NCBI RefSeq assembly: GCF_018913465.1
Contig: NZ_JABAPM010000004.1
Coordinates: 1-64,000 of the forward strand
DNA from: Arcanobacterium phocae
GTDB lineage: Bacteria > Actinomycetota > Actinomycetes > Actinomycetales > Actinomycetaceae
DNA length: 64,000 nt
Direction: 5' to 3'
Shown here: positions 1 to 64,000 of the stretch, piece by piece
How positions within the stretch are numbered: position 1 is the stretch's first letter
Layout of the letters: each line of letters begins with the position of its first letter
Notes under the pieces: generated by a model
Told to the model about the DNA's origin: nothing
What the model saw: the letters and a program-made list of their open reading frames with translations, nothing else
The model's database searches: none
Program-made: the position numbers and the translations under genes

Positions 1-77
1 TGGCGACCCTGACGGGACTTGAACCCGCGACCTCCGCCGTGACAGGGCGGCGCGCTAACCAACTGCGCTACAGGGCC
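1..77 (-). tRNA. tRNA-Asp (GTC)
   Basis: The reverse strand folds as a full cloverleaf with acceptor GGCCCTG, a GTTCAAGTCC T-arm, and anticodon GTC in the loop CCTGTCACG. CCA is encoded at the 3' end (TGG at positions 1-3). The gene abuts the window edge but looks complete. It is paired with tRNA-Glu 45 bases away in the same direction, so the two are probably co-transcribed. Confidence 0.96.
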
Positions 78-122
78 TTACGGCCGATATCTTTCGATAT
101 CTTGCTTCCTTGTGGGAAGTCG

Positions 123-195
123 TACCCCCAACCGGATTCGAACCGGTGCTACCGCCGTGAAAGGGCGGGGTCCTAGGCCGCTAGACGATGGGGGC
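123..195 (-). tRNA. tRNA-Glu (TTC)
   Basis: On the reverse strand the acceptor GCCCCCA pairs with TGGGGGT, followed by discriminator A. The T-arm GGTTCGAATCC and anticodon TTC within CCTTTCACG are clear. The 3' CCA is not encoded. It lies upstream of tRNA-Asp in the direction of transcription, forming a Glu-Asp tandem. Confidence 0.95.
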
Positions 196-361
196 GAAAC
201 CCGAAGGCTTCTTGTTCCGAACGTTTCCGTTCGAGTGGAACCCCTATAGCTTAGCCAGAAGTGGCCCCATAATGCAAAACGAATCCACTGTGTTGCCTGT
301 CACTGTTCGCTAGAAGCCAGTTTTTCGTTGGTATTAAGCGGATATAGCCTAGGCTTAGATT

Positions 362-1930
362 ATGACTTCTTTGACTTTAGTTCACGACGTGATTGCGAAG
401 ATACCGCTATTCCTCCAAACAACAGACGATCCCGCCACCCCAGCTGCGGAAAAAGCCGAAGCTGTTGTGGAGGTGACGGTTGATGTGCTGAGTTTTGTTG
501 CGGGCGCTGTAGTGGGCGCTCTCGTTGGGCTGGTAACCACGATTGTGCTGATGTCAATTAGCCATCTTTTTGCGGGGCGATATAAGTATTACACCCCGGT
601 GCATACCACGATTCGTAAACCGCTTGGTCTGATGCTGATTGTCCTGGGAGCATGGATCGGCTTTGGAATTGTAGCTGAGCGAATCGACGAGTCGCATGTG
701 CCACATTGGTACGGGTGGCTCAATCATGCCTTCCTTATTTTGTTCATTGTGGTGGCTGCCGGCGCAATTGTGTCGCTGACGAACGGACTGGTTAAATCCG
801 TCTATCTACGTATGGAAGTATCGTCTGAAGAACGAGCAAGCCGTATCGAAACCCAAGTCCAAGTGATCCACCGAGTAGTTGGAGCAATTATCTGGGTGCT
901 CGCAGTCGGCCTCATCCTGTTGACTTTTCCAGCTGCTCGCACTGCAGGAACCTCGCTACTCGCATCAGCAGGCCTCTTATCGGTTGTTGCTGGTTTAGCG
1001 GCCCAATCAGTGCTCGGCAATGTGTTTGCAGGACTCCAGCTTGCCTTCTCAGATTCAATGCGCGTGGGAGACATCGTCTATTTCAATGACCTAATGGCCA
1101 CGGTTGAAGAAATAACACTGACATACGTTGTGCTAGCAGTGTGGGATGGACGGCGCATCATGGTTCCATCAACCAAAATGACGGAGGAGCCATTTGAGAA
1201 TTGGACCCGGCGATCGCCAGAAATGATGGGTATGGTCGAATGGCAGGTCGACTGGGCTGTGCCGGTACAGCAGGCGCGCAAGCAGCTCGATCACCTGTTG
1301 GCTAACACTGATTTATGGGATGGTCGTACTGGTGTTCTCCAGGTTGCCGAAGCTGTTAACGGTACGATCTTATTGCGTGCCATCGTCTCTGCTCGTAATG
1401 CTGGTGCTCTCATTGATTTGCGACACTATTTACGTGAATCAATGGTTGAGTGGATCCAACATGAAGCACCGCAAGCCATTCCACATTATCGTCGCATTGT
1501 TGACGACGCTCCGAATTTTGCGGAAGCCACCGAAGCAACCGAAGCTCGCGTTGATAAGCGTCTCGGCTCGCAGCCGCCAGCTTTCACACCAGACTCGCCG
1601 ACGACGACCACCGCTGCAACTACTGTGATCTCGCGGTCTGAGCTCGAAAAATTTGCGCGCACCCCACTTGCTGAGCGAGTCGGCGATGATAATTTTGAGA
1701 TGAAGCCAGTAACGGACGAATTCGACGTCGTCGGCACCGACGAAGCTCCAGCAGGATACCAGTCAGCAATATTCCACGGTTCTGAAGAAGCTGAGAAACG
1801 TGCAGAGCAATATGCCGGACCTGGTGAGGACGCCTATGAAGAACGCAATAGAAAACTAGAGCAGACAGCGAATACGAAAAAAGTAGACGCTGACGATCAC
1901 ACTGATAGTACAACCGATGAGGAAGAATAA
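362..1930 (+). CDS. mscS: MscS-family mechanosensitive ion channel
   Basis: 522 residues. Hydrophobic helices lie near residues 41-66, 84-105, 117-140 and 168-190. The pore-lining helix region follows (about 193-237), with the Ala/Gly-rich stretch LLSVVAGLAAQSVLGN and then the MRVGD entry to the cytoplasmic beta domain, the usual MscS arrangement. The family releases solutes under hypo-osmotic shock at the cytoplasmic membrane. The last 130 residues are a highly acidic, Glu/Asp/Thr-rich tail with no MscS counterpart that I recognise, probably disordered. The gene begins the cluster with msrB and the nuclease-fold gene; its stop is one base before the msrB start. Confidence 0.9.
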   Translation: MTSLTLVHDVIAKIPLFLQTTDDPATPAAEKAEAVVEVTVDVLSFVAGAVVGALVGLVTTIVLMSISHLFAGRYKYYTPVHTTIRKPLGLMLIVLGAWIGFGIVAERIDESHVPHWYGWLNHAFLILFIVVAAGAIVSLTNGLVKSVYLRMEVSSEERASRIETQVQVIHRVVGAIIWVLAVGLILLTFPAARTAGTSLLASAGLLSVVAGLAAQSVLGNVFAGLQLAFSDSMRVGDIVYFNDLMATVEEITLTYVVLAVWDGRRIMVPSTKMTEEPFENWTRRSPEMMGMVEWQVDWAVPVQQARKQLDHLLANTDLWDGRTGVLQVAEAVNGTILLRAIVSARNAGALIDLRHYLRESMVEWIQHEAPQAIPHYRRIVDDAPNFAEATEATEARVDKRLGSQPPAFTPDSPTTTTAATTVISRSELEKFARTPLAERVGDDNFEMKPVTDEFDVVGTDEAPAGYQSAIFHGSEEAEKRAEQYAGPGEDAYEERNRKLEQTANTKKVDADDHTDSTTDEEE

Positions 1931-1931
1931 T

Positions 1932-2384
1932 ATGGCTTACGCAGAACAAACTCCAAAGCCCACGGAAAACATTGAATACAAGCTGGATAAGACGCCAGAA
2001 GAATGGCGAAACCTTCTCACCGATATGGAGTTCTTTGTGTTGCGTGAAGCTGGCACAGAACGTCCAGGAACCGGCGAGCTCCTACACGAAAACCGTTCCG
2101 GTATTTACCACTGCCGGGCCTGCGATGCGGAACTATTTTCTTCGGAAACGAAGTTCGATTCCCACTGCGGTTGGCCGTCATTCTATGACCCGGATGAAAA
2201 AGGGGCAGTCGTTTACATTGAGGATCGCACCTTGGCGCCGCGAATCCGAACCGAGGTCCGATGCGCTAACTGTGGTTCGCATCTAGGGCACGTTTTTAAT
2301 GATTCGCCACAAACACCTACCGGTTTGCGTTACTGCATGAACTCAGTGTCTTTGCGTTTCGAGCCAGATGGTGGCGATAACTGA
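1932..2384 (+). CDS. msrB: Peptide-methionine (R)-S-oxide reductase MsrB
   Basis: 150 residues. Reduces methionine-R-sulfoxide in proteins. Two zinc CxxC pairs (CRAC and CANC) are present. The resolving Cys sits in SHCGWPSF and the catalytic Cys in RYCMNSVSLRF near the C terminus, so the protein should be active. I chose ATG 1932 because GAGGAAG precedes it at good spacing and MAYAEQ is a typical start; an in-frame ATG at 1917 would overlap mscS. The stop overlaps the next start (TGATG), so the next gene is translationally coupled. Confidence 0.93.
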   Translation: MAYAEQTPKPTENIEYKLDKTPEEWRNLLTDMEFFVLREAGTERPGTGELLHENRSGIYHCRACDAELFSSETKFDSHCGWPSFYDPDEKGAVVYIEDRTLAPRIRTEVRCANCGSHLGHVFNDSPQTPTGLRYCMNSVSLRFEPDGGDN

Positions 2385-3166
2385 TGAGCTTGCGCTGTGT
2401 CACACTAAATCTAGAACATGGGCGCCCCGCTTGTGACAACCACGAAGGAGCATTCACAGAAGCGGTGGCACAGCTACAGGACCTCGCACCTGATGTGATG
2501 ATGGTCCAAGAAGCTGACGGTCCGTACCGTGCCCGATTCACGACCGGTCACACGGAACGAGGCGGTCAGGTGCAGATACTAGCGAAAAACCTGAATATGG
2601 CATACGCTTACGCCCCATCTGCTTTCGGTTACGGAGTGGGGATTCTCAGCAGGCTGCCTATCCGTGCAGCACGGTATTTGCGCCTGCCACCAATCGTGAA
2701 ACCCATCTACCGCAAGCCAGATGAGAGCTGGAAAATACGGTGGCCCGAACCGCGAGTAGCCCTCTACGTACAACTGGACACGGGAGCTCAGCCACTCCTT
2801 GTTGGCACCACACATCTAGATATTGACCAGCAAGCAGCGCCACGCCAGCTACAGATCGTCGCCGAAGGATTTGAGCACGTTGCCACGATGTGGGGCGTTC
2901 CCGGTGGGGCTGCGTCGTCGTCGATATTGCTAAGCGGTGATATGAACCTGCGTCCCGACGCAGTGGCGGACACGCTCGCGAAGATACCGGAGGCCACCAC
3001 GATTCCGCGAACTGTTCTTGCTACCGAGCTGACTTTCCCCCACACTGAACCTCGCTGGCAGATCGACCACATGCTCGGGCATCGCATAGTTGCGAAACAT
3101 TCCCGTTCGTTAAGCACACTAATCTCGGACCATGCGGGCCTTATTATTGAGGTAGATCTCAACTAA
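2384..3166 (+). CDS. Endonuclease/exonuclease/phosphatase-family hydrolase
   Basis: 260 residues. The fold signature is seen at the N terminus (LRCVTLNLEHG, then MMVQEAD with the metal-binding Glu), in the middle (TTHLDI, SGDMNLRPDA) and at the C terminus (WQIDHMLG, SDHAGLIIEV with the catalytic Asp-His). Members of this metal-dependent phosphoesterase family cleave DNA, phospholipids or inositol phosphates, and the substrate cannot be told here. There is no signal peptide, so it is probably cytoplasmic. It is coupled to msrB by a one-base overlap. Confidence 0.82.
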   Translation: MSLRCVTLNLEHGRPACDNHEGAFTEAVAQLQDLAPDVMMVQEADGPYRARFTTGHTERGGQVQILAKNLNMAYAYAPSAFGYGVGILSRLPIRAARYLRLPPIVKPIYRKPDESWKIRWPEPRVALYVQLDTGAQPLLVGTTHLDIDQQAAPRQLQIVAEGFEHVATMWGVPGGAASSSILLSGDMNLRPDAVADTLAKIPEATTIPRTVLATELTFPHTEPRWQIDHMLGHRIVAKHSRSLSTLISDHAGLIIEVDLN

Positions 3167-3187
3167 AAGCATTAAAGGCAAGGTTTC

Positions 3188-4096
3188 ATGGGCGAGAACT
3201 CAACTGAAACATGGGCGTGGGCGCCGGTTATACTGCTCACCACGGCCGCAATCCAATACACTGGCGCAACTATAGCAATCGGCCTGTTTTCCAGCGTCGC
3301 CGTAATCGCAGTGGCATGGGGGCGCGGCTTTTTCGGTTCACTTATGCTCCTTGCCTGGCGGCGGCCCCGCATATCCTTAGTAACTGCGCAAGGCCGCCGA
3401 GATTTCGGGCACAGCATGTTTTACGGGGTGTCGATTGTTTCTACAAACGTCATTTTCTATATGGCGATTGCGCGAATCCCGCTCGGCACCACGGTTGCGT
3501 TGGAATTCTTAGGCCCGGTTATTCTGGCAACGCTTTTAGGAACCGGATGGCGGGTTCGAGCTGGCATTGTGCTCGCGGCAACCGGCGTCTTCACTATCTC
3601 GTGGATCGGCGTAGACACTAGTGATCCGCAGGTGATGCATGGCTTAATACTCGCGCTCTTGGCTGGACTGTGCTGGGCGGTCTATATGTATGTGGGTCGC
3701 AAAATCGCGGTTAGCGGGAACGGGCTCGATTCGCTGGCAATCGGCATGTTTGTGGGTTCGCTCGTCTGGCTTCCGGTGGCTTTGCCGCATGTGGGGCCGA
3801 TTTTTACTGACGGGCGTGTGTTAGGACTGATCATGGTTGTGTCGTTGCTGTCCTCGGTGACACCTTATGCGATGGATGCGGTAATCATGCGTCGGATAAG
3901 CGCACCCACGTTTGCATTGCTCAATTCGTTACTGCCGGCTACGTCGTTGCTTGTGGGGTTGATTATTTTACGGCAGGTTCCGACCGTTGGTGAACTATCA
4001 GGTCTTGTGTTTATTACGACGGCGGTGGCGCTGGTTAATTTTCAGCCGTTTGGGCACCGTAAAGCGCGCGCCTTGGCGCAAACGGCGAACGAGTAA
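3188..4096 (+). CDS. EamA/DMT-family transporter (RhtA-like exporter)
   Basis: 302 residues with about ten hydrophobic helices in two repeated EamA halves, as in the drug/metabolite transporter superfamily. The stretches FYMAIARIPLGTTVALEFLGPV and PTFALLNSLLPATSLLVGLI are typical of the second half of each repeat. RhtA-like members export threonine, homoserine or other amino acids; the substrate here is unknown. It lies 21 bases after the nuclease-fold gene and is the last gene of the run, ended by the hairpin at 4165-4191. Confidence 0.85.
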   Translation: MGENSTETWAWAPVILLTTAAIQYTGATIAIGLFSSVAVIAVAWGRGFFGSLMLLAWRRPRISLVTAQGRRDFGHSMFYGVSIVSTNVIFYMAIARIPLGTTVALEFLGPVILATLLGTGWRVRAGIVLAATGVFTISWIGVDTSDPQVMHGLILALLAGLCWAVYMYVGRKIAVSGNGLDSLAIGMFVGSLVWLPVALPHVGPIFTDGRVLGLIMVVSLLSSVTPYAMDAVIMRRISAPTFALLNSLLPATSLLVGLIILRQVPTVGELSGLVFITTAVALVNFQPFGHRKARALAQTANE

Positions 4097-4164
4097 CCTA
4101 CGTCGGTTGAGCAGTGAGACTCGGACGAATAGCTGACACTTAACAGACAATAGTAGACATGAAA

Positions 4165-4191
4165 ATCGCCGGTACATTAAGTACCGGCGAT
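4165..4191. terminator. Bidirectional terminator hairpin
   Basis: An 11-bp perfect stem (ATCGCCGGTAC with GTACCGGCGAT) and a 5-base loop sit between the EamA exporter (plus) and tRNA-Lys (minus). A short T-run follows on the minus strand (GATTTTC). It can serve both units. Confidence 0.7.
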
Positions 4192-4197
4192 ATTTCG

Positions 4198-4271
4198 TAG
4201 GCCCCGTGGGACTCGAACCCACAACCTACGGATTAAAAGTCCGCAGCTCTAACCAGTTGAGCTAGAGGCCC
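4198..4271 (-). tRNA. tRNA-Lys (TTT)
   Basis: The reverse strand gives acceptor GGGCCTC, D-arm AGCTCAACTGGTTAGAGCT, anticodon TTT in GACTTTTAATC, and T-arm GTGGGTTCGAGTCCCAC. The acceptor closes with GGGGCCT, one G-T pair at the end, then discriminator A. CCA is not encoded. Confidence 0.95.
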
Positions 4272-4291
4272 ACGCTTGAAACCAAGCGTCA

Positions 4292-4315
4292 TTTCGATGC
4301 ATTTTTGCGTCGAAA
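4292..4315. other. Hairpin upstream of tRNA-Lys
   Basis: A 10-bp stem (TTTCGATGCA with TGCGTCGAAA, one G-T pair) with loop TTTT is followed on the plus strand by CTTTTATT, which looks like an intrinsic terminator. No plus-strand gene ends here, so its role is unclear; it might stop antisense reading through the tRNA. The rest of 4316-4545 shows only a possible promoter (TATAGT at 4519-4524) for the next gene. Confidence 0.35.
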
Positions 4316-4545
4316 CTTTTATTAGTATAGCGCTTAATTGGCTCAGAGTAAAAATCAGAATATGTGACGAAAATCAGTGTGCCGTGGGGTCTCGCCAAAT
4401 TTTCTGTTTATTGGTTTTGCCTAGTGGATTTCGCAATCAGTATCTTTTTGCGATGCCACCAACAGTGTTTTGGTTATGATGGTCAGTAAACTATGGCTTG
4501 AGAAATCCTGACTGTAGCTATAGTGCTTTGAAGGAGGCCTATCCC

Positions 4546-5142
4546 ATGAATACATCGTTTCGCCGTCCAGCTCAGTTACGTCCAGAGCAACTAGAGGTTA
4601 TTGATGGTGACGTCAATATTGAAGCAAAGCTGGAATTAGCTTATGCGACTGCACATGCTCTTATCCCGTTTGATGCGGATATCGATGATGCGGTTACAGC
4701 AAGGCTCCACCAAGTAATTGCTAATGAAGGTATAGATGTAGTAGCAGAGTCATGGGTGGATACACCGGAAACGTCGTTGCCTGGTATTTTGTGGCGTGGT
4801 TACCTGCTTCGGGAATGGATTCGTCGGTTCCCTGATGACGTTCGGCAACGATTTAGCGCAGCACAAAAGGCAGGCGTTGAACATGCTGGCGTTTTAGATC
4901 CTATCGGTGTGAAAAAACTATGGGATCGAGTCTTTTCCGGCTCGTTTGATGGGGACTTTTTAGATGTTGTCCGGCAGTCTGCACGGTTTACTGACTTTAT
5001 TGCTAGCGTTGAGCCACTGTGGATCTCGGACGATGATCATCCGCTTGCTACCGAGGTGACTAGGCGAAATACTGCCATGGCTCGGACTGCTCAAGAGTTC
5101 TATTTGGCGGGGGAGAAAGCATTCCATCACGGGCAAGTGTAG
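4546..5142 (+). CDS. Conserved-looking protein of unknown function
   Basis: 198 residues; I do not recognise the family. It is soluble, mostly helical by composition, acidic, and has no signal peptide or membrane segment. The most distinctive stretch is LPGILWRGYLLREWIRRFPDDVR (about residues 81-103), a Trp/Arg-rich helix. I chose ATG 4546 because AAGGAGG lies five bases upstream; a longer frame from 4498 lacks a ribosome site. A TATAGT box at 4519-4524 would start transcription just before the ribosome site. It is monocistronic, ending in a strong terminator shared with the convergent surface-protein gene. Confidence 0.75.
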   Translation: MNTSFRRPAQLRPEQLEVIDGDVNIEAKLELAYATAHALIPFDADIDDAVTARLHQVIANEGIDVVAESWVDTPETSLPGILWRGYLLREWIRRFPDDVRQRFSAAQKAGVEHAGVLDPIGVKKLWDRVFSGSFDGDFLDVVRQSARFTDFIASVEPLWISDDDHPLATEVTRRNTAMARTAQEFYLAGEKAFHHGQV

Positions 5143-5149
5143 CTAGCAG

Positions 5150-5182
5150 GGGGCCGGCGAAGAATCATTCTTCGCCGGCCCC
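5150..5182. terminator. Strong bidirectional terminator
   Basis: A near-perfect 16-bp GC-rich inverted repeat (GGGGCCGGCGAAGAAT with its complement) sits between two convergent genes. TTGGTT follows on the plus strand. Confidence 0.85.
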
Positions 5183-5206
5183 TTGGTTCTCTATCAGATG
5201 ACTATT

Positions 5207-8017
5207 TTAGCTTTCCTTGCGAATACTAAGGGTCATACCAGAGGTAATAAGAATCATCGCGAATAGTACAACTGCGCCAACGCTCGATCCTGTTTTAGCT
5301 AGGCCAGTTCCCGTTGCTTGTGCCTCCACAACCTTTGGTGATTGTGGCAACGTGGTTGCCGGTACGAGCGGCAGTGCCGGGATTGTTTCTGTGGCTGGGG
5401 TGAGCTCTAGTGCTGGGATTGTTTCCTTGGCTGGGGTGAGTTCCATGGCTGGGATTGTTTCTTTACCTGGGGTGAGTTCCATGGCTGGGACTGTTTCTGT
5501 GGCTGGGGTGAGCTCTAGTGCTGGGATTGTTTCCTTGGCTGGGGTCAGATCCAGTGCCGGAATGATTTCGGTAGCAGTCAATGTCACTCGAACTGCCATA
5601 TCCTTCATCTCTTGCGCACTTCGCTTAAACGTTGTTCCAGCAGGTACCTTCATAGTCAACATAGCGGCTACGGTGTCGCCTGCTTTTGCTTTATCAGTCG
5701 TAGCGTAGGAAAGAGTGGAATCATTCAATGATACATTCCATGACTGTGGAGTTTCAGACTCCAGTGCTAACTTGATGTCGGTTGCTTTAGGTAATACCGA
5801 ATGAATGTCGAAGCTCTGAGCTTCAGCTCCCATGGTAACCTTCTTCTGAATTTCAGCAAGGTTCAAGTTATCGCAAGCATCGCCGACTCCATCGCTATCG
5901 GTGTCGAGCTGATCTTCATTCGCAACATCTGGGCAGTTGTCGATGCTTTGATCGACTAAGTCGCCATCTTCTGTCACACCAACCATGATGGTAGCGATTG
6001 CGGTTTGCTTGTCCTTATCTGTGATGGTAACCGAAACAGTATGCTCGCCTACTGTTGTAAAAGCATGCGATATCTTGTTTTCTGATGTGGTGGCATCTGG
6101 TTGTCCATCGCCGTTGAAATCCCATGCATATGACTCAATGTCGCTGTTAGGTGAGAAAGATCCATCAGCACTGAACTCGACGGCGTGACCTTGTTTTTGG
6201 GTAGGAACTTGACCGAGTTTTGCGGTAGGTGCTTCCAGAATCAGTGGACGTAAATCGCCAAGTAGCTGCATCCGACCACCAGTTCGGGTAAAGAGAGATG
6301 GGATGGGATCAGTACGGTCAGCGTCAAGGTCGATGAGGTTAAACTCGACAGTGTTAGCTGCGAATGCGCTCAGGAGCAGGCTCTGAACTTTCTCACCAAG
6401 CTTGGATGTATCCTTCAGCTCTGCATCGCCAATGACGACGACAATCTTTCGAGCTTCAGCGCGCCATTCATTCGATTCGGTTACAGCTTTAAGGGTTGTC
6501 AAGAAATCTTGTGCATTCTGGTCCGTGGTTGTGCCTAAATTGTTAAGTGAGTTAAGGACATCAGAAAGCTCGCCGAATGACGTTGTTGCAGCTGGTCCTT
6601 CAGCTGGGGCATCCACGTTGCCATCTGCTGGTGCTGGATCGGCAACTTCTGCTGGCTCAGTGCCCGCTGCGGGCTTAGTAGTCTCCGTGGACTGAGTAGC
6701 GTTCTCTTCTAGCTCGATAGCTTCTGCTGGCGCAGTAGTTTCTGAAGGCTGAGTGGCAGTGGCCTTAGGCTGGGAATCATCTGGTAGATCAGGTACAACT
6801 GATTCTACTGGAGAATTTGCTTCAGATTGTGGAACATCTGGGAGGCTGGTATCAGCCTGAGCTTCCGCATAAGGAATTGGCTCGTCGCCAACGTACGATT
6901 TTAAGCTAAAACGGGCATCTTTGTCCGCATTCGCAGAGGCATCAAAAGTTTCTGTAGCGATACGACGAATCTGCTTCTTAATTTCAGGTAGCTTTGCTTT
7001 TGTCTGCGAGGACGCTTCAACTAGGAAAGTAACGTCGATCGGGCGAGCGTAACTTTGTTGTGTGCGGGCAGAATTCGGCACTCCAATAGCCTTATAAAGA
7101 AGTTTTCCAATTTCTTCATGACCAGTGATATTCGGATGATAGAACATCATGGTGTTCTTTGACCACTCTGCTTGAGTAATGCCGTTTTTGTCAGCGCGAC
7201 CATTTTCTTCGGCTAGCTCATTAAACCAGCGTTTCGGGTTGTAAGTAATTGAGCTTGGATCTGGTTCGTGGCCTTCAAAAGCAACATGAGTTGGAACGAA
7301 TTTCACTTTCACATGAGAAGGAGTTTCGTTCCACTTAGCTACAAGACCAGTTTGTAGATCAACTGCCTTTTTACCAAAGGCTCGTACTTCACGTGAAGCA
7401 TCGTATTTGTCACCTGATCCAAACCAGCCACTAGACAAGATAAATTCTTTGTCTAGCGATAAATACGGGTACCCAACCATGACGATTTCAGCATCTGCTG
7501 ATAAGCGTTCATTTAGTTGGTTAAGAATCTCTTCCACATTTTTAAAGGTCGCATCGATCTTATCGTTAGCCGTAGAAATAGCCGCCTTACATTTGGCATA
7601 TTCTCCAACAGGATATGGAACAAAGCAACCCGATATAATATTTTGGAACTCGATGTCATTACCGCCGATAGTAAACAGAACGATATCTGAATCTACTGGA
7701 ACTTGGGAGATCTGTTTATCTAATACTCCTTTAGTAACCTGCCCCGATTCGGCTAGATTATGTACTGTGGTGTGGACGCCCGCAGCATTAAGCTGGTCAG
7801 CGTAAACGTGACCCCAGTTTCGCATACTCCGGTATGCTTCGGTTGGTCCATAATACAAACCAGCACCGTTACCGGCTGTGTAGGAATCTCCAATGAGAGT
7901 TAAGGTCAGATACTTTTCATCTTGGTGAGATGTGTCCGCTAATGCGGGAGAGGCAGTGAATAATGATGCTGATAGTGCAACAAAACCTGCGAATAACTTC
8001 TTCGTTACAAATTTCAT
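5207..8017 (-). CDS. Wall-anchored multidomain SGNH/GDSL hydrolase (LAKTG signal)
   Basis: 936 residues. A signal peptide (1-27, ending SPALA) precedes an SGNH hydrolase domain (about 35-315): GDSYTAG with the nucleophile Ser near residue 45, IGGND near 118, and HPNITGH near 298. A degenerate von Willebrand A-like region follows (VTFLVEASSQ, later IVVVIGDAEL), interrupted by a Pro/Glu/Thr/Ala-rich linker. Next come a PKD domain (YAWDFNGDG), one thrombospondin type-3 calcium repeat (DTDSDGVGDACD), six 12-residue repeats, and an LAKTG sorting signal with hydrophobic helix and basic tail. The family hydrolyses ester bonds (lipids, acetylated sugars); the substrate is unknown. Its ATG lies four bases after the upstream gene's stop with no clear ribosome site, so translation is probably coupled. 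Confidence 0.88.
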   Translation of the reverse strand: MKFVTKKLFAGFVALSASLFTASPALADTSHQDEKYLTLTLIGDSYTAGNGAGLYYGPTEAYRSMRNWGHVYADQLNAAGVHTTVHNLAESGQVTKGVLDKQISQVPVDSDIVLFTIGGNDIEFQNIISGCFVPYPVGEYAKCKAAISTANDKIDATFKNVEEILNQLNERLSADAEIVMVGYPYLSLDKEFILSSGWFGSGDKYDASREVRAFGKKAVDLQTGLVAKWNETPSHVKVKFVPTHVAFEGHEPDPSSITYNPKRWFNELAEENGRADKNGITQAEWSKNTMMFYHPNITGHEEIGKLLYKAIGVPNSARTQQSYARPIDVTFLVEASSQTKAKLPEIKKQIRRIATETFDASANADKDARFSLKSYVGDEPIPYAEAQADTSLPDVPQSEANSPVESVVPDLPDDSQPKATATQPSETTAPAEAIELEENATQSTETTKPAAGTEPAEVADPAPADGNVDAPAEGPAATTSFGELSDVLNSLNNLGTTTDQNAQDFLTTLKAVTESNEWRAEARKIVVVIGDAELKDTSKLGEKVQSLLLSAFAANTVEFNLIDLDADRTDPIPSLFTRTGGRMQLLGDLRPLILEAPTAKLGQVPTQKQGHAVEFSADGSFSPNSDIESYAWDFNGDGQPDATTSENKISHAFTTVGEHTVSVTITDKDKQTAIATIMVGVTEDGDLVDQSIDNCPDVANEDQLDTDSDGVGDACDNLNLAEIQKKVTMGAEAQSFDIHSVLPKATDIKLALESETPQSWNVSLNDSTLSYATTDKAKAGDTVAAMLTMKVPAGTTFKRSAQEMKDMAVRVTLTATEIIPALDLTPAKETIPALELTPATETVPAMELTPGKETIPAMELTPAKETIPALELTPATETIPALPLVPATTLPQSPKVVEAQATGTGLAKTGSSVGAVVLFAMILITSGMTLSIRKES
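5361..5580 (-). repeat. 36-bp coding tandem repeat (wall-spanning stalk)
   Basis: Six imperfect 36-bp units encode variants of KETIPALELTPA (K/T, L/M and I/V changes) just before the LAKTG signal. Such Pro-rich repeats usually span the wall, and copy number often varies between strains. Confidence 0.85.
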
Positions 8018-8021
8018 GAGT

Positions 8022-8510
8022 CTAATAGTATGTTACAGACACTATTATTGGGAAGTTGTTCCCGATAGGTGAGATATCTTCTGGTAAAGAGATCGTTAGT
8101 CGTTTAGTCGGTCCATATGAATCTCGTTTATTTGCACACCATAAAAGTGATTCGGGGCATGAAGAATCGGCAACCCATCCGTCGTCGGTAGCGGCCTTTT
8201 GAAGGACTGCCAGCGTCTCGCCGTCGGCATCCTCGCTAACAGAATACCGAACCTCATAGGGTAGAGACTTGCCCATAAAACCAGCCGGGGGAGTTTGCCA
8301 AAAATCTATTGGCTCCAAGCCGAGCGCCGTCGGGCGCGAAATATCCTCTGCTAGCAAAGCCGACAATGCTTTCGGTGTTCCCCAGTAATTGAGACTCTGT
8401 CCCCAACGCCAAATCCCAAATCCAACGGCGGCCACAACAATCAAGGAAACTGTGACGAAAATAGTCAGACGGTTTGCAAAAAACGACGTGCTGGGTGTGG
8501 AAGTGGACAT
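8022..8510 (-). CDS. Single-pass membrane protein of unknown function
   Basis: 162 residues. One transmembrane helix (about 15-35, TIFVTVSLIVVAAVGFGIW) follows a short Ser/Thr-rich cytoplasmic N terminus. The remainder should be outside the cell and contains two Cys (SCPESLLWC) able to form a disulfide. No family recognised. AAGGAG precedes the ATG by five bases. It sits directly upstream of the surface SGNH hydrolase with a four-base gap, so the two form an operon, and a role in handling or partnering that hydrolase is a guess from position only. Confidence 0.75.
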   Translation of the reverse strand: MSTSTPSTSFFANRLTIFVTVSLIVVAAVGFGIWRWGQSLNYWGTPKALSALLAEDISRPTALGLEPIDFWQTPPAGFMGKSLPYEVRYSVSEDADGETLAVLQKAATDDGWVADSSCPESLLWCANKRDSYGPTKRLTISLPEDISPIGNNFPIIVSVTYY

Positions 8511-8550
8511 GGTTGCTCCTTCGGATAAAGCCTTACCAGTAACTATAAAT

Positions 8551-8587
8551 GTTGGGCAGCCAAATCGGAAAGACCTGACTGCCCAAC
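8551..8587 (-). terminator. Candidate terminator of the pit operon
   Basis: A 9-bp inverted repeat (GTTGGGCAG with CTGCCCAAC) with a 19-base loop lies after pit on the minus strand and is followed by ATTTATAG. The large loop makes this a moderate case. Confidence 0.45.
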
Positions 8588-8619
8588 AAATGAAAGAAAG
8601 GACTAATGCTTACTACGCG

Positions 8620-9633
8620 TTAGATAAACAAGAAATGGAAAACCGCATAGAAAACAGCTGCCACAATCGCGGCTGCCGGCATGGTTAAGAACCATGCGCC
8701 TACAATCGACTTCGTGACTGACCAGCGAACAGCCGAAAGCCGCTTCGTTGCGCCCGCACCCATAATCGCAGACGTGATAGTGTGCGTCGTCGAAATTGGA
8801 GCGTGGTACAAGAAAGCCGTCGTGTAAAGGACCGACGACGCCACCGATTCGGCGACAAAACCCTGCGACGGATCAAGATCGATAATCTTCGAACCCAACG
8901 TTTTCATAATTCGCCAGCCGCCAGAATAGGTTCCCAACGAAATCGCAGAAGCTGCACCGAGTTTGACCCACAGTGGTACCGCATGTCCCTCATGAAATCC
9001 GCCAGCGACCAAGGCGAGAACAACAACGCCCATCGTCTTCTGCGCGTCTTGCAAGCCGTGACCCAAAGCGGTTGCTGCTGCGGAAACCGTTTGCGCATAA
9101 CGGAACCGGCGCATCGTAGGACGGTAGGCGAAGTTAGCGAAGACGCGCATCACAATTGACATCAGTAGGTAAGCCAACACGAATCCCACAACGGGAGAGA
9201 CGAACATCGGCAACACAACTTTTTCGCCAATAACGCTCCACTGAACTGAAATAGATGCGGCCAAGCCAGCACCCGCAAGTCCGCCGATCAATGCGTGTGA
9301 CGACGACGACGGAAGCCCCAGCCACCACGTTATGAGATTCCAGGTAACTGCACCAACAAGTCCAGACAAAACAACGAATAAGGCTACGAGCTGATTCTCC
9401 ACACCGCTGATGTCAACAATGCCTGAACCAATAGTTTCAGCAACACCAGTTCCTAACAAGGCGCCGACGAAATTCATAATCGCGGCCATGATTAGCGCAG
9501 TTCGCGGTGCAAGCGCACGGGTAGCTACCGAGGTAGCAATGGCATTCGCGGCATCATGGAAGCCGTTGGTGAAATCGAATGCGAACGCAATCAAGATCAC
9601 CATGCCAACGATAAGGGTGGTCGAAGCGAACAT
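8620..9633 (-). CDS. pit: Low-affinity inorganic phosphate transporter (PiT family)
   Basis: 337 residues with about nine or ten hydrophobic helices. The two PiT signatures are present: FDFTNGFHDAANAIATS near the N terminus and GHGLQDAQKTMG in the middle. The family carries metal-phosphate with protons across the cytoplasmic membrane. The start overlaps the upstream DUF47 stop (TGATG), so both are made together, the usual PiT/accessory pairing. Length is typical of short actinobacterial Pit proteins. Confidence 0.93.
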   Translation of the reverse strand: MFASTTLIVGMVILIAFAFDFTNGFHDAANAIATSVATRALAPRTALIMAAIMNFVGALLGTGVAETIGSGIVDISGVENQLVALFVVLSGLVGAVTWNLITWWLGLPSSSSHALIGGLAGAGLAASISVQWSVIGEKVVLPMFVSPVVGFVLAYLLMSIVMRVFANFAYRPTMRRFRYAQTVSAAATALGHGLQDAQKTMGVVVLALVAGGFHEGHAVPLWVKLGAASAISLGTYSGGWRIMKTLGSKIIDLDPSQGFVAESVASSVLYTTAFLYHAPISTTHTITSAIMGAGATKRLSAVRWSVTKSIVGAWFLTMPAAAIVAAVFYAVFHFLFI

Positions 9634-10259
9634 CAGGACTCCTTGATCGCGATGCCCTCGATTGACACGGCTAGAGTTTCAAAACTGTCAATTGCTGCTT
9701 CGAGTGCATCAACAACGAACTTGATCTTCAAGACTTCTAAAGCGTTCGCGTCGTCGTCGGCAAAGATCTCTCGCATAAGCTTGCGATAAATCTTGTCGCC
9801 TTGGTTCTCAAGCTGGTTAATCTCCAACGCGAATTTCTTTGTATGCTCGCCCATCGACGCAATAAGCTTCATGGCGTCGTTCGTCAGAACTGCACACTTA
9901 GAAATGATGTCGATCATCTCCAGTGCTTTTTCAGGAAGCTCATTGACCCGGTACAGAACCATGTTGTCGCCAGCTTCGTCGATCAGATCAACGATATCAT
10001 CAACAGTTGAAACAAGACCGTAGATATCTTCACGATCGTAAGGAAGAACAAAGCTGTGGGCAACCTTCTGCAAGACGTCATGGGTGCCGTCATCTGCGAG
10101 GTTTTCAACTTGGTGAAGTCTCTTGTTCAGATCCTTACGAGTTGAACGGTCAGCCGTACCCATCTGTGCCAAAATCTCAGCAGCAGAAACGATATGGTTG
10201 GCTTGCTTTGCGAACATTTCCAGCACGGCTTTACCCGGTGCAAATTTACTTAGACTCAC
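9633..10259 (-). CDS. DUF47/PhoU-like accessory protein of Pit
   Basis: 208 residues, all-helical by composition. The DUF47 pattern is clear: FAKQANHIVSAAEIL, KNLADDGTHDV-like segment ENLADDGTHDVLQ, and DREDIYGLVSTVDDIVDLIDEAGDN with the metal-binding Asp/Glu residues. Proteins of this family accompany PiT transporters and are thought to regulate them. It starts with GTG (10257-10259) and is the first gene of the two-gene minus-strand operon. The 260-base gap upstream (10260-10520) must hold the divergent promoters of this operon and of the symporter; I see no riboswitch there. Confidence 0.9.
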   Translation of the reverse strand: MSLSKFAPGKAVLEMFAKQANHIVSAAEILAQMGTADRSTRKDLNKRLHQVENLADDGTHDVLQKVAHSFVLPYDREDIYGLVSTVDDIVDLIDEAGDNMVLYRVNELPEKALEMIDIISKCAVLTNDAMKLIASMGEHTKKFALEINQLENQGDKIYRKLMREIFADDDANALEVLKIKFVVDALEAAIDSFETLAVSIEGIAIKES

Positions 10260-10520
10260 AATGCCCTCAGAACACTAAGTGAACAGTTGTCGCTTTCACC
10301 TTACGTGGCGAAAGCTAAGTGCGCTTGTTAAATCATGAATTAAGTAGACGTGAGTCGCATATTTCACAAGGTCTTTTGTCTCTGGACAGCCAGCTTATAT
10401 GCGCTTCTGTGGCGCAGCCGTTTCATGACTATATAGTGGACAACTGGTCTATCTAGTGCGAGAAGCCGGTAAGATGGCGTTGTTTATGACGAAAATACTC
10501 CTATGGAAAGAGGTGTAGGC

Positions 10521-11945
10521 GTGGCTGTTGACGACGTGATTCAGGATATGACTACCTGGCTAAGCAGTGTTAATGATTGGCTCTACACCTGGATAATGAT
10601 CTGTGCTTTAGTGGGGACCGGCTTGTATCTCACGGTTCGAACTCGAGCAGTCCAGCTCCGGCATTTCACAGGGATGGCACGCAACCTCGTGCATTCACGT
10701 AGTGGTGCGCGGGGTGGGATTTCATCTTTCCAAGCATTTGCAATGGGGATGTCTACCCGCATCGGAATTGGAAACATTACCGGTATAGCTTTGGCAATGA
10801 TCCTGGGTGGTCCCGGTTCGCTCTTCTGGATGTGGATAGTTGCACTCGTAGGCATGGCCACTGCTTTTTCGGAGGCGACCTTGGCGCAGATCTTCAAATT
10901 TCGCCATAACGATGGGTCTTTTCGAGGCGGTCCGGCCTCCTATATTATGGACGGCTTGAAATCGCGCAAGCTAGCAGTTGTTTTTGCCTCTGCCATGGTC
11001 TTTTGTATGTTCGTTGCGATGCCAATGGTTCAGGCGAACACAATTTCGCATGTTATCTCAAGTGCTCACGGCGTCGAGCCTTGGGTTATTGGGCTGATTA
11101 TTTCTGGGCTAACCGCACTCGTGCTTTTTGGCGGCGTGCGCCGGGTAGCACAGGCGACCGAGATTATTGCGCCGTTGATGGCACTGTTCTACTTAGTGGT
11201 AGCTCTTATTATTATTTGCTTAAACATCGGTGCAATCCCGCAGTTCTTTGCCGATATTTTCGCGTCGGCTTTTGGGTTGCGGGAAACTTTCGTGGGGACG
11301 GGGTCGGCCTTCGTAGCGGCGTTGCTGAACGGGACGCGCCGTGGTTTGTTCTCTAATGAGGCAGGCATGGGGACATCTCCGAATGCTGCCGCGACAGCAA
11401 CGGTAGATCATCCGGTTCAGCAAGGTTTAATTCAAGCGTTCGGGGTATTTCTGGACACAGTTGTTATCTGCACTGCAACCGGGTTTATTGTATCTACCAC
11501 CGGAGCGCTCGATTACTCATCCGTCACTGCCGAAGATGCTGCGCATATCACCACCGATGCAATCACCGCTACCCTGGGGTCGTGGATGGCGTGGCCGGTG
11601 TCAATCATGATTTTCTTCTTCGGATTCTCCTCAATCTTGGGTGCCTATGCGTATGGTGAGGCTAATCTGGTCTTTTTGAAAAAATCGCGACCACTTGAGT
11701 TGATTTCCCGTGCAGTGTTGGTGGTTTTCAGCTTCATCGGTTCAATCATGGCCTTAACGTTCGTATGGACAGTTATGGACACCGCAATGTTTGTGGTGAC
11801 GTTACTGAACCTTGTTGCGATCTGGGCGTTGGCACCCTGGATTGTGGCGTTGCTTCGGGACTATGAGCGCCAGGGGAGGTCTCCGGCGGTATTCCGGGCT
11901 GATCAGGCTGAAATACCGGGCGAATTGCCGTCCGATGTTTGGTGA
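10521..11945 (+). CDS. Sodium:alanine/glycine symporter (AGCS family)
   Basis: 474 residues with about ten or eleven transmembrane helices. Family hallmarks include GMSTRIGIGNITGIALA, GGPASYIMDG and the strongly conserved FSNEAGMGTSPNAAATA. AGCS carriers import alanine or glycine with sodium. GTG 10521 is preferred because AAAGAGGTG lies five bases upstream; an in-frame ATG at 10503 has no ribosome site. The gene ends at the long bidirectional hairpin 11964-12027. Confidence 0.9.
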   Translation: MAVDDVIQDMTTWLSSVNDWLYTWIMICALVGTGLYLTVRTRAVQLRHFTGMARNLVHSRSGARGGISSFQAFAMGMSTRIGIGNITGIALAMILGGPGSLFWMWIVALVGMATAFSEATLAQIFKFRHNDGSFRGGPASYIMDGLKSRKLAVVFASAMVFCMFVAMPMVQANTISHVISSAHGVEPWVIGLIISGLTALVLFGGVRRVAQATEIIAPLMALFYLVVALIIICLNIGAIPQFFADIFASAFGLRETFVGTGSAFVAALLNGTRRGLFSNEAGMGTSPNAAATATVDHPVQQGLIQAFGVFLDTVVICTATGFIVSTTGALDYSSVTAEDAAHITTDAITATLGSWMAWPVSIMIFFFGFSSILGAYAYGEANLVFLKKSRPLELISRAVLVVFSFIGSIMALTFVWTVMDTAMFVVTLLNLVAIWALAPWIVALLRDYERQGRSPAVFRADQAEIPGELPSDVW

Positions 11946-11963
11946 ACTCTCTCTGCTACGTAT

Positions 11964-12027
11964 AAAATCTCGAAATCCAGCACGGTAGAGGCCTATAGAG
12001 TACTACCGTTTCGCTGGACGAGATTTT
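11964..12027. terminator. Long bidirectional terminator hairpin
   Basis: A 22-bp imperfect stem (AAAATCTCG, TCCAGC and ACGGTAG pairing with CTACCGT, GCTGGA and CGAGATTTT; three-base bulges) closes a 14-base loop. It ends in TTTT on both strands, so it can end the AGCS gene and, on the minus strand, the candidate RNA. Confidence 0.75.
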
Positions 12028-12240
12028 GTGCGTACTGCCGGGTGAGGCAGCCGGGCCAGGGTTACTGGGTGGAGCCGCCGGGTGGGCAGCCAGGGCCGGG
12101 CAACGCAACAGGGGTCGCAACCTTTCGCCGCGACCCCTGCCGAAGTCAAGGACACCGGATCCGAGAGCGCCTGTCGGCGCGAAGGCCGCTCGTAGCGGCA
12201 AATATTTGGAGCCCGGGGCTTTCACGACCCGGTGTCTTGT
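11964..12240 (-). ncRNA. Candidate free-standing structured RNA, about 277 nt
   Basis: The gap between the symporter and the next gene (11946-12419) contains a GC-rich, protein-free block. On the minus strand it has a promoter (12246-12275) and a terminator (11964-12027). From the 5' end it shows a closed multi-branch domain: GACACCGG (12151-12158) pairs with CCGGTGTC (12229-12236) around hairpins GCCGCT/AGCGGC and GCGCC/GGCGC. A 10-bp hairpin follows (12109-12118 with 12130-12139), then a C-rich stretch (12037-12100) with repeated CCCGGC and a duplicated GGCTGCC-ACCCGGC element. It does not match tmRNA, RNase P RNA, SRP RNA or 6C RNA hallmarks. No gene follows in the same direction, so it is more likely trans-acting than a riboswitch. 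Confidence 0.6.
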
Positions 12241-12245
12241 CTAAA

Positions 12246-12275
12246 ACTATAGTGGTGCCTGCCTTGGTTTGTCAC
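12246..12275 (-). promoter_or_regulatory. Promoter for the candidate RNA
   Basis: On the minus strand GTGACA (12270-12275) is separated by 18 bases from TATAGT (12246-12251). Start of transcription would fall near 12240, just before the closing stem of the RNA. The rest of 12276-12419 holds nothing I can name and presumably contains the start signals of the next plus-strand gene. Confidence 0.6.
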
Positions 12276-12419
12276 CCCAAAATAGGTGCACACTTTCCAT
12301 TTCTACTGCACACTGTTGCAGGGTCGCTTAGGTGATGCATGACGGGTTTAGCGGATTCACTATCTTGTGTTTCGTCCCATCTTTCCCAATAATTTGCCAG
12401 TTGTGAAACAATGTAATTT

Positions 12420-13283
12420 GTGAATACAACGGAACCACAATCAACCCTTGATGAAGTGTCTGCGTCGGTGCCGGTTCAGTCTGTGCCTGCGTCACCGCAA
12501 CTTGCCTCACTGCAACTTGCCTCGCCGCAACCTGCCTCGGCCCAGTCGCCATCAGATCAGCTTTTAACCGCAGCCTGGGCAAAGCGAGCTGGCTATGCGC
12601 GCGCATTGATCGGGATTTATGCCGCAACTTCATTGGCAGTTGGAGCTGTGTTTGGCCCGTATGCTATTGCGGCTGCGGTAGCAATCATGAGCGCGATTTT
12701 TATCGCAGGCTGGCCGAGCTTGCTCGATTTGCCGGCCCATGCAATCCCGCGCACAATGCTGACGTTGTTGGCTATCGCACTGATTGTGACGGGCCTTTTT
12801 GGGACTGTTGCACATTCGGCTATTGTCGGGGCGGCGAGTGTTATTGCTGCGTTCATTGCGGAAATGTTCCGCACCGATGGGCGACCGCGTTTGATCGAGC
12901 AGCTCTCGGGCGGTTTTGCTGGCGCGGTTGTGTTGATGTCGGGCTCGCTATGGATCCATGCAATGCGGTTAAGTCACGGTAAAAATGTTGTCATTGTGAC
13001 TGCCATGGCGATAGCGATTGTGGCAGTTATGCATGCGTTTGATTCAGTGGCGGCGCGGATTGCTGGTTTTGTTAACGGTATTGCTTTTGCGATTGGTTTT
13101 GGCTATTTGACTCAGCTGTGGGTTGAATCGTCGGTGTTGATCGGGGTATTCACGGCGAGTGCTTATTTGCTGACTGCACGCGGAGTATTGGAGATGCCAC
13201 GCCCGTCGCCAGCGATTAATGGGGCGGCTCGGGCGATGATTCCGCCATTGCTGGTGGGCGTTGTTGCGTTGATTGCCGGCTAG
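12420..13283 (+). CDS. Multi-pass membrane protein of unknown function
   Basis: 287 residues. A Ser/Pro/Gln/Ala-rich N-terminal tail (1-48) is followed by about eight hydrophobic helices with few charged loops. I do not recognise a transporter signature; similar small polytopic proteins occur in Actinomycetaceae. The frame opens with GTG 12420, without a ribosome site, and no later Met comes before the first helix, so the start is uncertain and could be leaderless. The 33-base gap to the nitrobindin-like gene suggests co-transcription. Confidence 0.7.
   Translation: MNTTEPQSTLDEVSASVPVQSVPASPQLASLQLASPQPASAQSPSDQLLTAAWAKRAGYARALIGIYAATSLAVGAVFGPYAIAAAVAIMSAIFIAGWPSLLDLPAHAIPRTMLTLLAIALIVTGLFGTVAHSAIVGAASVIAAFIAEMFRTDGRPRLIEQLSGGFAGAVVLMSGSLWIHAMRLSHGKNVVIVTAMAIAIVAVMHAFDSVAARIAGFVNGIAFAIGFGYLTQLWVESSVLIGVFTASAYLLTARGVLEMPRPSPAINGAARAMIPPLLVGVVALIAG
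12492..12536 (+). repeat. Three 15-bp coding repeats
   Basis: Three tandem 15-bp units (12492-12506, 12507-12521, 12522-12536) encode S-P-Q-L-A, S-L-Q-L-A and S-P-Q-P-A in the N-terminal tail of the membrane protein. The DNA copies differ at only a few bases, which suggests slippage. Confidence 0.8.
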
Positions 13284-13316
13284 GCAGTAACTGCGATAGT
13301 CGTTTAGCCTTAGAGT

Positions 13317-13931
13317 ATGGCTATTCGACTTCCTGAAAATTTAGTTCCTGAAAATACTGCTCTCGCGTGGATGATTGATTCGTGGGTCGGCGGCGGCATT
13401 CTTGAGTATGAGAATGTGGAGCCGGCGGCCTATCTTCACGAGGTGCGTTTTGATGCGTCCGACGGTGGCCCGTACTTGAAGGTCACGTCGAAGGTGTGGC
13501 TGGCGAATGAGCCGGCTGGTGTTGTAGATAAAGAGCTTTCTGGGCAGACTACGTACAATCAGCTGACTAAGCGTGAGTTGTGGATGCAACATACTGGTTT
13601 TATCCGTGTTAATCCAGAGGCTGATAAGCGCAAGGATGGCTCGGTGGAGCTGGAGGCAATGTTGGCTTCTCCGGTTGGTGTGTCACATGCGTGGGTTGGT
13701 TTGATTAATGGTCCGCGGTTGCAGATGGTGACGGATTCGGTGATGCGTTCTGGTTCGGGGGCGCAGATTGATGGCGTTAAGTTGATGGCGGGTTCGGTTG
13801 CTTCGGATCTGTTCTACGCGATCGATATGGCTGCCTTTGGTGCTGAAATGCGCTCGTATATGGCGGGCCGGCTGTCGCGAACTTTCGATGAGTCGGTTGA
13901 TCCAGCTGGTGATGATGAGGCGTGCGCGTGA
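13317..13931 (+). CDS. Nitrobindin-like (FABP/DUF1794) beta-barrel protein
   Basis: 204 residues. The N-terminal WMIDSWVGGGILEYENV corresponds to the GxWxGxG strand of the nitrobindin/DUF1794 family, a ten-stranded barrel that binds ferric heme in many members. The family's C-terminal DMAA-helix region is present (AIDMAAFGAEMRSYMAGRLSR). Where heme-binding members have PHLSA with the iron-ligating His, this protein has SYMAG, so the ligand is missing, as in members called ferric-nitrobindin-like. The stop overlaps the next start as GTGA. Confidence 0.85.
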   Translation: MAIRLPENLVPENTALAWMIDSWVGGGILEYENVEPAAYLHEVRFDASDGGPYLKVTSKVWLANEPAGVVDKELSGQTTYNQLTKRELWMQHTGFIRVNPEADKRKDGSVELEAMLASPVGVSHAWVGLINGPRLQMVTDSVMRSGSGAQIDGVKLMAGSVASDLFYAIDMAAFGAEMRSYMAGRLSRTFDESVDPAGDDEACA

Positions 13932-15025
13932 GTATTGACGACGACGCTGTGGTTCCGTCTCATTACGGCAACCCGTTTATGGAGGAGTCACGGTTGCGTT
14001 CAGGGGATGCTTTCACATTGCTGGATTGGGATGTGATTGCGGTTTCTGGTGCTGACCGGGCTAAGCTACTCCATCTGATTTCGTCGCAAAACTTTGAGGT
14101 TTTGGCTGCTGGTGATTCGTCGGAGATGCTGGTGCTTGACGCGCAGGGTCACATTGCCCATGCGGCTGGCGTGGTTGTGGCCGCGGAGCAGGTGTGGTTG
14201 TTGACGGAGCATGGGCGTGGTGCTGCGTTGGCTGAGCATATTCAACGGATGACGTTCATGATGCGGGTGGAGACTTCGGTTGTGGACGGTACCACGATTG
14301 GTTTGTTCACCGAGGTGTTGCCGGCCGAGCTTCGTGATCGGGCAGTGGCGGTCTGGAATGATCCGTGGCCGCTCACGGCAGTAGGTGGAGCTCACTATGG
14401 GGTTGCCGACGCCGATCATCCGGCTTTCGGGAGTCGGCGTTGCGTCGTCGTCGTTCCGCGTAGCGAAACTGAGCGTGCGATCGAAACGTTACGGGAAGCG
14501 GGGCTTTCTGCGGCGGGTTTGAGCGCGTGGGAGGCGGCGCGAGTGGCGGATTGGCGTTCGGCGCTGTCGCACGAGGCTGCTTATTCGACGTTGCCGCACG
14601 AGGTTGATTGGTTGCGTACTGCAGTGCATTTGGCGAAGGGCTGCTATCCGGGGCAGGAGACGGTGGCGAAGCTGGTGAATCTGGGTAAGCCGCCGCGTCG
14701 GTTGACGTTCTTGTATCTTGAAGTGGAAGAAGATTTACCGGCCGTTGGTAGCGAGGTGACGCTGGATGGTAAGCCGGTTGGGGTGTTGACGTCGGTGGCG
14801 CGTTCGGTTGAAGATGGTCCGATCGGGTTGGCATTGCTGAAACGGCAGGTTCCGGTTTCGGCTGTTGTTCAGGTCGGGGATGCGGTTGCTTCGCAGGTGG
14901 AGATTGTGGGGCGTGCCGGGAAGTCGTCGGCGTCGCCACAGCAGCGTCCGGGAACGGGGCTGAATTCTCGCCGGTTGGGCGGTCCAGCGCCAACGATGCA
15001 GGCGAAGTCGCTGGGAGGAAAATAG
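13928..15025 (+). CDS. ygfZ: Folate-binding protein YgfZ (Fe-S cluster maintenance)
   Basis: 365 residues. GcvT-like folate-binding fold with the family signature KGCYPGQETVAK (about residues 237-248), which contains the conserved Cys. YgfZ/IbaG-type proteins support repair or assembly of certain Fe-S enzymes with tetrahydrofolate. The GTG at 13928 is preferred over GTG 13922: GAGG lies at proper spacing and it makes the common GTGA overlap with the preceding gene. The C-terminal 35 residues are Ser/Pro/Gly-rich and probably disordered. The stop overlaps dtd (TAGTG). Confidence 0.9.
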   Translation: MSIDDDAVVPSHYGNPFMEESRLRSGDAFTLLDWDVIAVSGADRAKLLHLISSQNFEVLAAGDSSEMLVLDAQGHIAHAAGVVVAAEQVWLLTEHGRGAALAEHIQRMTFMMRVETSVVDGTTIGLFTEVLPAELRDRAVAVWNDPWPLTAVGGAHYGVADADHPAFGSRRCVVVVPRSETERAIETLREAGLSAAGLSAWEAARVADWRSALSHEAAYSTLPHEVDWLRTAVHLAKGCYPGQETVAKLVNLGKPPRRLTFLYLEVEEDLPAVGSEVTLDGKPVGVLTSVARSVEDGPIGLALLKRQVPVSAVVQVGDAVASQVEIVGRAGKSSASPQQRPGTGLNSRRLGGPAPTMQAKSLGGK

Positions 15026-15474
15026 TGCGAGCTGTTATTCAGCGGGTAAAGCATGCGAGTGTGACGGTTGAGGGCCGAATTGTGGGCCAGATCGGTACCG
15101 GCTTGGCGGTGTTGGTTGGTATCACTCACGACGACGGATCTGCCCAGGTAGCGAAGCTTGCAAAGAAAATTGCGCAGCTGAAAATTATGCGGGATCTTGA
15201 GGGGTCGGATGATCCGAAGAATCGGGTGAGCGTGGCGGATGCGGGCGGCAGTGTTTTGTTGGTGTCGCAGTTTACGTTGTATGCGGATGCGCGTAAGGGG
15301 ACGAAACCGTCGTGGTCGCATGCGGCGCCGGGGCCGGTTGCTCAACCTTTATTTGATCAGCTGGTGGAGGCCGTGGGTAAATATGGACTTGACGTGCAAA
15401 CCGGGGAATTTGGGGCGATGATGGACGTTGAGCTTCTCAACGATGGCCCATTCACCATAATTCTCGATATTTAA
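15025..15474 (+). CDS. dtd: D-aminoacyl-tRNA deacylase
   Basis: 149 residues, full length. Removes D-amino acids (and glycine mischarged on tRNA-Ala) from tRNA. The SQFTLYAD motif and the C-terminal GPFT (NDGPFTIILDI) that build the active site are both seen. GTG start overlaps the ygfZ stop by one base, and GGGAGGA lies upstream. Last gene of the nitrobindin-like/ygfZ/dtd run. Confidence 0.95.
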   Translation: MRAVIQRVKHASVTVEGRIVGQIGTGLAVLVGITHDDGSAQVAKLAKKIAQLKIMRDLEGSDDPKNRVSVADAGGSVLLVSQFTLYADARKGTKPSWSHAAPGPVAQPLFDQLVEAVGKYGLDVQTGEFGAMMDVELLNDGPFTIILDI

Positions 15475-15564
15475 CTGTCAAGCCTGTGGCGAACGCGTTA
15501 CCCTAAAATGGGTTTTTGTCGCTAAGGTAGGTGGCAGTTACATGATTTTGAAGGAGAAACCACA

Positions 15565-18147
15565 TTGTTTGAACGGTTCACTGACCGCGCACGCCGAGTA
15601 ATCGTGCTAGCGCAAGAGGAAGCACGCAACCTCAAGCATAACTATCTTGGCACCGAACATATTCTGCTGGGTCTGATTAAAGAAGGCGAAGGCGTAGCAG
15701 CTAAAGCGCTCGAAGCACTAGATGTTTCTTTCGATGCTGTCCGTGATCAGGTTGTAGAAATTATTGGTGAAGGGCAAGAACAGCCTTCTGGCCATATTCC
15801 GTTCACGCCTCGGGCTAAGAAAGTTCTTGAGTACGCGATGCGTGAGGGCCTGCAATTGGGTCACTCGTATATTGGTACTGAGCACCTCTTGCTGGGCTTG
15901 TGCCGAGAGCAAGAAGGCGTAGCAGCCCAAGTTTTAGTTAAGCTCGATGCAGATTTGCCTAAGGTTCGCCAGCAAGTTACTCAGCTGTTGAGCGGGTATC
16001 AAGGAGGTAAAGAAGCTGTTGGTGTTGGTGGCGGTGGCCCGCGCGAAGGTGTCAAGGCTGGTTCTACTATTTTGGATCAGTTTGGTCGTAACCTCACTCA
16101 GTCTGCTCGGGATAACAAACTGGATCCGGTCATTGGCCGGCACACTGAGACTCAGCGCGTGATGCAGGTGCTTTCGCGCCGAAACAAGAACAATCCGGTT
16201 CTGATCGGTGAACCTGGTGTGGGTAAAACTGCCGTTGTTGAGGGTTTGGCTCAGGCTATTGCACATGGCGATGTGCCGGAGACTTTGAAGGATAAGCAGC
16301 TCTATTCGTTGGATATGGGTTCGCTTGTTGCCGGTTCGCGTTACCGTGGTGATTTCGAAGAGCGGATGAAGAAGATCTTGAAAGAGATCAACACCCGTGG
16401 CGATATTGTCTTGTTCATTGATGAGATTCATACGCTTGTTGGCGCTGGCGCAGCAGAAGGTGCGCTGGACGCAGCGTCGTTGCTGAAGCCGATGATGGCT
16501 CGCGGTGAATTGCAGGTTATCGGTGCTACCACGCTTGATGAGTACCGTAAGCATATTGAGAAGGATGCGGCGCTTGAGCGGCGTTTCCAGCCGATTCAGG
16601 TGGAGCAGCCGTCAGTGAAGGAAACGATTGCGATTCTGGAAGGTTTGCGCGATCGCTATGAGGCTTTCCATCGTGTGACGATTACTGATGAGGCGTTGGA
16701 AGCTGCGGCAACGATGGCAGATCGTTATATTAACGATCGTTTCTTGCCAGATAAGGCTATTGATCTTATCGATGAGGCAGGTGCTCGGTTGGCGATTCGG
16801 AAGATGACTGCGCCACCGGAGTTGCGGGAACTTGATGAAGAAATTACTGAAGTTAAGCGCCAAAAGGAAGCTGCTATTGATGGGCAGGATTTCGAGAAGG
16901 CAGCGGCTTTGCGTGATCAGGAGCAGCAGCTGACGCAGAAGCGCGAAGAGCGAGACAAGGCTTGGCGTGAAGGTGATCTTGACGTTGTTGCGGTAGTTGA
17001 TGAGGATCTGATTTCCGAGGTTCTGTCGATGGCTACTGGTATCCCGGTCTTTAAGCTGACCGAAGCTGAATCGGCGAAGCTACTTCGTATGGAAGATGAG
17101 CTTCATAAGCGTGTGATTGGTCAGGATCAGGCTGTTAAGGCACTGTCGCAAGCTATTCGCCGTACTCGTGCGGGGTTGAAGGATCCGAACCGTCCGGGTG
17201 GATCGTTCATTTTTGCTGGACCGACTGGTGTTGGTAAGACTGAGCTTGCGAAGGCGTTGGCAGAGTTCTTGTTCGGTGATGAAGAAGCTCTTATTACGCT
17301 GGACATGTCTGAGTTCCAGGAAAAGCATACGGTTTCACGATTGTTTGGTGCTCCTCCGGGATATGTTGGATATGACGAAGGTGGCCAGCTGACTGAGAAG
17401 GTTCGCCGTAAGCCGTTCTCGGTTGTGTTGTTTGATGAGGTGGAGAAGGCCCATCAGGATTTGTTCAATTCGTTGTTGCAGATTCTTGAAGAAGGTCGCT
17501 TGACTGATTCACAGGGCCGAGTGGTTGATTTCAAGAACACCGTGATTATTATGACTACCAATCTTGGTACGAAGGATATTGCTCGCGGTGTTGCTACCGG
17601 ATTCCAGATCGATGGTGACCAGACAACGTCTTATGAGCGGATGAAGCTTCGTGTTAATGACGAGTTGAAGAACCACTTCCGTCCGGAGTTCTTGAACCGT
17701 GTTGATGACATTATCGTCTTCCCGCAGTTGCAGAAGCCGGAGATCTTGCAGATTGTGGATCTGATGATCGGCAAGCTCGATGTCCGATTGGCTGATCAGG
17801 GCATGAGCATTGTGTTGACGCAGAAGGCTAAGGATCTGCTTGCTGAACGCGGATATGATCCGGTTCTGGGCGCTCGTCCGTTACGCCGTGCAATTCAGCG
17901 CGATATTGAAGATGAGCTGTCTGAGAAGCTGCTGTTTGGTGAGTTCTCGAGTGGTCAAACGATCGTGGTTGATGTGAATGAGGAAAATATTCCAATGTCG
18001 TTCACTTTTACCGGTCAAGATTCTGACTATCGACTACCGGAAGGTGTCAAACCGGCAGCCGAAGCTGAGCAGATTAACGGACTTGCTCAGCCGGCCTCGT
18101 TAGGGCCGGATAGTGACCAACCGGAACAGCCTGTTACCGAGAACTAA
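15565..18147 (+). CDS. clpC: ATP-dependent protease ATPase subunit ClpC
   Basis: 860 residues. Two Clp N-domain repeats (about 1-145) precede AAA+ domain 1 with Walker A GEPGVGKT (about 215) and Walker [13 protein letters not shown]-type coiled-coil insert follows (about 430-470, [19 protein letters not shown]), then AAA+ domain 2 with GPTGVGKT (about 552) and [11 protein letters not shown]. It unfolds substrates for ClpP and is usually essential in Actinobacteria. Translation begins at TTG 15565, set by AAGGAG eight bases upstream. It is a single-gene unit with its own terminator; clpP is not in the window. Confidence 0.97.
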
Positions 18148-18155
18148 ACTCGACA

Positions 18156-18192
18156 TTTAGGGGGAGCTACCGAAATGGTAGCTCCCCCTAAA
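18156..18192 (+). terminator. clpC terminator
   Basis: A perfect 16-bp stem (TTTAGGGGGAGCTACC with its complement) and a GAAAT loop lie nine bases after the clpC stop. It insulates clpC from the trp leader. Confidence 0.88.
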
Positions 18193-18208
18193 CTTAGAGC
18201 TACTTAAG

Positions 18209-18237
18209 TTGCATTCTAGATTATCTCTTCGTATGCT
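18209..18237 (+). promoter_or_regulatory. Promoter of the trp leader
   Basis: TTGCAT (18209-18214) and TATGCT (18232-18237) are separated by 17 bases. The start of transcription is expected about seven bases later, at 18244, which is exactly the A of the leader-peptide ATG. Confidence 0.75.
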
Positions 18238-18243
18238 CTAACC

Positions 18244-18282
18244 ATGATCACATTGAATCGAAACTGGTGGTGGCTCGCGTAG
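18244..18282 (+). CDS. trpL: Tryptophan leader peptide
   Basis: A 12-codon ORF encodes MITLNRNWWWLA, with three consecutive Trp codons at 18265-18273. There is no ribosome site, and the promoter places the first transcribed base at or beside the ATG, so it is probably translated as a leaderless message. Stalling at the Trp codons would cover segment 1 of the attenuator. Too short for ordinary gene calling. Confidence 0.85.
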   Translation: MITLNRNWWWLA

Positions 18283-18350
18283 GCGGGCCGTTTAGTGACG
18301 ATTCTTTCCGGTTCGCTCATACTTCCTTGAAGTAGCGGACCGGTTTTTGT
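18272..18350 (+). promoter_or_regulatory. Transcription attenuator controlling trpB
   Basis: Four segments can be traced. Segment 1 GGCTCGC (18272-18278) pairs with segment 2 GCGGGCC (18283-18289). Segment 2, extended to 18282-18290, pairs with segment 3 CGGTTCGCT (18309-18317) as the antiterminator. Segment 3 (18308-18317) pairs with segment 4 AGCGGACCGG (18334-18343) as the terminator, extended by an inner ACTTC/GAAGT stem and followed by TTTTTGTTT. A ribosome waiting for Trp-tRNA hides segment 1 and frees segment 2, allowing read-through into trpB. Classical enteric-type logic. Confidence 0.85.
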
Positions 18351-18408
18351 TTCTGAGTAGGCTGCCTCAAGAAGTGTTCTGCTACATACTTCGATGAAAG
18401 GCATACTC

Positions 18409-19740
18409 ATGACTCGTTCTACTCTTCTCAATGCTTACTTTGGTCAGTTCGGTGGCCAGTATGTGCCGGACAAGCTTCTGCCGGTGCTAGACCAGCTAGA
18501 AGCCGCGTATGTTGAGGCGCTTGCAGATCCGGAATTTTTCCGTGAACTTAATGATCTGCGCGCTAACTTCCTCGGCCGGCCTACCCCGATCACTGAGTGC
18601 GCAAACCTGCCGTTTATGCAGCCGGAGAGCCGTCGTCGGGTCCGAATCTTCCTCAAACGCGAAGACCTTGTTCACGGCGGTGCGCATAAAGGAAACCAGG
18701 TACTGGCTCAAGCGCTGATCGCGAAGCGGCTCGGCAAAACTCGCCTGATTGCGGAAACCGGTGCTGGTCAGCATGGTACTGCTACTGCGATGGTGGCGGC
18801 GTTGATGGGAATGGACTGCACGATTTATATGGGTGCGAAAGACGTGGCGCGTCAGCAACCGAACGTGTTGCGGATGCGTATGATGGGGGCTACGGTAGTC
18901 CCGGTTAATGCTGGGGAAAGTTCGATGTCGCAAGCGATTGATGTCGCCCTAGATGATTGGGTAGAAAACCTCGAAACAACACATTATCTTCTTGGCTCTG
19001 CGTGTGGTCCGCATCCGTTCCCGACGTTGGTCAAAGAGTTCCAGGCAGTTATTTCGCGAGAATCGCGTCAGCAAATGTTAGATCGTATTGGGCGGTTGCC
19101 AGACATCGTGGTCGCCTCCGTAGGCGGCGGGTCGAATGCGATCGGCGCGTTTGCTGATTATATTACCGACAAGCCCGGCAACGATCAGGTGCGTTTAATC
19201 GGTGTGGAGCCGGCGGGCGAAGGCCTGGATTCGGGCAAGCATGGTGCACCGCTTGAGCGTGGAAAAATCGGGTTGCTCCACGGCAGCAAATCATACGTGC
19301 TACTGGGCGAATCCGGTGAGGTTAATGAGTCCTATTCGGTTTCGGCTGGCTTGGATTATCCAGGCGTTGGACTGGAGCACGCTTATTTAATGGAAAGTGG
19401 CCGAGCACAATACGTGGGCATCACGGATGCTGAAGCCCTCCAGGCATTTCGATTGCTTTCCCGGTACGAAGGAATAATCCCAGCTCTCGAATCGGCTCAC
19501 GCGGTTGCGTATGCGTTGAAGATAGCCCAGTCAGCTTCGGCAAATGTTTCCGACGACGATTCCGAACTAGCAATCCTCGTCAATCTTTCTGGCCGAGGCG
19601 ATAAAGACGTAGCCTATGTGCACAATATTCTGGGGGATTTAATATACGAAGATCCGTGTATCTCGCCGGTGACTGATCCGGCTGTCGCGGAAGTGTTAGC
19701 TCAGATGACGGCCGAATCGAACCGTCACGAAAGACTGTGA
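18409..19740 (+). CDS. trpB: Tryptophan synthase beta subunit
   Basis: 443 residues. Joins indole and serine to make tryptophan with pyridoxal phosphate. The motif [14 protein letters not shown] carries the PLP-binding Lys (about residue 94); [12 protein letters not shown] and [11 protein letters not shown] bind substrate and PLP phosphate. The wording resembles the enteric/Corynebacterium TrpB branch, though the residue after the Lys is Gly rather than the usual Thr. ATG 18409 is chosen because AAAGG lies seven bases upstream; an ATG at 18394 has none. No trpA or other trp gene is adjacent, so it stands alone behind the trp attenuator. Confidence 0.93.
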
Positions 19741-19786
19741 AATTACAGTCGCGAGTGCAACGATGGATATGATCCTAATAATGTAA

Positions 19787-19833
19787 AGCTGAAGGGCTTG
19801 ACGTCGACAATATCGGAGTCAAGCCCTTCAGCT
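19787..19833. terminator. Terminator between trpB and surface protein gene
   Basis: A perfect 16-bp inverted repeat (AGCTGAAGGGCTTGAC and complement) with a 15-base loop lies between convergent genes. TGTTAA follows on plus and TTTAC on minus, so T-runs are weak but the stem is strong. Confidence 0.7.
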
Positions 19834-19908
19834 GTTAATACACTAGAATCAGCTCGTTCCGACTTTCACAGACGAAACTGTTCTATATGATGTATGTGAT
19901 TATGTGGA

Positions 19909-22083
19909 TTATTTTGCATCTCGACGGCGACGCTGAGTAGCTAGAGCCAGCGTTCCCAGGCCTGCTAATGTTGCGCTTGCGAATAGAGCTTCTTGAGCGG
20001 AGAGTCCTGTGTGTGCAAGACCGTTATTTTGTTGTTTGTGCTTACCCATCTGTGAAACAGATTGAGGAGCTACCGGGGATTCAGGTGTATTGTTCGTGTG
20101 AGGTTGGTCTGCTTTAGGGGTGCATGAATTCTTCTGCGTCTTTGCGGCTTCCTTTACCAGCATATTTGCCGTATTTAGATCTAAGGTTGCCTTTGCTAGT
20201 TCCTCACTTGAATCCTTTACCTTTTTAAGAAGCGATTCAGTATCAGCAATCTTTTTGCTCAGTTCTTCGTGTCGAGTTTCGGATAGCTTTAGATCTTTGT
20301 CCAACAAAGCTACTTCATGAGTAAGCATATCGAGCTTTGCTTGGAGTCCATTTCGCTTGTTTTCTAGCTGAGTGAGCTTTTGAGATTGCTCATCAAGCAT
20401 TTGTTGCGCAGCCTTAATATTGGCTTCCACCTGGGTAAGTGCTTGTTGGGCTTCCTCGGCATTTTTGGTCGCTGCGGCATGATCCTTCTTAGCTTTCGCT
20501 AAGGTATCGTTAGCAGCTGTTAAAGTGTCCTCGGCCTTACGAAGCTCTGAATCGTCAACCTGTTTTTGGGCCTCATTTAGCTTCTTCTCAAGTGCCATCT
20601 TTTTTTGTGTGGCTAGTGTGAGGGCCTGTTCAGTCTTGATGAGCTCAGCTTCGGCTGTGGCTTGCTGCTTTTGTAAATCTGCAAGACGACGCTGTGAATC
20701 CTGAATGTCGCGGTTGCGTGTGGTCTGGTCAGTAAGAAGCTTAGCTTGCTTGTCCTGCAAATCTTTGATTTTCTTATCAGTTACATTTAGCTTATTGTCA
20801 AGCTCTCCAAGAGTTAGCTCGAAAGCGACATTTTGGGAGGACAAGTTTGCAATTTGCTTAGTTAGCTTGTCATTTTCGGCTAACTTTGCTTGTATTTCAG
20901 CTTTTTCTTTATCGAGAAGCTTAACTTTTTCTGTAAATTTATCAACTTCAGCTTTGGCTTTCTCGTAATCTACTCGTGCTACGTCTAGGTTATTCTGAGC
21001 GCTCTGTTTTTCCCGGTTTAGAGCATCTACTTTTTCAGGATTCGTTTTAATTTGTTCTTCAATTTGTTTTAAATCATTTTCGTATTTATCAACCCAGGCC
21101 TTTTCTTCATTTAATTTTTTTAAATGAAGATCAAGCGAAGTGCGAGCTGCATTATTCTGATTCTCATAAAGCTTATTCTCGGGTTTGCTCTGTTTAATAG
21201 TTTGTTGCTTTTCTAGAACCTTTGCTATTTCTTCGCCAAGTTCAGACGTCTTTTTCTTTAGGGCAGTAATCTGATCATTAATCTTTGTTCGATCTTTGAA
21301 CGACTGTTGTATTTTGTCGAAAGTACTACCGATTTCTTTAGCGGCAGTCTCTTTATCGTTCTTGAGTTGGATGAGCTTGTTTTCCTCGTTACGTGAAGCT
21401 TCCTCTGCTGCCGTCTGCAGCGCTTTGGCTTTATCTGTTGCATCTTTAGCAACGTTTTCTTGAGCTTTCGCTTCGTCTACTTTCTTAGTAAGATCGCTGA
21501 TTTCCTTCTGCGCATTCGAAAGTTCTAGCTCGTACTTTTCACGTGCCCCCTTGGCGGTGTTCTCGGCTTGTGCCACCTTTTGCGCCGCTGTGTCATTATC
21601 AGACTTCTTTGTAGTAACATCTGCAATTGCTGCATCAGCGACCTTCTTCGCATTGTCGCGCTGTGCGGTAGCCTCAGCAAGTGCCTTCTTTACTTCGGCG
21701 ATCTTAGCTGTTGTGCCAGCCAATTGGGTTTTAATATCAGTAATTTGAGCTTTGACAGATTCAATGGTCTGAGTAGTAGCAGTAATTTTTTCTGTGAGCG
21801 CTTTAGCGGTGGCAGTCTCTTTATTGGAATCTTGTGCCAGCTTAGCGAGCGCTTCTTGCAACGCAACGCGCTGAGACTTTTCCTCGGCTACTTTCTTTTC
21901 TAACTCAGCTTTGAGCTGAGTTAATCGTTCAATCTTTTTATTCTCTTCAGAAAGGGTAATCCGCGCTTGCTCGCACTTTTTGTCGATTTGCGCATCCGAA
22001 GTTGCCGAAGCTATTCCAGTCGTAGAGGTGATACTTAGGCCCGCGATAGCAAGCGCGAGGGCTGAGCGAGAAGAAAAATTCAT
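19909..22083 (-). CDS. Wall-anchored coiled-coil surface protein (LAHTG signal)
   Basis: About 724 residues. A signal peptide (MNFSSRSALALAIAGLSITS..., cut after ASA) is followed by some 620 residues of almost unbroken heptad-like, Lys/Glu/Ala/Gln-rich coiled coil. The end is NNGLAHTG, a hydrophobic helix and RRRRDAK, a sortase signal of the LPXTG type. Long rod-like proteins of this build are adhesins, M-protein-like factors or wall-structure proteins; no specific function can be given. The start is uncertain: ATG 22083 gives the cleanest signal peptide, ATG 22092 or TTG 22134 are alternatives, and none has a good ribosome site. Base composition is more AT-rich than neighbours. Confidence 0.82.
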   Translation of the reverse strand: MNFSSRSALALAIAGLSITSTTGIASATSDAQIDKKCEQARITLSEENKKIERLTQLKAELEKKVAEEKSQRVALQEALAKLAQDSNKETATAKALTEKITATTQTIESVKAQITDIKTQLAGTTAKIAEVKKALAEATAQRDNAKKVADAAIADVTTKKSDNDTAAQKVAQAENTAKGAREKYELELSNAQKEISDLTKKVDEAKAQENVAKDATDKAKALQTAAEEASRNEENKLIQLKNDKETAAKEIGSTFDKIQQSFKDRTKINDQITALKKKTSELGEEIAKVLEKQQTIKQSKPENKLYENQNNAARTSLDLHLKKLNEEKAWVDKYENDLKQIEEQIKTNPEKVDALNREKQSAQNNLDVARVDYEKAKAEVDKFTEKVKLLDKEKAEIQAKLAENDKLTKQIANLSSQNVAFELTLGELDNKLNVTDKKIKDLQDKQAKLLTDQTTRNRDIQDSQRRLADLQKQQATAEAELIKTEQALTLATQKKMALEKKLNEAQKQVDDSELRKAEDTLTAANDTLAKAKKDHAAATKNAEEAQQALTQVEANIKAAQQMLDEQSQKLTQLENKRNGLQAKLDMLTHEVALLDKDLKLSETRHEELSKKIADTESLLKKVKDSSEELAKATLDLNTANMLVKEAAKTQKNSCTPKADQPHTNNTPESPVAPQSVSQMGKHKQQNNGLAHTGLSAQEALFASATLAGLGTLALATQRRRRDAK

Positions 22084-22256
22084 AATAGTCATGTTGAGAA
22101 AATAACCAACAATAAGTTGACGAATCAAACTCAAAACGTAAATTCCCTGAGATGGAGATAAGGGTAACAGAGCTCGTGTGATTTTCCTTGTATACGAACA
22201 AGACTATTCAGGCCTTCACGGGTTCCACTGATTGGTATGAATCCCGCGGAGAATAG

Positions 22257-23597
22257 CTACAGCACCATTGCAGCGATCCAGCCGGCGACTAACAGTGGAA
22301 TGTTGAAGTGAAGGAAGGTCGGAATAACCGAGTCACGAATGTGATCGTGTTGGCCATCCACATTCAAACCAGACGTAGGTCCGAGCGTCGAATCGGATGC
22401 TGGGGAGCCAGCATCGCCAAGCGCGCCAGACGTACCAATAATGGCGACAGTCGCCAATGGAGAGAACCCGAGCGAAGCGCATAGTGGTACGTAGATCGTG
22501 GTGATAATCGGCAAAGTAGAGAACGAGGATCCGATTCCAAGCGTAACAATCAGGCCCACAATCAGCATAGCTACTGCGGCCAGTCCTTTGTTGCCAGCCA
22601 CCAGGGTGCTGGCCGACTCAACAAGTGATTCGACGTGACCGGTCGCGTTCATGACCGAAGCGAAACCTTGAGCAGAAATCATGGTAAAGCCGATGATTGC
22701 CATCATCTTCATACCGTTGGTGAAAGCCTCGTCGGCTTGGCGAAGCTTGAGCGTGCCAGTAAACAGGAAAACGCTTAAACCAAGGAGTGAACCGAGGAGA
22801 AGCGCATCGGCTTTGTAGCCGAGAGAGTTCAGCGTGAGCTGAGTCCCGAAGGTGACCAGCACAGCTACGATCGCAACGATGGTGTTTTTTGTGGAAACTT
22901 GTGGTTTCGACGTCGACGTCGATGCCTCACCCGAGCAGTAGATGCGCGGCTTACGATATGAAAAACCGATAGCTATTAGCAACCCAACGAGCATCCCGGC
23001 TGCCGGAATTGCCATCGCATGCATGACGTTAATGTTCGAGGTATCGAGCCCGGCAGATTCAATATTGCCGAGCAAAATATCGTTCAAGAAGACCGAACCG
23101 AATCCCAACGGAATAAACATGTATGTGGTCACGAGTCCGAACGTGACGGTGGACGCGACAATGCGCCGGTCGAGCTGCAACCTGTTGAATACTGGTAGCA
23201 GTGGCGGAATGAGGATCGGAATGAATGCGATGTGAACCGGAATAAGGTTCTGACTGAAGATAGCCATGAGAAGAATGCCGCCGAGCAAACTGTACTTGAT
23301 CACCGCGGTAGAGCCGCCAGGAGAGCGCTTCGCAGTGCGAGAGACAAGCCACGATGCCAGTAAATCCGGCAAGCCCGACTGTGCGACCGCCATCGCGAAT
23401 GCTCCCAAGAGTGCGTAAGATAGCGCGATTTTAGCGCCGGCTCCCAAACCATCTTGGAAGGCAAGCATGGTACCGTCTAGGCCAAGACCGGCAGTGAAGC
23501 CGCCAATAAGTGCGCCCATAAATAATGCAATGACCACGTGGACTCGCATAAGAGCTAGCAGGAGCATGGCAACAACAGCAATTAATACAGCATTCAT
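22257..23597 (-). CDS. Na+/H+ antiporter family permease (NhaC/YuiF-like)
   Basis: 446 residues with about eleven or twelve membrane helices. Features typical of the Na_H_antiporter (PF03553-type) group are seen: FSQNLIPVHIAFIPILIPPLL in the first half and GIGSSFSTLPIITTIYVPLC plus GTSGALGDAGSPASDSTLGPT near the end. Related proteins exchange Na+ for H+ or carry amino acids with ions; the substrate is not certain. Transcribed away from the nucleotidase gene; single-gene unit. Confidence 0.85.
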   Translation of the reverse strand: MNAVLIAVVAMLLLALMRVHVVIALFMGALIGGFTAGLGLDGTMLAFQDGLGAGAKIALSYALLGAFAMAVAQSGLPDLLASWLVSRTAKRSPGGSTAVIKYSLLGGILLMAIFSQNLIPVHIAFIPILIPPLLPVFNRLQLDRRIVASTVTFGLVTTYMFIPLGFGSVFLNDILLGNIESAGLDTSNINVMHAMAIPAAGMLVGLLIAIGFSYRKPRIYCSGEASTSTSKPQVSTKNTIVAIVAVLVTFGTQLTLNSLGYKADALLLGSLLGLSVFLFTGTLKLRQADEAFTNGMKMMAIIGFTMISAQGFASVMNATGHVESLVESASTLVAGNKGLAAVAMLIVGLIVTLGIGSSFSTLPIITTIYVPLCASLGFSPLATVAIIGTSGALGDAGSPASDSTLGPTSGLNVDGQHDHIRDSVIPTFLHFNIPLLVAGWIAAMVL

Positions 23598-23789
23598 ACG
23601 GCTACTCTAACGGTGAACCAAGACGAGCTCAAGAAACCAGAATTCTTCTCACTATATGAACACCTCGGCAGGTGATTTTGGCGTTTTTCTGCGGAAATTC
23701 TTGTCGTAATTGCCGTGGCAATCTTTCTTGACTGCTAATCTAGTTAGTGAAGTTTATTTTCTAGCTTCCAAAATTCTAGGAGAATTTCT

Positions 23790-26057
23790 ATGAAGAATCC
23801 GATGAAGCGTGTGGCAATTGGAGCATTTGCTGCCGCATCGCTGATTATGGCCCCTGTTACTGCATGGGCGGATGAACCTGCTCAGCCGGCAGAGAAGCCA
23901 GCTGAAGCTGCTGCGGAAACTAAGGCTGAAACGGTTCAGCCTGCCGCCGAAGAATCGACCGCTAAGGAAGAGGAGAAGGCTGAAAAAGCAGACAGCGTTG
24001 TTACTCTCAACCTTTTCAACCTCACCGATATTCACGGTCACATCGAGCCGGCAGAAAAGTACAAGGCGCCAGGCGTTTACGCGGAATCTGGGCTTGCTGC
24101 AGTTAAGTGCTACATTGACAAGGTTAAAGGAACTAACGCTAACACCCAGTTCACGCTACTGGGCGATAACATTGGTGCTTCACCATTTACCTCTGGTTCA
24201 GCGATGGATAACCCAACCATCGAAGCATTGAATGCCATGGACGTTTTTGCATCCACGATCGGTAACCACGAATTCGATAAAGGTATCCCGGCGTTGAAGT
24301 CACGTTTTGCTGGTACTGATGGTTTCACCAAGATTGGTTTCCCGTATTTGGGAGCCAATGTTGAAGGCCTATCTGAACTCGGTGACTACAAGATTTGGGA
24401 ATCGCCATCTGGAGTGAAGGTTGGCTTCATTGGTGGCATCGAGAACGACGTCGCTACCAAGCTTCCAGCCGGAACTGTTGATTCGCTGACCTTCCACGAA
24501 GCTGCACCAGCAATCAACAAGCTTGCTGATCAGCTCAAGGACGGCGACGAGACGAACGGCGAAGCAGATATCGTTGTTGCTATGTACGACAACGACGTCA
24601 AGCTGTCCTACCCGAAGATGAACAAGAATGTTGACATCATTATGGGTGGCGACACCCACGTTCCATACTTCGGTTTGGATATGGTTCCTGCTGAGGATGG
24701 TCATTTGATCACCGCTACAGCCTCTGGTTCATTCACCGATAACTTGTCGAACGTCGTCGTCAAATACGATAAGGAAGCCAAGAAGGTCGTTGAATCACGG
24801 GCAGACAAGATCTCCGCAACCGATGTTTTCGCTTGTGGTCAAGACCCAGTTGTGAAGGCAATCGTGGATAAAGCCGCTGCTAACGCAAAGGCAGAGAAGG
24901 AAAAGGTTGTTTCGGAAGGCACCGGCAACTTCTACCGTGGTATTCACACAACCGATCCAGCCAAGAAGCCTGCGCCAGGCTCTAACCGTGGTGTGGAATC
25001 GACAATCGGTGGTTTGATCGCCGATGCGATGAAGGATTCCTTCTTGACTCTTGATAAGAAGCCAATTGACATCGGTATCATCAACGCTGGTGGTATTCGT
25101 GCAGACTTGACGCCGAAGGACGGCGTTGTAACTGTTGGTGACGTCTTCGCATTCATGCCGTTCTCGAACGAGGTTGGCTATGTGACGTTGACCGGCGCTC
25201 AGTTTAAGACATTACTAGAAGAGCAGTGGAAGACTCTCGGCGGCGATTCCTCCCGACCAATGCTCAAGCTGGGATTGTCAAAGAATGTTACCTACACGTT
25301 CGATCCATCCCGCCCGATGGGGGACCGCATCACCTCAATCATGCTTGATGGCAAGCCGATCGATCCTGCTGGTCACTACACCGTTGGCTCGGTAACCTTC
25401 TTGCTCGCTGGCGGTGACTCCTTTAATATCCTCGCCGATCCTGCAGTGAAGGCAACATATAAGGTTATTCCGGATGGTCTGGACCGCGACTGGATGCAGA
25501 AGTACCTGAAGAACAACCAGGCAGTACAGCCACGTGACTACACATCTTCTATTGGTGTCACTATCACCGATGTGGACACCAAGGATGGCAACGTTAACGC
25601 GAAGCTTTCGTTGCGTGGACTTTCGTTCACGGTTGATTCCGAGGCTCAAACAAAGGAAGTTACCGTCAAGTTTGGCGATCAAACGTTCACTGCCGCGGTC
25701 AACAACTCGGTTATTGATACAAAGGCGACTACCGAAAACGCGGTTGTTGTTGCAGACGGTGCCGGATACACCGAGGCATTCAACATTCACGCTAATTTCA
25801 AGTGCCCGGCCGGTGCAAAGAGCGTTCATGTTCCGCTTGTTGTGATGAACGATCAGGGCAAGGTGCTTGTCAGTGCCGATCAGATGGTCGGTGTAGACGT
25901 GGATTGTGGTGGTGTTCCAACATCGCCAAAGCCAGTTGAGCATGGCCAGCTTGCACACACTGGTGCATCCGTTGGTGTTCTAGGTGGATTGGCTGTAGTT
26001 GCAGTACTTGGTGGTGCAGCGTTGCTTCGCCGTCGTAAGGACGACGACGCAGAGTAA
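23790..26057 (+). CDS. Wall-anchored 5'-nucleotidase / metallophosphoesterase (LAHTG signal)
   Basis: 755 residues. Signal peptide 1-27 (ending TAWA), then an acidic Glu/Ala/Lys-rich linker. The calcineurin-like metallophosphatase domain has DIHGH (about 80), GDNIGASP (about 124), GNHEFD (about 157) and GGDTHVPY. The 5'-nucleotidase C domain has INAGGIRADL and FMPFSNEV. An Ig-like region and GQLAHTG with hydrophobic helix and RRRKDDDAE tail anchor it to the wall. It should release nucleosides from nucleotides outside the cell, like UshA or the adenosine-producing AdsA of staphylococci. AGGAGAATTT precedes the ATG. Single-gene unit. Confidence 0.9.
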   Translation: MKNPMKRVAIGAFAAASLIMAPVTAWADEPAQPAEKPAEAAAETKAETVQPAAEESTAKEEEKAEKADSVVTLNLFNLTDIHGHIEPAEKYKAPGVYAESGLAAVKCYIDKVKGTNANTQFTLLGDNIGASPFTSGSAMDNPTIEALNAMDVFASTIGNHEFDKGIPALKSRFAGTDGFTKIGFPYLGANVEGLSELGDYKIWESPSGVKVGFIGGIENDVATKLPAGTVDSLTFHEAAPAINKLADQLKDGDETNGEADIVVAMYDNDVKLSYPKMNKNVDIIMGGDTHVPYFGLDMVPAEDGHLITATASGSFTDNLSNVVVKYDKEAKKVVESRADKISATDVFACGQDPVVKAIVDKAAANAKAEKEKVVSEGTGNFYRGIHTTDPAKKPAPGSNRGVESTIGGLIADAMKDSFLTLDKKPIDIGIINAGGIRADLTPKDGVVTVGDVFAFMPFSNEVGYVTLTGAQFKTLLEEQWKTLGGDSSRPMLKLGLSKNVTYTFDPSRPMGDRITSIMLDGKPIDPAGHYTVGSVTFLLAGGDSFNILADPAVKATYKVIPDGLDRDWMQKYLKNNQAVQPRDYTSSIGVTITDVDTKDGNVNAKLSLRGLSFTVDSEAQTKEVTVKFGDQTFTAAVNNSVIDTKATTENAVVVADGAGYTEAFNIHANFKCPAGAKSVHVPLVVMNDQGKVLVSADQMVGVDVDCGGVPTSPKPVEHGQLAHTGASVGVLGGLAVVAVLGGAALLRRRKDDDAE

Positions 26058-26077
26058 TCTGTAGTTTCCTACCAGTT

Positions 26078-26110
26078 GATGGGGATGGGTCAGAACGGCC
26101 CATCCCCATC
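26078..26110 (+). terminator. Terminator of the nucleotidase gene
   Basis: A perfect 12-bp stem (GATGGGGATGGG and complement) with a 9-base loop is followed by ATATTTT, 20 bases after the stop. Confidence 0.85.
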
Positions 26111-26283
26111 ATATTTTGGGAAGGAGTGTCCAAATAACTCGTAAATGTGCGACTAACGTCCTAAATATAGTGACCCAGGTCGCATAAAAGTTCTCAATCG
26201 TGGGACTAAGGTGGTACATTTAACAGCGATTAGTGTGGCTGTGTCCGGCCATTTCATTTGACCCACTGGAGGGGCTACTACAT

Positions 26284-29022
26284 ATGACGAAGTATGTTTA
26301 CAAATTTACCGAAGGCGACAAGGATCAAAAAGATCTTCTCGGCGGCAAAGGAGCAAACCTTGCTGAGATGACGAAGCTGGGATTGCCAGTGCCACCCGGC
26401 TTCACCATTACCACCGATACCTGCCGATACTACCTCGAGAAAAACGATATTCCGGCAGAACTTGAAGAACAAGTGAGTACAGCTATTGCTGGTGTCGAAG
26501 AAGCGATGGGGAAGAAACTCGGCGATCCTTCTAACCCACTTCTTATGTCAGTTCGCTCCGGTGCAAAGTTCTCCATGCCAGGCATGATGGAAACCGTGCT
26601 TAACATTGGTTTGAATGATCAGTCCGTCGAGGGCCTTGCCGCAATTGGCAACGAACGTTTTGCATGGGACTCCTACCGCCGCCTCATTCAGATGTTCGGA
26701 AAAACAGTTATGGATATCGATGGCGATTTATTCGCCAACGCCCTCCACGGTCTCCAAGAACGTAAAGGCTACGCTGGCGATCTTGACATGACCACCGAGG
26801 ACCTCAAAGAACTCGTTGCTACCTTCAAGGAGATCTTTAAGAAGGAAACCGGTCAGGACTTCCCACAGAACCCACGTCACCAGCTAGACCTAGCAGTTAT
26901 CGCAGTGTTCAATTCCTGGAACACGGATCGTGCGCGCATCTACCGCCGTCGGGAGCACATTCCGAACGATCTTGGAACCGCAGTCAACGTACAAACCATG
27001 GTGTTCGGCAACATGGGCGAAGGCTCCGGAACCGGAGTCTGCTTCACTCGTGACCCTTCTACCGGTGACTCGGGTGTCTACGGCGACTACCTCGAGAACG
27101 CACAAGGTGAAGACGTTGTTGCCGGTATCCGAAACACACTATCGCTAGCTGATCTCGAGCGGATCGACAAGACCTCATACGATGAGCTCGTTGCCATTAT
27201 GAAGAAGCTCGAAAACCACTACCGCGATCTATGTGATATCGAGTTCACTATTCAGCAAGGTAAGCTCTGGATGCTTCAGACCCGAGTTGGTAAGCGTACC
27301 GCGGCAGCCGCCTTCCGCATCGCCAAGCAGCTTGTTGAAGAAGGCTTGATTAGTGAAGACGAAGCGGTAACCCGGGTAACCGGCGAACAACTGACGTCCT
27401 TGCTGTTCCCGCAGTTTGATAAGAAGGCACCAAAGACGCTACTTACCCACGGAATGGCAGCCTCTCCAGGCGCAGCCGTTGGTGAAATCGTCCTCAACAA
27501 TGAGCAGGCAACACAACGTGTAGCAGCTGGCGCATCAGTTATTCTCGTTCGTCGCGAAACCAACCCAGACGATCTAGAAGGAATGGTTGCTGCATCCGGC
27601 GTGCTCACCGCGCGCGGCGGCAAGACCTCCCACGCGGCTGTGGTGGCACGTGGCATGGGTCGGTGCTGTGTTGTCGGCGCCGATGAGCTCCTCGTCGAAG
27701 AAGCTGCTGGAACGGTCGCTATCAAGGGATCGGATAAGGTCTTTAAAGCTGGCGATATTATCTCCATTGACGGCACAACCGGTGAAGTCTTCGCCGGAGC
27801 GGTAGCGGTCACTAATTCGCCAGTTATGACCTACATTGCTGACGGTCTAGATGAGGCGCTCAAGGTTGCTGAAGACGACGACACCAAGGATTTAGTCCGC
27901 GCAGTTGACCTTATTTTGACTCGTGCAGATAACGCTCGTACGCTCCTTGTTCGCGCCAACGCAGATACCCCAGAAGATGCCCAACGCGCTCGCGAGTTTG
28001 GTGCTCAGGGCATCGGTTTGTGCCGTACCGAACACATGTTCCTCGGAGATCGTCGTAAGCTCATCGAAACGGTTATTTTGGCAAAGACTGAGGAAGCTAA
28101 GCAGGCTGCATTCGATGCGTTGCTACCACTCCAAAAGGGTGATTTCCTCGGTATTTTCGAGGCGATGGATGGACTACCAGTTACAGTTCGCCTGATTGAC
28201 CCGCCATTGCACGAGTTCCTTCCTGACATGACTGCGCTGTCGGTAGAGCTCGCAGTGAAGCAGGCTAAGGGCGAGAAGATCAGCGTCGAAGAGCAAGCAT
28301 TGCTGGAAGCAGTCAAGGGTAACCATGAGCAAAACCCAATGCTTGGCTTGCGCGGTGTTCGTCTTGGTCTTAAGCTCCCCGGCTTGATCATTATGCAGGT
28401 GCGAGCCATTGCTGAAGCAGCAGCTGAACTAAAGAAGGCCGGCAAGGATCCACGCCCAGAGATCATGGTTCCGCTGATCGGTTCTTCGCGCGAAATGCAG
28501 ATCGTTCGCGATATGGCAGAAGAAGTATTGGCCGAAGTATCTGCGGAGCACGGCGTTGAGCTTGACCTCCCCATCGGCAACATGATTGAGTTACCTCGCG
28601 CAGCGATGTCTGCCGATACGATCGCGGCCGAATCTGACTTCTTCTCTTTCGGTACCAACGATCTCACTCAGACAACTTGGGGCTTCTCTCGTGACGACGT
28701 CGAATCCACGTTCTTCAACGAATACTTCGACTACGGTGTATTCGGCATTTCGCCATTCGAATCCATCGATGTTCACGGTGTTGGTGCGGTTGTTGAAATG
28801 GGAGTTGAGCGTGGCCGGTCAACCAAGCCGGGCTTGAAGATGGGCGTTTGTGGTGAGCACGGCGGCGATCCAGCATCGATCCATTTCTTTGCTGAGATCG
28901 GTCTAAACTATGTGTCGTGTTCTCCATTCCGTGTCCCAGTGGCACGCCTCGAAGCCGGTCGTGCAGCGATTTCCAACGAATCGCCACGGGCGGCTGGCGG
29001 TGCTGCTAACCGTACTGCCTGA
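26284..29022 (+). CDS. ppdK: Pyruvate, phosphate dikinase
   Basis: 912 residues, full length. Interconverts pyruvate, ATP and phosphate with phosphoenolpyruvate, AMP and pyrophosphate. The N-terminal ATP-grasp part has GGKGANLAEM and VRSGAKFSMPGMMET. The swivelling domain carries the phosphorylated His in ARGGKTSHAAVVARGMG (His about 450, with the regulatory Thr before it). The C-terminal PEP-binding barrel ends in GVCGEHGGDPASI with the catalytic Cys. ATG 26284 has GGAGGGG upstream; an earlier in-frame start at 26233 would add unrelated residues. It links with the pyrophosphatase made from 36757-37257, which removes its product. Confidence 0.95.
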   Translation: MTKYVYKFTEGDKDQKDLLGGKGANLAEMTKLGLPVPPGFTITTDTCRYYLEKNDIPAELEEQVSTAIAGVEEAMGKKLGDPSNPLLMSVRSGAKFSMPGMMETVLNIGLNDQSVEGLAAIGNERFAWDSYRRLIQMFGKTVMDIDGDLFANALHGLQERKGYAGDLDMTTEDLKELVATFKEIFKKETGQDFPQNPRHQLDLAVIAVFNSWNTDRARIYRRREHIPNDLGTAVNVQTMVFGNMGEGSGTGVCFTRDPSTGDSGVYGDYLENAQGEDVVAGIRNTLSLADLERIDKTSYDELVAIMKKLENHYRDLCDIEFTIQQGKLWMLQTRVGKRTAAAAFRIAKQLVEEGLISEDEAVTRVTGEQLTSLLFPQFDKKAPKTLLTHGMAASPGAAVGEIVLNNEQATQRVAAGASVILVRRETNPDDLEGMVAASGVLTARGGKTSHAAVVARGMGRCCVVGADELLVEEAAGTVAIKGSDKVFKAGDIISIDGTTGEVFAGAVAVTNSPVMTYIADGLDEALKVAEDDDTKDLVRAVDLILTRADNARTLLVRANADTPEDAQRAREFGAQGIGLCRTEHMFLGDRRKLIETVILAKTEEAKQAAFDALLPLQKGDFLGIFEAMDGLPVTVRLIDPPLHEFLPDMTALSVELAVKQAKGEKISVEEQALLEAVKGNHEQNPMLGLRGVRLGLKLPGLIIMQVRAIAEAAAELKKAGKDPRPEIMVPLIGSSREMQIVRDMAEEVLAEVSAEHGVELDLPIGNMIELPRAAMSADTIAAESDFFSFGTNDLTQTTWGFSRDDVESTFFNEYFDYGVFGISPFESIDVHGVGAVVEMGVERGRSTKPGLKMGVCGEHGGDPASIHFFAEIGLNYVSCSPFRVPVARLEAGRAAISNESPRAAGGAANRTA

Positions 29023-29053
29023 GTAACCATGAACTGACATAATTCAGTAGCAC

Positions 29054-29086
29054 ACTGGCGCATATTCTTGGCGAATATGCGCCAGT
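29054..29086 (+). terminator. ppdK terminator
   Basis: A perfect 14-bp stem (ACTGGCGCATATTC and complement) closes a 5-base loop, 31 bases after the ppdK stop. The T-run is poor. Confidence 0.75.
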
Positions 29087-29202
29087 AGTGTATCTGGTCA
29101 AAGTGCGGTGAAGATTCTTACACTATCTTTCAGCGATGTTTGCCAATCGCGATGGTAAAAGCAGGCAAGTAGAATAGAAATCCAGGCGGCTGAGGAGGAT
29201 AA

Positions 29203-31050
29203 GTGAAGAAACAACAGCACGGACGCATCCTAGGCTTAGACGGCTTACGTGCAATAGCTGCGCTAATCGTCGTGGTTTATCACCTCATCCCCGGTGTTGC
29301 TGATGTGGGCTATATCGGCGTCGATATGTTCTTTGTTATATCGGGCTTTCTTATTACCTCACTGCTGATGAAGGAATATGAAACAAACGGTTCGATCTCA
29401 TTCGGTCGATTCTGGATGCGCCGTATTCGCCGTCTTGTTCCCGCAGTGGTTGTGGCAACCGTTGGGGCTCTAGCTCTGGCGCGACTTTTCGGCGGAGATG
29501 CTTTAACACAGTTGCGTTGGCAAGCGCTTGGTGCGGTTACCGGCTCATATAACTGGTTCCAAATCGCTCATTCTTCCTCATATTTCGACCAACAGTCGCC
29601 ACTGATACTGAACAATATGTGGTCCTTGGCAGTCGAGCAGCAGTTTTACCTGATCTGGCCACCAGTTCTCGTCCTCATTCTCTTTCTTTTCCCGTTCCAA
29701 GTTCGCACAGTAACCGCAGTGGTTTTGGCGGTTGCTTCGATCGCGCTACACGCAGTGACGGTTGGCGCTGATCCCACAACTGCTTATGTGTCGACTTTTA
29801 GTCATTCGTTTGGTCTCATGATGGGCGCTGCCATGGCACTGAGCTTACCCGGATTACTCCGCGGGACTCGGAAACAGACTAGTTCGTGGTGGGGGTACGC
29901 TTCCTGGTTGGCGTTGGCATCTATCGTGGCGTTGAGTGCCATCGTGCCCGACGGCGAACTCATGTACCCGTGGGGAATGGTTCTTTTCTCGATACTTACA
30001 GTTATCGTCGTCCGTGGTCTACTACCAGATGTTCCGGGTTGGGGAGCGCGAGTGCTGCAAGGAATTCTTGAATTTCGTCCAGTGGCCTGGCTAGGGCATA
30101 GGTCGTACGGTATTTATCTGTGGCACTGGCCGTTACACGTTATCGGTTTCTATCACTCGCCGCTCAAAGCGTTTCCGACGTCGATCATCGTCCTTCTCCT
30201 GAGCATTATTTTTGCAGATCTGTCCTACCGCCTCATTGAAACCCCGATCCGTCGGCATGGTTTTATTGCGTGGTTGAAGAACTTGGCATCTCATAAGACT
30301 GCTGCGATAACTGGTGGAGTTATTTTTGGTGTTTTGCTGAGCCTGGCAGTTATCGGCTTGTTGACCGAGCAGAAAACGTCGTCGGGCGAAAGCTTTATTC
30401 GTCAAGCTCAAGAGCAGGTGGAAAAGAACCGGCAGCAGGAGGATCCGCAAAATGACGATCCACAATCGCAAGAACCAGCTCCAGCTGAACCTACTCCAGA
30501 GCAGGCACCGAATACTGCAGCTCCGGAGCCAGAAAATAACCAGCCAAGCCAATTTCCAGATCCAGTAGGAAGCAACGTAACTATTATCGGTGACTCAGTC
30601 ACGTTGGCGGCACAGCCCGCATTCGCCGAAGCTCTACCCGGAGTCATCGTAGATGGTGCGGTGTCTCGATCGATAAAGCAGTTTCCGGCTATCGCCGCTG
30701 ATTATGACAGTCGTAACCAGCTTCGCCCATACGTGGTTGTAGGTCTGGGGACAAACGTGGCTATTACAGCTGCAGATGCGGAAGCTGTAATGAAGAGCGT
30801 GGGCCCAAATAGGCGAATCGTTTTCATAACTGCCAGTGCCCCCGAATATGCAACTTGGGTTCCAATTTCTAATGCAACAATACGTGACTTGGCCGCGCGC
30901 TATCCCGATCGTGTGGCAATTGCAGATTGGGAACAGATCGCATTGGCACACCAGGATAATCTCGCCGGAGACAGAATACATCCGGATGCTGATGGAGCCC
31001 GGCTTCTCGCGGCTGCTGTTTCTCAGGCATTACACAGTTTTCATAGGTAA
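29203..31050 (+). CDS. Acyltransferase-3/SGNH fusion, OatA-like O-acetyltransferase
   Basis: 615 residues. An acyltransferase-3 membrane domain of about ten helices (1-390) begins with LDGLRAIAALIVVVYHL and contains FFVISGFLITSLL. A Gln/Pro/Glu-rich linker (about 400-455) leads to an extracellular SGNH domain: IGDSVTLAAQ (about 463), GLGTN, and DRIHPDADG (about 590) with the Asp-His pair. OatA-type fusions acetylate peptidoglycan muramic acid and give lysozyme resistance; other surface sugars are possible acceptors. GTG start after GAGGAGG. The stop lies within a duplicated 15-bp sequence. Confidence 0.9.
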   Translation: MKKQQHGRILGLDGLRAIAALIVVVYHLIPGVADVGYIGVDMFFVISGFLITSLLMKEYETNGSISFGRFWMRRIRRLVPAVVVATVGALALARLFGGDALTQLRWQALGAVTGSYNWFQIAHSSSYFDQQSPLILNNMWSLAVEQQFYLIWPPVLVLILFLFPFQVRTVTAVVLAVASIALHAVTVGADPTTAYVSTFSHSFGLMMGAAMALSLPGLLRGTRKQTSSWWGYASWLALASIVALSAIVPDGELMYPWGMVLFSILTVIVVRGLLPDVPGWGARVLQGILEFRPVAWLGHRSYGIYLWHWPLHVIGFYHSPLKAFPTSIIVLLLSIIFADLSYRLIETPIRRHGFIAWLKNLASHKTAAITGGVIFGVLLSLAVIGLLTEQKTSSGESFIRQAQEQVEKNRQQEDPQNDDPQSQEPAPAEPTPEQAPNTAAPEPENNQPSQFPDPVGSNVTIIGDSVTLAAQPAFAEALPGVIVDGAVSRSIKQFPAIAADYDSRNQLRPYVVVGLGTNVAITAADAEAVMKSVGPNRRIVFITASAPEYATWVPISNATIRDLAARYPDRVAIADWEQIALAHQDNLAGDRIHPDADGARLLAAAVSQALHSFHR

Positions 31051-31067
31051 GATTTTCATAGGTAAGA
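31038..31067 (+). repeat. Perfect tandem 15-bp duplication at a stop codon
   Basis: TTTTCATAGGTAAGA occurs twice in a row (31038-31052 and 31053-31067). The acyltransferase stop codon lies in the first copy. A related element ATAAGATRCTGAA occurs at 31066-31078 and again at 31117-31129. Confidence 0.9.
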
Positions 31068-31176
31068 TAAGATACTGAAGTGCAATTGGTGGGCTATATC
31101 GCGTCCCGATCATCTTATAAGATGCTGAATTATCCGATAGTCTTGTAGATACGCGTATTGGAAGGAAGAGTGGAAC

Positions 31177-32412
31177 ATGTCAGTGTTTGCATTGAGTGAT
31201 GGAAGACTCGTTGAAGCACCTACATATTCCCAGTTTTCTCGAGGTCTTATTAAAGATATTCTCCATGCAGTGCAATCTCAGACTTTAGCTTTAATTCAGC
31301 GTCCGCTGTTCCCAATCGGGTATGTGACGAATCAGGATAGTGGCGATCCGAAGCAGTCGCTAATTGCCTTGGATTCAGATAAACGTGTTGTCACGATTGA
31401 AGTTGTCGATATCCTGACTGCTGCGTCGTTGGTTCAGGCGTCAGCGCGAGCCGGAAAATTTAGTTCTCTTAGCCGGCAACAACTCGTTGATTTTTATCCG
31501 GGGACAGAACAAGATTTTGCCCACCGGTGGGGACTTTTTATCGACAGCACAGCACCATCATCGCAGCAAGCTCCTCGGTTATACATCTTTTGTCAAGATC
31601 TCGACGACGAAGCACGCAACTCACTTAGTGGTGTAGACGTTGATGTTAAACTTATCGTCGCGCATGAGGGCGCAAATGGAACGCTGATAGAAGTTGTGGA
31701 TGTGGATCAGCATTTGCCGCACGTCATCAACCAGCCACAAGCACCGTGGATGATCAGCGCCGGGAGTTCTAGTAGCGGCGAGGAAGCCGAAAATTTACTT
31801 GATCAATCTTTGTGGGATATTCAAGGATGGGCGGAGCGTCCCAGCATTCCGCCGCTACCGTATCATCAAGCAGTCGCCCAGCAATCACAGGCCGATAATC
31901 TTCCCACAGAGCAACCTGATTTCATCCTTCCAGATTCAGAAGATGGCGTCCGCGAAGCATCAGAAGAAGCGGAAGTAAGTCGTTTTGATACGGCAATTAT
32001 GTTGGCTGAGCTAACTGAGCAGCCCAGTCGTCGTAGCCGTCGGGCGCGGCGTCGTGCCACCGCAGGCCAAACTGAATCAGAACACGTATCGGTCAACGAG
32101 CGTGACACAGCGCCAGCCAGCACCCCGCATCTGCCGAAATCGAAATCGGGGACCGTTCTATACGAACAGCTTTTGGAACGTACCAAGCGCGCCGAACAGC
32201 GTCTATGGGACCGGTCAGCACCGCAGGTGCACACCGAGAAAACTATTTTCTCTGAGGAGAAGTCGGCCAATATGGCGGCTCGTGCGGTAGCTGAAGCAGC
32301 CGAAAAGGATTGTACAAAGCTCGCTGAGTGGATTACCATCCAGCGAGCCGAACAACTTGCTTCTAATAATAAGCCGCAGCCAGCGCGTAGACGCCGTTCA
32401 CGCCGCCACTAA
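31177..32412 (+). CDS. Protein of unknown function with basic tail
   Basis: 411 residues; no family recognised with confidence. The first 150 residues look like one globular alpha/beta domain. The stretch SLIALDSDKRVVTIEVVDILTAAS is loosely reminiscent of the core of restriction-endonuclease-like folds, but the usual catalytic Lys is not evident, so this is only a hint. Residues 190-330 are low-complexity and acidic, and the end is Arg-rich (PARRRRSRRH), which could touch nucleic acid. GGAAGGAAGAG precedes the ATG. Its stop overlaps the stop of the convergent hydrolase gene. Confidence 0.75.
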   Translation: MSVFALSDGRLVEAPTYSQFSRGLIKDILHAVQSQTLALIQRPLFPIGYVTNQDSGDPKQSLIALDSDKRVVTIEVVDILTAASLVQASARAGKFSSLSRQQLVDFYPGTEQDFAHRWGLFIDSTAPSSQQAPRLYIFCQDLDDEARNSLSGVDVDVKLIVAHEGANGTLIEVVDVDQHLPHVINQPQAPWMISAGSSSSGEEAENLLDQSLWDIQGWAERPSIPPLPYHQAVAQQSQADNLPTEQPDFILPDSEDGVREASEEAEVSRFDTAIMLAELTEQPSRRSRRARRRATAGQTESEHVSVNERDTAPASTPHLPKSKSGTVLYEQLLERTKRAEQRLWDRSAPQVHTEKTIFSEEKSANMAARAVAEAAEKDCTKLAEWITIQRAEQLASNNKPQPARRRRSRRH

Positions 32413-33425
32413 ATACGTGCTACGTGCGTGATCCAGTTGCGCAGTTGGGCGAAAGCTTCAGTACGAACTTCTGCTCGCGAAAAAACTACGTCATGGATTG
32501 CGCCCGATAGTTTCACAATAGTGGTGTGATTAGATAGGTAAACGGCGCGCTTCCAAATCAGTTCGACGTCGAGCACGCCGTCGACACTGCGTTGTCCCTG
32601 ATTCCATGTTTCCGTGATATCGGAGCGAGCCGAGGTCATCACCAAAACTGGAAGGTCCATATTCAGACCTTTCGCGACTTGAGCGTGACCGTTGAGAACA
32701 GCGGAAAGCCAGCCGGCACGAATAGGGAAGGACGGGAAGTGACGGAATCTTTCGTCCGGCTTCCAGCCGCCCTCGAAGAACGGGTCACCAGCTTGATGGA
32801 CTGGCATTGGCCCGTCCTCTTCCTTCCATCCGGTAAGTACGCGTTGATAGAAGCCATTATCGGATTCCGAGAGAATTTTTTCTGGCGAAAAACGCGCTAC
32901 GGTATCCACGAAGGGCTTTCCGACATGGTGAGTGATCGGGGAATCTTGATACTCCAGCCACGGTGAATTCAATGCAAGTCCAGCGAGTTTGCTGGCGTGC
33001 CGGGAGGCAAACAGGCTCGTCGTTAATCCACCAGTTGAATGACCGTAAAGAATGATCGGGAAGTCCTCATGATGTTCAGCCTTGATGATCTCCATCGCGG
33101 CGAGGATTTCTTCATCGTATTTCTTCAAATCGCTGATGTATCCCCACATCTGACCTTCTTCATGGGACCGGCCGTAGCGGCGCAAGTCCAGGGCGTAAAA
33201 ACGGCCCCCGCACGAGGTCACGGCTTGAGCTAGTTCCGTCTGATAGAAATAGTCATTCCAGCCGTGCACACCGAGGAAAGCAAACTTAGGTGCGTCCGCA
33301 GTTTGGGCGGCTTCCGGTAGGTGCCGTACCAGCGTTGCTTTAACTGGGCCTTGATCGTCAGGTTGCAGGTCAATAGTTGTATAAGTGTAATCTTTTCCAA
33401 GAAAATCTGGGTACCACGTTGTCAT
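32409..33425 (-). CDS. Alpha/beta hydrolase (serine aminopeptidase/lysophospholipase-like)
   Basis: 338 residues. The nucleophile elbow YGHSTGG (GxSxG) is preceded by FLGVHGWNDY (oxyanion region) and ALDLRRYGRS, the layout of the S33/monoacylglycerol-lipase-like group. The late His is in GAIHDVVFSR. No signal peptide, so cytoplasmic. The family includes lysophospholipases, and the substrate here is unknown. I chose ATG 33425 (MTTWYPDFL) because related proteins begin at this point; GTG 33446 is an alternative. Convergent with the unknown gene, sharing stop bases at 32409-32412. Confidence 0.85.
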   Translation of the reverse strand: MTTWYPDFLGKDYTYTTIDLQPDDQGPVKATLVRHLPEAAQTADAPKFAFLGVHGWNDYFYQTELAQAVTSCGGRFYALDLRRYGRSHEEGQMWGYISDLKKYDEEILAAMEIIKAEHHEDFPIILYGHSTGGLTTSLFASRHASKLAGLALNSPWLEYQDSPITHHVGKPFVDTVARFSPEKILSESDNGFYQRVLTGWKEEDGPMPVHQAGDPFFEGGWKPDERFRHFPSFPIRAGWLSAVLNGHAQVAKGLNMDLPVLVMTSARSDITETWNQGQRSVDGVLDVELIWKRAVYLSNHTTIVKLSGAIHDVVFSRAEVRTEAFAQLRNWITHVARI

Positions 33426-33580
33426 GCTTATAAGGGTATCTGGCACAAACCTAGCGAGACAACTAATAATGGCAAAGAAGCCCTGTTTCTGCCATATTTT
33501 CCAGAAATTCGTATGACAAGTCGATTTATGTGTAAAATCTATCTGGTATTCGTATTAGTCATGAAAACATAGGGGTTTCC

Positions 33581-34891
33581 ATGGGGTTTTTCCGTCGTAA
33601 TGGCTTCCACAGCAAAGAGCAAGTGGCAGCATTTCTGACTGTGGTTTTTTCCGGGCAGATAATCTATTCAGCTTTTGAGTCCTTCAAAATTCCGTTCTAT
33701 GAGCGGTTAGTAGAGTTTTATGGACTAACTGATACGCAGTTCGGTCTACTATTCACGATGCTTGGTGTGGCTGTTTTCTTCTATATCCCTGCAGGATGGG
33801 TGAACAACCGTTTCAACGCTCGTACCGTGCTGATGTGGGGTCTTGCTTATCGCTGTGTGACGGCGTTAATCATGATTATTCTGCGTCCTGCCTTTGCATT
33901 CATGCTTGTTATTACCTTTACTTGGGGTGTTATTGACGCAATTTTCTGGCCAGCTGTTGTTAAAGGTGTTGTGCTGTTTTCTTCGAAAGAGCATAAGGGC
34001 TTTGCGCTTGGTACATTGACGGCGTTCCGAGCCGGTGGTGAAGCCACGCTTAACGGCATTCTTATCGGCATCATGGCGATTGCGAATGGTTCTATGCTCG
34101 CTTTCCGCTCTGGGATGATTGCCTATGCGTTGCTGACCTTGCCGTTGATTGCGCTGATCTACCGCTATGTTCCAGCAGATCCGAAGGAAGACGGTGACGT
34201 GTCTGCCGATGCAGAAACGGTTGAGCTAACCAATTCTGAAGCTTTGGCTGGGCTGTGGCATACCCTGCGGATTCCGCGTGTATGGCTTGCCGGTTTCGCT
34301 GGCATGAATGTCTACTGGGTGTACACCACTCTTATTTATACGACGCCGTATTTCGTTCGCGTGTACGGTATGGGGCAAGAATCTGCTGCGCTTTATGCTA
34401 CGGTCAACGCAATTCTGCTTGGTCTAGGCGGTGGTCTGGTGGGCGGACTCGTTGCTGATAAGGTGTTTAGGTCCTCGGCCAAGACTCTGGCGGCAACGCT
34501 ATTCGGCGGCGCAATATTCTTGATTATTTTGGCCTTCTTGCCAGCTCAGGCAAGCAATTTCTACGTTGCGCTCGGATTGATTTCCGCTTTTGTTTTCTTG
34601 ACGATGATGGCCAAAGGTATTCAGCAAGCTCCGGTTGCGGAACTGAATTTGCCTAACTCAATTGTGGGATCTGCGATGTCAGTTAATTCGTTCTTGGCGT
34701 TCGCTTGTATTTTGTGGGCGACGACGTTGAATGGCTCTATCCTCGATGCATACAAGGATGATCCGGCTACCGGCTTCAGCATCATTTTCATAGCTATGGC
34801 AGTTGTGGGATTAGTTGGTGCTGGTCTTTCTTGGTGGCTTGCTGTTTTGAACCGGAGCCATGAGGAACGAGCTGTATTGGAGCAGCTCTAG
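33581..34891 (+). CDS. Major facilitator superfamily transporter
   Basis: 436 residues with twelve predicted membrane helices. The loop 2-3 region reads GWVNNRFNARTVLMWG, a divergent form of the MFS signature, and the second half repeats it around GLVADKVFRSSAKT. It resembles carboxylate or organophosphate carriers of the YihN kind more than drug pumps, but I cannot name a substrate. Single gene ended by a strong hairpin. Confidence 0.82.
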   Translation: MGFFRRNGFHSKEQVAAFLTVVFSGQIIYSAFESFKIPFYERLVEFYGLTDTQFGLLFTMLGVAVFFYIPAGWVNNRFNARTVLMWGLAYRCVTALIMIILRPAFAFMLVITFTWGVIDAIFWPAVVKGVVLFSSKEHKGFALGTLTAFRAGGEATLNGILIGIMAIANGSMLAFRSGMIAYALLTLPLIALIYRYVPADPKEDGDVSADAETVELTNSEALAGLWHTLRIPRVWLAGFAGMNVYWVYTTLIYTTPYFVRVYGMGQESAALYATVNAILLGLGGGLVGGLVADKVFRSSAKTLAATLFGGAIFLIILAFLPAQASNFYVALGLISAFVFLTMMAKGIQQAPVAELNLPNSIVGSAMSVNSFLAFACILWATTLNGSILDAYKDDPATGFSIIFIAMAVVGLVGAGLSWWLAVLNRSHEERAVLEQL

Positions 34892-34914
34892 TAGTTAGCG
34901 ACTGTTTGCACTGG

Positions 34915-34943
34915 GTGCGGATGACGATAAGCGTCATCCGCAC
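34915..34943 (+). terminator. Terminator of the MFS gene
   Basis: A perfect 12-bp stem (GTGCGGATGACG and complement) with a 5-base loop is followed by CTTTTCGTT. Confidence 0.88.
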
Positions 34944-35138
34944 CTTTTCGTTGTAAAAACTGCTTCTGTGATCAAGAAGTGCTTATTGTTACAAATGTTA
35001 AAGGTGCGATTAACGTGAATTTTGTTTTTCGTGTTTCTTATTGGTGCAATTTGTTATAAGGTCGTTACGTAGCAATCCTGGGTTGTTGGATTAAATCAAG
35101 CCGACACGCGGGAGAAAAGAAAACATGTGGAGGTTTTT

Positions 35139-36695
35139 GTGAAGAAGCGAGCTTATAGTGTTGGAGGCGCACTCAGCGCGCTCATGCTTGTCTTGTCGTC
35201 ACAAACAGCTATTGCTGCCCCAGTTTCTGATGATGACATCACTCGGTCACGGTCGGCTGAAGAAACTGCGCAAATGTCTATCGCGGATGCCGAATTGGAA
35301 ATTGCGCGGCTATCTGGTGAATCAACGAAGCTAGAGATGAAAGCTGCCCGAGCTAAGGCAGAAAGCTTGAAGGCTCAAGGCGAACTGGCTGACTCTATTG
35401 CCCAGGCAATCCGTACTCAGGATCATGCTAATAAAGCGCTAGAGGATGTTGATCGTGCTCGGCAACAGCTCGGCTCAATCTCGCAAGCTGTCTACCGTGA
35501 TTCGGCAGCGAACATTACGTCGTCGTTCTATCTTCTGGGCGCTGAGAGCTTCCAAAATGCTCATCAGCGCACCCGCGCCTATGACGCTGTTGCTACCCAA
35601 GCTGACTCAAAAGTTAAACATTTCACCGCGCTTGAAGAAATTGCCCGCGCATTGCAGAGCAAGGCTGATAAAGCGGCAGATGCGCAACGTGATACTGCAG
35701 AGAGCGCAACCAAAGCTCAAGAAAAAGCTGATCAGCTAGCACAACAGGCTCAACAGCAGGTCAGCCTCGCGGCAGACCGGAGAGCCGAACTTGTCACCGT
35801 ATTGGCACATCAGCGTGGTACAACTGAGGCGCTGGAAGCGCAGCGACTCAGCGATATCGAATTAGATCGTGCCAAGAGGTCCCAGGCGGCGGCGGACGCG
35901 CTTATCGCAGGTGCAAATGCAGATCGTTTCGATCAAGCCGTGAGCGTCGCCCGTCAAGCTAGCGAAGAAGCGGCTGCAGCACTTGTTAAGGTTCGCGCTA
36001 ACCTCCAGGCTGCTGAGGCCTCTGGTAATCCTGATGCTATTAAGTTGGCTCGCGAAGCAGTGCAACGCGCCGAACAGTCGAGTGAATCTACCACAGCAAA
36101 TCAGCGTGCGATCGAAGAACGTGCGGCAGCAGAACGTGCGGCAGCAGAACGAGCTGAAGCTGAGCGTCGAGCTCAAGAAGCTCGTAAGGCAGAAGAAGCT
36201 GCACAAGCTCGCGCTGAAGCAGAGCGGAAAGCCGCTGAAGAGCAAGCTGCGCGAGATCGCGCTGCTGCCCAGCAACAGGCCGCTGCTCAGGCCGCCCAAC
36301 CAGCTCCAGCTCCAGCCCCTGCGCCAGCACCAGCTCCGCAGGCATCAAGTGGAACAACTGGTCAAAAGCTTGTTGATTTTGGCCGTCGCTACCTTGGAAC
36401 ACCATATGTTTGGGGTGGAGTAACTCCAGCTGGTTGGGACTGCTCCGGATTTATGAAGTTCATCTTCAATAACCACGGCATCAGTGTCCCGCGCGTGTCT
36501 GAAGGGTATATGTCTGCTGGCTATCGTCGTGTTTCTCCATCCGAAGCACGTCCTGGAGACGTCTTGTGGTGGCCAGGCCACGTTGGAATGTACACCGGAA
36601 ATGGCATGCATATTGCAGCTTACAACCCGGCTATGGGGACTCAAGAAGGCCCAGTCTATGGAAACCCGGTATACATCCGAGTAGTCGATAACTAA
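35139..36695 (+). CDS. Secreted NlpC/P60 peptidoglycan endopeptidase (RipA-like)
   Basis: 518 residues. Signal peptide 1-28 (ending AIAA), then a long Ala/Glu/Gln/Arg-rich coiled coil (about 35-370), a Pro/Ala hinge (PAPAPAPAPAP), and a C-terminal NlpC/P60 domain. Catalytic Cys lies in WDCSGF (about 434) and His in GHVGMY (about 481), with a further polar residue after MHIAAY. Such enzymes cut the D-Glu/diaminopimelate-type stem bond during cell separation. GTG 35139 is chosen over GTG 35127 because TGGAGG ends five bases before it. Monocistronic. Confidence 0.92.
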   Translation: MKKRAYSVGGALSALMLVLSSQTAIAAPVSDDDITRSRSAEETAQMSIADAELEIARLSGESTKLEMKAARAKAESLKAQGELADSIAQAIRTQDHANKALEDVDRARQQLGSISQAVYRDSAANITSSFYLLGAESFQNAHQRTRAYDAVATQADSKVKHFTALEEIARALQSKADKAADAQRDTAESATKAQEKADQLAQQAQQQVSLAADRRAELVTVLAHQRGTTEALEAQRLSDIELDRAKRSQAAADALIAGANADRFDQAVSVARQASEEAAAALVKVRANLQAAEASGNPDAIKLAREAVQRAEQSSESTTANQRAIEERAAAERAAAERAEAERRAQEARKAEEAAQARAEAERKAAEEQAARDRAAAQQQAAAQAAQPAPAPAPAPAPAPQASSGTTGQKLVDFGRRYLGTPYVWGGVTPAGWDCSGFMKFIFNNHGISVPRVSEGYMSAGYRRVSPSEARPGDVLWWPGHVGMYTGNGMHIAAYNPAMGTQEGPVYGNPVYIRVVDN

Positions 36696-36710
36696 AAATA
36701 CTTGATATAA

Positions 36711-36746
36711 GTTGTGGGGGCTGACCAAAAGGTCAGCCCCCACAAC
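36711..36746. terminator. Very strong bidirectional terminator
   Basis: A perfect 16-bp stem (GTTGTGGGGGCTGACC and complement) with an AAAA loop separates the convergent NlpC/P60 and ppa genes. Confidence 0.9.
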
Positions 36747-36756
36747 TCGTTATAGC

Positions 36757-37257
36757 TCAGTGCTTGGCGTAATAACCAGTATCTTCAGCTCGCTTAAATG
36801 AGGCGCGAATTTCTTCTTCCGCTGCTTCACGGCCCACCCAGTGAGCACCTTCTACCGACTTGCCAGGTTCGAGATCCTTATAAACCTCAAAGAAGTGCTG
36901 GATTTCAAGACGATGGAATTCGGAAACATCCTCGATCTCGGTACGCCAAGATGCGCGCTGATCGGCTGCTGGTACACAAAGTACCTTATCGTCGCCACCA
37001 GCTTCGTCGGACATGCGGAACATCCCGAGTGCGCGGCACCGAATAACGCAACCCGGGAACGTTGGTTCATCCAAAAGGACAAGAGCGTCTAATGGATCGC
37101 CATCTTCGCCGAGCGTGTTATCAATGAAACCGTAATCGTCTGGATAACGGGTAGATGTGAAGAGCATACGATCAAGACGGATACGCCCAGTCTCATGATC
37201 GACTTCGTACTTGTTACGATTGCCCTTCGGAATTTCGATGGTGACATCAAACTCCAT
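36757..37257 (-). CDS. ppa: Inorganic pyrophosphatase (family I)
   Basis: 166 residues. Hydrolyses pyrophosphate to phosphate. Metal-binding signature [10 protein letters not shown], with substrate residues in [13 protein letters not shown] and [11 protein letters not shown] 37257 is set by AAAGGAG six bases upstream; the frame could be opened earlier but without a ribosome site. Divergent from dacB, as in other actinobacterial genomes, and first gene of the conserved block that runs to lysS. Confidence 0.95.
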
Positions 37258-37340
37258 GGGTGACTCCTTTGGCATGTCAGTTAATCTGCTTTTAACGATT
37301 GTAGCCGGTGTTTAGCGTCAGCGTGTGGGAGACTTGAAGA

Positions 37341-38714
37341 GTGAAGAAAGTAAAGATCGGAATTTCTGTGTTCCTCACTGCTGTCGGGGGATATATTGTT
37401 GCAGACGCCTGGGACCTTGTTCCCGGACTTTTTACTACGAAACCGCCACTTACTGCGCCTTTGCCCTATCCGCACCTAAATGAGTTGCACCTCACGAAAG
37501 AATCTCTTCCAGAATTCACCACATTTACTGCTGAAGATTCTGCACATGTGCGCACAATTCTCGAAGAATTTCGCACAGATGCGCGCATGAGTGGAGTGGC
37601 GTCCGTCGTCGTCGTCGATCCGCAAACAAAGGAAACTCTCGGTTCACTCGAATCACAAACCCCGTTGCGTCCAGCTTCCACCATGAAGTATGTGACCGCA
37701 GTAGCCGCCTTGACCACGCTCGGCCCGAACACGACCCTTGATACACATGTAACCCACAGTGGTGACGATATTTATCTTGTTGGCGACGGCGACGTTACGT
37801 TAGCTGCCGGCGATGGCGATAGCAAGAGTGTGATTGGCAGGGCAGGACTCAACGACCTAGCGCAGCAAGCCAGCGCAGAGCTGTCTCGTGACGGGGTAAC
37901 CGCCGTGACAGTACACGTCGATTCCTCGCGCTACGAGGAGCCGCTCTTCCATCCGCAAGCAGTAGCAGAAAACAACACTGAATTTGTGATGCCAATCCGG
38001 CCGATCGCCATCAACCGTGGAAAAGTGTCGGACGATAAATTTTCGGCCTTCGTGGCAGATCCAGATCTTGCAGCTGCCAACGAATTCGCTACGCGGCTGA
38101 CGGAGTCTGGAATTTCGGCCACAGTCGCAGATCGGGCGCAATCACCCCAGGATGCCACTGAAATTGCACGAACCCACAGTGCGCCAGTTCGGGAACTGAT
38201 CGACGTCATGATGACTGAATCAGACAATACTTTGGCTGAAGTTTTCGGGCATGAAGTGGCGATCGCATCTGAGCAGCCAGCTACCTTCGCCGGTGCTAGC
38301 AAAGCAGTGACGCAAGCTCTGGTTTCTGGCGGATACTCAACCGGTGGCATGGTAATCGATGATAATTCGGGTCTGTCAGAAAACAACAGAGTGCCCGCAC
38401 CACTACTTGCTCAGGTGCTGCAACAAGCTTGGGAGTGTGACAAGTGTAAGATCAGTGCGCTCGGTTCGGCACTTCCGGTAGGTGGGCTAGAAGGCACGTT
38501 AGCACAGCGATTCTTGGATTCACCTGCTCGCGGTATGGTTCGTGCGAAAACAGGAACATTATCGACGACGACGGCGCTGGCTGGCTTCGTCACCACAAAG
38601 GCTGGGCGCCCACTCATCTTGGTGGCACTCGTTTCGGATCATCAGGAAAATGCACAACTTGAGATACGTGGTGCCATCGACGATATGGTCGGGAAACTCG
38701 TTGATACGCTGTAG
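37341..38714 (+). CDS. dacB: D-Ala-D-Ala carboxypeptidase/endopeptidase (PBP4 class)
   Basis: 457 residues. An N-terminal membrane or signal segment (about 5-22) exports the enzyme. The penicillin-binding motifs are all present: SxxK as STMK (113-116), SxN as SDN (294-296) and KTG (403-405). The class trims or opens peptidoglycan cross-links. GTG start with GGGAGAC upstream. Followed after 28 bases by the DUF2342 gene, then tilS, the usual actinobacterial order. Confidence 0.92.
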   Translation: MKKVKIGISVFLTAVGGYIVADAWDLVPGLFTTKPPLTAPLPYPHLNELHLTKESLPEFTTFTAEDSAHVRTILEEFRTDARMSGVASVVVVDPQTKETLGSLESQTPLRPASTMKYVTAVAALTTLGPNTTLDTHVTHSGDDIYLVGDGDVTLAAGDGDSKSVIGRAGLNDLAQQASAELSRDGVTAVTVHVDSSRYEEPLFHPQAVAENNTEFVMPIRPIAINRGKVSDDKFSAFVADPDLAAANEFATRLTESGISATVADRAQSPQDATEIARTHSAPVRELIDVMMTESDNTLAEVFGHEVAIASEQPATFAGASKAVTQALVSGGYSTGGMVIDDNSGLSENNRVPAPLLAQVLQQAWECDKCKISALGSALPVGGLEGTLAQRFLDSPARGMVRAKTGTLSTTTALAGFVTTKAGRPLILVALVSDHQENAQLEIRGAIDDMVGKLVDTL

Positions 38715-38742
38715 CAATGCGAAGCGGTTTTGGGAGGACTAA

Positions 38743-39609
38743 ATGGTAGCAAGTGTGGCGCTCTTATCGCGGTTATTTACTGGTGGTGGGCCGTCATGGC
38801 AAGAAGAACAGGCGCAGACATTTGTGTCAGATTTGCGGGAGTCGGCCGGGCGCGCGCGGGCAGTCGTGGAAGACGTGTCGGGGCTTTCGGTGGCACTGGT
38901 GCCAGTGCGTATCGTCGATCGTTCGGTGTGGGCGAATCAAGCCATCGCCTCGATTAAAGCGATGATGGATGCACAATCTGGATTGCTAAAGATAAAAGAC
39001 AACCAGATTGGTTTCGCCACCTCAGTCTTGTCGATGAAAGTTCTGGGACAGTACGATCCCTATTCCACTAACCCAAGCTTGTATCTTGTTGCCCCAAATA
39101 TTGCTGATTTTTATAACCAATCTCCGGTTAGCCAAGCCGATGTGGGATTATGGGTTGCCGTGCATGAGTGGACGCATGTGGCACAATTTCAGGCTGCGCC
39201 GTGGCTGGCAGAATATATCGGTCAGCGGGCCAGCGTGCTCGTATCTGCTGACGACGACGCCGTGGTTGACGCTACTTTGGATGAGATCACTGCAATTATG
39301 TCCCTCCTAGAGGGACATGCCACATATGTTATGAATAATGTGTCTTACGACGTGTTGCCTTGCCGATCGACACTTATTGACGCCATGGCGAAGCGGAGGG
39401 CCGCTGGTGGGGCTATGATGAAACGTCTTGAGAAGATGCTTGGGTTGGCGAAGAAGGCTCAGCAATATAGCCAAGGAAATGAGTTTGTTGAGGCGGTTGT
39501 GGAACAGATGGGGCTAGACGGATTCAACAGAGTGTGGATAGCACCGCAGAATGCTCCTACTTTAGAACAGTTGCACAATCCTGCCGAATGGATTGCGAGT
39601 GTGTCGTGA
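38743..39609 (+). CDS. Zinc-dependent metalloprotease-like protein (DUF2342)
   Basis: 288 residues. The zincin signature HEWTHVAQF (HExxH) in the middle and LEGHATYVMN (a second metal-ligand Glu/His region) about 50 residues later match the DUF2342 family found between dacB and tilS in Actinobacteria. No substrate is established. GGGAGGAC precedes the ATG. The stop overlaps the tilS start as GTGA. Confidence 0.88.
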   Translation: MVASVALLSRLFTGGGPSWQEEQAQTFVSDLRESAGRARAVVEDVSGLSVALVPVRIVDRSVWANQAIASIKAMMDAQSGLLKIKDNQIGFATSVLSMKVLGQYDPYSTNPSLYLVAPNIADFYNQSPVSQADVGLWVAVHEWTHVAQFQAAPWLAEYIGQRASVLVSADDDAVVDATLDEITAIMSLLEGHATYVMNNVSYDVLPCRSTLIDAMAKRRAAGGAMMKRLEKMLGLAKKAQQYSQGNEFVEAVVEQMGLDGFNRVWIAPQNAPTLEQLHNPAEWIASVS

Positions 39610-40682
39610 CGCCACCGCATCATCTTGTTAATGTCACTCGGCACGCGATGAGTGAGGCTATTGCTGGACTGGCACACGGAGCGCCACTTTTGTTGGCAGT
39701 TTCTGGTGGGTCAGACTCGATGGCGATGGCAAAAACGGCGGCGTTCATCGGCCCGAAATATGGCGTGGAGCTTCACGCTATCTGTGTAGATCATAAGATT
39801 CGTCCAGAATCAGCTCGCGAGGCCCAGTATGTTGCGCACATGCTGGGGCAGTGGGGCGTCGACGTGCATATCGCTGAAGTCGATCTAGCCGGCGACGACG
39901 GTCCGGAGGGAAATGCGCGAGTAGCACGTTATGGCGCGATCGCGCAGCAGGCTCGGTTGCTGGGAGATTCACATCCGGCGCCGGTATTTTTGGGGCACAC
40001 ACTTAATGACCAAGCTGAAACAGTCATGCTGGGGTTCGGGCGTGGTTCCGGGGCAAAATCGATTGCTGGTATGCCTAAGACGGGGCAGTTGCCGTTGCAT
40101 TCGGATGTTCCCATGGTGCGGCCGTTTCTGGGCTTAACTCGTGACCAGTTGCGTACTGTATGCAACGAGTTGGGGGTGACGTGGGTTGATGACCCGAGCA
40201 ACGAGCTAGATGGTCCGTGGAAGTGCGCGGACGGAACTTCGTTGCGCCGATCTGCAGTACGGCACCAGATTTTGCCTCAACTACAAGATGTGCTCGGTCC
40301 AGGAACCGTTTCAGCGATCGGCCGGACGGCAACGATGCTTCAAGAAGACAACCAGGCGTTAGAGTTTTACGCCCGGGCTGAATATGATCGAGTGTGCCTC
40401 AGCAGTGAGCCAGTAACTATTGATTGTTTAGCTTTGGCGGATGTTCCGCAGGCGGTTCGACGTCGTGTACTTAAATACGCCCTGGAAGAAAGTGGCGTAC
40501 GTGGCGGCGAACTAGTCTATTGGCATATCGCAAGACTTGATAAACTCGTAACAGAACGTAAGAACAACTGTGGGCTCGACTTGCCTGGAGTGCGAGCTTG
40601 GCGTGACTCTCATCAACTGAGATTTGAACCCGGTGCGCAATCCCGACATCGCCTACATTTTCAATCTAATCCGGTCGCGTAA
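39606..40682 (+). CDS. tilS: tRNA(Ile)-lysidine synthetase
   Basis: 358 residues. Converts the wobble C of the CAU-anticodon tRNA-Ile to lysidine with ATP. The PP-loop SGGSDSM (about 33-39) and the downstream HTLNDQAETVML and GMP-stretch are characteristic. GTG 39606 overlaps the preceding stop by four bases; longer frames run through the previous gene. The C-terminal part is short, as in many actinobacterial TilS. ftsH follows after only 17 bases. Confidence 0.93.
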   Translation: MTPPHHLVNVTRHAMSEAIAGLAHGAPLLLAVSGGSDSMAMAKTAAFIGPKYGVELHAICVDHKIRPESAREAQYVAHMLGQWGVDVHIAEVDLAGDDGPEGNARVARYGAIAQQARLLGDSHPAPVFLGHTLNDQAETVMLGFGRGSGAKSIAGMPKTGQLPLHSDVPMVRPFLGLTRDQLRTVCNELGVTWVDDPSNELDGPWKCADGTSLRRSAVRHQILPQLQDVLGPGTVSAIGRTATMLQEDNQALEFYARAEYDRVCLSSEPVTIDCLALADVPQAVRRRVLKYALEESGVRGGELVYWHIARLDKLVTERKNNCGLDLPGVRAWRDSHQLRFEPGAQSRHRLHFQSNPVA

Positions 40683-40699
40683 GCACCGATGGAGGATAC

Positions 40700-42940
40700 A
40701 TGAGCAACCCCGAAAAGGATACGACGCAGTCAGAGAACCGTCGTAAACTAGAGGAATTCAACTCTAATGGTCGGCGCGGCCGGCGCGGTAAAAAGGGCCA
40801 GTCATCGGATTCTGACAAGCGCAAGGATCCGAAGAGCTGGCGTGCGCGCTGGGAGGAAGCCAAGAAGCTCGCGGAGAATGCGGAGAAGCACTCTACGAAA
40901 AAATCGGATGGCAAGGATGATAAGAAAAAGCGTCCATTCCGTTCGATCGTCAGCTATATCGCCGTTGTTTTACTGATCGGCACAGGCGTTTTCTGGTTCT
41001 TCGCGCCGGGTGGTTTCTCTGCTATCAAGACGTCTGAAGGAATTAAGATTCTCGAAACGAGTGAGATAGCCAAGGAACGTATCCAGGTCACAGACGGTAG
41101 CCAGGTTGTTCAAGTGTGGCTAGCTAAGGAATTCACGCCACATGATCTAGAAGGCAGGAAAGGCTCTCCAACAAAGAAAGTCCAGTTCCAGTTCGTCTCT
41201 GCGCAAGCTGACAAAGTTCAGGATTTAGTTTCTCACGCGAAAGCGAAGAACGGCTATAACTCGGTCGTTCCACAGCAGTCGTTTTTAGGATCGCTACTGA
41301 CGCTAGTGCTTCCGCTGCTGATTCTGTTTGGCTTGCTGATGTGGATGTTGCCGAAGATCCAGCAAGGTAGCATGGGTGCTTTCGGCCGCGTGAAGAAGGA
41401 CGGCTTGGAAGAAGACCGGCCAGACGTGACGTTCGCAGATGTTGCTGGAGCCGATGAAGCTGTTGAAGAACTCCAAGAAATCGAAGAGTTTATTGATCAC
41501 CCGGATAAGTTCCGGAAGATGGGTGCAAAGATTCCGCGTGGCGTGTTGCTCTATGGCCCACCAGGAACCGGAAAGACTCTTCTAGCTAAAGCAGTCGCGG
41601 GTGAAGCCGGTGTGCCATTCTTCCATATTTCGGCATCTGAATTTGTGGAAATGTTCGTTGGTGTAGGTGCTTCGCGAGTTCGTGACTTGTTTACCAAAGC
41701 AAAGAAACTTGCCCCAGCCATTATTTTCGTCGATGAAATTGATGCGGTTGGTCGTAACCGCGGCCAAGGCATGGGCGGCGGCAACGATGAACGCGAGCAG
41801 ACCCTCAATCAACTTTTGGTGGAGATGGACGGCTTCGATGAGCGTGCGAACGTCATCGTTATTGCGGCGACTAACCGGCCAGACGTTCTGGATCCTGCTT
41901 TGTTGCGTCCGGGACGTTTCGATCGCCAAATCGCGGTTGACGCACCAGATCTCAAAGGTCGCTCGGCGATCCTTAAGGTCCACGCGGAAGGCAAGCCGCT
42001 CGCTGACGGCATTGAACTCGAATCGATTGCCCGGCGTACCCCTGGTTTTGCTGGTGCGGAATTAGCTAACCTACTCAACGAAGCTGCTTTGCTAGCTACG
42101 CGCCGAGAACATGAGGCGATTCAAGAAGACGATCTGGATGAAGCAATTGACCGTGTCATTGCTGGTCCACAGCGTCGTACCCATGTGATGAACGCGGATG
42201 AAAAACGAATGACTGCTTATCACGAAGGTGGACACGCGGTGGCTGCTGCTGCGTTGAACCATACTGATCCAGTCACTAAGGTAACTATTTTGCCGCGTGG
42301 TCGCGCTTTGGGTTACACCATGGTGATGCCGACCGAAGATAAGTATTCGGTGTCGCGCAACGAACTTCTTGATCAGCTTGTCTACGCCATGGGCGGGCGC
42401 GTAGCCGAAGAGATCGTGTTCCACGATCCATCAACTGGCGCTTCGAACGATATCCAGAAAGCTACTGATACTGCTCGCAAGATGGTGATGGAATATGGCA
42501 TGTCTGCCAGGGTCGGCTCAGTGCGCTTAGTTCCGGATGAGTCAGATCCGATGACTCGCCTTGGCGGTGGCGGACAACGCGAATACTCCGATGATCTTGC
42601 CCGTGTTATCGACGACGAAGTACATCAGCTCCTCGAAACAGCACACCAAGAAGCGTGGACGCTCATGATGGAAAATCGTCATGTGCTTGATGCGCTCGCG
42701 GCTGCCTTGCTGGAAAAGGAAACAATTTTGGAGAAGGAACTTGCGGAGATTTTCACGAAGATCGTGAAAGCTCCAGCACGTCAGCAGTGGCTGTCTTCGC
42801 CAAATCGTCCAGTATCTGATCTGCCGCCAGTTTCGCTTCCGGTAGCTACGCCGAACGAAGCGCAGGTATCTGACGAAACTTCGGAATCGATGGAAGCTCC
42901 GGCGGAACAAGACGCGCAAGCGGGAGAAACCCATGAGTGA
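40700..42940 (+). CDS. ftsH: ATP-dependent zinc metalloprotease FtsH
   Basis: 746 residues. Membrane-bound hexameric protease. Unusual 78-residue charged N-terminal extension (many Lys/Arg/Ser) precedes the first membrane helix (about 80-105). The second helix is at about 197-217. AAA domain Walker A GPPGTGKT (about 285) and [12 protein letters not shown]; zinc site HEGGH (about 506). The C terminus is Pro/Ser/Glu-rich. GGAGG precedes the ATG. The last eight bases overlap folE. Confidence 0.96.
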
Positions 42941-43523
42941 GCCAGCTGTGCATGTGGGTCACTACGATGAAGATGCGGTAGTTGCCGCAGTTCGTCAGCT
43001 TCTGGTTGCAGTTGGGGAGGATCCTGATCGTGACGGGCTAAGGGACACTCCAGCACGGATGGGACGAGCCTACAAAGAAATGTTTGCTGGTCTAGAAAAA
43101 GACCCGGCAGATGTTTTGAACACTACCTTCGATATCCATCATGAAGAGCTCGTACTAGTACGTGATATCTCCATGTATTCGATGTGTGAACATCATCTGT
43201 TACCGTTCCACGGAGTGGCGCACGTTGGCTACATTCCAAGTGCTGATGGGCTTGTGACTGGTCTATCGAAGCTTGCCCGCTTAGTTGACGGGTTTGCTCG
43301 CCGGCCACAAATTCAAGAACGGCTCACCTCGCAAATTGCGGACGCGATTATGGAACGGTTGCATGCGCAGGGCGTGATCGTCGTCGTCGAAGCAGAACAC
43401 TTGTGTATGTCGATGCGCGGGGTACAAAAACCTGGCTCGAGAACTGTCACGTCAGCGGTTCGCGGGATATTACGCGACTCAGCAACCCGGGCTGAAGCAA
43501 TGAGCCTAATCATGGCAAAGTGA
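42933..43523 (+). CDS. folE: GTP cyclohydrolase I
   Basis: 196 residues. First step of folate synthesis, GTP to dihydroneopterin triphosphate. Zinc ligands are in MCEHHLLPF and CMSMRGV; the [13 protein letters not shown] region is typical. Start lies within the ftsH end (GGGAGAAACCC upstream), implying coupled translation. Leads the fol genes. Confidence 0.96.
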
Positions 43524-43535
43524 GGTAACAATCGT

Positions 43536-44342
43536 ATGCACATCATGGGAATCGTCAATGTTACGCCAGATTCTTTTTCTGACGGCGGTAAGTGGGAAAG
43601 CGCCAGCGAAGCGATCGCCCATGGCATCGAGCTGATGGATCAGGGTGCCACCATCATCGACGTTGGGGGCGAATCGACTCGGCCAGGTGCGCGTGCGTTG
43701 GAATGGGACGAAGAATGGGGACGCATCGAAAACGTCGTGAGAGAACTCAGTGCGCAAGGTCAAGAACGTGGGGTGGTGGTATCAGTTGATACTTACCATG
43801 CGCGCACAGCGCAGTTAGCGGTCCAAGCTGGTGCCGCGATCGTCAACGATGTCACAGGTGGACGCGGCGATTCGGGAATGCTTGCTACGGTAGCTGAGCT
43901 GGGCTGTGACTACATTTTGCAGCACTCGCGCGGGACCTCCCAAACAATGAACACTCTGGCTACCTATAGTGACGTGGTGGCAGATGTTCGGGACGAACTT
44001 ATTGCGGCTCGCGATCAGGCGGTCGCCGCCGGGATTGCGCCCGAGCGAATCATCCTCGATCCAGGTTTAGGATTTGCCAAAATGGGCGACGACGATTGGG
44101 AGATCGTCGCCGGATTAGACGGCTTTGCTTCCCTAGGACACCGGGTTCTGATTGGCGCCTCACGGAAACGCTTTATTGGTCGCCTGGTTGGCGACGATTT
44201 AGCAGAACGTGACTTATCCACAGCCGTCGTGTCCGGATACGCGGCACAACACGGGGTTTGGGCAGCACGTGTGCATAACGTACGAGCGTCGGCGCTAGTT
44301 CTTGCTACGCTGAATAAAATTCAGCAATACACCGCGAAGTAA
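43536..44342 (+). CDS. folP: Dihydropteroate synthase
   Basis: 268 residues. Joins p-aminobenzoate to hydroxymethyldihydropterin; the sulfonamide target. Signatures MGIVNVTPDSFSDGG at the N terminus, IIDVGGESTRPGA, NDVTGG, and GASRKRFIG near the end. GTGAGG precedes the ATG. Sits between folE and folBK in the same direction. Confidence 0.96.
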   Translation: MHIMGIVNVTPDSFSDGGKWESASEAIAHGIELMDQGATIIDVGGESTRPGARALEWDEEWGRIENVVRELSAQGQERGVVVSVDTYHARTAQLAVQAGAAIVNDVTGGRGDSGMLATVAELGCDYILQHSRGTSQTMNTLATYSDVVADVRDELIAARDQAVAAGIAPERIILDPGLGFAKMGDDDWEIVAGLDGFASLGHRVLIGASRKRFIGRLVGDDLAERDLSTAVVSGYAAQHGVWAARVHNVRASALVLATLNKIQQYTAK

Positions 44343-44354
44343 CTTGGGAGTATT

Positions 44355-45230
44355 ATGGCACTGAACGATTCGATACATTTGGCGGGGATTCGGGCTTACG
44401 GCACGCATGGGGTGTTAGACCATGAGCATTACGAACCGCAGGAATTCGTCGTCGACGTCGATCTGTTGGTGGACACCGATCGAGCCGCAGAAACTGACGA
44501 CATTGCCGATACGATCAACTACGCGGAACTTGCCGATACGATTGTGGCCCAAATCGAAGGTGAGCACTGCGATTTGATTGAGACCTTAGCACATCGGATT
44601 CTCAACGCTATTATGAATGCTCGAATTGTCAGTGCGGAAGTTGTTGTCCATAAACCGAATGCCCCGATTGGTCACCAGTTTTCTGACGTCTCGGTATCGA
44701 TTGTGCGCGAAGGTCCACTCTTTAGCGAGCAATTACGTACATACGTTATTGCGATTGGATCGAATCTGGATAATCCGGAAGAGCACGTTCGCCAAGCGAT
44801 CGCAGAATTGTCAGACTTTGGCGAGCGGGTGGAAGATGTCTCCTCGCTTTACCGCAGCGCACCACAGTTAGCTCCGGGGCAGGATCCGCAACCAGACTAT
44901 ATTAATGCGGTTGTGTCGATCACCTCGCCCACCCCGCCGATGGCAATGTTGAACTTTTTGAACATGGTTGAAGAAGCACATGGTCGGGAACGAAACGAGC
45001 GGTGGGGAGCACGCACGCTCGATCTGGATATCATCGATGTCTCTGGTGTGGTGTCTGATTATCCAGTACTGGTTTTACCGCATCCACGAGCACATGAACG
45101 TCGTTTTGTTTTGGAACCGTGGCTAGAGATTGATCCTAACGCCCAGCTCAACGGCACTCAGGTGAGCGATCTATTACCGCACGTATTAGACCAGCGAGTG
45201 AGCAAGGTTGGGTTTGGTGATGGCAGCTAA
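44355..45230 (+). CDS. folBK: Bifunctional dihydroneopterin aldolase / HPPK (FolB-FolK fusion)
   Basis: 291 residues. Residues 1-120 are FolB (GIRAYGTHGVLDHEHYEPQEF; NYAELADTI; HRILNAI). Residues 125-285 are FolK (IAIGSNLDNPEEH; GRERNERWGARTLDLDI, which holds the ATP/Mg residues; LPHPRAHERRFVL). The fusion performs two successive steps before FolP. The join falls near PLFSEQLRTYVIAIG. Fusions of this type occur in several actinobacteria. Confidence 0.95.
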   Translation: MALNDSIHLAGIRAYGTHGVLDHEHYEPQEFVVDVDLLVDTDRAAETDDIADTINYAELADTIVAQIEGEHCDLIETLAHRILNAIMNARIVSAEVVVHKPNAPIGHQFSDVSVSIVREGPLFSEQLRTYVIAIGSNLDNPEEHVRQAIAELSDFGERVEDVSSLYRSAPQLAPGQDPQPDYINAVVSITSPTPPMAMLNFLNMVEEAHGRERNERWGARTLDLDIIDVSGVVSDYPVLVLPHPRAHERRFVLEPWLEIDPNAQLNGTQVSDLLPHVLDQRVSKVGFGDGS

Positions 45231-45708
45231 TTCGGACCCAGATATTCAGCCGACTTCCTGGATCTTCCTCTCCAGTATTTTTATCGTTGCTGCAATAACC
45301 TCATTTTTTGTTACCGACGCCTGGCTGAGCTACGGCTATGCTCCGGTGTTAATACCGATCTACACATTTGTTGTTCCGGCGATCGTAAGCGTATTTGTGT
45401 TGTGGGAAGCATGGAAGGTGCGCTCTTATCGGATGGGGAATCGGCCACTGAATATGCTCAGTGCCGCCCGAATTTGGTTGCTGGCGCAAGCGACTTCGCG
45501 TACCGGGGCTGTTATGGCTGGGGTTTGCGCCGGAATAACAGCCAGTTACGTTGGCTACCTTCATTCTGATGTGATGGTGTACCAGGCTATCGCCGTGGGA
45601 ACTGCAGGTGCCGTATCGGTTGGCATGACGGTGGCCGGAGTCATCGCCGAATTGTGGTGCAAAAACGATGACGACGACGAATCGGTTCCACCGGCTGCAG
45701 CAGCTTAA
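45220..45708 (+). CDS. DUF3180 membrane protein
   Basis: 162 residues with four hydrophobic helices (about 15-32, 40-60, 95-115, 125-148). Position right after folK and before a PH-domain pair, plus the sequence LGAARIWLLAQATSRTG-like segment AARIWLLAQATSRTGAVMAG, identifies the DUF3180 family, function unknown. ATG 45220 overlaps the folBK end by 11 bases; GTG 45217 is an equally possible start. Confidence 0.8.
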   Translation: MAANSDPDIQPTSWIFLSSIFIVAAITSFFVTDAWLSYGYAPVLIPIYTFVVPAIVSVFVLWEAWKVRSYRMGNRPLNMLSAARIWLLAQATSRTGAVMAGVCAGITASYVGYLHSDVMVYQAIAVGTAGAVSVGMTVAGVIAELWCKNDDDDESVPPAAAA

Positions 45709-45753
45709 CTTTTGCACTGAGTGTTGTGAGTCCCTAGCCGATAGACTAGGCAT

Positions 45754-46257
45754 ATGCGTAACCGTTTATTAGTAGATACTGAATTTCAGCCGGTAGATCC
45801 GGCCTTCGCCAAAGTGACATTTATCCGCCATATTATTTGGTGGATATTGGCAGGAATCGGCGTGGGTGTGGTCTTTTATTTCGCCGTAGACGATGTGACG
45901 AGCTGGTTCGGCATCATTAGTTTAATCGTGGTTGGCGGTATCGCTGTAGGTGCTGTTTGGGACATATGGCTTGCGGTTCGCCGGGCTAAAGCACTGGGAT
46001 ACGTTGAGCTTGATGATGAGCTTCTTGTCCGTAAAGGAATCATGTTCCAAAGTGTCACCATGGTTCCATACGGCCGGATGCAACAAGTGAATCTCGGTTC
46101 TGGACCACTCTTGAATGCCTACGGTCTAGCATCTGTTGAACTGATTACGGCATCGGCCGGATCGGATGCTTCTATTCCAGGCTTGCCGTTACCCGAAGCC
46201 GAACGTTTGCGGGAAAAGCTGACGCGGATGGGTCAAGCGAAGCTGGAAGGCCTCTAA
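45754..46257 (+). CDS. Bacterial PH-domain membrane protein (YdbS-like)
   Basis: 167 residues. Two close membrane helices (about 25-47 and 52-70) precede a bPH_2 domain (DELLVRKGIMFQSVTMVPYGRMQQV, then GLASVELITAS). Function unknown in the family. Three bases separate it from the longer PH-domain gene, an arrangement like the ydbS-ydbT pair of Bacillus. Confidence 0.85.
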   Translation: MRNRLLVDTEFQPVDPAFAKVTFIRHIIWWILAGIGVGVVFYFAVDDVTSWFGIISLIVVGGIAVGAVWDIWLAVRRAKALGYVELDDELLVRKGIMFQSVTMVPYGRMQQVNLGSGPLLNAYGLASVELITASAGSDASIPGLPLPEAERLREKLTRMGQAKLEGL

Positions 46258-46260
46258 ACC

Positions 46261-47772
46261 ATGAAGCATAAGAATGAACTTGGCCAGACCAGTGTGCCTG
46301 CCGGGTCGTGGCGAAAATTCCACAAGGTGACCCCACTGGCAGACGTCGGAAGTTTTTGGCTCGCACTTATTGCGGGTGGTTTCTATATCGTCACCCAATG
46401 GATCGAAGATGCGTTCAATAATATTGGGCTATATATCGAGCTCATTACCCCGTTCCGGTTGGCTGTTGGTATCGGAATTTTGCTGGGTGTCACCTTGATT
46501 TTCCTCGGCGTGGGCACAATCATGTGGCGATACAAGTCCTATGCGATTGTGCCGAGCGGAATCCATTATCGCAACGGTGTGTTTATCAAGCAATACCAGC
46601 ATGTGCGCTGGGATCGCATCCAGTCAGTTGAGATTGAACAGAAGCTTTTTGCTCGTATTTTTGGTTTCGGTGCCGTCAAAGTTGATGCGGCTGGTTTCAA
46701 TGAAGACCCAGTCGAGCTTGGTTTACTTCGCCGTGACGAATGCGAACGACTGCGCCAGGAGATCCTGGCCGGCTTGGCTGATGCGCGAGCAGGTAAGGGC
46801 ATCACCGCTCGGGAGGAGTTGCAAGCTTCGGTAGTAGCACCTGCTGATGAGCACCATGTGTATCAGCTCTCCACTAAACGGCTCATCGGATCAACTGTGC
46901 TCACAGGCCATGCGTGGTTTGCCTTTGCCGGTCTGATTCTGGCAGCTATCTGGCAGTTTGTTTTTGGCAGTGGCTTATCAATTGGTTTCCTTATTATCAT
47001 TATTGGCTCGGTGGTTAATTCGATTCAGTATGTTTCGCGTTCGTATGGCACCACCTTATTTGTTGCTGAAACTGGGCTGAAGTCTCGGCACGGGTTAACG
47101 AAACTAGTGACTCGATCATTACCGCCCACGCGAATCCATGCAGTAAGCATCAAGCAACCATTATTGTGGCGGCGTTTTGACTGGTGGCAGATTCGCGTCA
47201 CGGTTGCTGGCGAATCTATTTCAGTTGCGGTGGAGGACGGGAATATTGGGGCGCTGGTACCATGCGCGAACCGCGAAGAAGTCATGCGGATTCTGGCTAC
47301 TATTTTCCCCACTCTCGGTACTGATAATGACTCGTTGTTGATGCATGAGCTGTTGTATCGCCGCGGCGAGAACCACTATGTTCATACCCCGCCGAAGCGG
47401 GCGCGGTGGATCAATCCGATCGCGGCAACCGTGGGTGGCTATTTTGCTAACGTTGATGTTTTCGCGATTCGGCGTGGCAGGTTTTGGCGCCAGGTTCAAT
47501 TGATTTTCCAAGACCACACTCAGTCAGTTGCCGTTTTGCAAGGCCCACTGCAACGCATGCTAGGACTATCGTCGCTTAACATCCATCTTCTTGCTGGACC
47601 GTGCGATGGTGTGGTGAAGAACTTTGCACTTGCAGATATGCGTCAGCTATTGCGCGAAGAAAACCAGCTAACGAAGCAAGCCCGCGCTATTGAGGTGAGC
47701 GAAAACATTGACGAATGGAAGGCTCGGCTCGGGCTGACCGCGCCAACCCAGGAGCCTACCCGTGGAGAATAA
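46261..47772 (+). CDS. Bacterial PH-domain membrane protein (YdbT-like)
   Basis: 503 residues. Repeated modules of paired membrane helices followed by bPH_2 domains: GIHYRNGVFIKQYQHVRWDRIQSVEIEQ near 100, GLKSRHGLTKLVTRSLPPTRIHAV near 280, and a third, more degenerate module near 400. Partner of the preceding PH-domain protein. The last bases overlap the DUF2520 gene. Confidence 0.85.
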   Translation: MKHKNELGQTSVPAGSWRKFHKVTPLADVGSFWLALIAGGFYIVTQWIEDAFNNIGLYIELITPFRLAVGIGILLGVTLIFLGVGTIMWRYKSYAIVPSGIHYRNGVFIKQYQHVRWDRIQSVEIEQKLFARIFGFGAVKVDAAGFNEDPVELGLLRRDECERLRQEILAGLADARAGKGITAREELQASVVAPADEHHVYQLSTKRLIGSTVLTGHAWFAFAGLILAAIWQFVFGSGLSIGFLIIIIGSVVNSIQYVSRSYGTTLFVAETGLKSRHGLTKLVTRSLPPTRIHAVSIKQPLLWRRFDWWQIRVTVAGESISVAVEDGNIGALVPCANREEVMRILATIFPTLGTDNDSLLMHELLYRRGENHYVHTPPKRARWINPIAATVGGYFANVDVFAIRRGRFWRQVQLIFQDHTQSVAVLQGPLQRMLGLSSLNIHLLAGPCDGVVKNFALADMRQLLREENQLTKQARAIEVSENIDEWKARLGLTAPTQEPTRGE

Positions 47773-48643
47773 AACTGGCCGTCTAGGTATAGGCATTATT
47801 TCAGCGGGAAAAGTAGGCGCTGCCCTCGGCGCTGCGTGGCGTGCTGCCGGTCACCAAATTATTGGCGCATACGCAACATCTGAAGCAAGCGTTGACCGGT
47901 TAGAGACGATGCTTCCCGGAGTTCCGGCACTCGATGTTCGTGCGATTGTGGAACGCAGCGAGGTTGTTCTGTTAGCTGTTCCCGACGACGAACTTGCTGG
48001 CATTATCGCGGGTCTAGCGAAAAGTGGATCTTGGCATTCAGGACAGCTGGTGATCCATGTGGCGGGGCGTTACGGTACTCAAATTTTGGCGCCGGCGGTA
48101 GCTCAAGGCGTTTTAGGGATAGCAATTCATCCAGCGATGACGTTCACCGGGACTACCTTGGATGTTGCTCGGCTTCGCGGATGTCCGTTCGCGGTGACTG
48201 CTCCAACGATGCTTCAGCCTATCGGCTTGGCGTTGGTTGCTGATATCGGCGGGGAGGGTTTCGTTATTGCTGAGGGTGATCGTCCGCTTTATCATGCTGC
48301 GCTTGCTCATGGTGCTAACCATGTGGTGACAGTTATTGCTCAGGCTGCTCGACTCTTAGGTAGTATTGGGTTAGAAGCGGAGTATATGCGTCCTCTTATT
48401 ACAGCCGCAGTTGAGGGCGCGTTGAGTTCGGGGGAGGCGTTGCAAACTGGTCCGGTTGTCCGCGGTGACGTGGGAACAGTAGCAGAACATGTGGCGACCT
48501 TGACTACTGTGGGAGAAGAAGACCCGGAGCTGAAAGACGTGGCTACGACTTATCGGGCATTAGCGGAAGCGACTGCTGAGCGTGCGTTGGCTCGCAGAGT
48601 TATTACTGACGATGTTTTCGAACAGATTCGGAGTAAACTCTAA
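47762..48643 (+). CDS. Rossmann-fold DUF2520 protein
   Basis: 293 residues. N-terminal NAD(P)-binding Rossmann domain (GIISAGKVGAALGAAWRAAGH) followed by a DUF2520 domain (HPAMTFTG; helical C-terminal half). This family sits before panC in many Actinobacteria, and a link to pantothenate or a related dehydrogenase step is assumed but unproven. GTG start overlaps the PH-domain gene by 11 bases. Confidence 0.85.
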   Translation: MENKTGRLGIGIISAGKVGAALGAAWRAAGHQIIGAYATSEASVDRLETMLPGVPALDVRAIVERSEVVLLAVPDDELAGIIAGLAKSGSWHSGQLVIHVAGRYGTQILAPAVAQGVLGIAIHPAMTFTGTTLDVARLRGCPFAVTAPTMLQPIGLALVADIGGEGFVIAEGDRPLYHAALAHGANHVVTVIAQAARLLGSIGLEAEYMRPLITAAVEGALSSGEALQTGPVVRGDVGTVAEHVATLTTVGEEDPELKDVATTYRALAEATAERALARRVITDDVFEQIRSKL

Positions 48644-48702
48644 CCGGAAACTAGTTACCGAAACGTAGATAACATTCTATTGTGCGGATGATCGGAGAAA
48701 CG

Positions 48703-49530
48703 ATGATTATCGCTACCACCCCAGCGCAACTGGTCGAAGCGTTGAAGCCGTTGCAAGGCGACATCGGCTTGGTGATGACGATGGGTGCATTGCATGAAGG
48801 GCACTTGTCTTTAGTAGAAGCAGCTCGGCGCGAGTCCGATCACGTCGTCGTCTCTATCTATGTTAACCCGTTGCAGTTCGGGCCGGGAGAAGATTTTGAA
48901 GCATATCCACGCGATCTCGAAGGTGACGTGGCAAAGCTGGACGGCGTCGACGTCGTCTTCGCACCTACTGACGAAGCCATGTATCCGCGCACCCCGCTAG
49001 TTCGGATTGATCCGGGCCCAGTGGCGACGATTCTGGAAGGCAAGACGCGCCCAACTCACTTCGCTGGGGTGTTGCAGGTGGTGCACAAAGTATTTAACTT
49101 GGTGCGTCCGCGAGCTGCCTGGTTCGGGCAAAAAGATGCTCAGCAACTCGCGCTTATTCGGACCATGGTTGCGGATTTGAATATGCCGTTGGATATTAAG
49201 TCGGTGCCGATTAAACGCGAGCCATCTGGGTTGGCAATGTCTTCTCGAAACAGCTACCTTTCGGACGTTGAAAAAGAACAAGCTCTAGGGCTATCTCAAG
49301 CTCTCGCCGCTGGAAAACGGGTAGCCGATGCTGGCGGGAGTGCCGCCCAAACCTTGGCTGTAGCGCGCGAATCATTAGCGCACGCACCAGGAATTAAAGT
49401 AGATTATCTTGAGCTCGTTGACCGCGATACGTTCACTCAGCTGAACGGTAGTGGAAACGGTCTGCTTGTCACAGCAGCCTGGGTGGGAACCACCCGGTTG
49501 ATTGATAACTTGGAGGTTATGATTGGCTAA
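48703..49530 (+). CDS. panC: Pantothenate synthetase
   Basis: 275 residues. Condenses pantoate and beta-alanine with ATP. HIGH-like [12 protein letters not shown] (HEGH 31-34), [17 protein letters not shown], and the KMS-type loop [12 protein letters not shown] 48703 is preferred, with GGAGA upstream; GTG 48682 and ATG 48688 would add non-conserved residues. panB is not in the window. Overlaps panD by eight bases. Confidence 0.95.
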
Positions 49531-49963
49531 CACGCGTTTGCGCCGGATGATTACTGGAAAGATTCATCGCGCAACTGTTACCGGGGCTGATTTGCACTAT
49601 GTTGGATCAGTGACGATTGACGCTGATCTGCTAGACGCAGCCGATATTCTGCCTGGCGAAGCGGTAGACATTGTTGACGTCGACAACGGTAACCGGCTCA
49701 CAACCTACACCATTCCGGGGGAGCGCGGTAAAGGCGAAATTATTCTCAACGGTGCAGCCGCTCATAAAGTGTCCCTTGGGGAACTGGTGATTATCATGTG
49801 CTATTCGTGGCTCGACGACGAAACCGCACGTACCATTGACCCTCGCGTTGTTTTGGTAGATAGCGACAACAAGCCAATCGATATCGGTAACGAACCTGGT
49901 CAAGTCCCAGTGGGAACGCCTGGTCTTCAATCTTCTGGTGTTCCGTTTGATCAGGTGCGTTAA
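49523..49963 (+). CDS. panD: Aspartate 1-decarboxylase
   Basis: 146 residues. Makes beta-alanine for PanC. A pyruvoyl enzyme formed by self-cleavage at Gly28-Ser29 in HYVGSVTID; the NGAAAH motif is present. TTG start, supported by GGAGG six bases upstream inside the panC end. In mycobacteria coaX follows; here lysS does. Confidence 0.95.
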
Positions 49964-50032
49964 TTCGCGCTCCATCTCACGTCCGATTGTCTGAATAAGC
50001 TCACGTTTTCCTTGTAATCTTAAAGGGTGAAT

Positions 50033-51616
50033 ATGAACGAAAATAATACTCCATCTGTTGCTGACGATACCTCGGATCAGATCCAGGTTCGTAAAGATAA
50101 GCGCGTACGCTTGCTTGCTGAAGGACGTGACGCCTATGCGGCCGAGTTGCCTATTACGTCCTCGGTCCTGAAGGTTCGGGAAAGCTACGCTGTTGCTGAA
50201 CTCGATGCAGACGGCAACGTCGTCGAGCAGTCTTGCGAGGGTGTCCAGGTATTAGCGCCCGGTGACGAAACCGAGGACATGGTTGGTCTTGCTGGCCGTG
50301 TCATGTTTATGCGTCCATCTGGAAAGATTGCGTTCACCGTACTTCAAGACGGTGCTGGTAATCGGCTTCAAGTTATTTTCTCGCTTGCTAACGTTGGCAG
50401 GGAAGCTTTCGATGCATTGAAAGCCGATGTCGATCTAGGCGACTTTATTTTCGTTCACGGACACGTGGGAACCTCCAAGCGTGGCGAGCTTTCTGTTTTC
50501 GCGCACGAATGGCAGATGGCGTCGAAGTCTATCCGTCCGTTGCCTAAGACTTTTACCACCGCCGACGGCGTAGAGATGGCACTCAGCGAAGAGTCGCGGG
50601 TGCGTGCTCGCCACTTGGATCTTATTACCCGCCAGAGCGCTCGCGATATGGTTCGTATCCGAGCCAAGGTTATGCGCTCATTGCGCAACACCTTCGAGTC
50701 GGATGACTTCATCGAACTAGAAACCCCGATTTTGCAGGTTTTGCATGGTGGCGCGGCAGCTCGTCCGTTCACCACGCACATTAACGCTTACGATCAAGAT
50801 CTTTACCTGCGTATTGCTACTGAGCTGTACCTCAAGCGTGCAGTTGTTGGTGGTGTTGATCGTGTCTACGAAATTGGTAAGAACTTCCGTAACGAAGGCG
50901 CCGATTCTTCGCACTCTCCAGAGTTCACAGCACTTGAAGCCTATGCGGCTTATGGCACTTACGATTCCATGGCTAAGCTAACGCAGGCGTTGGTTCAGAA
51001 CGCAGCTAAGGATGTGTTTGGTTCTACCACGGTGACCTTGGCTGATGGCAATGAATACGATTTGGGCGGCGAATGGGACTCCGTCACGCTTTACGAATCG
51101 CTTTCAGAAGCAGTGGGTGAAGAAATCACAGTTGAAACCCCACGCGAACGCTTGGTTGAGATCGCTGAGCAACACGGCATCAAAGTCAAGGATTACGCTG
51201 TTGCTGGCAAGATTGCGGAAGACATTTGGGAAGAACTCGTTGGAGATAAGCTATGGGCGCCAACATTCGTTCGTGACTTCCCAGAAGATACCTCACCGCT
51301 TACCCGTAACCATCGTTCGAAGCCGGGTTTGACGGAGAAGTGGGATCTTTACATCCGCGGTGTAGAGACTGCTACCGCATACACCGAGCTAGCCGATCCG
51401 GTGGTCCAGCGTGAGCGTCTCACTCAGCAGTCGCTTGACGCTGCTAACGGTGATCCGGAAGCTATGCAACTCGATGAGGACTTCATCGAAGCTATGGAGC
51501 AGGGCTTCCCGCCGGCCGGTGGCATGGGTATGGGTATCGATCGTTTGCTGATGGCTTTGACCGGCCTCGGTATCCGCGAAACGATTACTTTCCCATTCGT
51601 GAAACCACGCGGCTGA
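50033..51616 (+). CDS. lysS: Lysyl-tRNA synthetase (class II)
   Basis: 527 residues. OB-fold anticodon-binding domain (about 60-180) and class II catalytic core: motif 2 FRNEGADSSHSPEF and motif 3 GMGMGIDRLLMAL. ATG 50033 has AAAGG at five-base spacing; GTG 50027 is too close. It charges tRNA-Lys, one gene for which is at 4198-4271. Ends at the hairpin 51632-51674. Confidence 0.96.
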   Translation: MNENNTPSVADDTSDQIQVRKDKRVRLLAEGRDAYAAELPITSSVLKVRESYAVAELDADGNVVEQSCEGVQVLAPGDETEDMVGLAGRVMFMRPSGKIAFTVLQDGAGNRLQVIFSLANVGREAFDALKADVDLGDFIFVHGHVGTSKRGELSVFAHEWQMASKSIRPLPKTFTTADGVEMALSEESRVRARHLDLITRQSARDMVRIRAKVMRSLRNTFESDDFIELETPILQVLHGGAAARPFTTHINAYDQDLYLRIATELYLKRAVVGGVDRVYEIGKNFRNEGADSSHSPEFTALEAYAAYGTYDSMAKLTQALVQNAAKDVFGSTTVTLADGNEYDLGGEWDSVTLYESLSEAVGEEITVETPRERLVEIAEQHGIKVKDYAVAGKIAEDIWEELVGDKLWAPTFVRDFPEDTSPLTRNHRSKPGLTEKWDLYIRGVETATAYTELADPVVQRERLTQQSLDAANGDPEAMQLDEDFIEAMEQGFPPAGGMGMGIDRLLMALTGLGIRETITFPFVKPRG

Positions 51617-51631
51617 TTTTAACTGCGTTAT

Positions 51632-51674
51632 CGGCTGGTCCGGAAATTCTGCAAAGAAATTTCCGAACCAGCCG
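51632..51674 (+). terminator. lysS terminator
   Basis: A 16-17 bp stem with one mismatch (CGGCTGGTCCGGAAATT with AATTTCCGAACCAGCCG) is followed by ATTTTGCATATTTTT. Confidence 0.85.
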
Positions 51675-51749
51675 ATTTTGCATATTTTTATGGATTTGTG
51701 GTGTTATAGTTTTTCTGTAGATGTAACAAATGATTCAAAGGAGCATCGA

Positions 51750-51839
51750 ATGTCTACACAAACACCGATTCTTTGGCGTGCTTCTTCGTTTTGGGCAGCA
51801 TTGAGATGTTACTCAATGGGTAGTTGTTGGGAGGAGTAA
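51750..51839 (+). CDS. Small ORF, 29 residues, unknown
   Basis: MSTQTPILWRASSFWAALRC... ending SCWEE: 29 residues with three Trp and two Cys. AAAGGAG (51737-51743) is six bases before the ATG, a near-ideal ribosome site. Its last codons contain the ribosome site (GGGAGGAG) of the next gene, whose ATG comes two bases after the stop, so the pair should be coupled. It may be a real small protein or only an upstream ORF that tunes the membrane gene. TATAGT at 51705-51710 could be the -10 box. Confidence 0.5.
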   Translation: MSTQTPILWRASSFWAALRCYSMGSCWEE

Positions 51840-51841
51840 CG

Positions 51842-52306
51842 ATGAGAATGGCATTGCCTGGATTCTTTTCAGACGTAGCGCGGTGGCAAAGAAAAGATTC
51901 TACATTTCAACGCAGTGACGGGTTGATGATTTGTTACTGTCTCGTCGTATTGATTGTAGGTGTGGCTCTTGCTGGACGCTACAGTCTTGCTACTCTCGAG
52001 CATTCGCCTATGTATGTAGTTGCGCTAAGTCATTTGGTAGCACTAGCCGTATGGCTCTTTCTTCCTATTATTCAAATCCTGCTATCGAACCGAGTTGCAC
52101 GAGCGTTTCTTCGAACCGTAACGTACTGTGTTTCCTTGATCGTTGGCGTTGCTTCTTATGCGTTCATATACGGCGTATGGACGATTACACACACGCCAGA
52201 TCTTGTTCGTGATTACGCATGGGAAGTATCAGTTCCAGCTTTTCTACTTGCGGTGCTTGGTCTGGCTGGGCTTGTGAATATGACGCGTTCAGTGCCGAGA
52301 ATTTAA
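51842..52306 (+). CDS. Four-helix membrane protein of unknown function
   Basis: 154 residues with four hydrophobic helices (about 28-46, 56-80, 88-112, 128-148) and short basic loops. No family recognised. ATG 51842 follows GGGAGGAG at seven bases. Forms a unit with the 29-residue ORF upstream; ends at a bidirectional terminator shared with glpK. Confidence 0.75.
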   Translation: MRMALPGFFSDVARWQRKDSTFQRSDGLMICYCLVVLIVGVALAGRYSLATLEHSPMYVVALSHLVALAVWLFLPIIQILLSNRVARAFLRTVTYCVSLIVGVASYAFIYGVWTITHTPDLVRDYAWEVSVPAFLLAVLGLAGLVNMTRSVPRI

Positions 52307-52328
52307 GCATAATTGGCACGTGTTAAAG

Positions 52329-52363
52329 GAGTGGAGCCCAGAGAATTTCTCTGGGCTCCACTC
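52329..52363. terminator. Bidirectional terminator before glpK
   Basis: A perfect 15-bp stem (GAGTGGAGCCCAGAG and complement) with a 5-base loop lies between convergent genes. Confidence 0.88.
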
Positions 52364-52381
52364 AGTTAATCGTTCAGTTGA

Positions 52382-53914
52382 TTAGTAGTCAATCTTTTCG
52401 GCATCTTCATCGACCCAGTCGAAGGTGCGGGTAACAGCCTTCTTCCATAGCCGCATCTGACGATCGCGCTCTGACTTAGGCATCTTCGGTGTGAACCGCT
52501 TGCCTTCCTTCCAGTTAGCGATAACGTCATCTTCGCCGTTCCAGAAACCAACTGCGATACCGGCTGCATATGCGGCACCGAGTGCAGTTGTTTCGGCGAC
52601 TTCTGGTACCACAACGTCAACTCCAAGCAGATCCGCCTGGAACTGCATGAGCGTGTTGTTCGCGGTCATACCGCCGTCGACGCGCAATTCAGTAAGATCG
52701 GCCGAAGAGTCAGCATTCATAGCCTCAAGAACTTCAGCAGTCTGGAATGCGGTAGCTTCCAGAACTGCGCGAGCCAAGTGGCCCTTGTTATTGAAGCGTG
52801 TTAAGCCAACGATTGCGCCACGAGCATCGTCCTTCCAATATGGAGCGAAAAGGCCAGAGAACGCTGGAACGAAGTAGACTCCGCCGTTATCTTCAACTGT
52901 CTCGGCTAGCTCCTCGATCTCAGGAGCAGTTGAAATAATGCCGAGGTTGTCGCGTAGCCACTGAACAAGAGATCCGGTGACTGCAATCGAACCTTCAAGT
53001 GCATAAACCGGCTCTTGGTCGCCAATCTTGTAGCATACGGTGGTGAGCAGGCCGTTTTCCGACGTTACGGCTTTATGTCCGGTGTTAATGAGCATGAAGC
53101 AACCAGTGCCGTAGGTGTTCTTTGCCATGCCTTTCTGGAAACAAGCCTGGCCGAAAGTTGCAGCCTGTTGGTCTCCCAAAATACCTGAAATCGGGGTATC
53201 AATCAGCAAGGAGTTCTTTGCACCATGACCATAAACCTCAGACGAGGAACGGATCTCTGGCAGCATCGACATCGGGATGCCCATCTCGTTACAGATGCTT
53301 TCATCCCACGTTAGCTTGCGAACATCCATGAGCATAGTACGAGATGCGTTGGTGACATCAGTGACGTGGACGCCACCGTTTGGTCCACCGGTAAGGTTCC
53401 ACAAAACCCAGCAGTCAGTGTTTCCGAAGAGCAGGTCGCCAGCTTCTGCCTTTTCGCGAGCCCCTTCCACGTTGTCTAAAATCCACTTGATCTTTGGACC
53501 TGAGAAGTAGGTTGCCAGTGGCAGGCCACAGATTTCCTTATACTTGTCTGGGCCTTCGTCACCGGCGAGCTCGCGCACGATCGCGTCAGTTCGGGTATCT
53601 TGCCAAACGATTGCGTTGTAAACAGGTTCTCCGGTGTTTTTATCCCAGACGACGGCGGTTTCACGCTGGTTTGTGATACCAACCGAGGCAATTTCGTGGC
53701 GGTTAATATCTGCCTTTGACAGAGCTTGACCAATAACCTCACGAATATTATCCCGAATCTCGATTGGGTCGTGCTCAACCCAGCCTGCTTTCGGGAAAAT
53801 TTGCTCGTGTTCTTTCTGTCCAAGGGAAACGATCTCGCCGGAATGGTTGAAGACGATAGCGCGGGACGATGTTGTTCCCTGATCGATTGCGATTACGTAC
53901 TTTTTCTCAGTCAT
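52382..53914 (-). CDS. glpK: Glycerol kinase
   Basis: 510 residues. Phosphorylates glycerol to sn-glycerol-3-phosphate. N-terminal [12 protein letters not shown] phosphate-binding loop, [11 protein letters not shown] (glycerol site), [12 protein letters not shown], and the C-terminal signature VDGGMTANN. Second gene of a glpF-glpK unit (59-base gap). Product feeds GlpABC encoded 2 kb away. Confidence 0.97.
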
Positions 53915-53973
53915 TGAGTAGTCCTAACTTAGTAGCGTTTGGCGACGTCATCGTCGCCTATGAATAGTGTGGT

Positions 53974-54720
53974 TTATAGTCCGGCAATGTTGAGTGTATT
54001 AGCGCCGAAGAGCAGGCCAGCAAGAACTGCGCCGATGATCGGACCAACGACAGGTACCCATGCGTATGCCCAATCTGAACCACCCTTGCCCTTGATTGGC
54101 AAAATTGCGTGCATAATACGTGGGCCAAGGTCACGGGCAGGATTGATTGCGTATCCAGTCGGGCCACCGAGAGAGGCGCCGATAGACACGATGACAAGGG
54201 CTACAGCCAACGGGCCAATCTGTGTAGGGGTACTACCGTTAATGATGACCCAGGCCAGCAGAACAAAGGTTCCAATTGCCTCAGTGATGATATTTGATGT
54301 GTAGTTACGAATCTCTGGACCGGTTGCAAAAGTGCCAAGAATCTCTGCTTGGTTTTCATGAGCATTGTAATGGTCCTTGTAAGCCAACCAAGCGAGCGCT
54401 GCACCCACCATAGCTCCAACCATTTGGCCAGCAATGTAGGCAGAAATGGTAGAAAATGTAATAGCAACGCCAGGGACGAACTCCTCTGCTCCGGTTGCTG
54501 CGATACCAAGAGTTACTGCGGGGTTAAGGTGTCCGCCGGTCTTCCAGGCACCATAGACACCGATCATAACTGCAAAACCCCAGCCAAAGTTGATAAGCAA
54601 CCAACCAGTGCCTTTTCCTTTGGACTTTGTAAGCAATGTTGTGGCAACAACGCCAACACCAAGAGTAATAAGTAATGCTGTACCGATCATTTCGGACACA
54701 AAAATTTCGAGAAGAGTCAT
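53974..54720 (-). CDS. glpF: Glycerol uptake facilitator (aquaporin family)
   Basis: 248 residues with six membrane helices and the two half-helix motifs: NPAVTLG and NPARDLGPR. The Asp after the second NPA motif is typical of glycerol-conducting channels rather than water-only ones. ATG 54720 follows GCAGGAGAAT; the frame extends upstream without a start signal. Leads the glpFK operon, with a GTGCAC palindrome about 130 bases upstream. Confidence 0.94.
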   Translation of the reverse strand: MTLLEIFVSEMIGTALLITLGVGVVATTLLTKSKGKGTGWLLINFGWGFAVMIGVYGAWKTGGHLNPAVTLGIAATGAEEFVPGVAITFSTISAYIAGQMVGAMVGAALAWLAYKDHYNAHENQAEILGTFATGPEIRNYTSNIITEAIGTFVLLAWVIINGSTPTQIGPLAVALVIVSIGASLGGPTGYAINPARDLGPRIMHAILPIKGKGGSDWAYAWVPVVGPIIGAVLAGLLFGANTLNIAGL

Positions 54721-54851
54721 ATTCTCCTGCCTTTCCCTACCCGCCTCCTTGCGGGGAGCGTGATAACACGAATGCTGACGTGTAATCCAGCACACACTCC
54801 TACTTTTACATATATTGGGGTGCGTTGTTAAGGTGAAATCTCAGATGCACA

Positions 54852-54863
54852 ATCGTGCACGAT
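54852..54863. promoter_or_regulatory. Candidate operator of glpFK
   Basis: ATCGTGCACGAT is a perfect 12-bp palindrome in the gap before glpF. It shares the GTGCAC core and flanking GAT with the palindrome in front of the regulator gene (59924-59947), so both are likely read by the same protein. Confidence 0.55.
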
Positions 54864-54900
54864 TAGCTGTTAATCATGCACTAGTTTTCGTTGCGATTTG

Positions 54901-55560
54901 TTAAATCGACCAGCGCTGTGCTGCCAACATTTGAGTCAGTACTTCTTGAGCTTCCTGATAAGAAACTCGGCGAGCACCCTTAGCCTCGAGATCGCGATAC
55001 ATCTGTGGCTCGTGGAAAAAATGTGCAATACCGCGGCGCAACAAGTTAGGTAATGGTTTACGCGCCTCATCAAGATCGCGCATCAAGCGGAACCAGAAGG
55101 TTTGAACTCGCGGCCGTGAAATACACAAGGCATCCGCCAAGATACCTTCTTTGCGTAGATCATCAACAATCTCAGCGGCGAAAATACCCTCTGCTAGCAC
55201 ATGACGCCGGCCATCCATGCTCAGTATTCGTTCACTGACACGAGCATTCGAAGGCATGTCATAAATGGGAACAGTCGTTTCGCCTTTTGTGCACAGCTCT
55301 ACGAGCGCAGTAACTGCACCAGCACGATCCCAGGTTGCGGGGGAATCCCAGTCCACCATGCCGTGCCGATGTGGCAAACCCGGCCGATCGCCGTCGTAAT
55401 AAAAATCGTCTAAAGAAACCACGGGAAGACCGGTACGTGACGTAAAACGAGTCTTCCCGCTACCAGAAGGGCCGGTAACCAAAATAACTTTTGCACGTGG
55501 CACACGCTGGGCGCCTTCCGGAAGGTCGAACAAGCCATCATTACTCAGTGGGGTGGACAT
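54901..55560 (-). CDS. Uridine-kinase-like P-loop protein
   Basis: 219 residues. P-loop VTGPSGSGKTRF (about 27-38), then LDDFYYDGDRPG and DWDSPATWD, the arrangement of the uridine kinase/phosphoribulokinase group, and RPRVQTFWFRLMRDLDEARK as a lid region. It probably phosphorylates uridine or another nucleoside, but the true substrate is not certain. Lies between glpF and glpC on the same strand with its own upstream terminator, so it is probably transcribed separately. Confidence 0.8.
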   Translation of the reverse strand: MSTPLSNDGLFDLPEGAQRVPRAKVILVTGPSGSGKTRFTSRTGLPVVSLDDFYYDGDRPGLPHRHGMVDWDSPATWDRAGAVTALVELCTKGETTVPIYDMPSNARVSERILSMDGRRHVLAEGIFAAEIVDDLRKEGILADALCISRPRVQTFWFRLMRDLDEARKPLPNLLRRGIAHFFHEPQMYRDLEAKGARRVSYQEAQEVLTQMLAAQRWSI

Positions 55561-55580
55561 AGCACCCAGTTTACAACCAA

Positions 55581-55608
55581 CGGCACCCCGTCATCAGACG
55601 AGGTGCCG
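55581..55608 (-). terminator. Terminator of glpABC
   Basis: A 12-bp stem with one mismatch (CGGCACCCCGTC with GACGAGGTGCCG) and a 4-base loop is followed on the minus strand by TTGGTTGT. Confidence 0.75.
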
Positions 55609-55634
55609 TGGCATTGTCAACTGTGAATTAATGC

Positions 55635-56897
55635 TTACTTAGCAAAGACGTTCCCGAGCCCAAGCGCGTGATGCATAATCTGCACCGGGTGAACAACCTT
55701 CGCGCCGGTGCCCTTGGCGATCTGCCAACGGCAGGTATCGGTCTCACACGCAGCCAAGCGAGGATTAGTACTCTTGACCATGTCGAACAGTGGCTTACCA
55801 ACACGCTGTGCGACTTCGTACTTTTCCTTCTTCAAACCGTAAGTTCCAGCGATACCGCAGCACGGTTCCCCAGACTCGATGACCTTAACTCCTGGAATGG
55901 TTTCCATCATGCGAATTGCTGGCATACCAATACCCTGGGACTTCACCTGGCACGGCTGGTGATATGGAACAGTGATATCCCAGTGATGCAAATCTTCGAC
56001 TGGGAATTCGCCCTTGTCGATCAATTCGAGCAAGAACTCAGACAGCTCCACAACGCGCGAACCAACGTCGTTTAGCACTGGATCGTCCACGCCCATGATT
56101 TCGTGAGCTTCGTGGCGCAACATACCTGCACAAGAACCAGACGAACCAATAATGGTGAGGCCTTCGCCGGCATCGGCAAGCTGGCGAGCCAGCTTCTTAA
56201 CCTGCGATTCTGCACGACCAAACAAACCGTTCGACTGATGAGCCAAGCCACAGCAGCCTTGCTTTGGAACTAGCACTTCGTAGCCTAAGTATTCCAGGAC
56301 TTCAACAGTAGCCTTCGATGTTTCAACCTCGAAATAGCCACCAGCACAGCCGTGGAAGAACACGAGTGGACCGCGTGGTGCAATGTAGTCTGCACCCAAC
56401 TTTTGATCACGTTGCCGCTTGTGCTTCTTGTACCAGCCGTGGAAGGTTTGCATCCGCGCCTTTGGCATTGGTGCATCGCGGTGTACTCCCACAACTTTCT
56501 CAATGACCGTACGGATAGGCTTGTTAGCCAATACCACGTTGGCGATTGGAGCGACTGGAGTTAGGAGCATACCTTCGAGAATGGTCTCCGGAATGATGCG
56601 GTCACGGATCGGCATGTGATCGGCCTTCATCACTGCACGCGCTTGTGCATTGATCTCTGCGATCTTCACGCCTTGTGGACACGACGTCGTACAGATGCCG
56701 CAACCGGAGCAGTAATCGAGCGAATAATCGACAGATTTACCAGCGCGGAAACGTTCGGCTTGTGGACCGACGAACTTCGGGCCGGTGAACAGATCCGTTG
56801 CCCGAATAACTGGGCACTGAGATTCGCAGATCGTGCACTTAACACACGAATCAAGGGACATACGCGCCAGAGACGCTTTGGCGTATTCCAGGCTCAT
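55635..56897 (-). CDS. glpC: Anaerobic glycerol-3-phosphate dehydrogenase subunit C
   Basis: 420 residues. Membrane-associated electron-transfer subunit. Two [4Fe-4S] motifs (CVKCTICESQCP and CSGCGICTTSCP) near the N terminus and two CCG domains: GCAGGYFE...KQGCCG and PCQVK...GEPCCGIAG. ATG 56897 overlaps the glpB stop (ATGA) with GAAGGAG upstream; the longer frame is unlikely. Passes electrons from GlpA to menaquinone. Confidence 0.95.
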   Translation of the reverse strand: MSLEYAKASLARMSLDSCVKCTICESQCPVIRATDLFTGPKFVGPQAERFRAGKSVDYSLDYCSGCGICTTSCPQGVKIAEINAQARAVMKADHMPIRDRIIPETILEGMLLTPVAPIANVVLANKPIRTVIEKVVGVHRDAPMPKARMQTFHGWYKKHKRQRDQKLGADYIAPRGPLVFFHGCAGGYFEVETSKATVEVLEYLGYEVLVPKQGCCGLAHQSNGLFGRAESQVKKLARQLADAGEGLTIIGSSGSCAGMLRHEAHEIMGVDDPVLNDVGSRVVELSEFLLELIDKGEFPVEDLHHWDITVPYHQPCQVKSQGIGMPAIRMMETIPGVKVIESGEPCCGIAGTYGLKKEKYEVAQRVGKPLFDMVKSTNPRLAACETDTCRWQIAKGTGAKVVHPVQIMHHALGLGNVFAK

Positions 56898-58093
56898 CGG
56901 TTTTCTCCTTCGCTCATTGCAGCATGAGCTGCCGCCCAAGCTGAACCTAACGCGATTCCTTCGCCGGATTTTTCTGCCGGGGCATGCGCTCCGCCGATAA
57001 TAGATCCAGCCAAGTACATATTGTGGAAGACGACGTTGCCGTCCTCATCGGTCGGGTGCATCTTCTCATCTACGAGCACCCCAGAGCTGAAAATATTCTC
57101 AGCGTGGTGTACAGGGAGATCGAAAGCGCGTTCAAAAATGGTACCTTCCGGGGTTCGGGTGAGTGAACCAGATTCAAAACCACCACCGGCATGGATGACC
57201 GCATCGACTTCAGCCACGGTAACTCGGCCAGCGCGCTGAATATGAACCGCGGTAATACGGCCATTTTCGTGGTCGCAGCCAATAACTTGTGCATTGTTTG
57301 AGAGGTCCACGCGAGAAGCTTTAGCTGCCTGGACCAGGGCGTCGTTAACGCGACGGCCCGGAACTGACGGCGGTGCTACTGGGACTTCGCTAATCCGTAC
57401 GCCTAGAGCTTCAACAATCTGCTCGTAGGTTTGCGGATTTAGCCCGAGCATGGCTGGGACCAGCAGGATTTCATCCGGCTGTGCCTGCCCGCGCAGTGCG
57501 CTGACGAAAGTTTCGCGACCTTCTGGCGTATCTAAGAAACGAGCAATATTCGTTGCCGCTGAATCAGCTTCGTGAGAACGAACATCGAGGCTTATCGTGA
57601 TTGCTCGTGCCGAAACATCAACCAGCGGAGACCGGCTGAGATTATCGGCGATCAGCTGTGCCGGGAAGTCCTTGAACTGCTTAAACCCGACGACGACGAG
57701 CTTTTGCCCATCTTCCAACGCAGACATAGTTGAATGTAAGCCGAGCATCGGGCGAACTGCACCCACCGCCGTCGGCACTAGCGCGTTCGTTTCTTCCCCT
57801 GCAGGGAACGAAAATGCCGGGATCCGGGAACTGAGCCAGCCGATGCCCTTGCGGACAGCATCTGCTCCGATCTGAGCATACGGATGAGAAGTGCCAGCAA
57901 GTTCGGCAACTTTCTCAAACGGCTGAGATACGGGTACGCCGTCAGGGGTCCAACCGTAAACATCTAGGCCGCCGGAGGACAACAACAGTCCTCCGATTCC
58001 CTTAGAAACAATCTCTACTCGGTGTCCGGCTTCGGTCAACATCATAGCGGTGGACAGTCCAGCGAGTCCTGCGCCTACAACCACAATTTTCAT
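56894..58093 (-). CDS. glpB: Anaerobic glycerol-3-phosphate dehydrogenase subunit B
   Basis: 399 residues. FAD-binding fold at the N terminus (VVVGAGLAGLSTAMMLTEAGH) and GLDVYG; near the end NMYLAGSIIGGAHAPAEKSGEGIALG, typical of GlpB. Middle subunit of the complex, coupled on both sides (TGATG with glpA, ATGA with glpC). Confidence 0.94.
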   Translation of the reverse strand: MKIVVVGAGLAGLSTAMMLTEAGHRVEIVSKGIGGLLLSSGGLDVYGWTPDGVPVSQPFEKVAELAGTSHPYAQIGADAVRKGIGWLSSRIPAFSFPAGEETNALVPTAVGAVRPMLGLHSTMSALEDGQKLVVVGFKQFKDFPAQLIADNLSRSPLVDVSARAITISLDVRSHEADSAATNIARFLDTPEGRETFVSALRGQAQPDEILLVPAMLGLNPQTYEQIVEALGVRISEVPVAPPSVPGRRVNDALVQAAKASRVDLSNNAQVIGCDHENGRITAVHIQRAGRVTVAEVDAVIHAGGGFESGSLTRTPEGTIFERAFDLPVHHAENIFSSGVLVDEKMHPTDEDGNVVFHNMYLAGSIIGGAHAPAEKSGEGIALGSAWAAAHAAMSEGENR

Positions 58094-59817
58094 CAGTTGT
58101 CACCTTCTTCGTTAACCGAGGAGTCAGTGTGGGCCATACGTGGACCAACAAGTTGGGTCTTAGGTGGAGTTGGTCGGCCGTGAACCATTGCCAGATCTCC
58201 AGTTGCCAGCTTCGCTTCGGAACTTGGTGCCGGGAGATGGTCAATGTCAAGAGTGCCCTGCAAAATCCATTGGTTGAGCGCAGCTTCACGCATTTGCTCA
58301 CCATACAGCAGTGGGTAGACGCCATCGAAACGGTTTGTGGTAAATAGCCGGAGCATCGTTGAGGTGCGGTCGGCAGCCGCTGGAGCAGAGCCTTCAGCAG
58401 TAGTAGTTTCTGCCTTGCGATAAACTTCATGCATCACGCCAGCCGCGCGAATCGCACAGAAAGTACCCTGGCATGGACCCATCCCTAGACGAGTCTGCCG
58501 ACGAACATCGTCCAAGTTAGCTTCCGGCTGAGCAGTGAGTTGGTCTTCAATCATCGACCGTGTAACAAGCTCGCATTCGCACAGTACTGAATCTTGATCG
58601 CGGGTGGCTTCAACCTTAGCCAACCGGTCAGAATTGCGGTGCGTGCGCTTGCCTTTAGCCGAAGGGACGGCTTCGGTTTCGGTGGTACACGGGCGGTTCT
58701 CGCCCCAGTGTTCCATAAGTGCATCAACCACATTCTTCGCCATAAGACGATATGTGGTGAGCTTTCCACCGGCAATCGTAAACATTCCGGAAATGCCATC
58801 GCGTTCGGAATGATCAATAATCGCCATACCACGGGACATGTGACGGGTATCAGTGGATGATACACGCGAGTCCTTAACAAGTGGACGTGCGCCAGCCCAA
58901 ACGTGGACTGCACGCGAGTTCTTGAATCCTGGGATAAGTACTTCGCCAGCGTTGAGCATCTGGATAACTTCATCATGCTCAATTTCGAGGAAGTCGGGGT
59001 TTTCAACAGCCTTATCGGTGGTGCCGATGATAGACACGGTGTGAGCTGGGACGATGATATCGCCGTCGGCCGGATGGATACACCGGTTAATGACGCGGTG
59101 GGAGAGGCGGTGGTTCATGGCGATCATGATTCCGCGGCCAGGGACGACGTCGACGCCGTGGGCACCAGCCATAGCTGCCACTTGACCCGCCCATGGTCCA
59201 GCCGCATTGAGCACTGCCCGGCAGTCGATTTGGATCTGCTCACCAGTTCGCTCATTTTGGCAGATGACGGCGGAAACTGTGCCGTTGGTGTGAATGATCT
59301 TGGTGGCCTTGTGATAGGTCAGAGCTTGGGAACCGAGTGCACGGGCGGATTCGATTAGTCCCCAGCACATACGCCAGCCATCAACTGCACCGTCTTCGAC
59401 GGCGAAAGCGCGCTTGATTCCCGGGTTAAGTCGAGGTTCCAGCTGCAATGCTTTGCTGACTGAAATTTCTTCGCACGGAACACCAGTGTCCTTAGCGCCT
59501 TGCAAGAACCGATCAGAGAACTCTAAGTCATCTTCTGGAGTGACAACGAATAGGCCGCCGGTCTCTTCAACTGCGTCAGAATGGATCCGCCGAATAATGG
59601 CGTTTTCTTCGGCGCATTCGGTTGCAGATCGGGGATCCGACACGACATAGCGTCCGCCGGAGTGCAACAGGCCGTGGAAACGGCCGGATGTTCCTTGTGC
59701 AACATCAGCACGCTCTAGCAATATTGCGTTAAAACCGCGCATAGCTAGGTCACGCAAAATGCCAGCACCGGTGGCGCCGCCACCGATTACCACAACATCG
59801 GTTGACAATGTTTTCAT
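58093..59817 (-). CDS. glpA: Anaerobic glycerol-3-phosphate dehydrogenase subunit A
   Basis: 574 residues. Catalytic FAD subunit: VVVIGGGATGAGILRDLAMRG at the N terminus, GRFHGLLHSGGRYV, and IAGGKLTTYRLMAK. The C-terminal part has a BFD-like iron-sulfur region (LCECELVT ... GMGPCQGTFC), as in GlpA. Oxidises glycerol-3-phosphate to dihydroxyacetone phosphate. GTGAGGAAAAG precedes the ATG; a palindrome lies in the leader. Confidence 0.96.
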   Translation of the reverse strand: MKTLSTDVVVIGGGATGAGILRDLAMRGFNAILLERADVAQGTSGRFHGLLHSGGRYVVSDPRSATECAEENAIIRRIHSDAVEETGGLFVVTPEDDLEFSDRFLQGAKDTGVPCEEISVSKALQLEPRLNPGIKRAFAVEDGAVDGWRMCWGLIESARALGSQALTYHKATKIIHTNGTVSAVICQNERTGEQIQIDCRAVLNAAGPWAGQVAAMAGAHGVDVVPGRGIMIAMNHRLSHRVINRCIHPADGDIIVPAHTVSIIGTTDKAVENPDFLEIEHDEVIQMLNAGEVLIPGFKNSRAVHVWAGARPLVKDSRVSSTDTRHMSRGMAIIDHSERDGISGMFTIAGGKLTTYRLMAKNVVDALMEHWGENRPCTTETEAVPSAKGKRTHRNSDRLAKVEATRDQDSVLCECELVTRSMIEDQLTAQPEANLDDVRRQTRLGMGPCQGTFCAIRAAGVMHEVYRKAETTTAEGSAPAAADRTSTMLRLFTTNRFDGVYPLLYGEQMREAALNQWILQGTLDIDHLPAPSSEAKLATGDLAMVHGRPTPPKTQLVGPRMAHTDSSVNEEGDN

Positions 59818-59841
59818 GGCATCTTTTCCTCACTCTTGAAT

Positions 59842-59859
59842 TGTGCGCATCGTCGCACA
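59842..59859. promoter_or_regulatory. Palindrome in the glpA leader
   Basis: TGTGCG-N6-CGCACA, an 18-bp palindrome 25 bases before the glpA start and just downstream of a possible minus-strand -10 box TACAGT (59866-59871). A repressor bound here would block glpABC. Confidence 0.5.
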
Positions 59860-59923
59860 CCTGGTTCTACTGTAATGTTTTATGGTGCACTCATCTCATT
59901 AAGTGACCCTAATTTTTGGATCG

Positions 59924-59947
59924 TGAACAACTGTGCACGATCGTTCA
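59924..59947. promoter_or_regulatory. Candidate operator before the regulator gene
   Basis: TGAAC and GTTCA end a 24-bp near-palindrome centred on GTGCAC (59933-59938). It resembles the glpFK site. A further GTGCAC lies at 59885-59890, nearer glpA. The site is placed to act on both divergent units. Confidence 0.55.
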
Positions 59948-59997
59948 TGTAGAGTGAGAGGTGTTCCGTATTCACTGGAGTGGCAGAAAGATTAGAT

Positions 59998-60948
59998 ATG
60001 GCAGAACGAGTAAATACCGCATATGAAGCAGCAATGATGCATTATGTGCAAGGCGAAACAATGGAAACTATTGCTCGCCGGTTAAACGTTTCACGCTCTA
60101 CGGTTTCTCGTCTTATTAAATCAGCTCGTGATGAAGGCCTAGTGCAAATTACTCTGCATCCGCCGCAGGAAGTAGCCTCCACTATTGCTACCTGGGTGAG
60201 TGATACATACAAAGTACGTACTCACGTGGTGCCAGTACCGTTCCAGGCCAACGAGGTGCGTCGTCTGAACGCGGTAGCTCAAATGGCTGGTGTGCTCATT
60301 TCAGGATTAATGGAACCAAACACAGTAATTGGAGTAGCCTGGGGCAATACTGTTTCCGCTATTGCCGATCATTTAGTGCCACGGCAGGCCGCAGGATCGG
60401 TCGTAGTACAGCTAAACGGAGCCGCGAATCCGTCAACAACAGGGATCCCTTATGCAGGTGCAATCATGGAAGCTTTCGGGCGGGCCCACGGCAGCATGGT
60501 CCAACATTTTTCGGTTCCAGCATTCTTCGACTACACTGCAACCAAAGAAGCCTTGTGGCGCGAGCGCTCAATCGCGTCGGTACGCAAACTCCAAGCTTCG
60601 GCAGACGTAGCAGTGTTCGGGGTTGGGTCCATGACCGGACATAACGTTTCACTCGTGTATTCGGGCGGTTATCTTAGCCCGCAAGATCTCATGGCTATTA
60701 AAGAAGATGGCGTTGTCGGTGACGTCTGTACCGTCTTATTGCGCGCTGACGGAACCTGGCGAGACTTGGCGATTAATCAACGTGCCTCTGGTCCAACCCC
60801 GGATGAGCTGTCGCATATTAAACGCCGAATCTGTGTTGTTTCGGGTATTGATAAGGTGTTGGCTACTCGGGCAGCGTTGCGTGCCGGCGTAGTTACGGAT
60901 CTTATTATCGACGAAGACGCTGCCGCGCGGTTACGTGAAATCAGCTAG
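59998..60948 (+). CDS. SorC/DeoR-type sugar-binding transcriptional regulator
   Basis: 317 residues. N-terminal helix-turn-helix ETMETIARRLNVSRSTVSRLIKSARDEG, then a SorC-type sugar-phosphate-binding domain with GVAWGNTVSAIADH, AVFGVGSM and GDVCTVLL. Such proteins bind phosphorylated sugars or polyols; divergent placement from glpABC makes glycerol-3-phosphate or dihydroxyacetone phosphate the likely signal. ATG 59998 is preferred; GTG 59980 is possible. Its stop abuts the mutY stop with no base between. Confidence 0.88.
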   Translation: MAERVNTAYEAAMMHYVQGETMETIARRLNVSRSTVSRLIKSARDEGLVQITLHPPQEVASTIATWVSDTYKVRTHVVPVPFQANEVRRLNAVAQMAGVLISGLMEPNTVIGVAWGNTVSAIADHLVPRQAAGSVVVQLNGAANPSTTGIPYAGAIMEAFGRAHGSMVQHFSVPAFFDYTATKEALWRERSIASVRKLQASADVAVFGVGSMTGHNVSLVYSGGYLSPQDLMAIKEDGVVGDVCTVLLRADGTWRDLAINQRASGPTPDELSHIKRRICVVSGIDKVLATRAALRAGVVTDLIIDEDAAARLREIS

Positions 60949-61839
60949 TTAGTTATGTGGTAAACGGTAATGTCCAGCTTTTGTCTGAACGAGTAGGCCA
61001 TCGCTTACCAGCCCGGCCAATGCTGGCGTAAACCGCTGGCTCGAAAGCTGGCTACGTGCAATTAAGGTTTCTTCCGCAAACGACTGGGATGGTTGTGCAC
61101 GGAAAATTTTCATAATCATACCGCGCGCTTGTCGATTCGTACCGACCCATTTCTGGGTTGTCCGAGTAGGTGCGTAAGCATCGGCTGGGTAGCCAGCCTT
61201 TTTCCATTCACACACGTCGACGACGGGACACTCCTCGCACCGCGGATTCCGTGCTGTACACACGAGTGCGCCAAATTCCATAATCGCCGCGTTCCAACGC
61301 CATGCTTGTGCTGGATCAGTAGGAACAAAACTGGTAGCGCGGTTACGTTCGGCCTGAGTTTGCGTTGGTGCGAGTAGCGCCTCGCCATGCCAGCGTGCTA
61401 AGACTCGCCTGATATTTGTATCCAAGACAACCGAATAGTCCTCATAGGCGAAAGCAAGTACTGCGTCGGCAGTGTAGGGGCCTATTCCAGGCAAACTCAG
61501 CAGGTCCTCCCGCTGCCGTGGAACATTCCCAGCAAATTGTTGGACGATTGCTTGTGCGCATTCGCGTAGCCGCAAGGCTCTACGAGGGTATCCCATTCGG
61601 TCCCACGCTAATAGAACGTCTGCCGGGGAAGCAGCTGCAAGGTCGGCTGGAGTCGGCCACCGTTCTAACCAGGCATACCAGGTTGGTTCAACCCGCGATA
61701 CTGGGGTTTGCTGGCTCATGACCTCACACAGCAAAATTGCCCACGGGTCGCGAGTTTGACGCCACGGCAAGGGACGGGCTTTGCTAGCAAACCAGTTTGT
61801 TAAATCGCTGTAGAGAGATGAATTTTCTGGCATCGTCAT
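60949..61839 (-). CDS. mutY: A/G-specific adenine glycosylase
   Basis: 296 residues. Removes adenine opposite 8-oxoguanine. Catalytic Glu in CEVMSQQTPVSRV, helix-hairpin-helix LPGIGPYTADAV, Asp in VVLDTNIRRVLAR, and four Cys of the [4Fe-4S] cluster (CTARNPRCEECPVVDVC). The C-terminal NUDIX-like domain of enteric MutY is absent, as is usual in Actinobacteria. Coupled to tetR (ATGA overlap), so it lies at the end of the efflux-pump operon. Confidence 0.93.
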   Translation of the reverse strand: MTMPENSSLYSDLTNWFASKARPLPWRQTRDPWAILLCEVMSQQTPVSRVEPTWYAWLERWPTPADLAAASPADVLLAWDRMGYPRRALRLRECAQAIVQQFAGNVPRQREDLLSLPGIGPYTADAVLAFAYEDYSVVLDTNIRRVLARWHGEALLAPTQTQAERNRATSFVPTDPAQAWRWNAAIMEFGALVCTARNPRCEECPVVDVCEWKKAGYPADAYAPTRTTQKWVGTNRQARGMIMKIFRAQPSQSFAEETLIARSQLSSQRFTPALAGLVSDGLLVQTKAGHYRLPHN

Positions 61840-62366
61840 GGAATAAGATTAGCTGCTGCCTGTGCGAGTGCTTCACGCTGCTTCGGGGTGAGGTGACGCC
61901 CGTTAATATAATCGTGTGCCCATAAACCATCGGCTATGAGCTGGACCAGATAGGCTCGGCAGGCTTGTTCATCGGTTGTGATGTTTTCTGGAGAACACGT
62001 CCACTGGTCAAGTTTATCCGCCCAGATCGAATACATCTGCGGGTCAGATGAGGCATCAATGGTCATCATGAGTTCAGCTCGGGTAGCCGCGTTTTTCGAT
62101 ACTGCTAAGTTAGCGCGAAGTTTCGTGGCGACGTCGTCGGCGTCGTCGTCCCTAACTGCGTCAAGTAACCGTTGTTCCCAGCACTGTGCCATATATTCGT
62201 GAACGTCGTGAATCATCTCTTCACGTGACGGAAAATGATAAATCAGTCCAGATTTACTCATTCCACTTCGGGTAGCAACCGCATCATAAGTTACGCCAGC
62301 CACCCCAGATTCTTCGATAATCTCAACGATCACGTCGAGAATGTCGGTCTTTTTATTCGTGCGCAT
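61836..62366 (-). CDS. TetR-family transcriptional repressor
   Basis: 176 residues. N-terminal helix-turn-helix GVAGVTYDAVATRSGMSKSGLIYHFPSREE is a standard TetR DNA-binding domain; the remaining helices would bind a ligand. ATG 62366 with AAAGGAG upstream lies within the last 14 bases of the pump gene. Expected to repress the operon at 63843-63858. Confidence 0.92.
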   Translation of the reverse strand: MRTNKKTDILDVIVEIIEESGVAGVTYDAVATRSGMSKSGLIYHFPSREEMIHDVHEYMAQCWEQRLLDAVRDDDADDVATKLRANLAVSKNAATRAELMMTIDASSDPQMYSIWADKLDQWTCSPENITTDEQACRAYLVQLIADGLWAHDYINGRHLTPKQREALAQAAANLIP

Positions 62367-63831
62367 AAGGCGTCTCCTTTGGATTGCCACGCAACGCATA
62401 TGCGGTAACTAGTGCGGCAAAAATCGTGATGACGATGATCAGTAAAATAATATCCAGGTACGCGGCATCGTAACCGGCGCGGGCAGTATCGGCTAAGGTT
62501 GGATGAGCTAACCCATCGTAGATAGATGTGCTGATTTCCTCCGGTACATTGATTCGGTAGAAGAACGGCAACAAACTACCAACAATTGCCACAGCCACAA
62601 CGGTGCCAATTTCGTACGAGACTTCTTCTACAGCCGCTGCCATGCCGGCTTTACGGCGTGGTGCAGAACCGATAATCGCGGTAGATGAAACGCTCATAAC
62701 TAATCCTACGCCAGCACCCATTAATGCCAGACCAACAATAGTTAGCCACAACATAGTGTGTGAAACACCGAAGTACATCGCGGTTAACCCTAGGGTGGAC
62801 GTAACTAAGCCACCGGAGATAAGAGTCCGGAATCCGATGATGTGAACGATTGCTCCCCCGAGAGCTGACGTGAAGAATGACGATAGCGCCGCCACAGCTA
62901 CTAGCATTCCAGCTTGGAGCGGAGTGAATCCAGCAGTTAATTGGAAACGCTGGGTTGTCATCAGTTCAGATCCACCCAAAATAAAAAGTGTCATACCGGC
63001 GGAAATGACTCCTGCGGTAAACATCCAAGATCGGAAAATTTCGAATTCCAAGAGTGGTTCAATGAGTTTGTCTTGCCGGAGCTTGAACGCTACTGCGCCA
63101 ACGATGCCAGTTGCTAGCGAAATAACTACGATCCAAAGGTTTTGTTGACCCGAGATTTCCTTGATGAACATGACCATGCCAAGCATGGCGAACATGGCGT
63201 ACACACTCGAAATGAAATCCCAATGTTTGCTTGGGTTAGCTTGATTAGGTGGTGCTATCGCAAACGTTGCGATAAAAGCTGCGATAGCCACCGGAATGTT
63301 GATTAAGAAGATAGAACCCCACCAGAAATGTTCAAGCAAGAAGCCTCCGATAACTGGGCCAGTGGCTGCACCGAGCGTTGAGGTGGCCGCCCAGATACCG
63401 ATGGCGGTGGCCAGCTCGCGAGGATCTAAAAAGGTGGTGCGGATCAGTGCCAGTGTGGCTGGCATTAGTGTTGCGGCTGCAAACCCGAGGATAGCTCGAG
63501 CTCCTACCAGCCACCACGGACCTGGAGCAAAAGCCGCTGCCAATGACGCGAACGAAAAGATGATTAATCCGATCATCCACATTCGCCGATGGCCGATTTT
63601 GTCTCCTAGGGTTCCGGTGCCGAGTAAGAGTCCGGCTAAAACAAGTGGGTAGGCATTGATGATCCACAGATTTTGCAGTTCCGACGCATGCAATACTTCG
63701 CGTAGGCGGGGAAGGGCAGTATAGAGGACAGAGTTATCGACTCCGACGAGGAATAAGCCGGAGCTGAGTACAGCTAAGAAAAGCCACTTACGATGTACAG
63801 AAAGTGGAGAATCATAACGAGCATTCGACAT
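62353..63831 (-). CDS. MFS efflux pump, DHA2 (QacA/EmrB) family
   Basis: 492 residues with 14 predicted helices. LVGVDNSVLYTALP in helix 1 carries the membrane Asp typical of QacA-like pumps, and GDKIGHRRMWMIG is the MFS loop 2-3 motif; GAATGPVIGGFLLEHFWWGSIFLINIP is the family's motif C. Probably expels drugs or cationic compounds. The ATG lies seven bases after a minus-strand TACAGT box, so the mRNA may be leaderless. First gene of the pump-tetR-mutY operon. Confidence 0.92.
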   Translation of the reverse strand: MSNARYDSPLSVHRKWLFLAVLSSGLFLVGVDNSVLYTALPRLREVLHASELQNLWIINAYPLVLAGLLLGTGTLGDKIGHRRMWMIGLIIFSFASLAAAFAPGPWWLVGARAILGFAAATLMPATLALIRTTFLDPRELATAIGIWAATSTLGAATGPVIGGFLLEHFWWGSIFLINIPVAIAAFIATFAIAPPNQANPSKHWDFISSVYAMFAMLGMVMFIKEISGQQNLWIVVISLATGIVGAVAFKLRQDKLIEPLLEFEIFRSWMFTAGVISAGMTLFILGGSELMTTQRFQLTAGFTPLQAGMLVAVAALSSFFTSALGGAIVHIIGFRTLISGGLVTSTLGLTAMYFGVSHTMLWLTIVGLALMGAGVGLVMSVSSTAIIGSAPRRKAGMAAAVEEVSYEIGTVVAVAIVGSLLPFFYRINVPEEISTSIYDGLAHPTLADTARAGYDAAYLDIILLIIVITIFAALVTAYALRGNPKETPYAHE

Positions 63832-63842
63832 ACCCGTAACTG

Positions 63843-63858
63843 TACCGAACGTTCGGTA
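63843..63858. promoter_or_regulatory. TetR operator over the pump promoter
   Basis: TACCGAACGTTCGGTA is a perfect 16-bp palindrome. It sits between a weak -35 (TTCATA) and overlaps the -10 (TACAGT) of the minus-strand promoter, the right place for repression by the TetR protein encoded in the same operon. Confidence 0.75.
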
Positions 63859-63861
63859 TGG

Positions 63862-64000
63862 TTATGAAGTGTGGCTGGCGTTTCGTCGCCGATCTCTCAC
63901 TCGGTCGATCATCAGCAACACAGCGGGGATCCCGGCAAGTGAGGTAACGATCGAAGCATAGTATGCAGGGGCCAGTAGATTGCCAAAATAGTTACTTAAC
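63862..64000 (-). CDS. C-terminal end of a membrane protein (partial)
   Basis: The minus strand is open from the window edge to TAA at 63862-63864: 45 residues with a hydrophobic helix (ASIVTSLAGIPAVLLMI) and a basic tail (DRVRDRRRNASHTS). This is the end of a gene whose body lies outside the window. Its stop is only four bases from the TetR operator. Confidence 0.6.
   Translation of the reverse strand, partial: LSNYFGNLLAPAYYASIVTSLAGIPAVLLMIDRVRDRRRNASHTS

Follow-up and report, generated by a model that had tools for sequence, protein, structure and literature searches.

Sequence comparison gives good support for a free-standing structured small RNA gene, uncatalogued in Rfam 15, on the minus strand of the window, by which we mean the whole 64,000-nt stretch of Arcanobacterium phocae DNA analyzed here. 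Its conserved core lies at 12150..12238, where covariance model R2 scores 87.2 bits (E 7.6e-17). We think it probable that the RNA acts in trans, that its core binds a conserved partner and adjusts a core process of the cell, and that a stress-type promoter drives it in much of the class. The original prediction, made from the letters alone, had proposed a new free-standing structured RNA at this place. It is well supported by the lack of an Rfam match, by covariation above that of every shuffled control, by near-universal occurrence in the order and by conserved upstream promoters.

The structured core comprises about 85 nt (12151-12236, minus strand) and starts a few bases past the putative -10 box. 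A 351-nt BLASTN query (window 11950-12300) matched in 59 of 59 relatives, and beyond the closest species the match was limited to query positions ~56-152, corresponding to window positions ~12150-12245. The family is thus shorter than the 277 nt first proposed, with a core of ~85 nt plus a hairpin, or about 140 nt. From the promoter position, the closing helix P1 and the hairpin at 12109-12139, we infer a transcript of ~140 nt (12102..12240, minus strand) that would start near 12240 and end just past this terminator-like hairpin. The hairpin (12109..12139, minus strand; arms 12109-12118 and 12130-12139; -25.6 kcal/mol) lies directly 3' of P1 and has a weak tail, UUGCGUUGC. It had been recognized from the start and is real. 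Many relatives carry a terminator-like hairpin of different sequence in the same place, at most ~15 nt past the core (e.g. L033 and L040). Such hairpins are only modestly enriched (44 of 152 loci, compared with 10 of 60 shuffled), which leaves the 3' end as the least secure feature of the RNA's anatomy.

The block at 12000-12200 is GC-rich, as first described, with a GC fraction of 0.68-0.72 against about 0.5 in its surroundings. Predicted folding was far more stable than that of shuffled sequences both for 11950-12300 (z = -5.07) and for 12100-12240 (z = -5.62), and no shuffle was as good in either case. Core lengths among homologues are evenly spread modulo 3 (57/52/43), which indicates that the element is not coding. 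In a search for a conserved reading frame, none had a start in as many as half of the homologues. These two results rule out a gene for a small protein or peptide, in line with the initial impression that the block encodes no credible protein.

What had been taken for the terminator of the transcript, a 22-bp hairpin at 11964-12032, is a dispersed palindromic repeat of ~69 nt. The distal part of the BLASTN query (positions ~269-337) matches about a dozen unrelated places in the same genome (on C5, C6 and C4). The repeat does not belong to the RNA family; it also occurs in two sister species (G007 and G005). In the window, the repeat follows the gene for an AGCS amino acid carrier, and it may end transcripts from both sides. 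Elsewhere in the window, a tandem 18-nt repeat at 5340-5569 lies within ORF 5207-8017 (minus strand) and encodes an ETIPALELTPA-type repeat close to the C-terminal end of a large protein that looks secreted.

The consensus structure is supported by three kinds of comparison: RNAalifold on 57 sequences from the order, covariation scoring on 54 sequences below 83% identity, and mutual information between columns in 149 sequences. Among the 54 diverged sequences, 96% of cells pair in the consensus structure and two-sided changes are found at 15 of 22 pairs. The covariation score is 0.391, compared with 0.165 in shuffles, none of which (0/500) reaches it, and structures slid along the alignment score no higher than 0.07. 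In this architecture an 11-bp helix, P1, closes the core and is followed by P2 and by a three-way junction from which hairpins P3 and P4 emerge. P1 pairs its 5' strand GACACCGGGUC (12226..12236, minus strand) with its 3' strand GAUCCGGUGUC (12151..12161, minus strand); compensatory changes are evident in the RNAalifold consensus, and two-sided changes occur at all 11 of its pairs. G-U pairs outnumber A-C mismatches in P1 by 193:15, which fixes the transcribed strand.

Within P1, an inner helix that the original prediction lacked, P2, pairs AGC (12218..12220, minus strand) with GCU (12166..12168, minus strand). In the alignment of 149 sequences, the column pair that covaries most strongly belongs to P2, and those ranked next are mostly pairs of P1 and P3. 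One of its pairs is A-U in 22 sequences, G-C in 16 and U-A in 10, and the next appears as G-C, A-U, C-G or U-A. Between P2 and P3 runs a near-invariant junction strand, J2/3 (CCCCGGGCUCCA; 12207..12218, minus strand), the first C of which also closes P2. This strand is C-rich and predicted to be mostly unpaired. CCCCGGG and CCA are invariant within it in the 57 order sequences, as is CCCC-GG in the 54 diverged ones. The P3 hairpin, GCCGC-UACGA-GCGGC (12185..12199, minus strand), is paired in 100% of cells and shows a C-G/U-A exchange in 10 of 54 sequences. The P4 hairpin, GCC-GACA-GGC (12169..12178, minus strand), has a near-invariant stem and, in most of the class, a GNRA loop. The stems of P3 and P4 are almost unchanged across sequences while P1 drifts.

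Two of the helices first proposed, 12151-12158 with 12229-12236 (part of P1) and 12185-12190 with 12194-12199 (P3), are real and conserved. A third, 12167-12171 with 12176-12180, stands in its inner three pairs, which form P4. The minimum-energy fold extends P4 outward in the same way, but 18 of 54 sequences cannot form that outer pair, whereas the alternative P2 covaries. A contact between the junction (columns 27/28) and the P4 loop (columns 62/63) was considered and rejected; the columns are correlated but not base-pair consistent, and their correlation probably reflects shared ancestry.

Conservation of the RNA, which had at first been conjecture, proved to be broad. Model R2 finds it in 393 of 396 genomes and 106 of 107 genera of the order, and in 189 of 297 genomes (71 of 115 genera) of a sample of the class. 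All 23 matches in a sample of 296 genomes from the phylum fall inside the class, a result that also gauges the specificity of the model; in about 270 genomes outside the class, R2 gave no match. Weak matches outside the class seen with model R1 were gone with R2. Among the matches listed in the scan of named genomes, all are from Actinomycetota and include Arcanobacterium, Schaalia, Bifidobacterium, Cellulomonas, Microbacterium, Brevibacterium, Rothia, Nocardioides, Kribbella, Mycolicibacterium and others. The three order genomes that have no copy (G637, G747 and G894) belong to a single genus (g348 of family f3) and measure 0.8-0.9 Mb, which suggests loss through genome reduction.

Most genomes have one copy of the gene and some have two to four. 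Streptomyces has a further paralogue of ~110 nt whose P3 is longer; such paralogues (L218, L219, L220, L221 and L222) are found in Streptomyces and in another large-genome genus, and those of Streptomyces have an ECF-like GGAAC motif upstream. At another locus (L130), two copies stand in tandem ~180 nt apart (G265:C1:1926887 and 1927069), each with a GGAA-N18-GTT promoter. One IMG/VR contig (L353) carries the RNA near its end, at 12476-12524, and this contig is probably host flank or misassigned.

The promoter first proposed on the minus strand is present at 12246..12275, with a -35 element GTGACA (12275-12270), an 18-nt spacer and a -10 element TATAGT (12251-12246); a search for this arrangement returned one site where 0.3 were expected. 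A TANNNT -10 element stands at the matching distance in 36 of 37 loci of the window's family, and sigma70-type -10 elements precede the RNA at 51 of 55 non-redundant loci of the order (5.4 in shuffles). Elsewhere in the class, GGAA[TC]-N17..19-GTT is found at 38 of 74 non-redundant loci, ending 5-16 nt ahead of the RNA, compared with 0.08 in shuffles. This motif agrees with the SigR consensus, given as GGAAT-N18-19-GTT in the available part of PMC9205884, and with the SigH consensus forms in that of PMC3489674. The version near the start is found in Streptomyces, mycobacteria, families f19, f36 and f47 and others; a leader version, ~25 nt further upstream, is found in families f38 and f4. A search for a SigR/SigH-type ECF motif in the window's family found it at none of 37 loci.

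A gene for a SigH/SigR-family sigma factor (TIGR02947) is present in 58 of 59 relatives, a count that includes the genome of the window itself (at C6:122711-123271). The conserved promoter together with this sigma factor gene makes it likely that the RNA is stress-induced in many genera, where we would predict such control from the upstream sequences. The promoter in the window is not of the ECF type, and for this species we therefore make no claim of stress control; here the RNA is probably constitutive or otherwise regulated.

The neighborhood of the gene bears on whether it acts in cis. On the minus strand of the window lie a gene for a PhoU-like DUF47 protein (9633..10259; TIGR00153) and one for a PiT phosphate transporter (8620..9633; by family match and synteny), separated from the RNA by the opposite-strand AGCS gene (10503..11945, plus strand; TIGR00835). 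It had been stated that no same-strand gene follows, which these two genes contradict. The conclusion drawn from that statement, that the RNA acts in trans, holds, but its premise describes a special case of this genus. Elsewhere in the order DUF47 is often directly downstream, and one could envision the RNA as a riboswitch-like leader of the DUF47-PiT phosphate-uptake operon, the two having come apart later in some genera. At about 22 of 57 order loci DUF47 is the first same-strand gene downstream, no more than ~600 nt away and sometimes with no clear terminator between, and at these loci the RNA may have a cis role. AGCS intervenes at seven more, pst, ppk and mutT genes also lie near the RNA, and a compact junction with an invariant core resembles an aptamer. 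Yet the position expected of a riboswitch, the 5' leader of one consistent same-strand gene, is found only at those roughly 22 of 57 loci. The RNA has a promoter to itself, and a terminator stands ahead of DUF47 in several loci. It points away from DUF47 in one locus (L038) and is kept with no such operon nearby in others (L064-L067 and L077-L079). Across the class the neighbors are unrelated and the next gene is often on the opposite strand; judging by their translations, Streptomyces copies adjoin genes for HelD and malic enzyme, and mycobacterial copies genes for a WhiB-like protein and a carboxyltransferase. We consider a cis-acting leader highly unlikely, and reject a phosphate riboswitch as the main reading because AGCS is inserted in between, some copies are inverted and the neighbors in the class are unrelated. 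The same observations argue for a free-standing gene, one that, from these arrangements, moves and flips as an independent unit: two Streptomyces species (L121 and L122) carry it in opposite orientations with respect to the HelD and malic enzyme genes. Of the 57 order loci, only those of the window's genus and of one further genome (G033) have the AGCS insertion. Order flanks include DUF47-PiT, YgfZ, FABP-like and other genes, and at two loci (L036 and L044) a convergent pstB follows the RNA.

A free-standing RNA could also act by simple base pairing, with the exposed C-rich strand CCCCGGGCUCCA pairing to G-rich ribosome-binding sites of mRNAs and the rest serving as a scaffold, as is thought for actinobacterial sRNAs of the 6C type. 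The mostly unpaired, C-rich junction would suit such a role; the GGGCUCC found there in the order is complementary to GGAGCCC, and in two loci (L050 and L075) DUF47 has a GGGAGCC-like ribosome-binding site. However, the part of the junction that matches ribosome-binding sites is not constant across the class (GGGUCCC, GGGUACC, GGGCCC), and it is CCCCGG that is invariant. Near-invariant P3 and P4 stems are unusual in a simple antisense RNA, and a search of the own genome for complements of the junction gave six further hits at 1-2 mismatches, and none of them falls in a clear gene start region. We regard this mechanism as rather unlikely. The least probable reading, to us, is that the RNA belongs to a known family that Rfam missed, such as Ms1, 6S, 6C, SRP, tmRNA, RNase P or a published Streptomyces sRNA. 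At the gathering score, Rfam 15 recovers only three tRNAs in the window and no match besides tRNAs in 21 homologous loci, and relaxed thresholds applied to the window and to Streptomyces and Mycobacterium loci gave only chance-level matches. The initial failure to match the RNA to tmRNA, RNase P, SRP, 6S or 6C RNA therefore holds at both gathering and relaxed scores. What speaks for this reading is a name. SCO2952 encodes HelD (PMC8655204), and an sRNA called after that gene, scr2952, is reported as expressed and conserved in the part of PMC8388888 available to us. By its position beside SCO2952, the Streptomyces copy of our RNA may be the scr2952 locus. That part of the paper presents scr2952 as a Streptomyces sRNA only, and the class-wide family, structure, paralogues and ECF promoter are not described there. 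Rfam accessions looked up for scr2952 were those of other Streptomyces sRNAs. A literature search for the hairpin and junction sequences found no paper with either, and three structured-RNA surveys mention nothing similar in the passages searched. Within this literature, some of it available in part, we found no description of the class-wide family, of its consensus structure or of its promoter pattern.

We therefore favor a free-standing RNA that acts in trans. That P1 drifts while P3, P4 and the junction are frozen points to recognition of the core by a conserved partner rather than to antisense pairing alone. In such a scheme, the folded core would act as a unit that binds a conserved cellular partner, which could be a protein, RNA polymerase or the ribosome, and the exposed junction strand would be the main site of contact or pairing. 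P1, variable in sequence and covarying, would be needed only to close the structure. In the window's family a housekeeping-type promoter would drive the RNA, and over much of the remaining class a SigR/SigH-type ECF promoter would do so; the likely role of the RNA would be to tune transcription, translation or a set of mRNAs under thiol-oxidative or heat stress. A more specific version, which we put forward tentatively and hold to be less likely true than not, is that this near-universal RNA of the class attaches to a core machine, be it RNA polymerase, the ribosome or a conserved RNA-binding protein, and adjusts the working of that machine during thiol-oxidative stress. Such an RNA would be a functional counterpart of 6S and Ms1 RNA whose fold is unrelated to theirs, with housekeeping control in Actinomycetaceae and control by SigR/SigH elsewhere.

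The RNA is present in all but three order genomes and its core has hardly changed across the class, a degree of conservation on par with that of classic housekeeping RNAs. It is absent from Rfam 15 and, in the window's genus at least, located in seemingly empty intergenic DNA. The covariance model makes it annotatable in a class that includes Streptomyces, Mycobacterium, Bifidobacterium and Microbacterium. Its partner, if found, could bring to light a general step in the control of stress physiology in actinobacteria.

Like 6S, bacterial SRP, tmRNA and RNase P RNA, the window RNA combines a housekeeping-like universality in a large clade with ends joined by a closing helix; it is smaller than these, folds otherwise and has no covariance-model similarity to them. 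6C RNA (RF01066) is a short actinobacterial sRNA with an exposed C-rich sequence. The window RNA resembles it in all three respects, but 6C gives no cmscan match in the window or the homologues, and the window RNA forms a three-way junction with an 11-bp closing helix. Ms1, which binds the RNA polymerase core and is known from mycobacteria and, as scr3559, from Streptomyces, is likewise a free-standing, widespread actinobacterial RNA that has its own promoter and is not placed in cis to a target gene. Ms1 measures ~230-300 nt, adjoins a HAD hydrolase gene and is reported absent from Actinomyces, Bifidobacterium and Brevibacterium (PMC9130861). The window RNA, unlike Ms1, occurs in Bifidobacterium, in Brevibacterium and throughout the order. 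Identity of the two is ruled out by size (an ~85-nt three-way-junction core as opposed to a rod-like ~230-300 nt), by fold and by synteny. Many loci of the RNA outside the window's family share the promoter consensus GGAAT-N18-19-GTT with the SigR/SigH regulon. The members of this regulon discussed in the available parts of PMC9205884 and PMC3489674 are protein-coding genes, and the RNA described here would be a structured-RNA member.
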